Assembly: GCA_003116975.1 (NCBI GenBank)
Contig: BGKB01000121.1
Location: 142,747-206,746, forward strand
DNA length: 64,000 nucleotides
Direction: 5' to 3'
Source of the DNA: Aurantiochytrium sp. KH105
Lineage: Eukaryota; Sar; Bigyra; Thraustochytrida; Thraustochytriidae
A program made the position numbers and the translations under genes. The notes beneath the pieces were generated by a model. The model was not told where the DNA came from and ran no database searches. It worked only from the letters and a program-made list of their open reading frames with translations. Positions 1 to 64,000 of this stretch are shown here, one piece after another (positions within the stretch are counted from its first letter, which is position 1; the number at the start of each line of letters is the position of its first letter).

Positions 1-1
1 G

Positions 2-1705
2 GACTATGTCAGCGATGATGGTGCAAGAAAATTACATTGTGGATCTGGACTCGTGCAGATTGGCGAGAATCTTCTGCGTCTCGAGAACAAGGAACGGCGG
101 CGCGAAATTGTTATGGACGAAAGTTCACCTGCAAATCTTGATACGCTTGCACGCGCGTTATCTATGCGCCTTCGCGTCTTTCGCGGTGAGATTCCCATTG
201 CGCTTGACAAAGACGCGGACACAATATTTTCAAGCATCTCGGCTCTTATTTATTGGCTGTCAGAAATGGCAGACGTGAGTGCTTTCGATCGCTGTCGCGA
301 CGAAGCCGACGCACTTCAAGGCCTTTACAGCGATGTTCTCTCGATGCTTCTCATCAATGGACTTCCGGAGACCGACCCAGAACTGCACCGCCGCATTCTA
401 TACATACTTTTTCGCTTACTGCGTTGCACTCACGTGAACCACGCTGCTTCGCCGACTCTTGAAGATAGCGACCAGCGACGATTTCTCGCGTCCATTCTCC
501 TCGGTACACTTACGCTAGGTCTCGACAAAGCACGTCCCTCGACGGCCTTGCCGCAAGAAATGACTGCTTCTGGTGAACGTCGCGGATTAACGGCGCTCGT
601 TCTCTTGCACTTGACGAGGGCTTCGCAGCCCTTTTGCAGTACCTTGCTCGAGGCAAAGTCGCTCGAAACTGTGCCCAAAGCGCTTCTCCTCTCTCTAGAA
701 ACCTCTCAGGACAAGCCGGAGACAAGTGAAGTCTCACCAAAAAGTGGTGAAGCCTCACCAAAAAGTAGTGGAGCCTCACCCAAAAGTAGTGAAGCAGAGA
801 TGAATTCGTTTCAGCTTTCTCTGGCAGCTGTACTCTATTCACTTCTAGGGCACCAAGATGTTGAGAGACTACTTTGTAACGAAGTCTGCGTGCGCGACAT
901 TATCAAGGTAATGCAGATGTTCTGTGCTCGTACAGAGAGCCTCGGCATGGAGTCTGGTGCTCCGACTGAAAGTTTCGTGCTCTTTCTTGGCGTTATTCAC
1001 AAGCTCGCCGATAATCTTGAGCTTGTGAAAAAGGGTCCAACACGAGCAGCGCATCGCGGGCAGCTTGACGATATGCGCGGGCTCTTATCTGATCTCGTCC
1101 GTCTCCAGAATACTCTCAAGCAGTCGGCCGACCTTGGAAGACACGCAGCAATCATCTCCGACCGTGGCGATCCGGAAGGCACGAGACGCGTACTCGATCT
1201 AGTTGTTGCGGCGAAACAAGCCATCATGGAGATTCTTGCAATGTTGCCTGCTCGCGATCCTCGTGTGTTGCGGACAAGACGGTATCAGCTGCTCTTGAGC
1301 GAGATTCCTCCAGGTCTTTGCACAATTGAGTCGCTTCTTCGTCTTCAGCATGCGCGCTTGGCAAAGGCCGAGCACCGCAACGTCAAGGCAGAGCCCAGTA
1401 CCGAAATGGATATGTGGACACAGGCGTATCACGATCTGTTACTTGCCTCGCCCGAGGTAGAGGCAAGCTTTCGGGCATGCGAGGTAGAGGCACGAGCCAA
1501 GGCATCTCTGGCAGCGAGGCACATACTCAAAGATGCAAGGACCAAACTTGCGCCGCCCATTCCCGAGGAAAAAGAGCGAGCAAAGCCATTGCATCGAGAT
1601 CTCGATGTCTTCTTTCGTGAGACGATTTTCACTCGTGGAATCGTCGACATGGACGCAGAGGAGCGAGCGCGGTTCGATCTCGCAGCACTAACAAAACAAA
1701 GTTGA
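2..1705 (+). CDS. Unrecognised alpha-helical protein, 3' part of gene
   Basis: The frame is open from the first bases of the window to TGA at 1703-1705. No ATG precedes the conserved-looking part, so the N-terminus lies upstream and about 568 residues are visible. The product is rich in Leu, Arg and Glu, reads as mostly alpha-helical, and has no predicted membrane segment. Around residues 235-260 there is a short serine-rich repeat built on SPKS units (bases about 725-795), where the DNA repeats a roughly 21-bp unit. This looks like a linker between two helical halves. The helical character could suit an ARM/HEAT-type scaffold, but no family motif is recognisable, so no function is assigned. 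The gene is convergent with the PH-domain gene that follows, leaving a 220-bp spacer. Confidence 0.75.
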   Translation, partial: DYVSDDGARKLHCGSGLVQIGENLLRLENKERRREIVMDESSPANLDTLARALSMRLRVFRGEIPIALDKDADTIFSSISALIYWLSEMADVSAFDRCRDEADALQGLYSDVLSMLLINGLPETDPELHRRILYILFRLLRCTHVNHAASPTLEDSDQRRFLASILLGTLTLGLDKARPSTALPQEMTASGERRGLTALVLLHLTRASQPFCSTLLEAKSLETVPKALLLSLETSQDKPETSEVSPKSGEASPKSSGASPKSSEAEMNSFQLSLAAVLYSLLGHQDVERLLCNEVCVRDIIKVMQMFCARTESLGMESGAPTESFVLFLGVIHKLADNLELVKKGPTRAAHRGQLDDMRGLLSDLVRLQNTLKQSADLGRHAAIISDRGDPEGTRRVLDLVVAAKQAIMEILAMLPARDPRVLRTRRYQLLLSEIPPGLCTIESLLRLQHARLAKAEHRNVKAEPSTEMDMWTQAYHDLLLASPEVEASFRACEVEARAKASLAARHILKDARTKLAPPIPEEKERAKPLHRDLDVFFRETIFTRGIVDMDAEERARFDLAALTKQS

Positions 1706-1925
1706 TTTTTTTTTCGCATCTTTTGTATTCGTTTTCTTATTGACATCATCGTCGTCATCTGGCGTTTTCTTCGTGTTTTATAATTATCCCATCACGACGA
1801 CGATCCTGCTTAAAAATTAATAATCCATTGCTTTCAAAGGAAATGAGTCCGAGTCACTGTTCATGCGCACATTTTATACTTTTTCAAAATTAGCTTCCTC
1901 TTCATCATTCTATCCCTCGTTTTGA

Positions 1926-4900
1926 TCAGTCATGACGCTGAAGACGTAGAATCTCTTCAAAGGCACCAATCCATTCTCCGCGGAGCTCGCCATCATCTGC
2001 CTCGAGATCCAAAGTACGGTCCTTTCCATGCAGGGAAAAGCAAAGGGAGCGTTTAATCTCTACACCGCTGTCCGAAGAAACCGATCCCGAACGCCGACGA
2101 AGATGCCAAGGGCCCGTGTTGGGTTTGAGCAAACGTTGCAGACGGTCTGTTTGCAAGCCGTCCGTAACCTGAGTAATTTCTTGCACTGCGAGCGAACGCG
2201 CACGGACACGGGGTCCTGATTTGGACGGTTTGCGGTCCACGGGACACCAATATACCCGCTGGAGGCGTTCGTCGCACCACACAAAGCGACGGTGGGGGTA
2301 ACCCCGCCGACCATGCTTGAGAAATACCCCACCGTGGCAAAGTAATTCATACGTCGGCTGGCTTACACGTCCCAGGAGATCGACTGAAGCCAGGGTGAGC
2401 GAACCGTCCGCATTGTCACTGAGGTGCGGGATCTGGCTGTTCTGCGCCTCACTCGTTGATATGCCCGATGTGGGTCCTCCTACGCTCGATTTGGCCATGC
2501 TCCGTTTCGACCGCAACGTTGACGTGTCAGCATCGTCGCTCGAGCTGTCCATCTCTGAGTCGCCGCTGTTGTCTTTCTCCTCGCTGTCGAGACATCCCGA
2601 CGGATCGTTTATTTTTTCGACAGAGCCGTCGCGGTCGCCGCCAGTGCTTTTGTCTGCGGACAATTCCGTGGCGCTCGCGCGCGTCGGGGCGTCGATGGGC
2701 TTGAGGCCAAAGTCCCGCGGACTCTGCGTGCTCACGGAGCAGCGCGGGGATGTCTTTCCGTTCGGATCCACGTCCGCGGAGCTGTCGCGCGCCAGGAGCC
2801 CTTTGGACTCGCCCGCGCGCGCAGGCGAGTGCGCCAGAGAGCCTCCTTGCGCGAGCTTTGTGTTGCCAAGAGAGCCGTCGTGGCCGAGGGTAAAGGGAGA
2901 CTGCTGTCCCCGCAGGAGGTCTTGGTCACTTCCGAAGAGTCCCTCGAGACGATGCTCGACGCCCTCGGCGTCATCCTCGTCGTCGCCGTCGAGGAGCCCA
3001 AAGGCAGAGCGAGACCTCTCGCGCATGGCCTGCTGCTGCTGCTGGTCGTGAGTCGGCGAGCGGTCCTGGAGCCCGAGCAGCGCGGCGACAGCGGGTCCGT
3101 TCGGGTTTCCTCCAGCCGTGCGTGCCTCTTCGGCGGCGACGAGCTGCTCGAGGACGCGGCGCCCGTCCCCAAGAAATGACGCGGCGTGGTCGCGGCGGTT
3201 CGACGCAGAGCCGCCAGACCGTTTTGTCCCTGCGCTGAGGCTGCGTCGCCGGTTTGCAGGCGGCGAGGCCCAGTCGCTGGCGCGGGAAAGCGCCCCCGGG
3301 GTCAGTGGCGCGGACGCGGCGTTGCCTAAAGCCTGCTCGGGGTCCGTCACGTGGTATACGGCATTGTTGTCTTCGTCATCGGAAAGATCTTCGTCGGAAA
3401 GATAATCGGGCTGGCCGTCGTGTTTCCACATGTCCACGTAACGCTTGTAGAGCATCTTGGTTCCGGAAAGTAGCCCATGCGGGTACTTGCTGACGTCTTT
3501 ACGTTTCTCGACAATGTCGATGACGTATGATTTGCGAAGGCACTTGGAAAAGTGCTGCACAAGAGCCTTGACCGCCAGCTCAGGCCGCCGGCCTGTGGCC
3601 AGGTCCGGAAAAGCGTACCATGCCACACGAAGAAGCGCGCCGAGAAACTGACCAAAGCGCATGGTCGGACGTTCCCATATTGGATCGCCCGAGGCGTGCT
3701 GCAAGAGGTATCTCTGCTGTGTCATGAGCGGCTGCGACCGCTCGGGCTCATCGGCATCTTCGTAGGCAAACCCGAGTTTGGCGCCCTGAGAAGAAGACGC
3801 GCGACCTTTGAGTGGCAGGGGGACTTGGCTTGCAGCGCAAACGTAAATTTCAGCAAGCCATGGGCGGATGTTGAGTTCGGCAAACTGGAAATCGAGAGAA
3901 AAGGTAGAAAAGGTTGGCCAATAAAAACAGGCGTCGGTTTCCATGTCGAGCTTGTTGGAGGGTACTGCAGGAGCGTAAAAGCCGAAGATCTCGTAAAAGG
4001 GCTTGACAAAGGGCTGCAGCGTGGCAAGGACCTCGGGCCGCTCGGCGAGGTCGGCATGCATGTCCCATTTGCGCAAGTTCCACGTAGCTGCGCGAGGAAG
4101 TATCACGTGCGTGAGCAGCTGCACAAAGCTCGCCAGGATAGTATACTCCTCCTGGGCCTTTTCTGCTGCGGTGAGATGGCGCTGACTCGGGGAACCTGGA
4201 GGTTTACGCGCGCTCTGTTTTTGTCGAATTTTACGCGCAAGCATCATGAGAGCGTCGAGAAAGTCGGCAAAGCACATGCGGTTGCTGCGCGAGCCGCTCT
4301 TGCACGTCGCGGTGAAGATGAGGTTGAGTTTGGCAGGAGTGAAGCTGTGATCGTCCACGAGATTACAGTCCTGCAGAAAACCATAGAAACCTCGCCGGTC
4401 CATGCTGAAAGGCCTGTTTGAGTCAATCTGGGCGCAGTAATACGTAAAGGCGCGCCACAGATCCGCATAACGTTCCATCACCACATTGGCAGCGGTAGTG
4501 CCTCCCGCGTGTGGCGTGGAAGGTCCGTGGGTCCCTGGCGAGAGTAGAGACTCGCTACGTTCCTCGCAAGAAAGGCCATCGCGGATCGTATCCTCTGCGT
4601 GTTCCTCGCCGGTGCCGCCTTCAGGTCCGTCCCCGCCATCGCCCAGAGTTTCTCTTTCGTCAAAAGCTGCAACTTGAATCTCGGTATACACGTCCTCTTC
4701 GTCATCTGTGTGGCTGTTCTTGCTATTGAGACCGCCCAAGGCACCATTTTGACCGTCGACACGCACTGGAACGGCCTCGGTGTCACTCTCGCTGGGTTGA
4801 GAAAGCACTTCGATGACCTCTGTATCGCCGCGCAGTGGGTATTGCCGTTTCTGTTGATGATGGCGCGAAAGTGTCGACACTTCGCGTCGCTCAGGATCCG

Positions 4901-5834
4901 TACTCAATGGCGCTGAAAACGCTCCTGCGCGCGGAGAAATGGAGGTGTCGAGAGAGAGCGCGACCCCGGCTGCATGATGTGGAGAGCGAGGCCCGCTGCG
5001 AGATGTTCGAATGCCAGGTCCGGCTCGTGGGCTGTCCGAGTGCCGCAAGGTCTTGCGAAACTCAGGCCGCACAACTGAGCCTTCATGATCGAGCATGGTT
5101 CCGGGCTTGCGCACGAGCAAGATCTCGCGACGGTCAAGCATTCCTGTTGCCAGAACAGCGCTGATAATCGCTGAGTCTGGCCACGCGCAGCCATCCTCGT
5201 CCATGAGTACAACTTGGTCCGAGGGAAAGCTCCAATACCGCGCGGCTTCTCGCCGGAGCTGGGCAAACGTGTATCCAGTGGTGACCCAAAGGTGATAGGG
5301 TTCGCCAAGAAAGCTGACTGTGACCTTGCTGCTTACATAGCTTCCACTTTGGGCATTCTGATGAAGCGGACGATGAAATGGCGCTGTCAGGGTTGACTGC
5401 CGAATCGGATCCTGCATGCTTGCAGGGGCACCACCTGCACCTGCACCTGTGCCTGTGCTTGTGCCTGCACCAGTGCCTGTGCCTGCGCCCGAACCTGCGC
5501 TTGCACTGGCGCCAGTAGGGGTCCGAGAACCTTGTCGGTGGTGCGCAGACTCCCGAGTGCGCAAATGAATTACGGGAAGGAACTCGCGTGCAAGGATGCA
5601 AGCCTCTTGCTTGCGCGAGATGGGGACTCCGTCGGGTAGCTGGAACTGAAAGGTGTTTGTGTCCGAGAGACCATCAACTTCGGCCACAATCTTTTGGCGA
5701 GCATCCACCAAGTTACTCGAGGACCCGACCTCGACAAAGCCGATGATGCCTTTGCCTTCTACGCTGATACGGAGCACGTCGGTGCTTGACCAAGCGGACG
5801 GCCCTGTCGGCGCCGCGCCGACGAGAGGCGCCAT
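1926..5834 (-). CDS. Ubiquitin-like / p25-alpha-like / PH domain protein, 1302 aa
   Basis: Single exon from ATG at 5834 to TGA at 1926. Residues about 21-95 and 168-255 look like two beta-grasp (ubiquitin-like) modules, each with a hydrophobic strand pattern followed by a short acidic loop. Between them is an Ala/Gly/Thr-rich stretch (GTGAGTSTGTGAGAG). Residues about 450-540 resemble a p25-alpha/TPPP or EF-hand-like helical domain: an aromatic-rich helix, a GFYGFLQDC segment, then a CFADFLDALMML helix. The C-terminus, about 1170-1300, is a PH domain: it starts at GGVFLKHGRRG, has a RRFVW strand and ends in the WIGAFEEIL helix. The centre is acidic and serine-rich, probably disordered. A PH domain normally binds phosphoinositides or partner proteins, so a membrane- or cytoskeleton-associated adaptor is likely. 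The p25-alpha assignment is the weakest part. Confidence 0.75.
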   Translation of the reverse strand: MAPLVGAAPTGPSAWSSTDVLRISVEGKGIIGFVEVGSSSNLVDARQKIVAEVDGLSDTNTFQFQLPDGVPISRKQEACILAREFLPVIHLRTRESAHHRQGSRTPTGASASAGSGAGTGTGAGTSTGTGAGAGGAPASMQDPIRQSTLTAPFHRPLHQNAQSGSYVSSKVTVSFLGEPYHLWVTTGYTFAQLRREAARYWSFPSDQVVLMDEDGCAWPDSAIISAVLATGMLDRREILLVRKPGTMLDHEGSVVRPEFRKTLRHSDSPRAGPGIRTSRSGPRSPHHAAGVALSLDTSISPRAGAFSAPLSTDPERREVSTLSRHHQQKRQYPLRGDTEVIEVLSQPSESDTEAVPVRVDGQNGALGGLNSKNSHTDDEEDVYTEIQVAAFDERETLGDGGDGPEGGTGEEHAEDTIRDGLSCEERSESLLSPGTHGPSTPHAGGTTAANVVMERYADLWRAFTYYCAQIDSNRPFSMDRRGFYGFLQDCNLVDDHSFTPAKLNLIFTATCKSGSRSNRMCFADFLDALMMLARKIRQKQSARKPPGSPSQRHLTAAEKAQEEYTILASFVQLLTHVILPRAATWNLRKWDMHADLAERPEVLATLQPFVKPFYEIFGFYAPAVPSNKLDMETDACFYWPTFSTFSLDFQFAELNIRPWLAEIYVCAASQVPLPLKGRASSSQGAKLGFAYEDADEPERSQPLMTQQRYLLQHASGDPIWERPTMRFGQFLGALLRVAWYAFPDLATGRRPELAVKALVQHFSKCLRKSYVIDIVEKRKDVSKYPHGLLSGTKMLYKRYVDMWKHDGQPDYLSDEDLSDDEDNNAVYHVTDPEQALGNAASAPLTPGALSRASDWASPPANRRRSLSAGTKRSGGSASNRRDHAASFLGDGRRVLEQLVAAEEARTAGGNPNGPAVAALLGLQDRSPTHDQQQQQAMRERSRSAFGLLDGDDEDDAEGVEHRLEGLFGSDQDLLRGQQSPFTLGHDGSLGNTKLAQGGSLAHSPARAGESKGLLARDSSADVDPNGKTSPRCSVSTQSPRDFGLKPIDAPTRASATELSADKSTGGDRDGSVEKINDPSGCLDSEEKDNSGDSEMDSSSDDADTSTLRSKRSMAKSSVGGPTSGISTSEAQNSQIPHLSDNADGSLTLASVDLLGRVSQPTYELLCHGGVFLKHGRRGYPHRRFVWCDERLQRVYWCPVDRKPSKSGPRVRARSLAVQEITQVTDGLQTDRLQRLLKPNTGPWHLRRRSGSVSSDSGVEIKRSLCFSLHGKDRTLDLEADDGELRGEWIGAFEEILRLQRHD

Positions 5835-6962
5835 CGTGAATGGCTAGCTGCCTCAGATTTCGAAAGCAAACAGGTTTTCCTTTTTATTTGCTTGTTTACT
5901 TTGGCTTGCGGCAGCTGCACGTCGTAGGTTTCGTTGTCTGCCACGCTTGCGTGTGAGCGGAGCGTGCGTGCAGAGGTAGGTGGTGGCTACTCGTGCCGAT
6001 GCAAAACGTGACGCGTCCGTACGCGTCCGTACGCGTCCGTCGAGTGTGTTTGTGCCCAAGCGCCCTAAGCGCCTTCTCGCGCGCACGGCACCTTGAGGTA
6101 TTCGTGCTCGAGGCCTTCGCGCCCCGGCCGCGAAACAGGTGTGCGCGCTGCTTCTGGCGAACGAACGTTGCGAGGGAGCGACGGTACTCTTGGTAGACAA
6201 TCAATCACAAATAAGGTATAAGGTAGACAACCCGTTGGCTTGTACGTGTCCTGTAGTGGATTCGTGCTGCTCCCACTACTGTCTTGGCTGACTGCGAATG
6301 GACCAAAGCCTGCTCCAGCAAAAAGCACAGCGCAACACAGCACAGCACAAGCCTGGTATATGGTGGGTATAAACTATGGCATCAAAGCCGTTCAACGGAT
6401 AACTGGGTTGCGCAGTCTCGATGGATCCGGCGAAGAAAACGGGGACGCAGACTCCCACTACGGCTGGTTCAAGGCTTGCTGGGTGGCTGGTTGGCCGGTT
6501 GACTGGAGAGCGGGATGATGTAGCGGGCGCGCACAGGGGGAGAGTGCGCTACGTTTATTTGGAAAGATCTATGGTGCGTCTCTAGCTGGCTGCACGTGCC
6601 GCGAAGAGCTGTTGCAAGAAAATGGGAAAAAAAGTGGATGCTCTGGTCGGGTGTGCTAGTGAGATGAGATAAGAAGCAGCGGGATGTCGCACCGCGAAGA
6701 CATCATGAGGATTTGTTTTGCGACGCAAGCAATGGAAGGCAGTCGAAACACAATTAAAAACGAAGGAGGCGAAGAGGATATTGTTGGCCGAACATCGGAA
6801 GGCATCGCTGTCTCGCGAGCAAAGCAAGTAGGCCAAGAGTCAAGCAAACAAATAGAGAGACTCATCTTGTGCTTGGGCGGCCTACGTCTACGAACAGACC
6901 AGAACTCCGCACCTCGCACGCAAGACGAGTTTCCTTCATCCATTTGCATCCGGGTCTGAGCG
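5835..6962. promoter_or_regulatory. Divergent intergenic region with a 10-bp triple repeat
   Basis: This 1.1-kb spacer separates the divergent PH-protein and TTLL genes and must hold both promoters. It contains three exact tandem copies of ACGCGTCCGT at 6011-6040, and a TATAAA-like string near 6369. A TGA lies in frame directly before the TTLL ATG (6957-6959), which fixes that start. I see no convincing gene in it. Confidence 0.5.
6011..6040. repeat. Three tandem copies of ACGCGTCCGT
   Basis: Exact 10-bp direct repeat, three units. Each unit contains ACGCGT, the core of the MluI cell-cycle box known from fungi. The 10-bp period puts each copy on the same face of the helix, as expected for a cooperative factor-binding array. 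It lies 177 bp upstream of the PH-protein ATG and about 920 bp from the TTLL ATG. Confidence 0.6.
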
Positions 6963-8495
6963 ATGCCGCCCTACGAAAAGATGGCGTCGAGGGCAATGGA
7001 GAAGCGGCATACGAAGATGGCCATTGAAGATAAAGATCGTAGCAGCGGACTCTGCGTGTGCGTGTTTGCAGGAAACTCCGCGGTAATGCGTGATGCTTTT
7101 GACGGTCTGGTGGAGTGCGAGAATGGTGGTGGTGGCGAGGTACTCGCGCCGAGTGCGCGTCAGGGCGATGAGGATGAAGCCGTCCGGAAACGCATCGAGC
7201 GCGGCATGGTTGACCTCATCTGGAAACCGACCCTGGCTTATCGAAGTGAAGCTCGACCGCACGCACGCACGATCTTTGACGCTGTCGTTCCAAACTACGC
7301 GCGCATGCCGGTAATCAATCATTTCCCACGCAACTCGAGCTTATGCACCAAGGTTGGTTTGTTCCGGAGCTTGTCGCGCTTCTACACGCAACGGCGCATT
7401 GAGACCGACGAGGTTCTACCAGGGACATGGGTGATTTCTTCCTATGCATGTGCGGCTTGGCCAGCACTGAAACGGGCCGTTGCGAGTGCAGAACAGGGCG
7501 CAGCGTGGATCTGCAAGCCTTCTGCGCTCAATTGTGGGCGAGGAATCGAGGTCTATCGTTCACTTGACGACATCAAGGCCTACGTGGAGAAGAGCGACGG
7601 GAAGCATGTTGTAGTCCAACGATATATTTCCAATCCTTTGCTCTGGCCGCATGGTAATCGCAAATTTGACATTCGAATTTGGGCATTGGTGCTGGACACG
7701 GGCAAGATCTTCGTGGCCAAGGAAGGCTATCTGCGCACGTGCTCTGAGCCATTTTCGATGGACACGATTCACGATGCAAGTGCTCATTTGAGTAACTACT
7801 GCCTGCAACGTAAAAGTCCCAAATTAGGCCAATACGAGGCGGGCAACACGCTCTCCTTTGCAGATTTGCAGACCATGTTTGACGAGGACCAAGACTTGCA
7901 GGACACGGATGTATGTCGTGATCTCGTGCCTCGTTTCCAGACGCTGATTTTGGACGCAGTTCGTGCTACTTTGAAGGACATGAATCTCCCGACCCCGGGT
8001 GTACGTAAGTTTGAGCTGTTTGGGTTTGACCTCATGCTCGATCAAGAACTCAAGCCGTGGCTTATCGAAGCCAACACGAACCCCTTTCTCGGGGTGCAGA
8101 ACGCGTGGCACGCCACGTTGTTGCGTCGCCTTGGTGAGGATGTTACCGCCGTGATTGGGCGCGAGTACTACGGGCATGCAGCGTCGGACCTCACACTCTT
8201 GGAGAGGATTGACCAGCGACCGCTGCACGCACCTCGGGGCCGAGGCCGCGTCTTTGAAAAATGGCTTCGCCTCGGAACCCATTGTCGTCCCGAAACGGGC
8301 GTCTCCGAGGAAACGCGAGGCGGGGCTGCAAGAGTAGGTCTCAAGATTCGTCCTCGTCGCGCCTCTTCCTCCTCGTCAACTTCGTCGACAAGGTCGTCGG
8401 TCTCTGTCACGTCGACACCTCGGCGTCGCGACTCCTTCGAGGAGAAGAGCATGGAGGAAAAGGATGAGGGAATGTCAACGAGTTCTTCGTTCTGA
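6963..8495 (+). CDS. Tubulin tyrosine ligase-like (TTLL) family enzyme, 510 aa
   Basis: TTLL enzymes use ATP to add amino acids (Tyr, Glu or Gly) to tubulin tails, mostly on axonemal and other stable microtubules. The ATP-grasp motifs are present in order: KPSALNCGRGIEVY with Lys about 185, the VVQRYI-to-FDIRIWALV segment about residues 215-245, the FELFGFDLML strand about 350, and LIEANTNPFL with Glu369 and Asn371 as Mg-ATP ligands. All of these look intact, so it should be active. The length suits a compact family member; it lacks the long C-terminal extension of many polyglutamylases. The last 60 residues are a Ser/Thr/Arg-rich tail. An in-frame stop directly precedes the ATG. The ligation specificity (Tyr, Glu or Gly) cannot be told from the sequence alone. 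Confidence 0.92.
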   Translation: MPPYEKMASRAMEKRHTKMAIEDKDRSSGLCVCVFAGNSAVMRDAFDGLVECENGGGGEVLAPSARQGDEDEAVRKRIERGMVDLIWKPTLAYRSEARPHARTIFDAVVPNYARMPVINHFPRNSSLCTKVGLFRSLSRFYTQRRIETDEVLPGTWVISSYACAAWPALKRAVASAEQGAAWICKPSALNCGRGIEVYRSLDDIKAYVEKSDGKHVVVQRYISNPLLWPHGNRKFDIRIWALVLDTGKIFVAKEGYLRTCSEPFSMDTIHDASAHLSNYCLQRKSPKLGQYEAGNTLSFADLQTMFDEDQDLQDTDVCRDLVPRFQTLILDAVRATLKDMNLPTPGVRKFELFGFDLMLDQELKPWLIEANTNPFLGVQNAWHATLLRRLGEDVTAVIGREYYGHAASDLTLLERIDQRPLHAPRGRGRVFEKWLRLGTHCRPETGVSEETRGGAARVGLKIRPRRASSSSSTSSTRSSVSVTSTPRRRDSFEEKSMEEKDEGMSTSSSF

Positions 8496-8524
8496 TGCTG
8501 ATGAAGCGAGTGAAAAGGGGAGGG

Positions 8525-8555
8525 AGAAAGGGAGGGAGGGAGGGAGGGAGGGGGG
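8525..8555 (+). repeat. (GGGA)n tract in the TTLL/RING convergent spacer
   Basis: A GGGAGGGAGGGA-type tract 35-60 bp after the TTLL stop. With at least four G3 runs separated by single A residues it could form a G-quadruplex in the TTLL 3' transcript. The rest of the 207-bp spacer is unremarkable. Confidence 0.7.
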
Positions 8556-8702
8556 AATTCGTGTTAGGCCTATTCTGATTCAGATTTGTTAGATTGTAAA
8601 GATTGATGCATTCGTTGAGAGAACAAGACATAGTCAAGCAAATCTACATAGGAAAGTGCGCAGGCGCAAGAAAATTCATGTACAAGGAGCATCGCTAGCT
8701 AG

Positions 8703-9679
8703 CTAGTCGTCAAGGACAATAGGGTCCTGAGGAGTGCCAGAACCGGACATACGCACACGAGGGGCAGATCGCCCCCATAGACTTTGGGGGTCGATATGCT
8801 CCGTGAGGCTTTGGAAAATGCGCGCGAACATGATGCGTTCTTCTCTTGCAATTGCGGAAGCCTCGGGGAAAAAAAGTTCCTCGAGGGCCTGCTGGGAGGC
8901 CATGCTGGCGTCTTGCTGTACTGTTCCATGGCGCAGTGTGGAGGGTTCCTCATATGACGAGGCCGCGGCCTCGCTTCGCGGACGGCGACGACGCGGCCTC
9001 GAAGCGGAGTTAGCGGTCTGCGCGGAAGCCGTGCGACGAGAAGGCAGGGACCCGTCATTGGCAAGCGCCGCTTGGTAAGGAGCCCGATCCGGATTAGGCG
9101 TGGCATCTTGAACCAGAATTGGGTCCTCAAAAGCGTCGCTGCTTGGCACGGGGAATAAGGGATGCAAACCTTCATGAACATGATCCGGGTACAAGGTGTC
9201 AAGTTCGGTGCGGTGGACATAGTTGAGACGAAGCCCCAGTGAGCGGGCCACGAGTGCGATGTTGTCCATGAAGTCGTGAATGTCATCGTCGGACTCTTCG
9301 TCCTCGCGTTCGAGCGTGTCGCGGAGCTCGCGACGAGCCACGCTCTTGGTAACGCCGGTTTTGCTCGAGGTGAGACTCTTGACCACGCGTTTGCAGTGTG
9401 GGCACCTGCAACTACGCTGGAGCCATGTGTCGATGCAACCAAAGCAGAATTTGTGCTCGCACGAGCTCAGAACTCCACGCTCCTCGAAGTTATCGAAACA
9501 AATGCCGCAGGCTTCAGCCTCAGCGTCGCCAGAGGCCCCTGTGGACTTTCTGGTCGAGGCTACAGGAGCAGGTTTGCTCGTGAGGGTAGTGTCGTTGTCC
9601 ATCTTGCTCGACTGTGCGAGAGGGGGCTGTTTCAGGACCCTTGCATCGGAGATATCGCATACGTAACTGCTATTGCTGC

Positions 9680-9713
<34 letters not shown>

Positions 9714-9720
9714 GCTGCTG

Positions 9721-9770
<50 letters not shown>

Positions 9771-10464
9771 AGCGGTGGCAGAGGTACTGTTCCACGCGCG
9801 CTTGGCCAGTCGTGGCGCGCCGAAAGCGGTCGCACCTGACGCGCAAGCGCTAGCACAAGACCCCGCGGCGGCCTCGGCGGCCTCGGTGGCCTCACGCAAA
9901 CGCCGAGCATCCGCGGCTGCAGTGGCCGAGGCAACTGCAGGCCGAAGTGAATGCGAGGAAGGCGACTCGCGGGCCAAGGTAGCGAACCCCTGCGCCGAGG
10001 ATGATGGGGTTTTCGAGAGCTTGCGCTTTTTATTCGCAAAACGCATCTGCGAGGCGCGCAGCTTGTCTTCGCCGGGCGCAGCCGCGCAGTAAGTTCTCGC
10101 GAGGTCCATGCCCATCTGATGCTGGGAATGCAGATGCTGGCGCGCGAGGCTCCGCGCCGGTGTCGACGACGCGATGCAGGAGCTTTCGCGGCTCAGGTCG
10201 TACTCGCGGACCAAGACGGGGTCCTTGGTCTCGCTTGCGGCTGCGTTACGCTCTTCGGCGGCGCGCCTGCGCTTCCGGCGCCGCAGGCCAGCGCCGGCGC
10301 CGGCGGCCGGGCCGACACCGGCGCCGCCGTTGCCGGCGTGCGCGCGCGCAGACATGTCTTGCGCGAGGGCGAGAGCGCAGCGGTCTTGGCCGCCGAGGTG
10401 CTGGTGGCGCGCGTCCGCGTGTTCCGGCAGCTGTTGCTCCTGCCGCTGCCGGTCTTCTTGCTCT

Positions 10465-10509
<45 letters not shown>

Positions 10510-10844
10510 AGGCGCGGCTCGCGGCGCTTGCCCTCGCTGGCGGCGCGCACCAGCCTGCGGATGCCCCGCGCCTGCTCGCCCAGCGCGCCGTGCCGCTGCC
10601 GCTGCGCCTGCGCGCCGGCGCCCGGGGTGGGCGAGTCTTGCTGCCGCCGCGCCTGCTTCATGACGACCTCGGCCGCCGCCGCCGCCCGCCCGCCTCTCGC
10701 ACGCCGCGCCTCGCCGCACGCCGCGCCCCTCCCGCCGCGAGGTGCCTCGGCTCCGCCCTTCGCGCTCTGCCGCCGCGGCCCCCGCGCCGCGCCGCTGCTC
10801 CTTGCTGCTTGCTCCGCCGCGGCCAGTTCGCCTTCGCGAGGCAT
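8703..10844 (-). CDS. RING-finger protein (probable E3 ubiquitin ligase), 713 aa
   Basis: A C3HC4 RING lies at about residues 446-484: CGICFDNFEERGVLSSCEHK, then FCFGCIDTWLQ, then CPHCKR. All eight zinc ligands appear present. The spacing and the cysteine-rich FGCIDTWL core resemble TOPORS/PHRF1-type RINGs, which are nuclear ubiquitin/SUMO ligases. The N-terminal 110 residues are Ala/Arg-rich. A 14-residue polyglutamine follows at about 118-131, and a run of over 30 serines lies at about 360-392 just before the RING. The C-terminal 230 residues hold short acidic and Arg-rich patches and end in DPIVLDD, a possible SUMO-interacting-type motif. Nuclear E3 function is inferred; the substrate is unknown. 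The N-terminus is very GC-rich and could start at a later Met. Confidence 0.85.
9666..9771 (-). repeat. (AGC)n tract encoding polyserine in the RING gene
   Basis: About 105 bp of CTG/CTA units on the plus strand. Read from the gene strand these are AGC and AGT-type codons, giving a serine run. The same CAG/AGC motif is read as glutamine farther upstream in the same gene. Confidence 0.9.
10466..10509 (-). repeat. (CAG)n tract encoding polyglutamine in the RING gene
   Basis: Uninterrupted CTG units on the plus strand, CAG on the gene strand, coding for 14 glutamines near residue 120. A pure tract of this kind is expected to vary in length between strains. Confidence 0.9.
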
Positions 10845-11969
10845 TCACGGCCTGGCGCGCGAGGAAACAGACGCAAACATCGCACGAACACGAACAAACG
10901 GAGAACAACAAACAGAAACGTACGTTCGAGGGGGAGGCGCATCGGGCATGTGCGTGTTGGCGTTGCGTGCGGGCAGCCGGGCTCGCGAGCTCGAGCTGCG
11001 CCGCGGCGACAGTGGAGCAAGAGATCCTCGCCGTGGAGCAAGGTGGTGCCGTGGAGCAAGATGGTGCCGGGGCCGACTCGACGATACACATCATGATGAT
11101 TGGCATGTGATGCACATGAACGTCAGTGGCGGGCATTTCATGCCTAGACTTAGAGTTGGTAGCTTGCTCGTTGCATCTTCAAGTTCTTGCACGTCGCACA
11201 AGCTAGCGCTGACAGCTCGCGGTCTCAGTGCGCAGAAAGTATGAGGATGCCAGGGTGTCAACATCAGCATTATCATCATCGAGAAAGAGAGCGTGGTAGG
11301 ATGCGAAAAGTAGCTTGTGAGGAAGTATGGGGAGGGCTAATCGTAGAGAGCGAGTTTGAGGCTGACAGTGACCATGGTGAGTGGCACCCGAGCGGAAGAA
11401 AGTGCGACTAGCTAGCTGGCTGCTTGTCTACATCGTGCACTCTGTCTGGATCAAGGATGTAGCGTTGCGAGCTTGCTGTAGATCATGTCACGCCTGACGT
11501 TGCCCAATGACTTGAAACATTCACAAAGGAGGAAAAGAAAGGAGAAGAAGGCGAGAAATCATAAAAAGGTAGAAAAATGGCAGGTTAAGCAACTTATGAT
11601 GTGGTGAGGGCGGAGCGAGCCCTTGCGTGCATTCAAGGCACGAAGGGACGCAAAGGCTGACCAGATTCAGCAAGAGTTTTCAATAAACAAAAAAAAAGCC
11701 TACAGGAACAAAAAAGCAAGCTTTGCGGAGTCTGATGTCGCCAATCAGAGTGTCATCCGCCCGTCCGCCCATCCATCCATCCGTACGAACGTACGAACAT
11801 ACATAGATGCATGCATGCGCATATACATACGTATGCGTGCGTCCGCTTGTCAGTCAGTCAATCAAACAGTAAATCAATGTCGGTATGATCATCGCAGAGC
11901 GCGAGGCGACCGTTTCCCCCGATCGCACAAAGCGCCCCGCAGGTGTGTATATTGTGTGACAGTGATCAC
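10845..11969. other. Intergenic region, no gene seen
   Basis: This 1.1-kb stretch holds the promoter of the RING gene and the 3' end of the KDM6-like gene. It contains a GTGGAGCAAG-type short direct repeat near 11030-11065. At 11764-11850 there is a run of overlapping CATC, GTACGAAC and CATGCATG tetramers. No open frame in it has convincing protein character. Confidence 0.5.
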
Positions 11970-14900
11970 TCAGCAGATCTCCGTGAGCCATTCGGAGAAG
12001 TCAGTATTGGCCAGAGAGACGGCGACAGGGCCCACTGAAATGGCAGACTCGCCCGAAGAAGGAACGCGGTCACCATCGGCGGAAACCTGCACATCCATCA
12101 GTGGGTCCACCACGGACATGTGCGACATGCCAAAGTCGTTCTCGTCAAAGATGGACACCGAATCAGGATCCGAACCGACGCCGACGTCTTGGGCTTCGGC
12201 AGCTGCAACAGCGGCTGCGACGGCCGCCGCGGCAGTTGCGTCGTCCGTGACCGGGTCGTCGAAAAAGCTTGCGCTCGACGAGTCCGAAATCTCTCGCTTC
12301 ATGTCCAAGAGCTGCTGCACCTCCTCGTTGCTAGCAGCCGCGCTCGTGAGACTCGAAACGCTCTTGCTGTCATCATCCAGGGAAAACAGGGCGCGCTCCG
12401 TGTCGTCAGCGAGCAAAAATGAGTTCCACCCCGGCGAATCCGGAATGGAACACTGGTCGAGATCGCTCACGATGCTCGACGAAGACACTGGTCCAGTAAA
12501 GCCACCCTTGAGAGGCGAGGCTTCGAAGGGATCCAATGGCAAAAAGGGCAACGAACTTGCGCTCGCGCTCGCGCTCGCGCTCGCGCGAATAAGGGAGGGC
12601 CCGCGCGTTGCCTTGGGGGTCGTCAAGATTGACGGATGCAGAGGCTGCAGCGGCTGCGGCTCCGGTTTCATTTGCGGAGTTCTCGGCGCGCTCACAGACG
12701 TCTCGGACCGAGGAAGATTCGAAGCCGCCGCAGGGTTCTGCAGTTGCGTGCGCGAGTTGAGCGCCTGCGGGGGGTGTTGCTGGCGAGGAGGAAGAGGGGC
12801 GCCAGAAACTTTCTTGCGGCGCTTTGGGCACGCGCTGGCTTGAACGGCAGCCATCTTCTTCTTTTTGTTGTTAAGGTCCTTGGCGGATTGTACGCTGCAT
12901 GAACTCGGGCCGCGCGACATGACAATAGGTCCCACCTTGGCGCGGTTCGCGAGCGCGGCCGTTGTTGTTGTTGCGGCGGCGGCAGCTTTGGTTGCCGTTT
13001 GAGCAGAAGGCGCCATGGGCGGGACGGGCGCGACGGACGGCTTGGCGTTGGCCGTGGCAGCGACCGCCGTGGTTGGCCCGCTCTTGTTGCCATTCGCCAG
13101 GGCACTTTTAGCAGCCACGGGCACCACAGTGGAGTTGCTGGTCGCCGACGTTGTCGCTGCGCTCGTCGAGGCAGTCGCCGAAGAGGCAACGCTAGATGCC
13201 ATCTTCTTGACACGTTGCTGTTCAGTGTGCCAGACCCTAATGCACAAGTCGCGGTCCACCACGCCGGCAATGATGGGCTTCATCACAGACGTGATGGGGT
13301 GCGGCATTTGGTTCGGGGCAACGCGTCGGGGCGCGAGATCGGGGCGCGCGAGCGAAGACCGTGCGACTGGAACGTCGCGTGCACGCGCAAGATGCACATT
13401 GCCGAGCATCTCCTCGATTGTCGTCGGGGGCTTGACCACGAGGTGCTCAATGCTGGCGGTCCGGGTCCGCAAAAGCTGCGCGACCTCTTGGACACGCATG
13501 CGCAAGTCTTCGAGGTACCAGCGCTCGAGACAGAGAGTGAGATGGCCATTGTGTTGTGCCCGATGGCGTTGCCAGCACTCGGAGCAAAAGACGGCGGGGC
13601 GCGACCGGAGGACCTTTCGCAATTCCTGAGGGACTGCAGCGGGAATTGGGCCCGGCTTGGCGGCGGCAGCAACAGCAGTCGTCGCATGAGCCGAGCCCTT
13701 GCTTTTGTCGATCGCGACGCCAGTCTTGTCCGGCGTCGAAACGTTCTGCTGCTGCTGCTGCTGCACGGGCGGGCGTCCTTGGACAGAAGGTCCACCCATG
13801 GGACGCGCAGTCTGCGCCGCAGCGGCATAACCAGGGCGTGCGGCAACGGGGTAAGCGCCAGGACGCTGTTGCTGCATGTGAGGGTGGGGTTGACGCGCTT
13901 GCGTGGGTCCGCCAGCCCATTGAGGACGAGCAGGCTGCGAAGACATGCCAGGATGTGAACGTGCTTGCGGGTGCATTCCCACGTGACTCATGCCCGGACG
14001 CACCCCGGCATGACCACCGAGGACACCAGACATGCGGCAGGGGTTTGCGACGGCATTGGCAATGGCACAGGCTGAGGATGAGGAGCGCGCCATGTGGTCG
14101 TCCTTTCCGAGAGGGCCACCAAGCTTGCCATATGCCATACCATGCATGCCAAGAGGAGGGCAAGGCGGGAGAATCTTGCCACCAGGAAAGCTGCCACCCA
14201 CGAGCTCGCGCCAGGTCGCAATGGAATCCGGCGAAGTGCCAAGCATCTCAGCCTCTTGCTCGGAGCATGAAAAGACCACGTTGCTGCGGACCGCCGCGGG
14301 CGAGCTGAGACCGTTCCGGCGCTTGAGGACTGTCTTGGTGGTTCCATCGAGCTGTACTGTATAAAAGCCATGACCACTCTTTGTGACGGTACCGATCTGG
14401 CCCGAGTCGTTGACAATGACACGACTATCTACACGGAGCCAAGTAGGAACTGGAGATCGAGGCTTTCGCCTCGAAGCCGTCTTCTTTTCGGGTCCTGCAA
14501 GAGTATTGATCTTGCCAAGGCTCGATTTATGAGCCATGGCCCCGTTGGACATGCCCGGACGATGCATGCCCGGTGCCATCGTGCCGGTCCCCATGGGCCT
14601 ATGCATGCTTGAGTTCGCCATGACAGGGCGTGCATAGGTCGAGGAGGATGCCGTAGAGGCGGTGAGAGGAGGACGCTGTCCACCAGGAAGCATGGTCTTG
14701 GACGACGCGTTCATCGGACCCGACATACCGGGGCGCTGCTGCTGCGGCTGTTGTTGGCGCTGCGCCTCGGCCTTGAGGGCAGGCTCGCTCTTGACCGAAG
14801 TGCTGGAGCCGCCATTGCATCCTGAAGTTGGCGCGGAGGAAGAGGAAGATACAGTGCGTACAGGTTCACCAGGCTCGCTTCTTGTCTCGAGATCGCGAGC

Positions 14901-17900
14901 CGCAGGGCGCTCGGTCTTGATTGGATGCTGCATGCCGCCACGTGTATTGGAAAAGGCAGACCGGCGCTGCGCGTCAAGCTGCACATGAGTGGGGCGCATG
15001 ACATTGCCGGCCGCGTTTACAGCCTGCGGGTTCTTCGCATGCATGGCAGCCTGCTGCTGCGACGGCACCGGGCGGACCATGCCTCCCGGTGCCGGACGGC
15101 GACTCGCAAAGGCGGTAGGACGAGGCTTGCCGGCAAGCATGGCCGTCGCTGATGGACCGTGAGTCGATGCAGACCCGGAAGCCAGATGCGAGGGAAGCTG
15201 CGCTTTTTTACTGGCAGCAATAATGGCCAAGGCCGCGTGGTTCAGCGTGGCCGTGGTGCCAGTGGCATTGAGATCCATGCTCTTTTCGGGTCCGAGACAG
15301 TCGCAGGTGCTGCAGTAAAAGTAGTGATGAAAGAGCTCGCGATGGCAGTCCTCGCAGTGGGTCGCATTGGAACCAACAGGTTCCGGTGCGGGCCTAAATT
15401 GGTGTTCAAGAGCCTGACGGCGAATGGACTCTTCGCGATCGAGCGCGTGCTCGAGCTGCGAGGTGAGGAGGCCAAGCAGAGGGTTGGAGAGAGTGGCCGA
15501 CTTTTGTTTGGCGGCCTCGAGCTCGGTGATGGCAAGGTCGAGCGCCAAGTTGATCATGGGCCTGACCTCGGAGGCGAGACGAAACGAAGAGACGGCGCGC
15601 TCGAGAAAATTCCACGAGGAAGACACCATGTCGCCACGCGCCATGGTCCAGAACACGGTGCCAGGGCTAATGCCCACGAGCTCCTTGCGCTGGAGAAGAC
15701 CGTACATGACGGGGATTCCGTTGCGAATCAGGTAGCCGACATTGGGAAAGATCTTGCCAAAGTCACTGCCATAGAGTTGGCGCGCGGCCTCGGCGTGCGA
15801 CGCGGCGACGGCACCCCACTCCTCTTGACCGGGCCCATGGTTGATGCTAAAGGTACGGTATCGGTTGGTACCTTCACGAAGGGGCGAGCAGACGCCAGTC
15901 TCCTTGATCGAGAGCTGTGGGCCAATCTTGAGCGTCGACGACTGATGAATGTGAAGAACATTGACAGGACTGGTAAAGCGGATGCACTCGGGAAGTTTCT
16001 GTAGCTCGAGGCGTTGAAGCTTCCAGTTTTCATTATTGTGGCCGAGCGATTGCCTTGCGCAGCGGACATGTGTAGACTCCTTGGACGACGCTTCGTTCTC
16101 TGCTCTCTTGCGCTTGAGTGCACGATCTGCTGCCGCAACATTGCCTGCGCTGGGTGCCACGCCGGAAGCAGGTTTTGCTGTGGTTGAATTTGCAGTGGGA
16201 CTGTTTGAAGGAGCGTTGGCAGCTTCATTGTCGCCCTCCTCGTTGTCATCACCAGCGGGGGCGTCGTCAGCAGAAGCAGAGGCGGCATCGTCGGTTTGCG
16301 AAGAGGTGGTGTCGGCGGCAGACTTTGCGGTCTTTGCCTCCTTTGCTGCGGCAGCTGCAGCCGCGCGCGTGGAGATGCGGCGCGTGGCAGGCCGTTTCGC
16401 CTCGGCAGCGAGGGACTCCTTGGCGCGTTCCTGCGCCTCTTGCTCGGCCTGCTTGACAGCGAGCTTGTGCACTGCGTTACTCAGGGAGACCGTTCCGACG
16501 CGCTCCTCGCGGATCTTGCAGGGCCCCGAGACGGCGGAATGCTTGAAGACAGCGACGGGGACGCTCGCTTTGGGAGTGTCTGCGTCTGCTGCGGCGGCGG
16601 CAGCAGCAGCCGCGGGATCAGACGAAGACTGCGCTGCTGCTGTACTCGAGGAGAACGAGGAAGTGGTGTTGCTGGACGCCGTGGACTTGCGCTTGGGCAT
16701 GCGACGGGCGGGCTTTGTGGGTCCAGTGACCTTTTCGAGGCTTGCGAAGCTAAAGAGGTCGTTGCTGAGACCCGATGCTTCAAGAAGACCTTCGACGATG
16801 GTGATGTTCTTGGCGAGAACGCTTGCGCCAAATCTCTCGGAATCAAGGTTGCCGTGATCTTCCTCCTTTACGCGCTGGCGATCAATGCGGGAAAGGAGGT
16901 TATTCCTCTTGGCCAGATTCATACATTCTTCGTGCATGGTACACCCGAGCACGCGAACGAACGAGGTGGAGTTGACCTTGGGAAAGTCAATCTTGGGCAA
17001 CGCCTTGACGGCGGGAGCGTTGACACCAGAGACAATGGGAGCCGTGCGGGCCATCTTGTTGGGGGGCTGGCCGTACGGGTGGCCGGGGCGCACACGGTAG
17101 CCAGGGCGGGCCATGTGAGCGTTGGGCACGCCACGATGGTGTTGGTATTGGGGCGGGATACTCCGGTGCATCATGTTGGGGTGTGCACCAGATCCGGGAG
17201 CGCCAGGTCTCGGACCTGCGGCGTGCATGGGGGCCATGGGCCTCGATGCCGGCACGGCATTGGTGAGTCTGTTGTTGTTGTTGTTGTTGTTGGCAATAAC
17301 AGACTGCTGTGGATGTGGATTAGGCCGCGGTGCGCCAGCAGGTGTAGACGTCAGGGATGTGGTCGCTTTTGCTGCCGCAACAGGTGTGGATGTGGCGGCG
17401 GGAGCGGCTGTGGAGGTATTGGCAGGGACTCCTCTCGCAGCGGGAGGGACTCCCGGCTTAGACGCAGAGGTTGCGGCAGAAGAAGCGGCCGTCGAAGAAG
17501 GGACGAGCTGCCCTGGTTTGGAGGCAGTAGCGATCGCCGTGGCTGCAGGCTTGGAAGGGGTATTGATGGCGGCTGCTGCTGGCTTCGCTGCTGCTGCTGC
17601 TGCTGCTGCTGTTCCCGAGGGTGTACTTTGCGCAGTGGTTGTCGACGAAGCTGGCGTGAATGCTGGTGAAGCCACTGTACCGGAGTTGGGCGCCGCCACC
17701 GCCGAAGACGTTTGCGTTGGTGGCGGGGGAAGATCCGGCCCGAGGCACAGACAACATCGATAGCGAATGGCGGGAGGTTTTACGATGGGAGCTGCGCTGG
17801 CAGCCTGTCTGGCCTGTTGCTGCTGTTGCGGCGCGACGCCTGCTTCGGACTTGACTTGCACGTTGGCAGCCGGCGTTTGGCCTTGTTTAGTGCTACTCGG

Positions 17901-17997
17901 TGCCGACGCGCCAGAAGATACGACGACGCTTGACGCATGCTGTGGCTTGCGTTGCTGCGTCAGCGCCTGCTGAGGTTGCTGCTGTTGTTGCTGCTGC

Positions 17998-18029
<32 letters not shown>

Positions 18030-18184
18030 CCGCTGCTGTTGCTGCTGCTGCGGCTGCGCGAGCGTTTGCTTCGGAGCGGCCGCCTGTTGCTGGTGCTGGT
18101 GGTGGAGAGGCTGCTTGACGTGCGTCATGGGCGCCTCATGCTCCCCGGCGGTAACCGCTTCGAACATGGTGTCTTTGGCTCCGC

Positions 18185-18225
<41 letters not shown>

Positions 18226-18299
18226 GCGGGCAGCGCCCTGCGCACGACGAGCGTCTTGCGCGCGGCGGCGGCGTCCTCGGCCGCGCAGGGCCCAGGCAT
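11970..18299 (-). CDS. KDM6/UTX-like JmjC protein lacking iron ligands, 2109 aa
   Basis: Residues about 755-1000 align segment by segment with the C-terminal catalytic region of UTX/JMJD3 H3K27 demethylases: WKLQRLELQKLP at 759, IRFTS..NVL, the SIK strand, SINHGPG, GISPGTVFW at 883, and a zinc pair HCEDC at 982/985. The second zinc pair, FCSEC (1572/1575), is followed by LERWYLEDL as in the UTX zinc domain. In UTX the iron ligands are His-x-Glu and a distal His. Here the corresponding positions read Leu807-Arg-Glu809 and Phe883, so both histidines are gone and demethylase activity is unlikely. About 570 residues, including a small beta-barrel-like (KOW/Tudor-like) segment near 1290, separate the zinc pairs. 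The N-terminus is polyglutamine-rich and the C-terminus acidic, suggesting a nuclear scaffold or coactivator. Single exon, clear ATG. Confidence 0.8.
17976..18223 (-). repeat. CAG/CAA polyglutamine tracts at the KDM6-like N-terminus
   Basis: Two CTG-rich blocks on the plus strand, about 17976-18055 (interrupted by TTG, so mixed CAG/CAA codons) and about 18186-18223 (pure). They encode glutamine runs near residues 25-37 and 82-108. The mixed block should be more length-stable than the pure one. Confidence 0.9.
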
Positions 18300-18725
18300 C
18301 CGCGCGGTTTGTTTGGCGGCTCTGCTCCGTGTCTCCCCTCCTCTGCTCTATCCTGCGCGCGTCTCCTTGAAATGGAATGAAATGTAATCGCCGAAATGGG
18401 TGATGGAGAGACAAGGGGAGAAAGGAGGCGAGCGAACGGGGCCCGCGAAGGCGGAGAGGGGAGGGAGAGAGGGATGGAAGAAAGAGGCGGGAAGGGGGGA
18501 GAGGGGGAGAGAGGTGGAGGGCGCGGAAGGTGCGGCCGCGAAGAAAGAAAGGAAGGAAGGAAGGAAGGAAGGAAGGGAGGGAGGAAGGGAGGAAGAAAGG
18601 AGGAAGTGAGAGGAGAAAGAGGTTTTTTGTTTTTCTGTGTCCTCTTTCCGTCTTTCGCTTCCTTTTTCTTTTTTTTCTTTTTTCTTTTTCTTTTTTTCCT
18701 TTTTACTTTTCTTTTACTTTTTCAA
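18300..18725. repeat. Purine tract switching to pyrimidine tract
   Basis: Upstream of the KDM6-like ATG the plus strand is almost all purine from about 18396 to 18625, with G/A runs and (GGAA)n at 18548-18580. It then turns almost all pyrimidine (TTTTCTTTT-type) to about 18725. This includes the likely promoter of the KDM6-like gene. A purine/pyrimidine switch of this size can form triplex DNA. Confidence 0.75.
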
Positions 18726-18836
18726 AACGTGCAATTGCAATCCTTCCCTTCCCATCCCTCGCGGACGCCACGCCTCGCGTCGCGCTGCACCGCGCTCGGC
18801 AACCGCACGCGCACGTGTGCCTCGCCCGCCCGCCCG

Positions 18837-19085
18837 CCTGCCTGCCTGCCTGCCTGCCTGCCTGCGTGGCTGGCTTGCCACGGGCTGCGCTGGCGCCTCC
18901 GCCTGCAGGCCGGCGCCTCGCCGGGTCCGTCAGGCTGCGGCGCGGCTCGGGCGCGCTCGTGTTGGGGGTTTGTTTCTTTCTTTCTTTTTCTTTCTTTCTC
19001 TCGCTTTTTCTCCTTTCTTTCTTTCTTTCTTTCTTCCTTTCTTTCTTTCTTTCTTTCTTTATTTCTTTATTTCTTTTCTTTCTCT
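18837..19085. repeat. (CCTG)n and (TTTC)n microsatellites
   Basis: (CCTG)n runs at about 18837-18864, preceded by CCCG units. A second pyrimidine tract of (TTTC)n with TTCC interruptions runs from about 18968 to 19085. No coding potential is seen; frames through it give only Phe/Leu/Ser homopolymers. Confidence 0.85.
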
Positions 19086-21300
19086 GCGGTCTGTTTGCTC
19101 CTGCGCAAGAGTAGTACTACTGGCAGATAGATGACGCCTCTGAAGGGGCCATCCAGGGACCAGTAAGTAAAGCAAGCAGCATGGATGGACAGTAGAGGCG
19201 CGATGTACGTCACACTATGTTATCTTATGTTACAATGTAGTGTGGCACGTTGTGTATAGTGTATGGATGGACGTATGGGGATGCACGCACCGCGACGCAA
19301 CGCACAAGCGAGCGCCCGAGCCCGGGCTCATCACCTGCGCCGCGCCCATCAGCGGCAGCGCGCGGCTCCGCCTGGCGAGGCCTTGCTTGCCCGGTCGGGT
19401 GTCTGCCCTTGGCTTGGCTTCGCTTGTCTTGCCTTGGCTTGCCTGTGGCTTGCTCGTGCGTGTGCGTCAGAAGCGAGCATCGCCTCCCCAACCCAGACGC
19501 CACTCAAGCAAGCAAGCAAGCAAGCAAGCACGCAGCCACGCAGCCACACACGCACGCACGCACGCACGGCAAGCGCCCCGCACCGCGGCCTCGCCGCCGT
19601 GCACCGCGGAAAAAGGCCGCGGGCTCGCCAGGCCTCGCCCGCCGCGCCGCGAGCGCTCTCGGTGCGCCGCGAGGAGAAGTCCGCGGAGCCGTGCGCGCTC
19701 GCTGCCCCAAATCGCGTGCAGTGGCGGCGGTGCGGCACTCTATCTCCCTCTAGTCAGCTACTTGCTATCCGTCTATCTATCTACGTATCTCCACCATCCG
19801 TCGATCTGCGAAGACCCGTCGACCGTTCTCCTCCATCGCCGTGCCGCTCGCGCTGGCGCTCGCTCGCGGGTCTTCAGAGCTTGTCGCTCGCGGCAGGCGT
19901 CATCGACGTCGCCGCGTCGGCGCGGGCGTCGTGCTCGGCGTCGGCGGTGTGATGTATGCGATGAATGGCATGTATGTTATGTCGCGGACGGTGTGAGCAG
20001 AGCAGAGCAGAGCAGGAGAGGAGAGAAGCGAAGGGAGTCGGAGACGACGGGCGAGCAGCCTGGGCTCGCTGTGCGGTGCGGCGCGGTGCATCAGGCAGGC
20101 CCGGAGAGCACAGGCTTGTTGCCGCGGCGTCCACTTCTGGCGACGGACGCTGGTGGAAAGCGATGGCGTGGAAGGCAGCGCAGTGCGAAGCGATGCAAAG
20201 CGATGCGATGCGCTGCGAAGCGAAGCGATGCGAAGCGTGCACACGCGGCCGGCCTCCTCTGTAAGCTTGTACGCATGATACCACACACCCCTAGCTTGCC
20301 CTTTATGTTGCCATGGCGAGGCCACTCACTCACTCACTCCACTCGCTCACCCACTCACCTCACGTGAGTCACGTCAGGCCGGGTCCTCGTCCACCGGCCA
20401 CTGACCATTGGTTGATCTCTGCGCTCCTCGGCAGCGTGGGCGAAGCGAAGCGAGGCTGGCAGTTTTCGCTCGCTGGCTGGCTGGCTGGCTGGCGACCGCA
20501 TCCTCTCCTTCCCAGGCCGCATGGCATACGCGGCACAGCAGTTTCTTTTCTTGTTCGTCCACCCACCCACCCATCCTCGCCGCAGCCGCAGTCCAGGGCA
20601 ACCTTTGCGAGGCTTCGTCACTCCATCGCATCGCATCGCACCGCATAGAATCGCATCGCATCGCAACTATCCATGCGCGTAAGAGACCACTGCGCCGAGG
20701 CCGGCACGCCCAGCGTGAACTCGCGTGGGTGAAGATCCGCCGCCCCTCCATTGGCCGTCCCATTCATCCGTCCATCCATCCTGCGCGTCCGTCAAGTCCT
20801 TCCCGGTTTCTCTCTCCGGGTCAGCAGTGCTCCTTCCTGCTGGTCCCGCGCTCCTTCCTGCAAGATACTTGCCGCCTTCGACCCCGAAACTACCTCGCGC
20901 CCTTCCGCTTCCTCCCCTTTCTTTCTCTCCTCTCCGAGGCCCGCTCGCACTGCGCGGTTGGTCGGCGCGCGGTCTCCGAGCCTGCGCCGCGCTCGAGGTC
21001 CGACGGGGCGGCTTGGTCTGGCTGGGCTTGGCACAGCAGCGCGGCGCGGCGCCAGTGCGACTGCGACGGACGGACGGTTGGCTTGGCTTGGCCGGGCTGG
21101 GCGCGGCGCGGCGCGGCGGGAGGGGACAGAGAGCGAAGATGGCCGAGCGGAAGATGGGTGAGCAACGCTGCGCTTGACAACCACGCCGCGGGTGGGGCGA
21201 CGGCGAAGGTAGCGAGGGAGGGAGGGAACCTTGCTCGCGCGTCCGGGCTCGGACGCAGGGAGACCGCTCGGCACGGGATCGGTGTTGGCTAGTGTTATCC
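19086..21300. other. GC-rich gene-free region with pentamer repeats
   Basis: No convincing gene. Several long frames exist, but all are Arg/Ala/Ser-rich and overlap on both strands, as expected in GC-rich DNA. Repeats: (CAAG)n at about 19505-19530; GCGAAGCGATGC-type pentamers at about 20185-20240; CATCG pentamers at about 20625-20665; GGCTGGCT units near 20475-20495. Bases 20735-20785 are rich in CCATC units. Confidence 0.5.
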
Positions 21301-21354
21301 TTTTCTCTCCCTTTCGAAATTCGTGATCTTTTCTCCTCGCTCGTGTGCATGCAG

Positions 21355-21875
21355 TACAGGGCAACGCATCGCATTGCATTGCATAGCATTGCATTGCACT
21401 GCACTGCACTGCACTGCGTGCGGCGTCCGCATGGCGCGGCACGGCCGACATGATCTCTCGGTGCCATGCCAAGTCGAAATCCTCGAAATCCGCAGCCGGG
21501 TGCAGGCAGCTTGCGCGAGCGCGCAGGCTCGCAGACGCACGCACGCAAGCTCACTGTCAGCCAGCAACACATAAGCAAGCAACCTACCGCCGTCCACCTC
21601 GTAGAGCCTTCATTCATTCATTCATTCATTCATTCATTCATTCATTCATTCATCAGCCAGGGCGGGAAGGAGGCGCGAAACCGCGCGAGGACTCGACTCG
21701 ACTCGGAAGTAAACTTAGACAAAGCGTGCGTTGCTCGCTCGCGTGCTCTGGTCGCCGTCGCTGTCGCTTTCTCTCCTCGATGCACGTGTAAAACCAGCAT
21801 ATCGTGACCTAAACTAAAGTCGCGCGGCGATCATCTCGCTTGCTCGCTCGCTCGCTCGCTCGCTCGCTCGCTCGG
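21355..21875. repeat. GCATT/GCACT pentamers, (ATTC)n and (CTCG)n microsatellites
   Basis: About 21358-21417 holds GCATC, GCATT and then GCACT pentamers in succession, as if one ancestral pentamer was edited block by block. (ATTC)n covers about 21609-21653 (eleven units) and (CTCG)n about 21836-21874. No gene is seen across the interval. Confidence 0.85.
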
Positions 21876-24742
21876 CGACCCACGTTCGCGCCGCGCCGCG
21901 CCGCGCGGCTGGCCGGCCCTGCCTCCGAGGGAGCAAGCTAGCAGCCTTCTGCCGGCCAGCCTGGCGGGCCCCGCGCGAGCGACCACGAGTCTTCCGCGCG
22001 CCGGCGCCTCCGCGCGTAACGCCTAACAAATGAACTAAGTTAAATTAACGCCTGCCCTCGCGGCGAACCGGGCGAGGGCCACCCACCACAACAGCTTTCG
22101 AGCAACCGCAAGAGCGAAAGGCTCGCGCTGCTGCTGCATCTGCAGCTGCAGCTTCTTCTATCAACGCTCGCTGTCGCCGCGCCGCGCCGCCGGACGTCCT
22201 GCCGTCCGCAGCGTATCCCGCTCAGGATCCTTGGGGGGGAGCGCGGTGGGAGCCCGCCCGCCTTTTTTGGCGTGGCCGTATGATCGACTGTGAGCTGTCA
22301 GTGGTCGCACTAGGCCTAGGCAGAGGCCATCCCACCTGCTGAACAGCGCGCGTCATGGCGCTCACGAGTGCGCCCCCCGCCTGCCACGGCCTCGGGGCCG
22401 CACAGCAAGCAGCAAAGGGGTCGCCGGCCGGCTGGGCTTCTTCTTCTTCTTGGCCATGGTGGCTTGCGGGCGGGCTTGTGGCGGTCGATGCGAGCGATGA
22501 GATGAAAACAAGGAGTTTGGAGCAAGCCGCGGCAGAGATTTGGCCAGGAGTCAGTGGTGGCTGGACCAGACTTGCCGGAGAGAGAAAGCCTCCAGGCGGC
22601 GGTCAGGTCAGGCTTGTGGCAGCAGCCAGACAGCGGCGAGGCAGGCAGGCAGGCAGGCAGGAGAAGCCAAAGATGCAGTGATCGTCGCCGACTCTGCACG
22701 ACTTTGACTTTCTCTGTTGACTGGCGGTGGGCGGTGGAATAACAAGAAAAAATAACTCCAGCGCAGCTCCAACTTGGCGCTGACTGTGAGACTATTCACT
22801 GACGCAAGAATGAGAACCGACCGACAACTGCAAGCGAGTAGCCTAGTCCAAGCACGCAACTACGAGCAACGTAAGAGAAACAGGCAAAACGAAGTAAGCT
22901 TGGATAAAAGCAAGCGACAGCAACAGCAACAGCAACAGCAACCAACTCATTTCACAACAAGCTTGCGAAGAAGCCAAAAGATGAGCGCACAGCACAGCTA
23001 GCAAGCATATCCAGCAGACCAAGCTTCACGTTGCTCCGAAGTTGCCTTTGTGTGTTTCTTGTTCGACGGCATCTCGCATCTGTGATGCCATCCCGCGCCG
23101 GGAACGAAAGGCCATCCCATCCTGAAAATCATGAAAAGAAAAGAAAAAGCGCCCGTTGCACGCACCCATGCAACCCTCGGGAACCACCGACGACCGTTGC
23201 ACGCGCGCACTCGTGCTCGCACACGCAAGGCTCCCCTCGGCGACGTCGCTCGTTCTTGTCCACGCGTAGTACGAGGGCGAACCCGCGCGGCAACGCTGGT
23301 CCTACTACTATTTCTTTCACGTTTTTCTTCTTTCTTTTTGATCTTTTTTCTTTTTCCTTTTCGACTTCTTTTTCTGTCGCCGACCCTTCTTCCTCTTTTC
23401 TTCTTTTCCCGAATCTTTAAAGGCGCGCCGCCCCCACACCCCGCTCACACCCCGCGTGAAAGCGAGCAGACGCGACCACTGGACGGACCCGATCTGTCCA
23501 CGGCCTCTCGTCCGCACGATTTTCTAGGCCCGCGCTTACCGGAAACGCTACGGGTTCGCGCGGCGCCCGCGTGCCGCCCGGACCGCGCTTTGGACCCGGC
23601 CGGGCGCGTTCTTGGACCGCACGAAGCCGCGAGCGCGCGCGAGGCTTCCCTTGCGGGCTCTTCTGCTTTCCCCATACCGCGTCGAGCCGCGAAGCGCGGC
23701 CTGGCCCGGCCTGGCTGGCTCGCTGCGTCCTGCTGGCTGGCGAGCAGACCACCCGAGAACTCCCGGCCGGCGGGCCTCAAATCCACATCTGCTCTCATCA
23801 CACACGTCCACAGAACGAGACGAGCGCATCCGCGAAAAATCCTGTGGAATTGGAAGAGAGCGGGCCGAGAGCGGGCCTCGGAAAGGAGGGGGAGGTCTAA
23901 AAAGAAAGGAAAGGATAGCAAAGAAAGGAAAGGCGCCCGCCCCGCCACAGTGGCTCGACGAATGCGGGGACAAGGTTGACTTTTGAGCGGCCGTTTGCAA
24001 ATGCGCTCGGACGGGTGCATGGATTTTTTGGAGTAGTGCTGGTCACCATTTTCCGCTGCGTTGCGTGCGGATCGAGGACCGTTTGAAAGCAGATGGCGGC
24101 CGGTCCACAAGTATGATGGAAAAGCCTCGAGGACTCCGTGACTTGAGCGAGAGGCTCAGTCGTCGCTCTCGCCTGCTGCTGTTGCTACCGCTGCTGACGA
24201 CGATGATTGTGATGATGACGAAGAGAAGGGGGATGATGATGTCATGATGGGCCGGAAAGAGACGCTGAGGGAGAGCGCTCTGCATTGCGGCGCTTTGCTT
24301 GATTTGACATGGCCTTCTGCTCTCGAAATGTCAACAAAACTGCATACGCCAGACCGATCCGGGATTTGTTTTGCCGGCTGCGAATGCAGAGGAGAGATAC
24401 TACTACCTATCTGACTCGGACTCACTTACTGGCTGTGTGAAGAGGGGATGAACAGCGTGCTCTTGCGCGGTAGTTTCCTTGCACCAAAAGCAGCCAGATC
24501 GAGTGTCAGCTGCTGCTGCGGCGAGCAGTTGGGGCTCTTCTGGGGTCTTGTATGCGGATGGCACAGTAGAAGAGTCGCGCTTCACAACGAGATGAACCGT
24601 TGGTTTTGGTTCTTTGCCTGGCCTGCCAGCTATGCGTCGCAAGACGATCTGCATTGGCAGTGAAGAAGGAAAGCACACGCGGAGATCAGGCGTTAGACGT
24701 TGGACCTATCCGATAGTGGACTTGAGCCTTGCAACGAGCCAA
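21876..24742. other. Gene-free region with minor repeats
   Basis: No supported gene. Minor repeats are (GCAG)n at about 22637-22661, (CAACAG)n at about 22915-22943, and a TTTTTC-rich pyrimidine patch at about 23300-23410. GC content is high to about 23960 and then falls. I found no recognisable tRNA or rRNA, but structure-based RNA genes cannot be excluded by eye. Confidence 0.45.
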
Positions 24743-25620
24743 CCCCCCCCCCCCAGCTGCTGGCCTCGTTCGTCGCCAGACGCCGCGTCTTTGGGGAAAG
24801 TGACGTTGAGTCGGAATTGTCAAAAGGGACGGCGACAAATAGTTGTATACCAAGCGTCTGCCAGCTGACCTAGCGTTTGATGCATCATCATCATGAGCCT
24901 ATTGTTGCTGCTGGCCTCGTTCGTCGCCAGACGCCGCGTCTTTGGGAAAGTGACGTTGAGTCGGAATTGTCAAAAGGGACGGCGACAGATAGTTGTATAC
25001 CAAGCGTCTGCCAGCTGACCTAGCGTTTGATGCATCATCATCATGAGCCTATTGTTACTGCTGGCCTCGTTCGTCGCCAGACTACGCGTCTTTGGGAAAG
25101 TGACGTTGAGTCGGAATTGTCAAAAGGGACGGCGACAGATAGTTGTATACCAAGCGTCTGCCAGCTGACCTAGCGTTTGATGCATCATCATCATGAGCCT
25201 ATTGTTGCTGCTGGCCTCGTTCGTCGCCAGACGCCGCGTCTTTGAGAAAGTGACGTTGAGCCAGGATTGCCAAGAGGAACGGCGACAGATAGTTGTATAC
25301 CAAGCGTCTGCCAGCTGACCTAGAGTTTGATGCATCATAGTCATGAGCTTGTTGTTGCTGCTTGTCGTGTTTAACTCCAGACGCTATGTTTGTGGATCTG
25401 TCACGTCGAGCCAGGATTGTCAAAAGCGACAGCAGTAGAAAGTTACATGCCAAGCTCCTGCCAGATGATCCAGCATTGGATGCATTTCATAAATAAGTCT
25501 GCTATTGCTGCTGGCCTAATTCGAATCCAAACCCTGCGTTCGTGGATCTGTGAGGGCCCCAGTGGCAACCGTCCGCTTGTCAAGCCTCTCTCCGATGATC
25601 CAGGATCAGACGCGTCTCAT
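24743..25620. repeat. 150-bp tandem array, six copies, next to a C12 run
   Basis: A 150-bp unit starting at CTGGCCTCGTTCGTCGCCAG repeats at 24760, 24911, 25061, 25211, 25361 and 25511. The first four copies are nearly identical; the first has one extra G. The fifth is clearly diverged, and the sixth is both diverged and internally shortened, ending near 25620. A run of 12 C (24743-24754) abuts the first copy. Each full copy carries TGATGCATCATCATCATGA-like and AGCTGACCTAG strings. The length is a multiple of three, so one minus-strand frame stays partly open, but copies 1-3 carry a stop in it and no protein character is seen. Confidence 0.9.
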
Positions 25621-26054
25621 ACATGCGGCCTCAAACGTTGCGTCTCTGTAGCAAAGACGGAACAAAACGATGGACGAGAGATTTCACTATATGAGTGGAT
25701 CCCCTTTGGCAAACCTTTATCAAGCCTTGCGACGATTCCGTTCGCTGCCAACACGTTCCATTCCTTTGGATGATCACAATTCTACTTGGCAACTCATTTT
25801 TTCTTTTACCTTGCAACATATTCGTTTGCAGACATGTGTGGTTGACCAGATGGTAAATTATGTTTTACTGTTGAAATCAAAGATGCGTACACAAAGAATT
25901 GCCAAACATCAGCCGCAGGACCTAGAGTCAAGTGTATCGCACAGACAGCTAGCTGTAAGCTCGGCCAAAAGTCCCTTTGCTTCACACAAACGTGAGAGAT
26001 TCTCCTTGAATCATAAACAAAACGTCGTAGTAGGACAGCCCTAACCAACACCCC
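25621..26054. other. AT-richer unique stretch after the tandem array
   Basis: Base composition is visibly more AT-rich than the surroundings. One 124-codon frame runs 25670-26044 on the plus strand, but it has no recognisable motif and ends against the rhomboid stop, so I do not call it. The 3' end of the rhomboid transcript must fall here. Confidence 0.4.
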
Positions 26055-27206
26055 TTAGCAGACCTCTTGACAGAGCCCAATGAGCAAGTTGTTGTTGTCT
26101 GCGAGTCCATCCGGCGCCGTAGCGTTGACTGCAGGACTTGACGGACAGTACACCGTGACGGTGGTGGAGTTTACAAAATAGGCCGTGACGCCCGCATCCG
26201 AACACTCGTCACAGGTCCACCAGGGCGAGTCACCCGGTGGAAAGGGAACACACGAGAGATATCGGCACCACGTGCACCACTCGTCCGCATCGACACCTAG
26301 ATACAAGACCAAGAGCGAAACGACCACCAGCAGGGGCGTAATGAGCACAGACAAGCTCTGCAAGACAACCTGATACCGCTTGCGCTCCTTGAGCTCCCCC
26401 CATCGAGTGAAGCGATTTGAAACCAAAACGCCAAAACCAACCAAAATACCCGTCACGAATCCAGCAATGTGAGCAAAGTTGTCCAGAAAAGGCATGAGAC
26501 CCAGCATGAGGTTCACCGCCGTGGCCAGGACGAGCTGCGTAATGGAAATGCAGTGCTGGCCCTTGTACAGAGACCAGTTGAGAACGAGCTCGCTCCACGC
26601 GCTGCCAAAGAGCGCAAAGATTGCTCCCGAGGCACCCACGCCAACCGTGACGGGACTCAAAATTGCACTCCACACAACGCCCTGAAATCCACCCAAGAGA
26701 ATGATGAGCGCGGCCGCGAGACTTCCAAACTGGTTCTCGAGCGGGAAACCGATCTGCCAGAGCGCGAACATGTTGAAAAGGTAATGCAGAATCCCTGCGT
26801 GCAGGAAAATGGGTGCAATGAGACGGTACCAGTCTCCCTCCAAGATGAGATCTGCGCGCTTGGCGCCCAGCTCGAGCAAGGTGCTCACTGAGACGCCAAT
26901 GGTGGGGTTTGTCGAGAACGACTCAAGTTCCCAGTTGTTCACTGCAAACTCAATCACGAGCATTACGCTGCAGCACAAAAATAGCGTCATACACACCAGT
27001 GGCCGTCCTGTCTTGAACATCGACTTGGGCTCATCTGCATGCTGGATCTGGAACGAACCGTACGAGGACGCTGCGCGCAAAAGTCGTCGGTACGTCTTGG
27101 GAGTTGCCAGCGTCTCGCCCTCGACGCCCGTCTCCGCCGTGTCGACGGCCGGCGTCGCCACGGGCGTCGCGAGCCGCGTCTGCTCCACTCCCGCGGACGA
27201 CGCCAT
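26055..27206 (-). CDS. Rhomboid-family intramembrane serine protease, 383 aa
   Basis: Rhomboids cut substrates inside the membrane with a Ser-His dyad. Visible motifs: the WYRLIAPIFLHAGILHYLFNM loop and helix, with its WR-type and HxxxxHxxxN patterns; GVGASGAIFALFG with catalytic Ser193; and NFAHIAGFVTGILVGF with catalytic His246. The dyad is intact. Hydrophobic segments fit a cytosolic N-terminus of about 75 residues, one helix, then the six-helix core with a last helix near residues 280-305. After the last helix comes an 80-residue Cys-rich tail containing CTWC and CDEC pairs and two N-glycosylation sequons, probably lumenal and disulphide-bonded. The start is the ATG at 27206 in a good context (GCCATGG); the frame extends seven codons upstream only to a GTG. 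Confidence 0.93.
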   Translation of the reverse strand: MASSAGVEQTRLATPVATPAVDTAETGVEGETLATPKTYRRLLRAASSYGSFQIQHADEPKSMFKTGRPLVCMTLFLCCSVMLVIEFAVNNWELESFSTNPTIGVSVSTLLELGAKRADLILEGDWYRLIAPIFLHAGILHYLFNMFALWQIGFPLENQFGSLAAALIILLGGFQGVVWSAILSPVTVGVGASGAIFALFGSAWSELVLNWSLYKGQHCISITQLVLATAVNLMLGLMPFLDNFAHIAGFVTGILVGFGVLVSNRFTRWGELKERKRYQVVLQSLSVLITPLLVVVSLLVLYLGVDADEWCTWCRYLSCVPFPPGDSPWWTCDECSDAGVTAYFVNSTTVTVYCPSSPAVNATAPDGLADNNNLLIGLCQEVC

Positions 27207-28282
27207 GGCGCTCTTCTCCTCGCGCACGAGGCTGCTTGCACCTCGCGCCTTACTCGACCCGAAAAGAGAAAAGAAAACCAGACCTCGCCACCCTTGAGAG
27301 GTCAGTCAGTCAGATGGCCGACCGAGCCCGCCTGGCCCGCGCGCTCGCTCACTTCTCCGCTCACGCACTGCGGCGCCGCGGCGCGCACGGAGCCGTCCCT
27401 CGCCCCGCGCACGTCCTCCGCGGCGGCCTCGCGCCTCTCCTCCCACGCACGCACGCACCCGGACGCTGGCACGATGAGATGCGCGCGCGCGCGTGTTCCC
27501 GTTCTGGGTGCTCAAAGAGAGACTGCGAAAGTGGCGCGGGCTCCTCCGACGCCGCGCTCGTATCCGGTTCGCGTCGCACACGTTGTTCGTCATGCTATCA
27601 GCCGTACCAGACACGGCGCGGCATGTACCGGATAGCCCAAGTCTCTCCAACCCGTGCAAGAGGCCGGCTCTCGACGCTGAAAACGACCTCGACAACCTTC
27701 GGGTTGCAGTCACGCACTCCAAATGCGCCAAAGACCGTTGAGAACGTCGTCTTCGCGCGGGTTTGGGCGCACAGTTTGCTTTTTTCGGGTGGCTATTTCG
27801 CCGCTGCAACGCGAGCCGGCGCACAACAGCGAGCGGCTCGTTGTGGTCTCTGTGCCCCCCTCCCAGCCTGGGTCCCTTCATCGACCTCATTGGACTCGTG
27901 GCTTATCACCGCCGTAGGGGGCATACTGAAAGAGTTCAACTATTCGAACGTACTCCCCTGTCGGAAAACGTTTCATGCATAGCGGGGAGACCGGAGGAGG
28001 GCACAATGGGTATTTGCGGGAACGTTGGAGAATAGACCTCTTTCCAAGGATAGACCTCATCTTCGCGACGGCGCAGACTGACAACGACCACTAGCGAGCT
28101 AGCTTCTTCGCTTTCCTTGCCTCACCCGCGCGCGCGGTCGACGACCTTGACGCAGGCGGACGAACGCCAAGAGAACAGGGCTGCCACGCGTGCGCCGCTC
28201 TCTACTCCGCTTCCGCCCTCGCCCCGCACAGAGCCGACGTGCTCGGCTCGCGCAAAGAAAGAGTGCTTCGAGCCCAGCAACC
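27207..28282. promoter_or_regulatory. Divergent promoter region, rhomboid and prefoldin-5
   Basis: This 1.08-kb spacer lies between the divergent rhomboid and prefoldin genes. It starts GC-rich, with an alternating GCGCGCGCG run near 27481-27493, and contains no open frame with protein character. No TATA box is obvious near either start. Confidence 0.5.
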
Positions 28283-29146
28283 ATGTCGACGCCCCAGACG
28301 GACCCGACCAAAATCCCGCTGCAGCAGCTGCAGCAGCAGCGCAATATCATGCAACAGGTACGTTGAAGCTCCCATTCTTTTCTCGTGCTGGACTGGAAAT
28401 GCAAATGTAAACGTGTGGACGTCGGCAGACGAACTGACATTGCAACTGCCTACACCAGGAGCTGCAAGAGATGAAGACCCGTCACAGGAGCATGATGACT
28501 GCCTCAAAGCGCTATCTTGAGTCTCTGCGCACTGTCGAGATGGTCGAAAGCGCCCAGGACGGTACGTTTCTTTTTCTTTTTCTTTTCTTCGTCTTGCATT
28601 TGCAAGAGCCATCTGTCGCAACGGTTGACGCCCTAACGCGCCTCTTTCTTCTTTTTATCTCGTGCTGTCCGTATCTTCAATCCTGGCTGATCTTGTAAAC
28701 GCTCTCGTTTCTTCTCTGTTTTCTCTTTGCGCAGGTCAAAAAATGCTTGTTCCCATGAATGATTCCATCTTTGTTCCTGGAGAGCTTACCAACACTTCAC
28801 ATGTCACTGTTGAAATTGGCACGGGCTTCTTCGTCAAGCGCACCATCCCGGACGCCAAAGAGTACCTCGAGCGCAAGGTAAGTCTCATGCGCGGAAACTC
28901 TTTCTTCTGCTGGCATATGCCCTTGCCCCTTCTCCGTTCGCCAAAAAACAATGAACTCACGTCAAGAGCTCTCGCGCGTTATCCCTTCTTTTCGCCTTGC
29001 AGGTCAAGAATGTTCAACTTTACATTGAACGCGTGGGCGTGAATATTCTTGCCCAAGAGAACAACCTTTCTCAGATTGACGAAATCTTCCGCGCAAGGGT
29101 ACAGATGGTCAGAGAGCAGGCCGATGCTGCCGAGCAGCAGGCCTAA
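28283..29146 (+). CDS. PFDN5: Prefoldin subunit 5, four exons, 154 aa
   Basis: Prefoldin is a hexameric co-chaperone that hands nascent actin and tubulin to the CCT chaperonin. Exons are 28283-28357, 28459-28561, 28735-28877 and 29003-29146. The introns (101, 173 and 125 bp) begin GTACGT, GTACGT and GTAAGT and end in CAG. Splicing gives 154 residues, the same length as human PFDN5. The middle reads MLVPMNDSIFVPGEL, then VEIGTGFFVKRT and DAKEYLERK, matching the alpha-type prefoldin beta-hairpins. N- and C-terminal coiled-coil helices flank it. The first exon encodes a Gln/Leu-rich helix (PLQQLQQQRN). This is the only gene in the window whose structure demands introns. An AATAAA-like signal occurs near 29514. 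Confidence 0.95.
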
Positions 29147-29653
29147 GAACAGGAGAAAAGAAAATGTCCTCGTTTGTTTTATCTGCCCTCTCGCCGAGAA
29201 TCAACAAAGTAGTCAAGCTCGGGTCGGCCAAAGCCCTTTTGCCTGGGAGGGAGAGCCTTGTCGCCGCTCCTCTATGCAAGCCTATTACAAAGAAACACCC
29301 TTTTTTTCTTCTTTTTAAACCCCTTGACTCTCTCTCTCTGTATCTCTCTCGAGCCCAGGTCTCTTTTGCTTTTCTTTTTTTTTCTCCAAAAGTCATCTTT
29401 GATTCGATGCTGGTCATCATCGTGATCGGAAAAGGGACGAACAATTATCCAGTCTCATCTCTTCCTCGTCGCACTTGATCTTTGTCTGTCTTTCTGTCTC
29501 TCCTCGTGTGAAAAATAAAAAAATTGTGGTCGGCAGAGGCAGGCACGGCCGGCCCGGACCGAGCCACTGCAACCAGCCAGCCAGCCAGCAATTCATCTAC
29601 AAAGACTCGGAGTCACCAAAGGACGAAGGGCTCTGGGTGCGTGCGCTTACACG
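29147..29653. other. Spacer between prefoldin-5 and the dioxygenase gene
   Basis: Holds the prefoldin 3' region, pyrimidine-rich blocks at about 29300-29395, an AATAAA-like string near 29514, and a CCAG repeat just before 29590. The dioxygenase promoter must lie here; both genes point the same way. Confidence 0.45.
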
Positions 29654-30952
29654 ATGGCATCTGCTCGCGGAGAGGCGATGGCAGACATGCCCCTCCCCTC
29701 GCCCAAAGCCACAGGCGAAGTGAGCGAGGACATGCGCGCTGATGAACAGCTCATGGAGACTCTCGAGGACGCCGCGTACTGGCGCAAGGTCTGTCCACAC
29801 CTTCATGTAGGCGAGCATGAACGCGTGCAGGAGGCCGCGCAAGCCGCCAAAGAACGCGTCGCGAACTGGCAAACCCAGGCTGAAACGAAGCGCGGGGAGT
29901 TCGCAGAAAATGGGTTTTTCCACATGACTCCCCAAGACTTGGGCCTCGGCGAGGACGACTACCTCGAGCGCATTCACGCGCTTGCACTTGGCGTCGTTCG
30001 TCTCATGCAGCATGGTTGGCCCGCTTCTTTTATCTTCATCTATGACGAGGCCTGGATTCTCGTGGCCGGTGCCTCGGCGCGCCTCGAGGCGGCCACCGGC
30101 GGCTCGGGCTTCATTGGCGACATGTACGCCTGGTATGTCGAGCCAGACCACGGACAGCGCGGCTGGGGACCCCATCGGGACCGCATGGGTTCTGGTCCCG
30201 AGTCTTTCCGGGCCGATGGCACTTCAAAGCTCAGTACCACGTGGCTCGCGCTCACCGACGCTGGGCCCAACAATTCTTGTCTCTATGTTGTTCCGGCAAC
30301 CGCAGACCCGCTCTTTCACAAGGCGGATCGCCAGGACGTCGATCCGCTCGCCGAGATCTTCGCCAACGATCCTCAAGCCTATCAGAGCATTCGCGCGCTG
30401 CCGGCCCCTGCAGGCTGCGCTTGGCACTTTTCGCACCGCATCATTCATTGGGGGTCTCACGTGGCGCGCCGCTCCTCGCTTGGACCGGCGCGACCACCAC
30501 AGCCCCGCATCGCCATGAGCTGGGTTGTCGGCGACGCCGCCTACGAGGACCCGGCCTTCCCTCGAGAGGCAAATTTGCCCTCGCCTCCGGTGCATCTGCG
30601 TGTCGCCTTTGTTGCTGGACAAATTGTGGCCTATGGCGGACAGACCAAGCTCCGCAAGGGATTCCGGACCATGTGCTTTCGGTTCTTCAAAAAGCACAGT
30701 CAGCTCTTTACGGAATTTTACCGCGACAAGGTCGAGTTCATTCACTTTTGCCGTCCTGCGCCTGCTCCCGAAGTTCACCTCAAGGAGTCTTCGCGCAAGG
30801 CGCTGGAGACCGTCGACGTCTCCAAGCTCGAGTTTGCCACACCGCAGGACGATTCCAAGCTTGATGGCATCAAGGGCATGTTCGGGTCCGATTCCAGCAG
30901 CGAAGACGAAGACGATAACGACGACGACGAGGAGGAGGAGGATAACATGTAG
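29654..30952 (+). CDS. PhyH-like Fe(II)/2-oxoglutarate dioxygenase, 432 aa
   Basis: Phytanoyl-CoA-dioxygenase-type enzymes hydroxylate small molecules using iron, oxygen and 2-oxoglutarate. The facial triad can be read: GPHRDRMG gives His174 and Asp176, RIIHWGSHVA gives His265, and PQPRIAMSW supplies the arginine that should bind 2-oxoglutarate. LSTTWLALTDA and NSCLYVVPATAD are typical jelly-roll strands. The first 60 residues are a predicted helical leader. The last 30 residues are an almost pure Asp/Glu/Ser tail (SDSSSEDEDD), unusual for the family. Residues of the core align without a gap large enough to suggest loss of function. The substrate is unknown. There is no PTS1-like C-terminus, so a peroxisomal phytanoyl-CoA role is not supported. 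Confidence 0.82.
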   Translation: MASARGEAMADMPLPSPKATGEVSEDMRADEQLMETLEDAAYWRKVCPHLHVGEHERVQEAAQAAKERVANWQTQAETKRGEFAENGFFHMTPQDLGLGEDDYLERIHALALGVVRLMQHGWPASFIFIYDEAWILVAGASARLEAATGGSGFIGDMYAWYVEPDHGQRGWGPHRDRMGSGPESFRADGTSKLSTTWLALTDAGPNNSCLYVVPATADPLFHKADRQDVDPLAEIFANDPQAYQSIRALPAPAGCAWHFSHRIIHWGSHVARRSSLGPARPPQPRIAMSWVVGDAAYEDPAFPREANLPSPPVHLRVAFVAGQIVAYGGQTKLRKGFRTMCFRFFKKHSQLFTEFYRDKVEFIHFCRPAPAPEVHLKESSRKALETVDVSKLEFATPQDDSKLDGIKGMFGSDSSSEDEDDNDDDEEEEDNM

Positions 30953-31331
30953 AGTTTTGTCGAGAGACAGACAGATGGACCCACAAACCCCATCACTCGC
31001 CCGTAGCGCTGTATACAGATAATACAACTTCCTGAACAATCTGAACTCTTGGCGAAGCAGTACGTTTCGAGAAGGTCGAATTACCCCCCCCCCCCCCCCC
31101 CCCAACAACAAACAACAACAAAAATTGAATGAATGACTCCAGGTTGCCTTCGTTTTTCTCAAAACATCATCATGAGGAGACACGGACACGCAATTTTCTT
31201 TGGATTCTTCTGCACCAATTGCTGTTGATCATAGGATAGCCGACCGGAACACATTGGATGCGTGGATTTCCGCTGCACCTCACAAATCTCAAGGCTTCTT
31301 TGTTTGGAATTTGATTTTATTAGCTTTTTGT
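30953..31331. other. Convergent spacer with a C20 homopolymer
   Basis: A 379-bp spacer between two converging genes, so it should hold both polyadenylation sites. A run of 20 C occupies 31084-31103, followed by AACAACAAAC repeats. Confidence 0.6.
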
Positions 31332-33752
31332 TTACAAGACGCGGACGGCAGCCTCCCGGTCTTCACAGTGTGGTCTGTACGCGGGCAAGTGATATCCTTG
31401 CTGTGCGAATTGCCCTGGCTGCGGAAACGTTTTCGCATCCAGGCCAACATTGTAGTCGCCAAAAGATATACTCACCTCTCGAAAAGATGTTGCACCTGGA
31501 TGTCCCGGCAAGGTCGCGTCCGTCTTATCAAAGACGACACCTGCAGATCCGGGCAACGCTTCGGAGGGTAGTACATCTTCGTGTACATCCATTTCAGCAA
31601 GATTGGAAGGCGGTGATCGGAAAAGTGCAGGCCGGGCGGTTTCCATGTACACCCAAGCTAAAACAAAAGCCAGCGAGAGGCCGCACATGAGCATGGAAAA
31701 AAAGAGTGCCCGCCCGTCGATCGTGTCGTATGGGACAAAGGTATCTGCAGAGGCCAAAAGATGAAGGAGCGTCGGTAGCATTACCACAATGCAAGCCAAC
31801 TTGGCAAGCAGTCGAAGCGCTATCACAGCAACATTGGGCCCAAGCTGTGGAGCCACATGCGACGATGCAAGTGCTGCCGCATTGTGCGTACGGGAGAGTC
31901 TGGCAATAAAGTCCTCAATAAAAAGCCGCGCAATACTTCCGAAAGCAGCCCATGCCAGCACGGTAGTGCCCCAGGGAGACGATGACGCGAGCGCCGGCAA
32001 GATCACGAGCATGCACGCTTCGGCATGCATCAGCGCCAAGGGAGGTGGGGCCAAAGTATTTGACGCTGCCGATCCTGTGCCGCTTTGTGTTCTTGTACCC
32101 ATGGCTGGTGGTGCAGACTGATGCATCGCCTTGGAAAAGAGACGAGCCAAGGCGCGAGAAATGCTAACTGCCTCAAAAACCAGTGAGGCGATCACAAGCA
32201 CCCTCATCCCGCTCCTCGCCTGCGCTGACAACGCCAGCGAAGTAAGAAAGCATAGCGCCAGAAGAACGGATACGCGAAATCGCTCGCCATGTTCCTGTGA
32301 AAAGGTTAGCACAGGACGTTCCGGGAGCAGACCCTGATCCGGATGCGGAAGAATGAGCAGCGCGTAAAGGGCCAGGGCTGCAGCGGCACCAAGCAGGGCT
32401 TCCGCAAAACTTGTGGTTTCTTGCACATGGAAGGGTTGCGCAGCAGCCCCAACGATGAGCCCAACCAAAACCAAAAGAGCGCAGGAAAAAATGATCACAA
32501 AGCTGCGCAGCTTGGTCTGCCGCCCAAAATCGACATCAGGGCGCATAGCCTCAAAGTTGATATCCTCTGGTGCTGGTGCAGACCGGACAAAGATGGGCTG
32601 CATGTCCTCGCCGAACTTTGAGCGGAGCTCGCGCGAAGGAGGGAACCACCAACGCTCGGCGTGGTCGCGCTGCGTGCCTTGCGGCGCCCCCGCAGATCCA
32701 AGACCTGGGCGCGGCGATTGCAGCGACGCCCCTTCTCGAAGCAGAGAGCTCGGCTCATCGTCGAAAAAGATGGCATCCTCGTCCTCTTCACCCAAGCCAG
32801 CCATGTGAATGTACTCGAGTGAGTCGCGCAGGACCGCCTTGGCGTCCACGGTGCGCTCAAAGGTGACCACAGCACATCCCAAAGCTTCGACATGATGCGT
32901 CGATTCCAGACGGGCAAGCTTTTCGTCAATTTTCTCCATCCAACGCCGATACCGGTCCTGGCGGCGGTCGCCAGCTCGTCGGGCCATGCGTCGACACATC
33001 CTGCAGCACAATAAACGAGGAACAACACCATGCAAAGGCCGCCAGCGTTGTTGTTCGCGCTCCGCAGCTCTTGACATGGCTCGGAGTTCATTGCGCAGGC
33101 GTCGCAGGCGCACAATTTGCCCGATATCCAGAAGCGTTAAAACGTTATCGACAGAGCCATACTTTTCAGCAAAGAAATCCGCCAAACGCGGGCCGTCAGG
33201 GACTAGACCCACGGAGCCTTGAAAGGCCGGGCAGCTCACCAAGACGCTGCGTGCCGCGACGCCGTCCACCTCCCAGTGCTGGCGCGTATCTCTGTAAAAT
33301 ATAATGGTGAGCACGATGAGCAACAGGCTCATCCACGCTGGCCGCAAAAGTGGGCCAGCCTTGGGCTCTGCGGCGTCCACGAGCCATCCTCCACATGCCG
33401 CCAGACAAAGGGTCGCTGCAGACAGCTGCAAGAAGATTACAAGCAGGGCTTGGCCGCTGCCCCAATTGGCCGCGGCCTTTCGCGCAGTGACTCCGGGCAG
33501 CTGCAAGACGTTGCTGCTGCTGTGCTCCCCAGTGCCAAGATTTTTGTGTGTTCGTGACGGCGACTGTGGCTGCGACTGCGACTGTGGCTGCGACTGCGAC
33601 TGTGGCTGCGCGTGCCCGTGCGCACGCGTCTGCTTCTGCATCTCCTCATCGTCTCTCCACGCAGCGTGCGCGTGGTGCTTGCTCGCGTGCAGGAGGCCGC
33701 ACGTCTCCCCGTCGACGTCCGGGCCGCCGGCATCCACGAGATCCTCTCGCAT
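31332..33752 (-). CDS. OSCA/TMEM63 (CSC1-like) membrane protein, divergent, 806 aa
   Basis: OSCA/TMEM63 proteins are osmo- or mechanosensitive cation channels. The visible layout fits: two N-terminal hydrophobic helices; a long cytosolic domain with an LVSCPAF strand, a basic linker, CAVVTFERTVDAKA and the hallmark-like APAPEDINFEAM (compare APEPxDIxWxNL); then about eight further hydrophobic segments beginning LRSFVIIFSCALLVL. The transmembrane core is poorly conserved by eye, so this is a divergent member. A QPQSQSQPQS repeat lies in the N-terminal tail (bases about 33550-33612). The frame runs upstream of the ATG at 33752 only to a GTG at 33896. What ion it conducts, or whether it conducts at all, is unknown. 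Confidence 0.7.
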   Translation of the reverse strand: MREDLVDAGGPDVDGETCGLLHASKHHAHAAWRDDEEMQKQTRAHGHAQPQSQSQPQSQSQPQSPSRTHKNLGTGEHSSSNVLQLPGVTARKAAANWGSGQALLVIFLQLSAATLCLAACGGWLVDAAEPKAGPLLRPAWMSLLLIVLTIIFYRDTRQHWEVDGVAARSVLVSCPAFQGSVGLVPDGPRLADFFAEKYGSVDNVLTLLDIGQIVRLRRLRNELRAMSRAAEREQQRWRPLHGVVPRLLCCRMCRRMARRAGDRRQDRYRRWMEKIDEKLARLESTHHVEALGCAVVTFERTVDAKAVLRDSLEYIHMAGLGEEDEDAIFFDDEPSSLLREGASLQSPRPGLGSAGAPQGTQRDHAERWWFPPSRELRSKFGEDMQPIFVRSAPAPEDINFEAMRPDVDFGRQTKLRSFVIIFSCALLVLVGLIVGAAAQPFHVQETTSFAEALLGAAAALALYALLILPHPDQGLLPERPVLTFSQEHGERFRVSVLLALCFLTSLALSAQARSGMRVLVIASLVFEAVSISRALARLFSKAMHQSAPPAMGTRTQSGTGSAASNTLAPPPLALMHAEACMLVILPALASSSPWGTTVLAWAAFGSIARLFIEDFIARLSRTHNAAALASSHVAPQLGPNVAVIALRLLAKLACIVVMLPTLLHLLASADTFVPYDTIDGRALFFSMLMCGLSLAFVLAWVYMETARPALFRSPPSNLAEMDVHEDVLPSEALPGSAGVVFDKTDATLPGHPGATSFREVSISFGDYNVGLDAKTFPQPGQFAQQGYHLPAYRPHCEDREAAVRVL

Positions 33753-34692
33753 CCGTTTGCCCCGAGGCCCGGCCGGCCGGCTGGCTGCACGCACGTTTGT
33801 TCCCGGCGGGCTCGAGCGGCCGCGACGGCGAGCCCGGCTGCGCAAGACACCGGCTGCGCGCAACGCTGTCGCGATCGCTCTGCAACGCGCGCGCACGCGC
33901 CTCTCGTTTGGTGTTTGGACAGAGACGAAGAGAAGACACTCTTGAAGATTTTTGAGGCGCCTTCCTTCCTCCTCTTCTCCCTTCTGCTTCTTCTTCTTCG
34001 CCTTCTCAACTCCCGCTGCGCGACTTGATCCTGGTCACGACTTCTTGTGCCGGTTGGCCAGGAGACCTTTGCTGCGAGCCAGGCAGAGGCAGGTTATCCT
34101 GCCGACCAGGACTGTCGGCGAGCTGCGGACGAGGAAGGAAGGGGCTGCGCGTGGATCCGGGCTGGCAACAGACGACTCGGGGAGCTCGTTGCCAGTCTCG
34201 GCAAATCGCAACTCCTCCTCTCTCGCCTAGCGCATACGCTGGGTCGATCGATGGTCACAGTCCAGGATGGTGATGAGGATGGATAGTGATGATGAGAGAT
34301 GGTGCTCTGCGATGCTCTTTCGCCCAGCCTGAGGAGATGCCAAGACCACGGGATGACACAAAAAGCAGCCCCCACGCGATCTTCGTTAGTTTGAAGGAAA
34401 CGGGGAAAAGGCGAGACGAAGGGGAGACACCGTTTCAGCAACAGGAAACTGTCGACACGCGCTGCGAGGAGAAGCGGTCCGACTCGGAGCTTGGCAAGAA
34501 GCACTGATGAGAAAAAAAGCGTCGCGTCGTGTCGCGATCCATCCATCAACAAGTACTCGGAAATGAGGAGGACACTCGTGATTCCGAATTGATCTTTATT
34601 TTTCCGCATCGAGGAGGCGTGCAAATTAATTTGAGGCGCACGAAGGCAGCGACGATCTTCGTTGAAAAGCTAAGAAGCTTTCTTTTCTTAGT
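33753..34692. other. Spacer upstream of the OSCA-like gene, no gene seen
   Basis: 940 bp holding the OSCA-like promoter and the 3' end of the CTFxP-repeat gene. Bases 33955-34015 are TTC/CTT-rich. No convincing coding frame. Confidence 0.45.
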
Positions 34693-37600
34693 TTAGTTGA
34701 GGAGTTCGAGGATTTCGTCGTCGGGGCCGTCGTTGTCCACCTGGTCGAGAAAGGCGTCAAGATCAAGACTACCCAAGCTACCGAGCTCACTTATGTCGTC
34801 GGCGGTGGTGGTCACAATTTTGTCGCCCATCTTGACATGAATGATGCCACTTCCCGAGGAATCTGGACTCTTGGGCTCCGGAGTCCGGGTTCCCCGGGAC
34901 GCAGGCGGCCTCAAAAGGATTGCAGGAGGAGGCGGACTATTGTCCTCCTTGTTCTTGTGAACAATGAGACCAATTGGAGGATTCCATGTAGGCACGGCGG
35001 ACGATTTAGAGGTCGCTGTGGCCGGGGACCTGGGCGCCGAGGGTGACCGGGACAACATGCTCACGCGAAGCTTCGGGCCTTTGCCCGGTAGAATGTTTGA
35101 CGAGCTATGGGTGGCTGTTAGACTACTTCTCTCGAGGTCCAGCAACGGGGGGAGGTCGCCGGCATCGCTCCCGGAGTCGCTTCCCCCCGAGACTCGCTGT
35201 GCCTTGAGCACGCGACGATGGGACTCATTGCCGTGGCGAGGGTGGTCGTCTTCGTCGTCGCTTTTGCTCTCCACCACTTCGTCGGCATCGTTCGCCGTGG
35301 TCGCAGAGGCGGACGCCTTTTCTGGAACCCGGGCTGTGGGCCCAGAGTCTGTGCCCTTGGGTGCGAGCGCCTTTGCGTTGGGCTGTAGACGCACGACCTC
35401 CGTCTTCGACTCTGCTTTGGTCTCGGCCTTGGCGTGTTCCGCCTCCTCGGAGCGCGCGATTGCTTTCTTGGGCTCTGCTCTTGCCGAGCCAGCTGGTCGA
35501 GCGAGGTCAGCAATGCGCTTGGGTGCGGGAAGGTCATCCAGTGAGGACGACGTGGAGGAGGAAGACGAGGAGGAAGAAGACGAGGAGGAAGACGATGACG
35601 ATGACGATGACGACCCCGACGACGACGAAGAGCCCGAAGATCGGGACGACCCAGACGACGACGAAGAGCCCGAGGATGCGTCCGAAGCAGAAGAGTTCGA
35701 CGAGGCATCCGACGCAGAAGAACGCGAAGATGACGAAGATGACGATGACGCCGAAGAGCTCGAAGACCTCGAGGAACCCGAAGACGAAGATGACGCCGCA
35801 GAAGCCGCGCTCAATGCCGATCGCGGCGAAGTCGCTGTGCAAACAGACTTTGCGTCAACAAGCTCTTCTTCGCTGCGAATGGTAGATGCACTGCTTGCAG
35901 AGGTGTCGACTTCCAAGGAGCGATTTGACGGCGACTTCTTTGTCTGGGCCGCTCGGACCTCCGCCCGGGCCTTCTCTTCAGCCTCACGCTGACGACGTCG
36001 CTGCCTGCATACCTCGTCGCGGCTAGCCCGCCAAACAGAGGTGGAAGCTTCGTCGCTAAAGACGGATTCAACATCGAAATTCGATGGCGATCCCGCACGG
36101 TTCGTCGCGGACCCAGGGTGCCAGGCGCCGAGTTTTGGTTTTTGTTCGAGCTTTGCACGAGGCGAAAGCGCCTCCAAGAGAGCCGGAGGCGAGCGTGGGG
36201 AGCGCGGTGACACCCCCTTGGCCTGGAGCATAATATCTCGCGCCTTGCGCACATCGAAGGCCGACGGACTTGCGGCGCGGGCTTGGTCAATAATATCGAT
36301 GGTATCAGAAGAGAAACGCGTTTCGTTGCGGGCGCGCTCCTCATTGTCCAGCGTGCTGCGCACGGTCTCCAGGGCGTTCTGGATGTCTTGATGGCGCTCG
36401 TGCATGGACACAAGGTGAGTTTGTTGGTCGTCGGGTGAGCGTGGCGAAATGAGGTTTCCGGGAGAGATCGGGCCGTCCCGGCGCATCTCTTGGTCCACGG
36501 TAGTGATGTTGAGTGCACTGAAGCGAATGTTGCGCCTCTCTTGCTCTTGTACGCGCAAGTGGTGATACAATCGCTCCTTGCGTTCATCGATGCGGCGCGC
36601 GTCCTCGTAGAGACGCATTGTTTGGTCATGGTCGCTTTTGCGCTTGCGCTGTCTCTGGAGCGTCGGCGAAGTCGCATCGAAGGCCGTGGCAGCCGCCTCG
36701 TCGATACGCGCTTGATCTTCCACTTTGAGCTCGTCGAGATGGAGCTGGAGCCGGCGCGCGTCCTTATAGAGACGAATGTGTCGCGGCGAACTTGCCGATT
36801 CAGGATCACAGCGATGTAATAAGAGCGCGTCGAGCTTTTCCGAAACAGCGCCGACCCGAGGCGCAAAGGAGCACTCTTTGAGATCACTGAGTTCGCGTGC
36901 AATGTCGAGCGAGTGCCGAAAGTTAGGATCGCTTGCCCGCGCGCGCCGCTGAGCGAGAATTTCGGTACCCGAGGTGTAAAGGAAGTTGATGCGCTGCATG
37001 TTCCATTTGCTCAGATGTCTGTGCACTGAAGCTGCGGCGCTCTCGGCCAGGGCGCTCTCACGCAAGAGTCTGTGCTTGGCTTCGAGAAGTTTTGCGTCAG
37101 AGTACAGGCGCATGGTGAGCTTTCGAACATGCTCGGCGTCGAGCACAAGCGGCCCCGGCTTGCGCGGCGCCTCGCCAGCGCTGTGCCGCCGCACTGAGCT
37201 TTGTGGGGTAAACGTGCACTCAAGCCTCTCGCGTTCCTCGAGCTGGGCGCGAAGAGCCTGTCGTCGTGCCTCGCGTTTTTCAAGAACGGCTGTTCGACGA
37301 ATTTCGAGCGGGGTGATGCGGTCGGGAAGAGACCTTCGCGCGACCATGACGGGTTTGAAGGTGCATTCGCGCAGTGTGAGCGCGGTTCTTCGTTTCTCCG
37401 TGGCGCGTTTGGCCTCTTGGAGTGCTTGTTTGTCCGGGCATAGTCTTGCAGGGTTCGGGGGCGGCACGGGCGGTTCAGTGGCTGTGGGCTCGCCAGACAC
37501 GTTGTCGATATCTGCCTCGATGGCCCTCTCGCCGCGTCCTCGTCCTGACCCTCGTCCGCGGCCGCGGCCGCGGCCGCGGCCGCGACCTCGCCCACGGCTT

Positions 37601-39303
37601 TGTCCGCGTCCTCCTTGTCCATGCCCACGACTTCGCCGAGGATTGTTGATCTTTGGCTGAAAGCTGCACTCCACATCCAGGACCTTGCGCTTCGCCTCCA
37701 AACTTTGCTGCGTCCTTGCGGCTGTCGCATGAAGTCTGTCAAAAACGCCGGCCTTGCCGCCTCCGCGCCCGGTTGATTTTCGTCTTCGTGCTGCTTTCGG
37801 CGTGATGACGGGCTTAAAGGAGCATTCTGGGTCGACAACTTGCCGTTTCTCCTTGAGTTTCTCTTGTCGAACCTGTGCGCCCATGTACAGTCGATCATAG
37901 CGTTTCTCGCCCTCGTGGCTCGCAAATCGCGAAGCAAGTTTGGTGAGCTTTGGCGCGAAGGGACACTGCTCGGCCTGCAGCTGCTCCGAGACAGCTCGGA
38001 TATTAATCTTGGCACGGACATGGTCCAGATAAAGCTTGTCGGCATGTTTTGGGTTGTGGCTTGTTGGCTGAGAGTGAGCAGAAGGCGCTGTTCCGCAACT
38101 GCTTTCTGACCCTGTACGACGGAAAGAGGCCCGAGGCCGGTATGCTGAAGCACCGGAGCTCTGAGAAGAAGAAGTCGCTGAGCGATGTCCTGAAGCTTGC
38201 GAGGATCGAAACGATGTTTTCGGACGATCATCCGAAGCTCCAGATCGTTGAGAAGACACTTCTGAGTCATGGATCGAGGTTCCAGAGCGACCGTCCAGGA
38301 CATCTCCATGATCTGAGACAAGCACTTCTTGTGTCGAATATGCATTTGGCCCATTTCGCACTGGCTTTGGTGAAACATCTTCTCTCGTTATCAACGCTGT
38401 CGGCTTTGTCTCCTCAACTGGAAGGACGGTAAGCATTTCCGCTGCGTCTTCTTGCTCCACATCCTCGATACTGTCAGCTCTCGACTCATGGTCGGAGACA
38501 GCTTGCGTTGTAATAACGTCAGTCACTTGTTCGTGCTCAGAATCCGCTTGCACAATTGCAGCAGCCACTGACTTGTGGTCGGAAGCAGCTTGCGTAGAAA
38601 TAACGTCAGTCACCGACTCTTGCTCGGAAAGAGCTAGTACATTTACGTCAGCCATTGAATCGTGGTCAGAAACATCTTGCACATTCGCATCAGCCATTGC
38701 CTCGTGCTTAACACCAGCTTCCTTAATAACGTCAGCCGTTGGTTCGTGGCCAGAGGTAACTTGCAAATCAGCGTCGGCCATTGGTTCGTGACCAGAAATA
38801 GGTTGGATATCGTCAGATGCCAGTTCTTCGTCTGCTGTGTCACTGCCTTGGAGTTTGTCAAACACTAACTCTGAAGCTGCCCGGTCCGTGTTTTCTAGCT
38901 CGTCAGGTATTGAGTCTTCGTTGGCCTGCAAAAGAGGTGCTTCCAAAGTGTCAGAGACGTGTGCGGACACCTCTTCATCTTCATCTAAATCCTGGGAAAG
39001 CGTGTGACTGACCACGGACATTACGTCCTCTGCAAGAGATTCCGAGGTTTTTGGAAAGGCGAATTGTTCTGCATTAGGAACGTCGGGTGCAAGTGGGGAT
39101 GTGCTCTTGATCAAGCCAAAGACGCCTGCCGCTCCTGTACTAAGTATTGTAGGAGATACTGCCCCCGACGTCATCTGTTGAGGATCCTGGTGTGCGGGTT
39201 TGTGATCGGTTTGCTGCTGCGCATCGTCTGCAATACTAGTCTTTATGTCGTCAAGGTCGCTTGGACTCCACTCGGATGCGTCGGATGCATCAGAGGCGTC
39301 CAT
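34693..39303 (-). CDS. CTFxP-repeat protein with RG, Ser and acidic blocks, 1536 aa
   Basis: The middle half carries at least six copies of a short motif of the form E-C-T/S-F-x-P (QCPFAPKL, ECSFKPVI, ECSFQPKI, ECTFKPVM, ECTFTPQS, ECSFAPRV), spaced 50-150 residues apart and separated by basic coiled-coil-like helices with LYxDAxxL/R. Comparable Cys/Thr-Phe-x-Pro arrays occur in protist flagellar and microtubule-associated proteins, but the family is poorly defined, so function is only suggested. The N-terminal 280 residues contain degenerate repeats of about 16-20 residues around DHESMAD. An RGRGRG block lies at bases about 37545-37600, and Ser runs at about 35530-35690. The C-terminus is acidic (DAFLDQVDND). 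Intronless, clear ATG. Large and mostly disordered, probably a structural scaffold. Confidence 0.7.
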   Translation of the reverse strand: MDASDASDASEWSPSDLDDIKTSIADDAQQQTDHKPAHQDPQQMTSGAVSPTILSTGAAGVFGLIKSTSPLAPDVPNAEQFAFPKTSESLAEDVMSVVSHTLSQDLDEDEEVSAHVSDTLEAPLLQANEDSIPDELENTDRAASELVFDKLQGSDTADEELASDDIQPISGHEPMADADLQVTSGHEPTADVIKEAGVKHEAMADANVQDVSDHDSMADVNVLALSEQESVTDVISTQAASDHKSVAAAIVQADSEHEQVTDVITTQAVSDHESRADSIEDVEQEDAAEMLTVLPVEETKPTALITREDVSPKPVRNGPNAYSTQEVLVSDHGDVLDGRSGTSIHDSEVSSQRSGASDDRPKTSFRSSQASGHRSATSSSQSSGASAYRPRASFRRTGSESSCGTAPSAHSQPTSHNPKHADKLYLDHVRAKINIRAVSEQLQAEQCPFAPKLTKLASRFASHEGEKRYDRLYMGAQVRQEKLKEKRQVVDPECSFKPVITPKAARRRKSTGRGGGKAGVFDRLHATAARTQQSLEAKRKVLDVECSFQPKINNPRRSRGHGQGGRGQSRGRGRGRGRGRGRGRGSGRGRGERAIEADIDNVSGEPTATEPPVPPPNPARLCPDKQALQEAKRATEKRRTALTLRECTFKPVMVARRSLPDRITPLEIRRTAVLEKREARRQALRAQLEERERLECTFTPQSSVRRHSAGEAPRKPGPLVLDAEHVRKLTMRLYSDAKLLEAKHRLLRESALAESAAASVHRHLSKWNMQRINFLYTSGTEILAQRRARASDPNFRHSLDIARELSDLKECSFAPRVGAVSEKLDALLLHRCDPESASSPRHIRLYKDARRLQLHLDELKVEDQARIDEAAATAFDATSPTLQRQRKRKSDHDQTMRLYEDARRIDERKERLYHHLRVQEQERRNIRFSALNITTVDQEMRRDGPISPGNLISPRSPDDQQTHLVSMHERHQDIQNALETVRSTLDNEERARNETRFSSDTIDIIDQARAASPSAFDVRKARDIMLQAKGVSPRSPRSPPALLEALSPRAKLEQKPKLGAWHPGSATNRAGSPSNFDVESVFSDEASTSVWRASRDEVCRQRRRQREAEEKARAEVRAAQTKKSPSNRSLEVDTSASSASTIRSEEELVDAKSVCTATSPRSALSAASAASSSSSGSSRSSSSSASSSSSSSSRSSASDASSNSSASDASSGSSSSSGSSRSSGSSSSSGSSSSSSSSSSSSSSSSSSSSTSSSLDDLPAPKRIADLARPAGSARAEPKKAIARSEEAEHAKAETKAESKTEVVRLQPNAKALAPKGTDSGPTARVPEKASASATTANDADEVVESKSDDEDDHPRHGNESHRRVLKAQRVSGGSDSGSDAGDLPPLLDLERSSLTATHSSSNILPGKGPKLRVSMLSRSPSAPRSPATATSKSSAVPTWNPPIGLIVHKNKEDNSPPPPAILLRPPASRGTRTPEPKSPDSSGSGIIHVKMGDKIVTTTADDISELGSLGSLDLDAFLDQVDNDGPDDEILELLN
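35530..35700 (-). repeat. Polyserine-coding low-complexity tract
   Basis: GACGA/GAGGA-type trinucleotides on the plus strand, read on the gene strand as TCG, TCC and TCT serines. It encodes the longest serine-rich block of the CTFxP protein. Confidence 0.85.
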
Positions 39304-40265
39304 GGCGCCTTGCGGCGCCTAGGGCGCGTGAAATTCTGCGCGCAAGTGCCAAAGACTGCGCACGAGGAGCTGTATTGCGAGTCGGGACGGAGGTGCGTGA
39401 CCGTGCGAGTTCCGTGGCAGTCTCTGGGTGTGCTCCAGCAGGCTGCACCTCGTTTCGCCGCTGCACGCCACACCGCGCCACGCCACTGCGCCGTCGAAGC
39501 TTAACGCGCAACGAGCGAGAGCGTCTCGGCCAGCTTTGGTGTGCGTTGCTTGCGTTGCTCTCAAACAGCTTTTTTAGCCAGTCAAGTTTCCTTTGCTTTT
39601 CTCTCCTCTCTCTCTCTCTCCCCCCCCGCGTCACAGGCCGCAAATGGAGAAGAGGTGGCGACGCAGCGTTTGGCGCGGCTGCGAATAGGACGAATCACGC
39701 GGCGGTTCTTGTTCAGGGGTCTTAACAACCAAAGAGGAGGCGGCCGATCATTGAGAAGCAGAGGTGACTTTCCCGCTGTGAAATCCGAGCCGCCACAAGT
39801 CCATTTCGCAGGAAAGTACAATTCGCCACCAAAGGTAGCAGACCCGAACCTTTCATGTAAGAAGTAGGCACGACACCCGCCGCGGTCCCGAGGAGTCGGA
39901 GATCCTCGATTCACGCCGCATCGAAATCGTCAACGGATATGTCGTCAAGAATATTACGGGGTACACACCTTTCACCCACTGGCAGTCACTGGCAAGGGAA
40001 AAAGAAAAGAAAGAAAAAACAGAACGATGCGGATGTGGTTCAAGCTTCCTTGAGCAAGGCCTGATGGCTCCATTTCTTGGATGTTGACATTTTTGTCGAG
40101 CTTCAAGCCATGCGGAGTCGGTATGAAACATCTGTTCGAGAAACTTACTGCTTCTGAGGATCTGGTATTGATTTTTCCAATATCTCGAAGAACAAGAAGA
40201 AGAAAAAAAAAAAGGACTCGGGGATGGGATGGTGAACATGACGATGATATAGATTATGGGTTGCT
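39304..40265. other. Spacer upstream of the CTFxP gene, no gene seen
   Basis: 962 bp holding the promoter of the CTFxP gene and the 3' end of the dienoyl-CoA reductase gene. A CT/C-rich block (CTCTCTCTCTCCCCCCCC) sits at about 39606-39630. Bases 40000-40240 are A-rich. No gene is supported. Confidence 0.45.
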
Positions 40266-42461
40266 TTACGCTTTGATGAAGGACTGAACCTTTTCAAAGA
40301 TCTTGACGGAGAGCGGCACAGGCTGGTTGAATACGTCGCCCGTGCGAGCAGTCTCGATGACGGCGGCGAGACGCGTGCCTTGGTCGATTGCGCGTTTGGC
40401 GTCGAGCTCTGAAGCCTCTTGAGAGCCACCAATGAGAAAATACTTTGTATCACCACTGGTCTTGGCTTGAGCCTTGTCCCAAAGCGCACGCTGCGCGACC
40501 TGACCAGCACAAATGACAACATGATCGACGTCGAGGACCTGATCCTTGCCCTTGACCTGGATGTAGAACCCGTCATCGTCGACCTTGACGTACTTGACAT
40601 TGCGGAGCATGTTAACTCCGCGATGGCGGAGCGAGGTGCGGTGAATCCACCCTGTAGTTTTGCCCAAATTGGCGCCTACCTTGTGTTTACCCCGCTGCAA
40701 AAGAAAGATTTCGCGTGGCGAATGTGTCTGGTCGGATTCGGCCTCGTCGGAGGGAGCGAGACCTCCGCGAGTGCTGTTGGAAAGATCGATTTTCCACTCG
40801 TGAGCAAAAGCCTCGAGCGCGGATGGCTTGGCAAGGCCCGGATCGGGGCCCTTCTCCGTGAGACCTTTGCCCTCTGGATCAGAGAGAAATTCGGCAACGT
40901 CAAAGCCGATGCCGCCAGCACCTACAATGGCGACCCGCTTGCCGACCTTGACCTTGCCGCAGAGGACGTCGACATAGCTGACAACCTTGGAGTGGTCGCT
41001 ACCGGGAAAGCTGACCTGGCGAGGCGCGACACCAGTGGCCAAAACGACATGTGTGTAGCCTGCAGCATCGAGATCTTCGATGGATACTGCACGGTTGAGT
41101 TGGAGGTCGACCCCCTTGCGATGGATCTGCGTGGAAAAGTAACGCAGGGTCTCGAAGAACTCTTCTTTGCCAGGGATGCGCTTGGCCATGTTGAATTGAC
41201 CGCCAATGTCAGCATCTTTTTCGAAAAGCGTAGTTTCGAAGCCGCGCTCAGCACAGCTGACCGCGCAAGCAAGGCCAGCAGGGCCCGCGCCAACGACCGC
41301 GACCTTGGAAGACTTGCGCAAGTCGTCCGAGATGGGCGCGAGTTTGAGCTCCGTTTCGTAGCCTGCAAAAGGATTGACCAGACACGAGGCACGCTTGCCC
41401 TGGAAAGCGTGGTCAAGGCAGGCTTGGTTACAGCCAATGCAGGTGTTGATGCCCGCCTCGTCTCCCTGCCTGGCCTTTTCGATGAGATTGGGATCCGCAA
41501 GGAAGGGACGCGCCATGGACACCATGTCCGCATAGCCCTCGCGCAGAATGTCCTCCGCGGTGCTGGGCATGTTGATACGGTTCGTTGTACACACAGGGAT
41601 GTCGACTTTGCCCATGAGGTTCTTGGTGACCCAGGCAAAGCCTCCACGCGGCACTGCAGTGGCAATGGTGGGGATGCGCGCCTGATGCCAGCCAATGCCC
41701 GTGTTGATGATAGAAGCCCCAGCGGCCTCGATTTCGCGCGCCAGGAGCTCAATCTCCTCCCAGGTGGACCCTCCCTGCACGAGATCGAGCATGCTCAGAC
41801 GGTAGATGACGATAAAGTCTGGTCCGAGCGCCTCGCGAATGCGACGTATAATCTCAATGGGAAAACGGATCCGGTTCTCGTAGGCACCGCCCCACTTGTC
41901 GGAGCGCTTGTTGGCCTCGGCGGTGATGAACTGGTTGATGAGGTAACCCTCGGAGCCCATGACCTCGACGCCGTCGTAGCCGGCCTCGCCAGCGAGCTCC
42001 GCAGAGCGAACGAAGTCGTCAATGGTGTCTTCCACGTCGCTCGAGGACAGCGCCTTGGGCGTGACCATGCTGATTGGCGACTTGAGCGGCGACGGTCCAA
42101 CGGCCCAGTGGTGATAGGCGTAGCGACCGGAATGCAGAATTTGCATCGCAATGCGCCCGTCCTCAGCGTGCACAGCCTCGGTCACGGCCTTGTGTTTGTC
42201 GCGGTCGCTGGGCGTGCTCATCTTTGCCGCCATGTAGGTGACGCGGCCGGCGTTGTTGGGACTAATTCCTCCGGTCACGAGCAGCCCGACGCCGCCGCGC
42301 GCGCGCGCTCCGTAAAACTCGGCCATGGCCTCGAGACTACCATTCTTGGTCACCTCTTCGAGGCCCGTGTGCATGCTGCCCATGAGCGCCCTGTTCTTGA
42401 GCACGACGCGGCCCTTGTTGAGCTCGAGCGGCTTGAAGAGGTGCGGAAACTTGGTCGCCAT
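40266..42461 (-). CDS. fadH: NADPH-dependent 2,4-dienoyl-CoA reductase, bacterial FadH type, 731 aa
   Basis: FadH reduces 2,4-dienoyl-CoA during breakdown of unsaturated fatty acids. The protein follows E. coli FadH almost throughout: LKNRALMGSMHTGLEE at the start, an old-yellow-enzyme FMN barrel with GYDGVEVMGSEGYLINQF, INTGIGWHQARIPTIA, and the 4Fe-4S cysteines 341, 344, 348 and 360 (CIGCNQAC..ASC). It continues with a VAVVGAGPAGLACA FAD-binding fold, an NADPH domain (VAIVGAGGIGFDVAEF) and GKTTGWIHRT. All cofactor motifs are intact. It is longer than the 672-residue E. coli enzyme, chiefly through a C-terminal extension. Animals and fungi use an unrelated short-chain dehydrogenase for this step, so a bacterial or endosymbiotic origin is likely. 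The C-terminus (FIKA) is not a PTS1 signal. Confidence 0.95.
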   Translation of the reverse strand: MATKFPHLFKPLELNKGRVVLKNRALMGSMHTGLEEVTKNGSLEAMAEFYGARARGGVGLLVTGGISPNNAGRVTYMAAKMSTPSDRDKHKAVTEAVHAEDGRIAMQILHSGRYAYHHWAVGPSPLKSPISMVTPKALSSSDVEDTIDDFVRSAELAGEAGYDGVEVMGSEGYLINQFITAEANKRSDKWGGAYENRIRFPIEIIRRIREALGPDFIVIYRLSMLDLVQGGSTWEEIELLAREIEAAGASIINTGIGWHQARIPTIATAVPRGGFAWVTKNLMGKVDIPVCTTNRINMPSTAEDILREGYADMVSMARPFLADPNLIEKARQGDEAGINTCIGCNQACLDHAFQGKRASCLVNPFAGYETELKLAPISDDLRKSSKVAVVGAGPAGLACAVSCAERGFETTLFEKDADIGGQFNMAKRIPGKEEFFETLRYFSTQIHRKGVDLQLNRAVSIEDLDAAGYTHVVLATGVAPRQVSFPGSDHSKVVSYVDVLCGKVKVGKRVAIVGAGGIGFDVAEFLSDPEGKGLTEKGPDPGLAKPSALEAFAHEWKIDLSNSTRGGLAPSDEAESDQTHSPREIFLLQRGKHKVGANLGKTTGWIHRTSLRHRGVNMLRNVKYVKVDDDGFYIQVKGKDQVLDVDHVVICAGQVAQRALWDKAQAKTSGDTKYFLIGGSQEASELDAKRAIDQGTRLAAVIETARTGDVFNQPVPLSVKIFEKVQSFIKA

Positions 42462-43142
42462 CGTGGACGCCGTGCAAGGACTCGTTCGCTAGGACCTAGG
42501 TTCCCGCGCGCCTCGCGTGTGCAGCCAGTCTCCTCTGCGCCTCGCCACCCTCGCGCGGGCCTCGCGTTGCCTCGCGCCCAAGGCGGGTCTGCTGCGCCGC
42601 GCGCCTCGCAGCGCGGCCCCTCGGCAAGGTGAAGTGCGAATGCAATGCAATGCAATCGCGCACCCCACACGGTGAAACCCAATGTGCAACATGGACTCTG
42701 GACTTTCTTTCCATCTTCTTCGTTTGCAAGTCCCTTTCCTTTCCATCGTCATTATCTCAGACCCAGCACGCTCGTGACTAGGCTATTAGGCCTAGCTCGA
42801 GCGACAGCACAGAGCCGCGGCGGCAAAGGCTAGAGGAGCTGCCTCAAGCAGCAGCAAGCCTTGCTGCCAGGCCGCGGTGATGTCGAGCATGATGTCTACA
42901 ACCACAAGCTCAGACTAAGTTTGTTGCACGGTTTTATTTACTTCCGCAGCCGGGCCACGCCAGGTTTAACGGAGGTTCGAAGGTTGTAGAACACGTCGAC
43001 ATTACGTTTACAGTCAAAGGTCTGCGCTGACCTGGCTGACTCATTGAAACCTGTCCTCGCTGAGTGACAGTGCGAAGGAGCAAGATGTGAATCTGATTTG
43101 AACAGCAAACAGAATGACGACAGGAGTGTTTTTTTTCTTTTT
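42462..43142. other. Spacer between the dienoyl-CoA reductase and NOX genes
   Basis: 681 bp with the reductase promoter and the NADPH oxidase 3' end. The first 150 bp are GC-rich; the rest is ordinary. No gene or strong repeat is seen. Confidence 0.45.
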
Positions 43143-45704
43143 CTAAAAGTTTTCCTTGTGGAGCTCGAAACGACAGTTGTCCTGGAGCGAAGAGTACTTG
43201 TGACAGAACTGCTTGAGGTCTTTACCGATGATGGGCGTGCCGCAAAAGCAGACGCCGATTCGGTCGACATTCCGTTGACGATTCTGCTTCACGTAAGCAA
43301 AGATCTCGTCCCAGTTGGGACGGCCGTTCCAGATCCAAATATTTTGGTATTGATTCGCAGCAGAAGACGCTTCGTGCGTGGCATTGAGCGGCGGGAGCGC
43401 GGACGGCATTTGTTTAGAGGACACGCTCGGATTAAGGAGCGCAAGCTCGAGGTCTGCGGCAGTGAAACCCAGATCAACATTCATGCCTGCCTGGCGTGTG
43501 GCGAGGCCAGCATTTGCGGTGTCATCCGCAGTCCTCGTTGCGGAACGCGGGGAGGCGCCAGAGAGACGCACGCTCTTTTGACGTTCGACACGCTTGCCAT
43601 CCCTGGGAGCACGCGTAACAAAGAGATGGATTTGGAGTCGATTGTGCGCGCGATCAAGAGCCCCCGCAGCGTAGTCGCTGGCAACATTGCCTTGAAGCTC
43701 ATGGAGAAGAGCAATGAACCATCGAAAGGAAAAGATTTCCGAATGACGGACGACAAAGAAAAAGTGAATTGTGCTTGGATTGAATCCCTTTTTCCACTTG
43801 TGTCGCAAGACGGACTGAATGATGGCCGAAGAAGGAGTGAGCCCGATGCCAGCGCCGACGAGCATGACCTCATCGTACTCAAAGTAATGCTGGGCCGGTG
43901 CGGCATGTGGGCCATCGACCTGGATGAGCGGTAGACCATCGGGCCCAAGATGCTTGCCGCGTTGCTGCACGCCCTGGCTGTCGAGATGCGAGAGATACAG
44001 GGAAAAATCTTTGCCATTGCTTGCATTGGGAGACCCGGCCATGCTTCGAAAGCGCTGGCAGAGCTGATGGGTCCAACTTCCTTCTGCCTGGACGCGAATG
44101 TGCAAGGTGACCTCGCCATTCTTCTTTTCGAGGTCTTCGTAGGCAGAGGAAATTGTGAAAGGGTGCCACGCAAAGGTGGAAATGGAAGGCGCGAGGAGAT
44201 GCAGATATTGGCCCTCCTTGAAGACAAAGTCGCCAGGGCGGCCCGGAAAGAAGCTGATGCACATGACGGGGTCCTTGAAGATGACCGAAGAAACGTAAAA
44301 CGCCTTGCGGCCTTTGCGCTCGCGATAAAATCGCTCTGCCGTGTACGCAAGAAGAGGAATGCAACCCCAGAGCCAGAACTTGGGCGCGTGGGCGAGTAGA
44401 CAGGCGAAAAAGAGCAAAAAAGCATGATGCGTGTTCCAAAAGGTCTCGTACTGAGCGCGCTTGACGCGGTTCTGGGCGCCAGCAAAGATGACATACATTG
44501 CAAAGGTGATGAGAAAACCGGTGATAAAGGCGCCCGGCTGGAAAATGTTAGTCGTGGCCTCGGGGGCCTTCCAGAGGTTGAGCATGTGAAAGACGATGTG
44601 GCCAATCGACCCGGCGAGGACAAAGATGGCGATGAACTTGTGGAGAACAATATTCTTGCGGAGCGGGGGCATGTACTTTGCTACAGTGGAGGACCCATTG
44701 ACGGAGAAATTGTTGAGTCTCCGCACAAGCGTGCGCAGCACAGGGAGCAGGATGACACTGCAGTTGAAATTAAGCGTCTGCCCAAAGGCTTTGGCAAAGG
44801 GTGCATAGTCGGAGAGACAGAGGAAGGGCGATGCTGTCGAGCACGCCTTTTGCGCCTCGTCGACAAGATCGACCCACTCGGCAAGACGTTGCACCCAGAG
44901 GACAACATTGATGAGAACGTAGATGGTGACAAAGACGACCTGGCCTGCAGCACCAATCTCGATAAGGCGACTCCAGACAGTGCTAATTCGTTCGCCAATG
45001 GACTTGGACCGCGCGCGCCCTTCCTCGTCATCTTGGTGCACGGCAGCCTTGTTTTCGCACTTGCATAGGAGGAAGGATTCATGAACAACGTTTTGCGGCG
45101 TGAGCGTTTCGTTACGATGCGTAGCGGCAAAGTTGGCGGCGGCGCAAATGATCATGACGCCACCTGCCAGCATTGTTGGATAGGAAAACATTGTCCCGAC
45201 CGCAAGGACGATGTATGCTGCGCCCCGAAGCCAGGACCTGCCTGCATTTACTTGTTCGCCCGGAAGCCAAGAGCATTGCCGAAGCCCATTCACTTTTTCC
45301 CAGGCGAGAAGAAGGATGCCGATGGCCACGCAGTAGGGACCGCAAAAGTTGGCGGCAAAGAGGACGTCTCCTGCGGCTGGACGGTCAATGATCTCCTGCG
45401 ACCAGGTCACGGCAACGAAGCCAAAGGCAATATTGGACAAGCCGGCCGCATAGCCAAGATTGTGCGCCCAGAGCGTGAATGTGAGGACATCGGCGCCAGG
45501 CGGAGGAGCTGGCGGAGTTTGTTTGGCTGTGTTGACTTGCAGCGGGGTGATGACGGGGCTTTGGCATGGTGACTGTACCTGCTGTTGTTGATGCAGGTTC
45601 TGTACAGGAGCTCGAGGAGGTTCACTTTCAGCAAGCTGGGTTTGGCGGTGCGTGAGGTGCGCTGGTTTGATGGGTTTGGGCGGTGGGCTCGAGGTCGGGA
45701 TCAT
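43143..45704 (-). CDS. NADPH oxidase with N-terminal p22phox-like domain, 853 aa
   Basis: NADPH oxidases pass electrons from NADPH through FAD and two hemes to oxygen, making superoxide outside the membrane. Residues about 240-853 are NOX2-like: LNFNCSVILLPVLRTL, heme ligands His355/His369 and His426/His439 with NOX2 spacing (14 and 13), WHPFTISSA for FAD, LVGAGIGLTP and GRPNWDEIF for NADPH, and the terminal HKENF. There are no EF-hands, so it is not of NOX5/DUOX type. Residues about 72-205 resemble p22phox (CYBA), the separate partner of NOX1-4: TLWAHNLGYAAGL, GPYCVAIGILLLAWE, a YIVLAVGTMFSYPTMLAGG helix pair, and a RNETLTP close matching RGEQWTP. Both hydrophobic blocks and their order agree. 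The first 70 residues are Pro/Gln-rich. The NOX assignment is secure; the p22phox part is a motif-level judgement. Confidence 0.9.
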   Translation of the reverse strand: MIPTSSPPPKPIKPAHLTHRQTQLAESEPPRAPVQNLHQQQQVQSPCQSPVITPLQVNTAKQTPPAPPPGADVLTFTLWAHNLGYAAGLSNIAFGFVAVTWSQEIIDRPAAGDVLFAANFCGPYCVAIGILLLAWEKVNGLRQCSWLPGEQVNAGRSWLRGAAYIVLAVGTMFSYPTMLAGGVMIICAAANFAATHRNETLTPQNVVHESFLLCKCENKAAVHQDDEEGRARSKSIGERISTVWSRLIEIGAAGQVVFVTIYVLINVVLWVQRLAEWVDLVDEAQKACSTASPFLCLSDYAPFAKAFGQTLNFNCSVILLPVLRTLVRRLNNFSVNGSSTVAKYMPPLRKNIVLHKFIAIFVLAGSIGHIVFHMLNLWKAPEATTNIFQPGAFITGFLITFAMYVIFAGAQNRVKRAQYETFWNTHHAFLLFFACLLAHAPKFWLWGCIPLLAYTAERFYRERKGRKAFYVSSVIFKDPVMCISFFPGRPGDFVFKEGQYLHLLAPSISTFAWHPFTISSAYEDLEKKNGEVTLHIRVQAEGSWTHQLCQRFRSMAGSPNASNGKDFSLYLSHLDSQGVQQRGKHLGPDGLPLIQVDGPHAAPAQHYFEYDEVMLVGAGIGLTPSSAIIQSVLRHKWKKGFNPSTIHFFFVVRHSEIFSFRWFIALLHELQGNVASDYAAGALDRAHNRLQIHLFVTRAPRDGKRVERQKSVRLSGASPRSATRTADDTANAGLATRQAGMNVDLGFTAADLELALLNPSVSSKQMPSALPPLNATHEASSAANQYQNIWIWNGRPNWDEIFAYVKQNRQRNVDRIGVCFCGTPIIGKDLKQFCHKYSSLQDNCRFELHKENF

Positions 45705-46799
45705 GGGTGCAGAAGAGGATGGCGCGCTTTCGGTGTCTGCCCGCCTCGAATCTCGGGCGCGTGCAAGACGATGCGCAAGAAGAGCTTGGGGCGGTTCTTC
45801 CCTGACTGCGGCAGCTTGGACGGAGCGCGTGTCCGCCTTTGTTCTGTGCTAGTGCTATGCTTTGCTCGGCTGCAGACAGACTGGCTGGCTTTGTTAGGGC
45901 CAGTTCCTAGACGTTGAACCGTGCGCTCCCGGGTCGTCGCGGAACCTCCCTCCTCCGTTTCTGTGCGCAGGGCCGCGGGCTGGAGCCCCCTTTCCGGGGG
46001 GAGAAATCGCGCGAGGCCGATCTGCGCCCCGAACAATGCTAGCAATGCTCGCTGCCGCGTCGGCAGCGTCAATCCTTCACCCCCTCCTCCTTATGGTTTG
46101 CCTAGCTGGGTGCAAAGTCCCCGAGACGAGATTCCAGTCGAGACCACCCAGGTGGGACCATCTACGCAGGGCCGAGTCCGTTTCGCGCTTCAGCGAGCCT
46201 TGAACGCGCGCTCGAATGTCATTCAGGCAATGGAAAGGGAAAAGAGAAAAAGGAAAGGGAAAAGGAAGAGGCTTGTGAAGACGGTGACTCTTTGACGTGC
46301 TGGTCGGGGTTGGCTTTTGAAAGCGTTCGGAAACATGACGAAAAATTCCAAAGTAGGTCACACATGCAAGATTACTCTCTGAGTATCAACATCACCAGCA
46401 AGCAAAGTTCTTGGTCGAGCACACAAATTGTTGGCGGGCTCTCTTTTTTTTCTTTTTCTTTTCCATTTCATCTGTATCAACGACCGAGCACGAGCTGCCG
46501 ATAGGCTAGTGACGGTCAGAGGGTTTTGTTTTGATTCGTAAGACGGGTTTGTCGGATGAGAAGCCGCCAAGACGAAACGTTGGTTTGTGTGCAAAAAACA
46601 AAAAGGATAGAAAAAAGATTTTTTTTTGGTTTGCAAACGCCGCCGGGCTTGCTCAACCACGACGAGAAGGTGATGAGCAGGCCAAAAGACCGATCAGCAG
46701 ATAGGAAAGCGAGCGCGGCAAAGCGAACCAAAGCCAAAAGCTGCGCGCGCAGGGCGTCTCTATCACCGGCGCAAAGCCGTCGCGAAGCCGGCCGCAGCC
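45705..46799. promoter_or_regulatory. Divergent promoter region, NOX and dynactin-2
   Basis: 1.1 kb between divergent genes. It holds a GAAAAGGGAAA-type purine patch at about 46230-46275 and T-rich patches near 46440-46465 and 46610-46630. A 124-codon frame at 45921-46295 lacks protein character. No sharp promoter element is identifiable. Confidence 0.45.
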
Positions 46800-48011
46800 A
46801 TGGACGGAAGCTGGGAGGTCTTTGAGACCCCGGACGTTGAAGATGCGTACGACGAGGACGTGCGCCGAAGCGAGCCAACAGCGACGACAAGCGGAGGCGA
46901 GGACGGTGCTCGGGTAGACGCTGCGCCTGCGCCAGAGCCGGAGCGCGTGTTTGAGGTATTTGCTGGCAAACGCTTTGTGGTTGACCGGCGCAAGGCGCAG
47001 GAAAATGAGGACCAACAGGTCCCACGAAGGCGACTTGCGCCCGAGGAAGTCGGCAGTCTCTTGGAGTCACCATTTGAGCGGTTTAACAGGCTCAAGGCGG
47101 AAGTTGCAGAGCTCATGAACGACCTCGAAATTGATGAAGATGATGAGCTCGGGAGTGAAGGTGGTGCGCACAGCGACGCGTATGAGCAGCTTGCAAACGG
47201 CGTCAAGACGCTAAAACAGTCGCTCATGACCCTCAAGGGCCAGCAGGGCCTCGCCACGCTCTTGAGTAATCAAGAGAGTAGCACGGAGGATCGTGCGGCG
47301 GCGCAGGCCCTCAACAAGGCCCGCGCCGACGCCTTGCGGCAACGTTTGGATCGAGGCCAAAAGGAGTTAGGCAACGGCGACGAGACGTCAACGACCGTGA
47401 GTTTCGATTTATTGTACGCGGGCGATAGCGCAGCGACATCGGTCGACACGGAGCAGCCGAGTGCCCTGGAGGCTCGCGTGCGTGCTCTGGAGGCCTTGCT
47501 TGGCGACGCTTCCTCATCGTCTTCGGGATCGCAGCCGCAACATCAGCAACAGCACCATCCAAGACCTCTTCTGCAAACGGTGGATTATCTGGAAAAGCAG
47601 GTGCAGCTGCTGGATGAGGCCAAGTTGAGTCATCTCACTCAAAAAGCAAAGGCCTTGAACTCTGAACTGGAAGAGTCTGCGCGCTTGCGGCAACGGCGAC
47701 GAGCTGCTGGCGGAGAGGGCGAGCCCTCGGGTTCTCTGGCAACAAGCGAAGTGTCGGACGTTTTGCGCAAGCTTGACAACGTTGATGCTGTCGCTGGAAG
47801 TCTGCCAGGCATCGTTGACCGCCTACGTACAGCACAAGAGATTCATCAGCATAATGCTAATCTTCACACGCGCCTCGATGAGCTCGATCGTGTCCATGCT
47901 GAGCTCGATGAGGCGGCCTCGTTGGATCGCGAACTGCTCGAGACGCTCCAAAAGAGTCTTGCAGAGAATGTAGAGCGCATGCAAGCGCACATCGACGCTT
48001 TGCAGCAGTGA
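46800..48011 (+). CDS. DCTN2: Dynactin subunit 2 (p50 dynamitin), 403 aa
   Basis: p50 dynamitin holds the dynactin shoulder together and links the dynein adaptor to its cargo arm. The protein opens with a conserved acidic N-terminus (FETPDVEDAYDED). A coiled coil follows (SPFERFNRLKAEVAELMNDLE), then a second helical region LLQTVDYLEKQVQLLDEAKLS. The C-terminal helices run through LRKLDNVDAVAGSLPGIVDRL and LHTRLDELDRVHAELDEA to ENVERMQAHIDAL. The 403-residue length matches human DCTN2 (about 400). Two Ser/Gln/His-rich linkers lie between coils. The stop at 48009-48011 sits in a 12-bp repeat that continues 3'. Dynactin presence implies cytoplasmic dynein transport. Confidence 0.9.
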   Translation: MDGSWEVFETPDVEDAYDEDVRRSEPTATTSGGEDGARVDAAPAPEPERVFEVFAGKRFVVDRRKAQENEDQQVPRRRLAPEEVGSLLESPFERFNRLKAEVAELMNDLEIDEDDELGSEGGAHSDAYEQLANGVKTLKQSLMTLKGQQGLATLLSNQESSTEDRAAAQALNKARADALRQRLDRGQKELGNGDETSTTVSFDLLYAGDSAATSVDTEQPSALEARVRALEALLGDASSSSSGSQPQHQQQHHPRPLLQTVDYLEKQVQLLDEAKLSHLTQKAKALNSELEESARLRQRRRAAGGEGEPSGSLATSEVSDVLRKLDNVDAVAGSLPGIVDRLRTAQEIHQHNANLHTRLDELDRVHAELDEAASLDRELLETLQKSLAENVERMQAHIDALQQ

Positions 48012-48046
48012 CCGCAGCAGTGACCGCAGCAGTGACAGCAGCAGTG

Positions 48047-48083
<37 letters not shown>
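48000..48083 (+). repeat. CAGCAGTGA minisatellite and (CAG)12 across the dynactin-2 stop
   Basis: Four 12-bp units of the type GCAGCAGTGACC or GCAGCAGTGACA are followed by 12 CAG. Each unit carries TGA in the dynactin-2 frame (48009, 48021, 48033, 48045). The CAG run at 48048-48083 is in that same frame. Confidence 0.92.
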
Positions 48084-48086
<3 letters not shown>

Positions 48087-48270
48087 TACTGGACCATGCG
48101 TTGTGATTTGCCTTGTTTGTTGCGCACAAAAAAAAATGAGAGACGGAAGCTCATCGTAAGGGTATTGCTCGGTACGACGGCGCAACGAATTATGAGATGA
48201 CGTAAAATTCAAAGTTAAGATTACATTGAGATCAATCATGTTCAGGGTGCGAAAAGAGTATGATTGGACA

Positions 48271-48696
48271 TTATGATTGTACAGGTGATGCACGATGCAA
48301 GAGACGCGCGACTTGAAGCGCCGAAAGATCGTTGACAAAGGGAGTATCGCGGTGCAAGTCAACCCAGTTGTCTCCATAACGGCGTTTTTGACGCGCGCCT
48401 TGCGTGTCGACGATGGTTTTAAAGTCTTGAGGCTCCGGCATGGAGGCGAGACTAAAGAGCGCGTAGAGAATGATGCCGGCGAGAAGAGCAACGCTAACGA
48501 AGAGCGGCACGGCGAGCGCAAAGTAAACGTCCGGGGTCCGTTCGCGAAGGGCTGCAAGAAGATCGGTCGTTTCCCGTCCAAAAAGAGTGTCCGCACGGTC
48601 GTGGAGACCCAAGAGCGGGCCGAGGGTCCACGCAAGAAAGGCGATGGCGCCAAGCGCCCCCGAGACTAGCACGGTGAAGCCACGCTGCGCGCCCAT
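48271..48696 (-). CDS. Small two-helix membrane protein, 141 aa, unrecognised
   Basis: Starts at the ATG at 48696; the open frame extends nine codons upstream only to a TTG. Two hydrophobic segments are visible: about residues 8-30 (TVLVSGALGAIAFLAWTLG) and about 60-85 (FALAVPLFVSVALLAGIILYAL). The loop between them is short and charged. The C-terminal 50 residues are charged and would face the cytosol if the first helix enters N-in. No family could be named. The size and topology recall small ER or mitochondrial membrane subunits, but that is only a topology match. It is convergent with dynactin-2. Confidence 0.6.
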   Translation of the reverse strand: MGAQRGFTVLVSGALGAIAFLAWTLGPLLGLHDRADTLFGRETTDLLAALRERTPDVYFALAVPLFVSVALLAGIILYALFSLASMPEPQDFKTIVDTQGARQKRRYGDNWVDLHRDTPFVNDLSALQVARLLHRASPVQS

Positions 48697-49503
48697 GGCG
48701 CCAGTGTTGGCCCACCAAAACAAAACAAAACAAACAGAACGACGCAGCCTCGGAATGCCGAATCAAGATTTTTCAGCCTCCCGTTATTTCGGGGCTGTCC
48801 GTAGAGGTCTGCAAGACCCCCCTTTCCTCGAGCATAAACCCGGATATGCGCAACTCGAAAAGGGGGTATGTTGTGAGATGTGGGATTGAGTGGTCCGGAG
48901 GACATGCGCCGCGCCGCAGCGGCAGCAAACCCGCGAGGATTTGCAGCAAACCCGAATCGGGATGGCTGATGTCAGCTTCGGAACGAGGTACGTGTCTTGT
49001 GTATGCATAGATGCATAGACCAAGAGAGGGATTGGCGGAACGACTGGACAGGATGCATGGATGAGCGGGTGGGATCTAAAGGAATGGAGTGGAATAGATA
49101 GCGCGAGCCGGATCGGTTGGCATGGAGGTTGCGTTGCACATCTTATCTTTGCGATGAAGACGAAATGCTTGGCACCAGTCCGATGCCCGGCGCATAGCGT
49201 CGGGAGGATGAGGATTAAGCTTTTTTTGGAATTACCGACTGAGCAAGATGAGAGGAAAAAAGGATATGTGAACCTGTTGTGCGCGTGACGGTGCGAGGGG
49301 GAAAGGGTTGACGAAGAGGAGCGAGATGGGGTGCTCAAAAGATGCACAAAGGGACTCAGCAAACTGACTTTGACGCCATTCGTTTCCAATTTTCAGATAT
49401 TATTAGATCCGCTTGCGACAATGCAAGCTCTTGCTGTCCACAAAGGTCTTGCGGCGGCCAAGGGCAACGAGTTTTACTTTAACAACAACAATAACAAGCC
49501 GCA
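48697..49503. other. Intergenic region, no gene seen
   Basis: 807 bp with the promoter of the small membrane protein and the 3' end of the next gene. Bases about 48715-48740 are CAAAA-rich. Near 48910-48955 there is a short imperfect direct repeat of GCAGCAAACCCG. Confidence 0.45.
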
Positions 49504-51747
49504 TTATACCACGGCGGTAGAGACAGCGGCGGGTGGCTGTGCTGCGTCACCAAAGTCGGAGATGTCGTCGTCATCATCACTGTCATTCTCGTTTGTGTCG
49601 TCATCATCAAGGTCGTCATCATCGGGACTCTTGTCGATAATCTCGCTGAGCGTCTGTTCGCGATCCCCGACCCAAAGTGTTCTCTTTGACCTGCGCGCAG
49701 CAGCGCTGTCAGGCACAATGGGCTTGAGTTGTAGCCAGTTGTTGGCGTCGAGGTTGACGAGGTCGGCCGTGTGAAACTTGCCATCATAGGTTTCCCGACG
49801 CAGCTCTGGTGCAAAGTCTTCACAGACACGCCGCAGTGTCTCGATCTTTGCCGAAAGTTGCTCGGCCGTGAGATCGTATTCCCATGCGTCCTTGGCCACC
49901 TCCCAGAGCTGAAGATAGGCTTGAGAAAAGGACTTGCGTGAGACGACGATGAGATCCTGCTTGAGCACGTAAAAATTTGCGACCCAGGCGGGCTGATACT
50001 TTGCGCGTTTGGACCGCAACCTCCGATTTTCCATGACCTCTTCGTGAGACTGGACGACCTTGGCGTAAAAGGAGACGAGCTCGCGTTGCGCGGCCTGGCA
50101 CGCGTGCACTCGGGAGATGGTGTTTTGCATGACTGCGATGCACTGCTCGCGCATGAGGTCAAAGAGCACAAAGTCGCCGCCTTGACCGGCGAGCTCCCAG
50201 AGCTGAAAGCTAATGTAAAGCGCGGGCACGAGGTCCTGCATGGCGGCCAAATACTTGAGGGTGCGCTTCATGATTTCCTCGATGATGGCATCGTCCTTGA
50301 ATGCCTTGCGGAAGACCTTGAGAAGAAGCTTACGCGTGAGGGGTGGCTTTGCATGCGGATCATGCTCGGCAAGCTTTTCCTTGATGCGCGCAGCGGCAGT
50401 CTTGTAAATCTCAGGCAGCAGGCCGGACGAAACCTTGTCGTCGTCGAGCAAAAAGGTGGGCTCTTGCTGGCCATCTTCGTTGGCCGGCGCGGAGGCATGC
50501 GGCGGCAGGCAGAATCGGTTCTGCTGAGACCAATTGCGAATGTCCACGAGAGAGGCTTGCACGTCGCGACTATCGTAGTTGGAGAGGAGGGCTGCGCGGA
50601 CAAGGGGAACCTCGCAGAGCGAACGCAGGCAGACGTTGGCCATGTTCTCGTAGTTGACAAAGGTCTGGTTTTTCCAGGAGTTGAGAAGGTCCGTAGGCTG
50701 GAGCGATCGAGTCTTGGGGTCGCTGAGTTTGGCGTTCATGGAAAAGAAACCGCTGACAATGCGCATTTCGTTGAGCAGAACGTCCTTGAGCAGGTTGCCA
50801 AGACGGCCAAGCTTTTCGCGTGAGGCGCGACGACAGTAGCCGCGGTACGAGTACTCGCGCGCGCGCACGAGGTCTTCGCGTGAATTGAGCATGAGGCGAA
50901 AGAGCTTGTCGTGAGCGATGGGCCGCATACCGCTCTGCAGCGGCATGGTCGCGGCGCCCCAAACCTCTTTGCGCTGCAACATTTCGAGATAGCGGATGCG
51001 GCGCTCGACCTCGCGATAGGTGGCTGCTTCGAAGACGCTCATGACACGCAGACGATGCGAGGCCCAGGTCTTGATTTCGTGGAGGCAGAGCGCCAGAGGG
51101 GTAATTTGTTCGCGCTTTTTGCGAAGCACCTTGCCAAGGGGCACCGAGCCATGGCGCACGCGGAGCTCGCCACTGGACTGCGCAGAGCAAATGTGCGCAA
51201 CGATGCTTTGGGCGACCTCGGAAAGGATGCGGTCGGAGTTTTGGGAGCGAAAGTTGTCCTTCCAGTACTCAAAGTCAAGCGTGGCTTCGAATTGCTGAAA
51301 GTCGCGAAAAGGTACGGTGCGCGGCTCTTTTCCTTCGCCATTTTTAGAGCGCAGAGGTGAGTCGCCGGGTAGGAAGCCTTCTGGGTCGCGGCTAAACATG
51401 TGATCGACGCCCCGCGGGAGAGCGGCGTTCTCGCGCTCTGCTTCTGCTTCGTCTTCAGGGTCTTCCTCGGCGTCGAGCTCGGCGGAGCGTTGCTGATACG
51501 GCTGGGAGGTGGCCGACGTGGCGCGCGCGATCATGGTTGCAGAACGGACGAGGTCGCTGCCGAGCAGGTTGGCGAATGTGTCGCTCTGCGCGAGGCGGAG
51601 CATGTCCGCCGCGGTCTCCTCGGTCTCGTCGTCGAGCGGGTCCACGAGAGCTGCCTTGTAGCACACGAGAATTTCCTTCATTTGATGCTGCTCGTTGTGT
51701 TTCCACTTGTCGGGCGGGGCGCCCATCATGGTGGACATGTCCGGCAT
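49504..51747 (-). CDS. Unrecognised helical protein with acidic tail, 747 aa
   Basis: The start is placed at the ATG at 51747 (MPDMSTMMGAPPDKWKHNE); farther upstream the frame has only TTG and the Arg-rich character of non-coding DNA. The protein is cytosolic, strongly alpha-helical and rich in Arg, Glu and Leu, with no membrane segment. A segment of about 90 residues after residue 150 (ATLDFEYWKDNFRSQN onward) looks globular and well conserved in style. A short acidic insertion is at about 85-105. The last 45 residues are almost entirely Asp/Glu/Asn, followed by a short Ala/Pro tail. I do not recognise the family and assign no function. Confidence 0.7.
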   Translation of the reverse strand: MPDMSTMMGAPPDKWKHNEQHQMKEILVCYKAALVDPLDDETEETAADMLRLAQSDTFANLLGSDLVRSATMIARATSATSQPYQQRSAELDAEEDPEDEAEAERENAALPRGVDHMFSRDPEGFLPGDSPLRSKNGEGKEPRTVPFRDFQQFEATLDFEYWKDNFRSQNSDRILSEVAQSIVAHICSAQSSGELRVRHGSVPLGKVLRKKREQITPLALCLHEIKTWASHRLRVMSVFEAATYREVERRIRYLEMLQRKEVWGAATMPLQSGMRPIAHDKLFRLMLNSREDLVRAREYSYRGYCRRASREKLGRLGNLLKDVLLNEMRIVSGFFSMNAKLSDPKTRSLQPTDLLNSWKNQTFVNYENMANVCLRSLCEVPLVRAALLSNYDSRDVQASLVDIRNWSQQNRFCLPPHASAPANEDGQQEPTFLLDDDKVSSGLLPEIYKTAAARIKEKLAEHDPHAKPPLTRKLLLKVFRKAFKDDAIIEEIMKRTLKYLAAMQDLVPALYISFQLWELAGQGGDFVLFDLMREQCIAVMQNTISRVHACQAAQRELVSFYAKVVQSHEEVMENRRLRSKRAKYQPAWVANFYVLKQDLIVVSRKSFSQAYLQLWEVAKDAWEYDLTAEQLSAKIETLRRVCEDFAPELRRETYDGKFHTADLVNLDANNWLQLKPIVPDSAAARRSKRTLWVGDREQTLSEIIDKSPDDDDLDDDDTNENDSDDDDDISDFGDAAQPPAAVSTAVV

Positions 51748-52484
51748 TGTCGCGGCTGTCTGCGCGTTCCTCGACGACAATTCTATACTACCCAAGCTCG
51801 ACCTCGAAAGGCTTGCCCAAATGGAGAGCCCGGGTGCGTGCGGCGGCGCTGCACAAGCCGTCCGGCTACGACGTCTCCTGTTTCCTCTTTTCCCTTGCGT
51901 GTGCTCCCACTCCTCACGCGCGCGCGCGCTCTCGCCGCGACCGTCCGCGTGCCTCTGTCCTCGCTTCCGTGCGCGCAGGGCAGAGCGCAGCAGTAGGCCA
52001 CGCACGTGCACGCGCTTCGGGGCCAAAGCGAGACTGGTTTTCGCTGCCACTTCTGCTTCTTGCACGGCAAGTACTTTAGGAATAGCTTTCAACAAGTGGG
52101 CCACTGTCAACAACAATGTAGCTTTTTTGCTGTTTCTAGTTTCTTACTTTCTTTTTCATTTTCTTTTGGCCTGCACGTGCACGACGGACTCGTAGAGTTT
52201 AGCGTATATAACAAAGATTGTTTTCTTCACTTATTAGTTCCATCCGCATACGTAGACTGCTGCTAGTAGTACTACCTACGAGGAGAGGGGACCTTGCGCA
52301 CACCGGCACCTTGCGCGCGCGCACACGCACACCTGGCTGTGAGGTATGGCAGGAGAAAAGCCAGCCATTTTTAGTAGTAGAATCGCGCGCGAACAATCGG
52401 CGGATACAAGTCAATAGAGCACCAAGATATAAACGTATAGAACAGCAACAAAAAGGATTAGGATTGAGAGATATGATGAAGTGA
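51748..52484. other. Intergenic region, no gene seen
   Basis: 737 bp. The first 280 bp are GC-rich and give a spurious Arg-rich upstream extension of the neighbouring gene. The remainder is AT-richer, with a TTTTC-rich patch at about 52130-52165. It should hold the promoter of the 747-residue protein and the phosphatase 3' end. Confidence 0.45.
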
Positions 52485-54503
52485 TCAATAGCCGGCCTCG
52501 TAGGACCCCCAAAAGTCGTCGGACTCGGCGTCCTCGTGCTCGATGACAATTTCGACAGTGGAGGCATGAGAGGCGGTCTTGCGAGATTGAACAAAGGCTC
52601 TGGCTTTGGCCACGGATGCATCCTCATTGATGCGGTCCTCGAGCCGTGAACCGAGCCAAATGTAGGCACGCTCGAAAACGAGCGGCGCGTTTGCCGAAGG
52701 CGGCGGGGCATCATCACGGTCCTTGACGAGCAAAACAAACATGGCCTCACTGGCGAGATCGTCCGAGTCGTAATTTTCGAGCCTCGCCCAGTGATCCTCG
52801 TGATGCTCGTTCTCGTACCAGCCATAGAGCTCGACTACGTAACGCTCGGCGGCTCGACGAATCTTGTCGGCGGACGACACAATGCTGCGGTGGGAAATCT
52901 TGGAAACATGCTTGGGAGAGCTTGTGCGACCACCATACTCCTCGTCATACTTGCCAAGGTCCTGGTCAACGTCTGTGTCGTCCATTTCCTCTGCGTCTGC
53001 AGCATCGACGCCCAGAGCAACCCAGAAATTTTTGTGGATCTCCGGATCTTGGTCCTGGCAATAGGCGATGTGGTGATTCTTGAAAAAGGGCAAGAGGTCG
53101 ACGGACCATCCGATCCACTTTTCTGCGGCTGAGACAAAGTCGGCCTCGTGCTCGCAGCGCGGACCCGACCAGATGAAGCAGGTTGAGGTGCGATATTCGT
53201 GGAGCACAAAGACACCCCTTGCATCAAGTTCGGTGGGACGCGCCGTGACGGGACGAGTTGTCTCGCGCGTGTCATAGCACAGCTTGAGAACGAGCGAAGG
53301 GTCCTTGTTGGAGTGAGGCGCGATGCGGTACAGCTCAGGTTTGCGCGGCTCCTGGCGCAAGTACCGCTGGAACTCCATGAGCTGAGCCACAAAGCCGGCG
53401 TTGGGGTTACAGACGGGGCGTTTGGCCTTGACCACGTCAAAGGCTTCTTCAAAGGTGGCCCCATCCTTCCACATCATGTAGGCGATGACAACGGTACATG
53501 ACCGGCTGACGCCCATATGGCAATGAACAAAGCAGGATCCACTCGAGGTGCGCGCCTTTTCAATGTACATGATTGCCTCGAGAAGAAAGGGTAGAATGCT
53601 CTCGTTGGCACTATCAATGACTTCGAGGGCGAGATAGTCGAACTCGCCCGTGTCTTGGTGGTAGTTTTTACAGACGGTGTGGGCCATGTTGAGAATGTGG
53701 GTGACGCCGGCTTCGTGGAGCACCTCTTTGTTGCGAGCGACCCAGTCTCCGCTGACGGAGAGCCAGGGATAGATGACTGAGGCTTCCTTGCTGCACTTGC
53801 GTGCGTCCTCGATGGCCTTTTGCCGTACGGTATCCATGCCGGTCTCTTGGGGCGCCGATGCGGCGATGACGGTCGTCGAAGTCGTTGGGCCCGAAGATTT
53901 CTTAAGCGTCGCTTTAGCAAAGTCCCCGGGGTTGAAGACGGGGCGGAGCGGCATGCCGCCGCCGCCGCCGCCGCCGCCGCCAGCAGCACCTGCGAGGGCC
54001 GCGGCAAGGGGGTGCGGAGGTCTACCGGAGCCGGCCCCTGGCGCGCCCGACGTGGGGCCCGAACCAGACGAAGCCGCGTTCTTTTTCAGGGCGGCCTGCA
54101 TCGCGAGGGCGCCGGGACTAATCATGGGGGGTGGCCTGCGCACGCCATCATCGCTGTCATCGTGTTCGACATCTTCCTGGGCCTTTCGCCTCGAATTCTT
54201 TTGCTTTTGCTTTTGCGCAAGGGCATCGGCATGCTGCGCGGCCTTGGCCGCCCTCGAGCGTTTGGCGTCCTCGCTGTGGCGGCTGGACTTGGTCTTTGAG
54301 GCCCGCGCGGGCAAGGCCGGTCCCCTGAGCGCGTTGGACTTTCGGTCCGAGGACCGGGCGCCGCCGGTCTTGCTGCTGCTGCTGCCGAAGCCCATCTTGT
54401 ACTGGCTCGTGCGTCTCGGCGTGCTGGGCACGGCGCCCACGCACACCTCTTCGCGGTCGCTCTTGCGCACGACGCTGCCCTTCTGGCTGGACTTGTTGCC
54501 CAT
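52485..54503 (-). CDS. Dual-specificity phosphatase with gelsolin-like repeats (MKP1-like), 672 aa
   Basis: A dual-specificity phosphatase domain spans about residues 225-365. The catalytic loop is [10 protein letters not shown] with Cys328 and Arg334, and the likely general acid is Asp297. All catalytic residues are intact. Downstream, about 385-500 ([18 protein letters not shown]) and 560-670 ([16 protein letters not shown], ending near DDFW) resemble two gelsolin-type repeats. A phosphatase plus gelsolin-like module is the layout of plant MAP-kinase phosphatase MKP1. The N-terminus MGNKSSQK fits the N-myristoylation consensus (Gly2, Ser6), suggesting membrane attachment. Between lies a basic, disordered region with Gly/Pro runs (GGGGGGGG). 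The start is the ATG at 54503; the frame upstream is open to a GTG but is only GC-rich noise. Confidence 0.87.
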
Positions 54504-55493
54504 GGACCGCCGCCGCGCGGCGGCCTCGCAGGCGCGGCGCGGGCGGAGCGGGCGCGGGCGCGGGCGCGGCGGGCTGGCGGGCGGGTCTCGGGCCTGGCGC
54601 GACTGCCGCGCGGGGCCTGGGCGCGCGAGCGAGCGAGCGAGCGAGCTCGGGCGCGAGGAGAGCGCGCGCGGTGAAAGCGCCCCTCGCGGCTTTCCGCCTC
54701 TCCCTTCGCCGCTCGCGCCGCGCGCCAAGGCGGACGCGCGGGGGCGGGGGGGGGGCGGCGGGCGGGAGGGTCGCCGGCGGGGCGCGCGGGGGAAGGCAGC
54801 GAGCGAGGGCCGCGGGGGCGTCGACGCCGGCCGGCGGCGCGCGAGAGGTCGCGCTCGCTCGCTGGCGAGGCTCGATCGCAGTCTGCGCTGCACGCGGGAG
54901 AGAGCGGGCGCGTAGGAGGGGCCTAGGAGGGCGTACCGCGTTCTCTTGCGTTCTCGCGCGGGTGCGCACCCGGTGGCGGGGCGCTAGGAAGGCCTACGCG
55001 CGCGCGTTCTCTTCGCGGGAGAGCGAAACGCATGCATGCCGTCTGTCTGTCCGAGTCCTTGTCACGTTCTTCTTTTTAGAGTATACAACAACGCTAACTC
55101 GACGAGGTGGCGCTGGCGCTGGCGCTGGCGCTGGAGCTGGAGCTGGAGCTGGGGTTGGAGAGGCGAGGCAGGTGCAGCTTGGCTGGCGGTCGTTCATCGT
55201 CCGCTCTGCGCGGCAGGATGGTCGCGAGTGGAACTGCAGCAAGCCTTGGCGACCTCACCTCCTCGTGAACTTGAAGAACTCGAAGCTCGGCACGATACAA
55301 TCTGTATACCAAGCCATCGCGTCAGGTCGTGCTCTGCTCTGCCCTGCCGTGCCAAGCCATGGCTGGCCGTGCCGTGCCGTGCCCTGCGATGCCACGCCAC
55401 GCCATCCTATGCCGTGCCTCGGACGAAGCGCCGTCCGCTCGCTTCTCACCTCCGGCGGCCACGCCAGCGGCGCGAGCCCTCCTGGATGGAGGA

Positions 55494-55588
55494 CGGATGG
55501 ATGGATGGATGGATGGATGGATGGATGGATGGATGGATGGATGGATGGGTGGATGGTTGGATGGATGGATGGATGGATGGATGGATGT
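55494..55588 (+). repeat. (GGAT)n tetranucleotide repeat
   Basis: Over twenty GGAT units with two single-base interruptions near 55547-55558. In the divergent intergenic region. Confidence 0.92.
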
Positions 55589-56030
55589 TCGGACGCACGT
55601 GCAAGCAAGCCTCGCAACAACAACGTCAACAACCAGCCGCAGCAAAGCGCCTTTCGCCCGCGCGGCCGGGCGGGCGAGGGCGGTCGAAGGGCGCGGGCGG
55701 CGCGGCGTGCAGCGGAGCAGCGACGGAGCGGCTGGAGCGGGAGCGGGATAGCGCCTCCTCCGGGACGGACAGTCCGCGGCCAGGAGCGAGGGAGACAGAG
55801 ATGGCCTCGGGACGCGGCGCGGGCGAGCTCTGGGCGGCGGGCAAGGCGGCTTCGGGCTGGCGCAGCGCGGCGCAGCGGGGAAGGCGAGCGAGCGAGCGAG
55901 CGAGCGAGCCAGACAGCTAGACGGCGAGCCAGTCAAGCCGCGAGTCGGCGGGCTTCGACGTGCCTCGGAGAACGAGGTGGTCTCGGTCGTCGCGTGGCCT
56001 GCACGTCGAGGAGCAAGAAGGAGAATTTTG

Positions 56031-56032
56031 GG

Positions 56033-56087
<55 letters not shown>

Positions 56088-56090
56088 ACA
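56031..56090 (+). repeat. (GGCA)n repeat in the BAR gene leader
   Basis: About fifteen exact GGCA units that end 15 bp before the BAR-protein ATG, so it probably lies in the 5' untranslated leader. Confidence 0.9.
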
Positions 56091-56105
56091 GACGAGGACG
56101 GCAAG

Positions 56106-57572
56106 ATGAAGCAGATGAAGCGGCTCAAGCGAAAGCTCCTGGTGCAAATTCGCAGCCGAGGCGGGCCCGAGAGCGTCGCGCACGACCGGGAATTTCTGCG
56201 ATCGCAGGAACAGTTTTACGAATCGGAAAAGTCGCTTCGCAGGGTGCAAGCCGCAATGGTGGCGTGGGCTGGCGCGCTCGATGCCCTCAGCTCGTGCAGC
56301 CAGACGCTTGCCGAAGAGCTCGCACGCCACACCATTCTCGTGACGCGACCCACCGAACCTGCGGATCACGGACGAGGCGACCCGGCAACCTTTTGCCGCG
56401 CGCTGCAGGGCATGATGTCCGCCACCGAATCCGTGGCGAGACCTGCCCATGCCGTCTTCGTTTCGGGCGCCCTGCGACCGCTCATGGAGACCTTTGCGAG
56501 CGACGTCAGTGCAATGCACGCGCGCCTCAACGGCCGCAAGAAAAAGCTCGAGGTCTACTCGGTCCTGCGCAAGCGACATCCCCGATACGGAAGCACGCCC
56601 ATCCCTCCCGATCGCGCCAACGCCTCGCCCGAAAGCAAGCACGGACACTTTGCGCGCAAGGCAAGCGGAAGCAGTAGCGCGAGCGCAGAAATCTTTTCGG
56701 CGACGGACGAGGAAGCTCGCACTGACGCCAAAACGAAGCGAGAGCGCGTCGATGCTGCCGAACGTGCCCTGAGCGAGGCTACCGAAAGCTGCCTTCTTGG
56801 TCTTCGTTCGTTTCGCGAAAAGGAGATCCGGCGGCTTCCAGAATCCATTGGCATGGCCATCGGGTGCTACCACGGGTTCGCTGTGCGACTGGCGGCCCTC
56901 TTGGCACCCTATTTGCCGCAATTCCCCCGAGCCGCTTGCGCTGTTGTCGACATTGCGCACGCAGCATCCATTACAAAAGACCGCGCGTTACAGCGCAAGC
57001 TCGTTCAAATCGAGGCTGCAAGTGCAGAAGTGGCAATGGCGAAAATGAACCTTGCTCCCGCAGCCTTTCCTTCCCCGAACAATTTCTCGCCCACTACTCA
57101 TGCCGCAAAGTCAGCGACCACGCAGCAGCAATCACAGCAACCACAGCAACAGCAACCACCAGAACGCAAGGGTCGCCGAAGCCGTCGGTTCCGCGGCGTG
57201 TCGGCGTCCTCATCTTCATCGTCGTCCTCATCTTCATCGCACGCCAACTCTGGTCCCGGGTCCCCGCCTCCGCACACGTTATCCGTAAGTGTACCTCAGA
57301 TTCCCGCGGACCGATCGGGTCGTCTTCGCAGTCTCATTGCTGCTGCATCGGTGCCCACGAGCCCACGACGCGCCAAGATTCGTGCTCAGCATGAAACCCA
57401 TCACCGACTCTCGCAACCCATTTCCAACCCAGAGACGAGTGATCTTGGCCATGACGAAGATGACGAGGCAGGATCTCGACGAGGAGAAAGCCCTCAACCA
57501 GTATCAGAAGCAATAGCAGCAAGAACAAGAGATGGGAAAGAGGACTGCAAGGAGAAGAACGAGGACGAGGAA

Positions 57573-57616
<44 letters not shown>

Positions 57617-57815
57617 AGGGGACGGGGATTTAAATGCCTCCGCATCTTGGTGCGAGCGCATCGCTCTTTTTGGAGAAGCCGTCGGCCCCGACAAGGTTTA
57701 CATTCCTCAGCGAACCTGCCCATTGGCCTCAACAGGGGAGGATCTGTCGGCGATACCGCCTCCGGGGTCCACCGCGATTGGTTTCACAACCTTGCACGAA
57801 GAATTTCGAATGTAA
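56106..57815 (+). CDS. BAR-like membrane-shaping protein, 569 aa
   Basis: BAR domains are banana-shaped helical dimers that sense or bend membranes. Residues about 20-290 give three long helices: [18 protein letters not shown], the [27 protein letters not shown] helix with its basic face, and [18 protein letters not shown], followed by [20 protein letters not shown]. This pattern is typical of amphiphysin/BIN3-type BARs. The C-terminal half is disordered: a [12 protein letters not shown] stretch, a polyserine run, a 16-residue aspartate run (bases about 57568-57614) and a short conserved-looking end. The first ATG is 56106; the open frame upstream runs only through the GGCA repeat to a GTG. 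No SH3 domain is present. Confidence 0.78.
57568..57614 (+). repeat. (GAC)n tract encoding polyaspartate
   Basis: GAC trinucleotide repeat in frame in the BAR gene, encoding 15-16 aspartates. Confidence 0.9.
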
Positions 57816-58008
57816 AATGTTAAGTCCTACGTTATATTTCCTTTTTGCCGGATGGGCCCCCGCCTTTACTGGTGACTTGGCAGGGAACACGACATATTTG
57901 GTCAAGGCACTTCTGAAGGAAAAAAAAACACGTAATCCCGATGCATTTCACTCCTTGTTATTCTACGCACGGCCAGCGCCAACAAGTGTACTTTCATTTG
58001 TCTTTTCA

Positions 58009-59592
58009 TCAAAGGCCTTCTTGGACTCTCAGAAAATGAACACGGCCCTTTCCGTCGCAGAATACAATGACATTACCGAGACCAACTGCGTAATTCCCAT
58101 CTACATCCCAGACGTATAAGTCACTTTCGGTGATGCCAAGCTCCAACAGCTTAGGACGATGATTCTGTTCCCTTCTTCTCGCATCCACGATCGCTTTGTC
58201 GACGGGAGTGATGATTGGCTTGCGCCGCCAACCGCGACGCCGCCAACCGCAACTTCGACCTCGACCTCGACCTCGACCTGCAGAGGCTGCTGAATCAGAA
58301 TGGAGCGAATACAATTCGTCGTGGAGACCTCCATCTTGCCCCACACTACGGGCGATACGCAACGTGTCGCCAGCAAAATCGATGTACTCGATCTTGCCCC
58401 CTTTTCCTATTTGGGGAGTGCGAAGTTGCTCTCCCGTAAGAATGTCCCAGATGCCCAACAACGAACTGACATCCCAATTGGAATTCTCAACAGCAAATGC
58501 GACATAAGAGTTCCCCAACAAGGTGTACCCATAAATTTTAGAGTGAATGTTTCCCAAGTTTAGGTCAATCGCATTGACAAGGTCTCCAGTTTTGAGGTCC
58601 CACACGTAGATAAAGCCCGACCTCTTACCCTCCAGATCTCCGACGATTGAGGTCGTGACCGCACGAGCACCAAACGTGTGAGGAGTGCTTTCGCCTTGAG
58701 ACCGAGCTGGCTCCTTGCACGAAGACAGGTCAGCAAGATTCCATTCAAGAATGCTTGCCTCTACCTTGGTATCATTGTCACGATTCGTGACTGCACATGC
58801 CAAAAGAACGTCGTCCAGAACTGCCAATGAATAAATATAAGAGTCAGATAAAGGCATCTCGAGGTGCTGCTGACAGGTTGCTGCATCCCAAACAAGAAGT
58901 TTGCCCTTGAGTTGTACATGCAGGAAGCAAATGATCCATTTGCTGGTGAAAAGGACGAACTCTGGAAAGCCAGACCTGCACTCGAGCTCCCGTACAAGCT
59001 CTCCATTTTCAGCATCCCAAATGCGCACGACTGAATCTTCTGCCCCTGTGGCAATGCTCGTAGGAGATGCCGCGACGGTCGTGACCGATGTGGAATGACG
59101 CAGCTCATGGAGCTGAGTTCCTGTCTCTAGATCCCAAACGCGCGCGGTCTCGTCCGAAGACGCAGTCGCGACCCGCGAAACCGAGATGGCTATGCCCTCG
59201 ATAGGCCTCGTGTGACCACTCAATACGTGCATTTTCTCGCCTGTATCCACATCCCAGACCTGAGGCTCGAAAAGCGGCACCCGCCGACGTAACCAATGCT
59301 CGCAGATGACGAGACGCGACCCCTCGAGAAGAGCGAACACGTTGACATTCTTCGCATTGATTTCGCGCAGAACTTGCCCTGTCTCGACGTTGACAATGTA
59401 CACAGTTCTCCCCACGGCAAATACTGCACGAGACCCAGAAATATCAACGGAGTTTGCCCATTCATTCGCCTTCTGCGAACAAGCACGGGAAAGATCCAAG
59501 AGTGAAGGTGTTCGCGGGAAGTCATGTCCCACAAATGGGCCCATCCATTTCCTTGAAGGCAAATAACGCGTGAGCCTTCGATTGTGACACAC
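58009..59592 (-). CDS. WD40 part of the TIR-NACHT STAND gene
   Basis: This frame supplies the C-terminal beta-propeller. WD-type blade ends are readable one after another: VNVETGQ, VWDVDTGE, VWDLETGT, IWDAENGE, VWDAATCQ, VWDLKTGD, IWDILTGE and VWDVDGN, with at least nine blades. The first visible ATG-equivalent here is a GTG, and the preceding frame's end encodes one more blade (LWDMTSRE), so this is the continuation of the upstream gene after a one-base shift and not a separate gene. A Gly/Arg-rich loop (GRGRGRGRSCG) interrupts one late blade. In STAND proteins the propeller senses the trigger; the ligand here is unknown. The stop is at 58009, and the gene converges on the BAR gene with a 193-bp spacer. 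Confidence 0.85.
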   Translation of the reverse strand: MCHNRRLTRYLPSRKWMGPFVGHDFPRTPSLLDLSRACSQKANEWANSVDISGSRAVFAVGRTVYIVNVETGQVLREINAKNVNVFALLEGSRLVICEHWLRRRVPLFEPQVWDVDTGEKMHVLSGHTRPIEGIAISVSRVATASSDETARVWDLETGTQLHELRHSTSVTTVAASPTSIATGAEDSVVRIWDAENGELVRELECRSGFPEFVLFTSKWIICFLHVQLKGKLLVWDAATCQQHLEMPLSDSYIYSLAVLDDVLLACAVTNRDNDTKVEASILEWNLADLSSCKEPARSQGESTPHTFGARAVTTSIVGDLEGKRSGFIYVWDLKTGDLVNAIDLNLGNIHSKIYGYTLLGNSYVAFAVENSNWDVSSLLGIWDILTGEQLRTPQIGKGGKIEYIDFAGDTLRIARSVGQDGGLHDELYSLHSDSAASAGRGRGRGRSCGWRRRGWRRKPIITPVDKAIVDARRREQNHRPKLLELGITESDLYVWDVDGNYAVGLGNVIVFCDGKGRVHFLRVQEGL

Positions 59593-62330
59593 TTGAAAGC
59601 GTCAAGATCCTCGTAAGGGAGTATTTTCGAAACAAGGCGATCACGAGGCCGGTACCGGGGATGGGGCAGGCTTTGTCGAATGGGCCTGAGCCATTTGCCA
59701 GGAGGGGCTTGCATACTGGTATACAGTGGGTCGTTTTGGTCCCTATGCGGGTCAAAGCGCGCGAGAATCTGGGGTGCGAGTTGGCGGGGGTCTCGGGCAA
59801 GCTCCCGCACCGCTTTGTGCAACAGCTGCGGCGTTTGCGTTCCAGCTATCTCGTACAGGGCAGCCTCTTTGCAAAATTGAACCAAGGCAGTAATGTGCTT
59901 GTACCTTTCCTCGAGCGTATCACCCTGATCAATGGCTTGCTGGACCCAGGAGAAATCATTAAGGAGCGAGACGGTTTGGTCAAATTGACCACATGCAATG
60001 AGATGAAAGAGAACGTGGCGCAACGAGTAGTCATCCTCGGCGTTTGCCAGGCAAAGGGCTGCCAGACTCTCGTGCCCCAGTTCGCAGTCCACGCTTTGGT
60101 CGCCGCTTTCGTCTTTGTTCGTGAGCCAGCGCGCTACAGAGGGATGTACCAGTGAATAGCGACCGCGCGCGTTTTGCACAATGATGCCCGATGCCTGGTC
60201 GAGGGTCTTTTCAGTCTCGGCGTGATCTTCGAGGCCCAGCAAGGCCTGTATGAACTCGATATGCAGGGGCTCGCGCGCCGCCGCAAGAGGCGCGAGCAAA
60301 GCGGTGTACCGGTCGCTCTTTTCGTCATTTAGACTTGCTTGAAGCTGGTAAAAGGCTTTCGAGCGCATGGCATTTAGACCTCGAGGAATGAGATCATGAT
60401 CCTGGACGTCTGAAAGAGTCAGCATGCATTTGGATGAAGCGACTTGCGCATTTCTCAACACACACGAAAGAAATCCTGCCCAGAGGAAGCTGCCCTGAGA
60501 AGACTCGGCCAAGACGTTTGTGCATGCGTTCAAGTGCTCGGGATCGACCACGTTTTCCATGTCTCGGAGCAAAGACGCGACGTGACATTGCATATCAAAG
60601 AAATTGTCAGGATCCAGAGGGTTCAGGGGGTCTAGCGTCTTGTGCTCGAGCGCTTCATTGAAAATAAAATGCTGCAAATCAACTTGAACCTCAGACTCTT
60701 TTCGTGTGCTGACGAGAAAGGGGAGCCACCACGAGTCTGGATTTCGGGACCAAGGGCCAAGGACGTGCTTGACGAATGCACTACCATCATCGCACTCATC
60801 AATTGCGTCGATGACAATGACGAGACGTGTCTCCTCGTCGTACTGAATATCGCGGGCCGGTCGAGCTAGAAAGTGTCTGTAGAGCTCCGAGAGTGTCAGC
60901 TTGTCAAAGAGTTCCTTTGACTCACCATTGTCAGAATCTACATCAAGGTAAAAGTGATGCAAAAGAACCTCTCTCACAGCCTGTGCAAAATTGTCCACGG
61001 ACTCACACAGTTGCCAGATGATGTTGACCAGCGCTTGCTTGGCTGAAGAGGCGATCTCGTCGTTTCTGCGGAAAAAGTGAAAGGCTGCGACGGTGAGGCC
61101 TGTTCGAGGCACTTCGCCGTTCCGCCGCCAGAGACTCCGGATACGAGACATGCTCTTTCGTAAAAGGCTGCGACGAACACGTACGAGCTGTGGCAATGCA
61201 TCCTCAAGCCCGCAAGTGCACAGAATGGCAAGTAGCACGCTCTTGCCTGTGGCAGGACCACCAGATAGAAGAAAAAATGGGCTCTGCACGTCTTCAAACC
61301 ACGTAGCGATGCTGTTCAAGACCCAAGCCCGCGTCCCATAGGTAAATGCTGCAGCCTTGTCCTTGACCCACGCCCTGTCGTCACTTGGGGTGAAAAGGAA
61401 ATAAATGTCTTGAATGTAGGGCGACAAGGGCGCTTCTACGGAGCGCAAGGGCGCTTGGATGCGCTCTTTGATTTCGTTTGCAAGACGCGCCATGACATCC
61501 TTTGTGAGTGACGTCGCATCAATTGGAGTCAAGTGCAAGAGGCCGAATCCAAAGCTTGCGCGCCACGCCAGTTCGGAGCCAATCATGCCTACTTCAAGCG
61601 CTGCAACAATTGTGCGCGAGTACCGACGCTTGCATATTTCCAAAAAGGCATCTCGGCTAGGGTTTGGAAATCGTCTTCTGATGTTGACCGTGTGCATGTA
61701 CGCTTTTGTCGCGAGTACAATGACGGTCGTGGACACCTGGATGTTAGCGACGAGGCTTTTCGTATCTGCCATGGCTGATTTTGTGGGGAGCCTCACCGAG
61801 AGATCGTGGTCTCTTTCGAGAGCACGGGCAACTGTCGTGGCCAAATCGTGCGAGCTCAGATCATGAGCTATGAATACATCGCCTTTGCTCCGTGGCAAAG
61901 TGGACTTTGCCTTGGCCTGAATTTGACTCACAAGCCTCGCGAGGTCTGCGGAGTCTGGATCGCAATAGTCAAAGTAGGGTTCGTTGCCAAGGTATAGCCC
62001 GGTTGCGCCTTGCCAGTCATCTTGCGTGTCGCGCATGCTTTCGTCCACGACAATGGGGACATCGCGTCTCGGTTTGTCCCTTTTCCTTCTTCTTTCATCC
62101 ACGCGTGATTCGAGCATCTCCTCCAGGACGCTTGTCTCGGCGCTCACGACAAAGAGCGCGACATGGTCTTGGATATCTTCCACCTCATTTCTCTCGGTGA
62201 TTGTGCGCACGGGCGACCCAAGGAGCGCCTCCAGCGCCTCCGCGAGCTGCGCGGCGCGCGCCGCATCGCCAGCGTCGCAGACGATCCACACGTCCAAGTC
62301 GTCCGCGCCGGCCGTCGTTGGAGACGGCAT
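59220..62330 (-). CDS. TIR-TIR-NACHT STAND protein, N-terminal part
   Basis: STAND NTPases switch from an autoinhibited to an oligomeric state on sensing a trigger. Residues about 12-145 and 150-290 each read as TIR-like: LDVWIVCDAG, then VALFVVSAETSVLEEMLE, then VPIVV; and DVFIAHDLSSHDLA, then TVIVLATKAYM. Candidate catalytic glutamates are Glu70 or Glu71 and Glu231. The NACHT P-loop is GGPATGKS (Lys363) and Walker B is IVIDAIDECD (Asp508, Asp511, Glu512), the NACHT-type DxxDE form. Helical and winged-helix-like regions follow (VHPSVARWL near 735). The frame then enters a first WD blade (CVTIEGSRVI, LWDMTSRE) before losing sense. The start is the ATG at 62330; upstream extension reaches only a GTG. 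TIR domains are usually NAD-cleaving or signalling modules. Confidence 0.85.
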   Translation of the reverse strand: MPSPTTAGADDLDVWIVCDAGDAARAAQLAEALEALLGSPVRTITERNEVEDIQDHVALFVVSAETSVLEEMLESRVDERRRKRDKPRRDVPIVVDESMRDTQDDWQGATGLYLGNEPYFDYCDPDSADLARLVSQIQAKAKSTLPRSKGDVFIAHDLSSHDLATTVARALERDHDLSVRLPTKSAMADTKSLVANIQVSTTVIVLATKAYMHTVNIRRRFPNPSRDAFLEICKRRYSRTIVAALEVGMIGSELAWRASFGFGLLHLTPIDATSLTKDVMARLANEIKERIQAPLRSVEAPLSPYIQDIYFLFTPSDDRAWVKDKAAAFTYGTRAWVLNSIATWFEDVQSPFFLLSGGPATGKSVLLAILCTCGLEDALPQLVRVRRSLLRKSMSRIRSLWRRNGEVPRTGLTVAAFHFFRRNDEIASSAKQALVNIIWQLCESVDNFAQAVREVLLHHFYLDVDSDNGESKELFDKLTLSELYRHFLARPARDIQYDEETRLVIVIDAIDECDDGSAFVKHVLGPWSRNPDSWWLPFLVSTRKESEVQVDLQHFIFNEALEHKTLDPLNPLDPDNFFDMQCHVASLLRDMENVVDPEHLNACTNVLAESSQGSFLWAGFLSCVLRNAQVASSKCMLTLSDVQDHDLIPRGLNAMRSKAFYQLQASLNDEKSDRYTALLAPLAAAREPLHIEFIQALLGLEDHAETEKTLDQASGIIVQNARGRYSLVHPSVARWLTNKDESGDQSVDCELGHESLAALCLANAEDDYSLRHVLFHLIACGQFDQTVSLLNDFSWVQQAIDQGDTLEERYKHITALVQFCKEAALYEIAGTQTPQLLHKAVRELARDPRQLAPQILARFDPHRDQNDPLYTSMQAPPGKWLRPIRQSLPHPRYRPRDRLVSKILPYEDLDAFKCVTIEGSRVICLQGNGWAHLWDMTSREHLHSWIFPVLVRRRRMNGQTPLIFLGLVQYLPWGELCTLSTSRQGKFCAKSMRRMSTCSLFSRGRVSSSASIGYVGGCRFSSLRSGMWIQARKCTY

Positions 62331-63612
62331 CGTTGCCGACGTTCGGGCTATCTCGGCGAGGGCAGCCAACTGCCAGTGCGTGGTGGTCAGAAACGTGTGC
62401 GTAGAGTGTCTGCTGCGTCGTGCACCGCGCTGGGATCGGTGGCGCGCGGGGAACCGGTGGTAGAACTGACGGTCGGATTGGTGGCGGCCAAAGAAGAGGC
62501 GAAACCCGCAAAGGCACACCGCGAAGGAGACGACGTCTCAGCGGACTCATGCGATCGTCTCATCGATCGATGAGTCGGTCGATCGATCCCCGCTGCGGTT
62601 CCCCTTCCGCGCGCACACCCCCTTCGCGGTAGTAAGCCTACTACCACCACGTGAAAGATACTTGGGAGAGCGGACGCAGCCCGCGCGGCTTGCAGCTGCA
62701 GGGAGGGAGGGAGGGAGGGAGAACGGCGGGAGATCGCGCCATGGTCGAGGGAGCGGCGGCGGCGCAGTGGCCATGGTGGCTGGATGGGAGGAGAAGGGCC
62801 GCGGCGAGCAGCGCTCTGTGCGATGGGATTGCATGGCGGGGTTCGAGCGGCCGCGGTTGTTTCACACGAGCCGCCGCGCCGGAAGGACGGGGAAACGTCG
62901 AGACATTGCGCTCGCTGACAAGGTCGCCTCTGCCGCCGCGCCGAGCTCGCGCAGAAGCTTCGCGCGCCGCGGGCGGGCGCGTGGTTCGTTCGTTCTACAC
63001 AGCCTGTATGCACGGCGTGACACGGGGTCCCTCGCTCGAAGAATGCTCACAAGAATCGGAGGCAATTTTGTCTTTGGGCAAGGCCGTCTTGCCGAAGCTG
63101 CCCTTGCGCAGACTTGGGCTCGTCGGATCGGCGGGCGGGCGGGCGGGCAGCCAGCTGGTCTCCCGCACATCTCTCGTGCTCTGTTTGTCTGGCTGCGCAA
63201 GGTGCTGGTGCCGAGCCTCGTGCAGCGCGCAAGCGCGAAGGACAGGCCAAGTTGTCAGGCCAGAGCGATGCTCGCCAGCGCTGACGACCTGGAGGCCTCT
63301 CACGCTCACACGTGCTGATGAGAACGCCATGCCTTGCAATCCTCAGGCTGGCTCTGGGCCCTTTCGGGAGCGAATCGGACTCCGACGCGAGCGAGCCACG
63401 AGAGGAGCGGTGGCCCGGAATGTGGCTGCGTTTGGCGAGCCGCGGTGAATGGAGGCGCGCGAGCTGCAAAGGCCGTCTCGCGTCTTTCGTCGACTCGACC
63501 TTGTGTGCAGCAAGCAGCAAGGAAGGCAAAAAAAAGGCTGCCGCTACATCTTGGGTCTCGGCGAGCGCACCCTTTCAGGGCAAGGGCGTTTCAAACATTC
63601 TCGCAACATTTA
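62331..63612. other. Intergenic region upstream of the STAND gene, no gene seen
   Basis: 1.28 kb with the STAND promoter and the 3' end of the next gene. (GGGA)n lies at about 62699-62721. The remainder is GC-rich, with overlapping Arg-rich frames on both strands and no recognisable product. Confidence 0.45.
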
Positions 63613-64000
63613 CTAGTCGAACCTAAAGTTTTCGCCGACAATGTCCGGCGTGAGGAGTGGACGTAGCTTGGTCTGGACGTTGGCACGTATGCCTGCATCC
63701 TGAATACGATTTGTCATGTACTCACGGAGACGCTGTGCTCGAAGTCGAGCCCATGCTTGCTGCACGACAGCGAAATCGCTAAAGAATGGATCCTTTTCTC
63801 CACCAGGCTTCGACGCACATCTCGCCACGTGCTGATGACAAGCCTGCGAGTCATTGCCTGTATCCTGGAGACACCATGCGCAGAAACGACACGGGCAAAC
63901 GCTGCATGACAGAGCACAGCAGCCGTTAAAGTCGGCAAAGGCTGTCGAGCAGCGCGGGCACGACATGACGAGGACTGAATCTTGAATTGTGTGAAGGTGA
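63613..64000 (-). CDS. Zinc-binding IBR/RING2-like protein, C-terminal end
   Basis: The frame is open through the window edge, so only the last 128 or so residues are visible; the ATG at 63966 is probably internal. The domain MSCPRCSTAFADFNGCCALS, then CSVCPCRFCAWC, then ACHQHVARC, is a dense Cys/His array of the kind found in IBR or RING2 (Rcat) zinc-binding domains of RBR E3 ligases. In RBR enzymes the active cysteine lies in Rcat; the Cys-Cys-Ala-Leu segment could contain it. The rest is a basic helical tail (AWARLRAQRLREYM). An E3 role is plausible but cannot be settled from this fragment. Confidence 0.7.
   Translation of the reverse strand, partial: HLHTIQDSVLVMSCPRCSTAFADFNGCCALSCSVCPCRFCAWCLQDTGNDSQACHQHVARCASKPGGEKDPFFSDFAVVQQAWARLRAQRLREYMTNRIQDAGIRANVQTKLRPLLTPDIVGENFRFD

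Follow-up and report, generated by a model that had tools for sequence, protein, structure and literature searches.

In human, the NADPH oxidase NOX2 and its partner p22phox are two polypeptides. As described for this complex, p22phox has four helices and a cytosolic tail, and the DH domain at the end of NOX2 is likewise cytosolic; the free tail of p22phox docks p47phox, and the position of p22phox is similar to that of the M0 helix of DUOX1 (PMC9711523). The polar network of human p22phox consists of N11, E53, R90, H94 and Y121, and CGD mutations are reported at R90, E53 and H94 (PMC9711523). In a 2022 survey, p22phox, p47phox and p67phox are given as restricted to opisthokonts (PMC9421330), to which CybA of Dictyostelium (PMC5758549) is an existing exception, and the origin of p22phox is described as still unknown (PMC3591440). 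For the NOX of Naegleria gruberi, an SH3 domain is described within the NADPH-binding domain, and the description given there does not mention a p22phox domain (PMC3591440).

The window, which is the whole stretch of 64,000 nucleotides of Aurantiochytrium sp. KH105 DNA analysed here, carries an uninterrupted frame of 853 codons for amino acids in which a p22phox domain precedes a NOX core. The ORF exists at the place reported in an earlier note, which did not give the strand; it is the minus strand. The features are as follows.

43143..45704, minus strand: whole ORF, p22phox–NOX fusion, 853 aa (852/853 match to P0001; second copy at C20)
45492..45704, minus strand: residues 1–71, disordered proline-rich N-terminus without SH3 (pLDDT, PxxP motifs, Pfam)
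45666..45683, minus strand: PPKPIK, residues 8–13, SH3-ligand-like proline motif (motif scan)
45093..45491, minus strand: p22phox domain, residues 72–204, 133 aa (profiles, predicted fold)
45420..45422, minus strand: Gly95, equivalent to human p22phox Gly25 (38/38 fused domains)
45297..45299, minus strand: Glu136, equivalent to human p22phox Glu53, a CGD site (Glu in 37/38, Asp in 1/38)
45225..45227, minus strand: Arg160, equivalent to human p22phox Arg90, a CGD site (Arg in 27/38)
45108..45110, minus strand: Glu199, equivalent to human p22phox Glu129, in the closing motif RNETLTP (human RGEQWTP) (38/38)
44955..45092, minus strand: linker from the p22 C-terminus to the NOX N-terminus, residues 205–250 (pLDDT, two-copy comparison)
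44310..44954, minus strand: NOX transmembrane domain, residues 251–465 (PF01794, fold match, key residues)
43146..44309, minus strand: FAD- and NADPH-binding dehydrogenase domain, residues 466–853, ending in HKENF

The two domains, each homologous to one of the human subunits, lie in one intact ORF, and structurally they are matched best by the chains of the human NOX2–p22phox structures (8gz3, 7u8g, 8kei and 8wej). The heme spacing, the KENF end and the p22phox residues Gly25, Glu53, Arg90 and Glu129 are preserved, whereas one polypeptide takes the place of two. The free tail of human p22phox is replaced here by the linker to NOX, and proline motifs are found upstream instead; since the C-terminus continues into NOX and the proline motifs lie upstream, the term p22phox domain is used rather than p22phox subunit. 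DUOX1, which is associated with DUOXA1, resembles the fusion in having a regulatory module N-terminal to NOX, but its M0 is one helix leading to the regulatory PHLD and EF domains, whereas the fusion has a four-helix p22phox domain. The NOX5 and NOX-EF enzymes are also single-chain NOX proteins, and the database match of the window protein, the Hondaea fermentalgiana protein P0001, is filed at NCBI as "NADPH oxidase 5", a name in which p22phox goes unmentioned; NOX5 differs by its EF-hands, none of which are present here, and by having no counterpart of the p22phox domain.

The hydrophobic block of about 130 residues that was claimed to resemble p22phox is located at residues 72–204, and all of the motifs named for it are present (TLWAHN from residue 77, GPYCVAIG at 122 and RNETLTP at 197). 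That this block is a p22phox homologue is the concordant outcome of profile search, profile–profile comparison, predicted fold and conserved residues. When a profile of 19 fused domains (A2) is compared with all PDB sequences, p22phox chains are the only significant matches: three p22phox sequences are found at E 1.8e-13 to 6.4e-13, the next match has E 0.08, and the p22phox matches span nearly the whole of the 129-position profile. The hhalign comparison of the fused-domain and p22phox profiles gives a probability of 98.0 (E 1.5e-13, 114 columns). The fused-domain HMM matches all 120 p22phox proteins scored, the named ones among which are all vertebrate, with E values between 1.9e-16 and 1.8e-6, against E 0.26 for the top-scoring one of 240 decoys made by reversal or shuffling. 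In the full-chain model the domain consists of four helices (residues 76–107, 121–139, 158–173 and 175–196). Because the NOX part fills the fold matches listed for the full chain, among which the p22 domain is absent, the domain was also modelled alone. The top three structural matches of the isolated domain are the same three p22phox chains, the best having a Foldseek E of 1.6e-3 and none being at or below 0.001; the predicted fold of the domain thus ranks p22phox first and is the four-helix fold of p22phox.

This similarity is seen with a profile of relatives, which is needed: taken singly, the window sequence has no p22phox match in the PDB, the only match of the single domain being a lipoprotein at E 1.3, and a single-query protein search with residues 66–225 recovers, out of 1436 candidates, nothing but the Hondaea protein itself. 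With an HMM of vertebrate p22phox, the window domain has E 0.93 and its paralogue 0.091, and 9 of the 38 fused domains score better than the best decoy. The Pfam p22phox model PF05038, which had been suggested as a check, has no match in the window protein, and among ten relatives scanned it gives one match, at 17.1 bits against a cut-off of 25 (E 0.0044). Judging from these scans, the curated model does not reach the branch of the fused proteins. Taken literally, the missing PF05038 match is one of the outcomes listed in the earlier note as speaking against a p22phox domain; it is overturned by the profiles of the relatives.

The polar network is partly retained. In the window protein two of its five residues (E53 and R90) are kept, and three are exchanged for other polar residues, N11 being His81, H94 being Tyr164 and Y121 being Asn191, unlike in human p22phox. 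The same trend is observed across the 38 fused domains, where Asn is found at the N11 position in one domain (most commonly His, 22), His at the H94 position in five (most commonly Tyr, 26) and Tyr at the Y121 position in seven (most commonly Asn, 19).

In the NOX core, the Pfam families Ferric_reduct, FAD_binding_8 and NAD_binding_6 are all above cut-off, and no EF-hand family is found in the Pfam scan of the window protein. The heme ligands are His355, His369, His426 and His439; the spacings of 14 (355/369) and 13 (426/439) correspond to those of NOX2 (101/115 and 209/222), as had been claimed, and the chain indeed ends in KENF, as part of HKENF. His101, His119, Thr178 and Gly179 are described as indicators of ROS-generating members (PMC3591440). 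This signature is kept, His373 corresponding to His119 and Thr395-Gly396 to Thr178-Gly179, and alignment A3 shows no variation at the five histidines or at Gly396. The profile scores are 319 bits for NOX2, 299 for NOX5 and 205 for DUOX1. The window genome (G000) also has NOX or ferric reductase relatives at a greater distance (C111:117478-118431, C126:112178-113074, L005 and L006), apparently as paired copies, which match only the core regions of the queries.

The window protein shares 852 of 853 residues with the Hondaea protein. A second intact copy of the ORF, differing at 15 of 853 residues, is located at G000:C20 in the window genome (76 Mb, 367 contigs). At the DNA level, with the flanks counted in, identity between the copies is 95% over the main block of 4.6 kb and 89% over a further 0.9 kb, and they therefore look like haplotypes. 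The overall dN/dS between them is 0.083, and the second copy is under purifying selection. There are zero nonsynonymous changes in the 46-residue linker, of which residues 210–223 have a pLDDT below 50. The predicted pLDDT is also below 50 for residues 1–65; PxxP motifs occur at residues 8 and 61, and no SH3 domain is found in the window protein by the Pfam scan.

No stand-alone p22phox is recognised in the six-frame, exon-wise search of the window genome, a procedure by which a free p22phox split by introns could be missed. One weak extra place is found, at C25 (E 0.35), with one internal stop. With a vertebrate p22phox as query, five places match weakly (E 0.046 to 8.5); since a query this distant misses even the fused genes, the result is uninformative here. 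PF05038 has no match over the window genome and is likewise uninformative, since the control is matched in none of 14 genomes.

Several other explanations of these data can be considered. The N-terminal helices could belong to an unrelated four-helix membrane domain, of the tetraspan/MARVEL-like, Cg6151-P, COPI_assoc or CD20 type, that looks like p22phox by chance. Such families do appear below threshold in Pfam scans: Cg6151-P at 0.48 in the window protein, where p22phox has no match, CD20 at 0.021 in the paralogue, and COPI_assoc at 0.0052 in P0133 and 0.23 in P0148, matches that are about as strong as the sole p22phox match among the relatives (0.0044). A chance resemblance is rejected on the basis of the decoys and the PDB-wide profile search, and this explanation is regarded as extremely improbable. 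Equally little credit is due to the idea that two neighbouring genes have been joined by an error of the gene model or of the assembly. The frame runs uninterrupted through both genomic copies, whose linker is constrained, the same domain order recurs in the paralogue, which is itself present in two copies, and the same fusion is found in independent datasets (P0124, P0139 and P0160 among others), the names of P0139 and P0160 from EukProt looking like those of ORF calls on assembled transcripts. Although the prediction for this species is a bare ORF, a gene-model artefact is rejected by the second copy, the constrained linker, the paralogue and the independent datasets, and the arrangement is confirmed as one intact frame.

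It is also unlikely, if a little less so, that the core is a ferric or metal reductase rather than a superoxide-making NOX. The Pfam names that include ferric reductase cover the whole superfamily, which leaves room for such a function, but the counterparts of His101, His119, Thr178 and Gly179 are present, the profile scores highest against NOX2, followed by NOX5 and DUOX1, and the distant reductase-like Hondaea protein L005, whose branch is very long, falls separately in the tree. The metalloreductase reading is rejected, given that the heme histidines and the His119/Thr178/Gly179 signature are kept.

The fusion is not peculiar to this protist: a family of fused proteins extends across Stramenopiles and Rhizaria. 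Besides a Hondaea paralogue, members are found in other stramenopiles and in Rhizaria. The Hondaea paralogue has 965 residues and the order SH3–p22–NOX, is present as two haplotype-like copies (L003:430-3327, plus strand, and L004:433-3330, plus strand) and is 41% identical to the window protein over residues 227–853. Its p22 domain is preceded by SH3 (PF14604, E 1.5e-8), and a WW family also matches there weakly, below cut-off (E 0.028). In the profile search, in which 7996 candidates were scored, 60 proteins are found at E 1e-10 or better, 45 of which (P0122–P0166) are treated as the family; with the two Hondaea paralogues the set has 47 rows, 38 with a p22phox domain of at least 110 residues, six with a truncated domain, two with none (P0162 and P0165, which are fragments starting after the p22 domain) and one doubtful (P0158). 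The organisms identified are Mucochytrium quahogii (a thraustochytrid), Triparma verrucosa (Bolidophyceae) and Cercozoa sp. M6MM (Rhizaria); P0132, P0139 and P0160 come from EukProt and P0124 from mmetsp.

An SH3 domain is annotated in 21 of the 45 relatives (precomputed Pfam), and it lies in front of the p22 domain wherever positions were computed, namely in the paralogue and in five relatives over the cut-off; in the cercozoan fusion it is sub-threshold. The SH3 part of the family profile matches the SH3 chains of p47phox (NCF1), which has tandem SH3 domains (1uec, 1.4e-16). Because Grb2 scores higher with the same part, no specific kinship to p47phox is claimed. Whereas p47phox is a separate, soluble organiser, the SH3 of the fusion is in the chain and would act on the cytosolic face. 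The Naegleria gruberi NOX, as described, is similar to the SH3-bearing relatives in having SH3 in the NOX polypeptide, but there the domain is inside the NADPH-binding domain. The SH3 end of the cercozoan fusion weakly matches two places in genome G000 (C184:97783-98073 and C85:437850-438101; E 0.025 and 0.046), and the 873-aa frames at C184 and C85 are possible SH3 adaptors.

Two trees of the NOX core were calculated. The first has 59 rows, comprising 44 of the 47 rows of the set (three with short cores were dropped), 11 of 14 other profile-search matches and further sequences; its 44 set rows are 37 with a full p22phox domain, four with a cut-short domain, two without and P0158. For the second tree seven further rows were left out, giving 38 set rows, 37 of them with a full domain. 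In both, the fused proteins are united in a single group with 100/100 support. The claim that the core is NOX2-like stands as far as the top profile score and the absence of EF-hands are concerned. As a tree grouping it is seen once: in the first tree the fused group forks with NOX2 and P0167 at 82/82, and in the second the fused cores have no resolved placement relative to NOX2, each tree including one NOX2 row and the taxon sampling for a sister relation to NOX2 being thin. P0167 (988 aa), which adjoins NOX2 and the fused group with weak support in that one tree, is a NOX relative with a long N-terminal region in which no p22phox domain is recognised.

The deepest split of the fused group separates a cercozoan branch from a thraustochytrid plus Triparma branch, and SH3-bearing members are found in both. 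The simplest reading of these sequences is one SH3–p22–NOX ancestor, whose SH3 was lost on the way to the window gene. We cautiously favour the wider reading that SH3–p22phox–NOX is an ancient, self-contained oxidase of phagocyte type in Stramenopiles and Rhizaria: either p22phox and its partnership with NOX would be older than the opisthokonts, or the pair would have been fused once near the base of SAR, with the SH3 organiser built in, and the window protein would have lost the SH3 and kept the proline ligand side.

It is highly probable that the window protein is a single-chain counterpart of flavocytochrome b558, consisting of a four-helix p22phox domain, a linker of about 46 residues and a NOX without EF-hands. 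With four helices, the N- and C-ends of the p22phox domain should be on one side of the membrane; as the tail of human p22phox is cytosolic, the linker and the N-terminal SH3/proline segment are expected to be cytosolic. By analogy with the human complex, the p22 helices would pack on NOX helices 3–5, and such docking would keep the stabilising partner always present at 1:1. Electrons would pass from NADPH to FAD, from heme to heme and on to O2, which would yield superoxide at the opposite face of the membrane. With less confidence, control may operate through the cytosolic N-terminus, where roughly half of the relatives collected have SH3 and the SH3-less window paralogue has a proline motif. 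This segment may do the job of the proline-rich region of animal p22phox together with the SH3 domains of p47phox, the route being possibly adaptor recruitment or SH3–proline contacts within or between the two paralogues.

In 36 proteins having at least 59 residues before the p22 domain, proline motifs were counted. They occur in 11 of the 14 SH3-less members, with 33 motifs compared with 6.8 in shuffles (none of 1000 shuffles being as high), these 14 rows including P0156, whose SH3 is sub-threshold, and P0138, which has an SH3-like pattern. In the SH3-bearing members they occur in 10 of 22, with 21 motifs compared with 12.1 in shuffles (p 0.011). The sequence pattern suggests that SH3 and its ligand may be divided between the paralogues. 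The p22 domain could instead serve only as a folding tether, the enzyme being constitutively active, as is described for NOX4–p22phox (PMC9421330), and lacking SH3-based control. That the window protein has neither SH3 nor EF-hands is in line with this, but SH3 domains in 21 of 45 relatives and the Hondaea paralogue, before the p22 domain where computed, and the enrichment of proline motifs in the SH3-less members point the other way; a tether alone is rather doubtful, though a more serious candidate than the alternatives discussed above.

Both components are known; the single chain, the SH3 form and the taxonomic spread appear to be new. No published p22phox–NOX fusion was found in the titles and abstract starts of the papers listed, a search whose scope excluded most subscription journals and preprints. 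The presence of a p22phox–NOX chain over Stramenopiles and Rhizaria puts the partnership in a broader and possibly far older context and opens its history to testing. For structural work it provides a natural single-chain oxidase, with a stoichiometry presumably fixed at 1:1, and natural variants with and without a tethered SH3.

The fusion gene is adjoined in the window by a same-strand gene at 40266-42461 (minus strand) for a protein of 731 aa, an NADH:flavin oxidoreductase plus pyridine-nucleotide oxidoreductase (PF00724 and PF07992). Upstream of the fusion gene, in divergent orientation, is a gene for Dynamitin, a dynactin subunit, at 46800-48011 (plus strand; PF04912, E 4e-43), and an ORF of 802 aa at 52485-54893 (minus strand) has a dual-specificity phosphatase domain (PF00782, E 1.4e-30). 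Long antisense ORFs overlie coding ORFs in the window, for example 40419-42632 (plus strand) opposite 40266-42461; these overlapping frames probably reflect composition and are unlikely to be genes.
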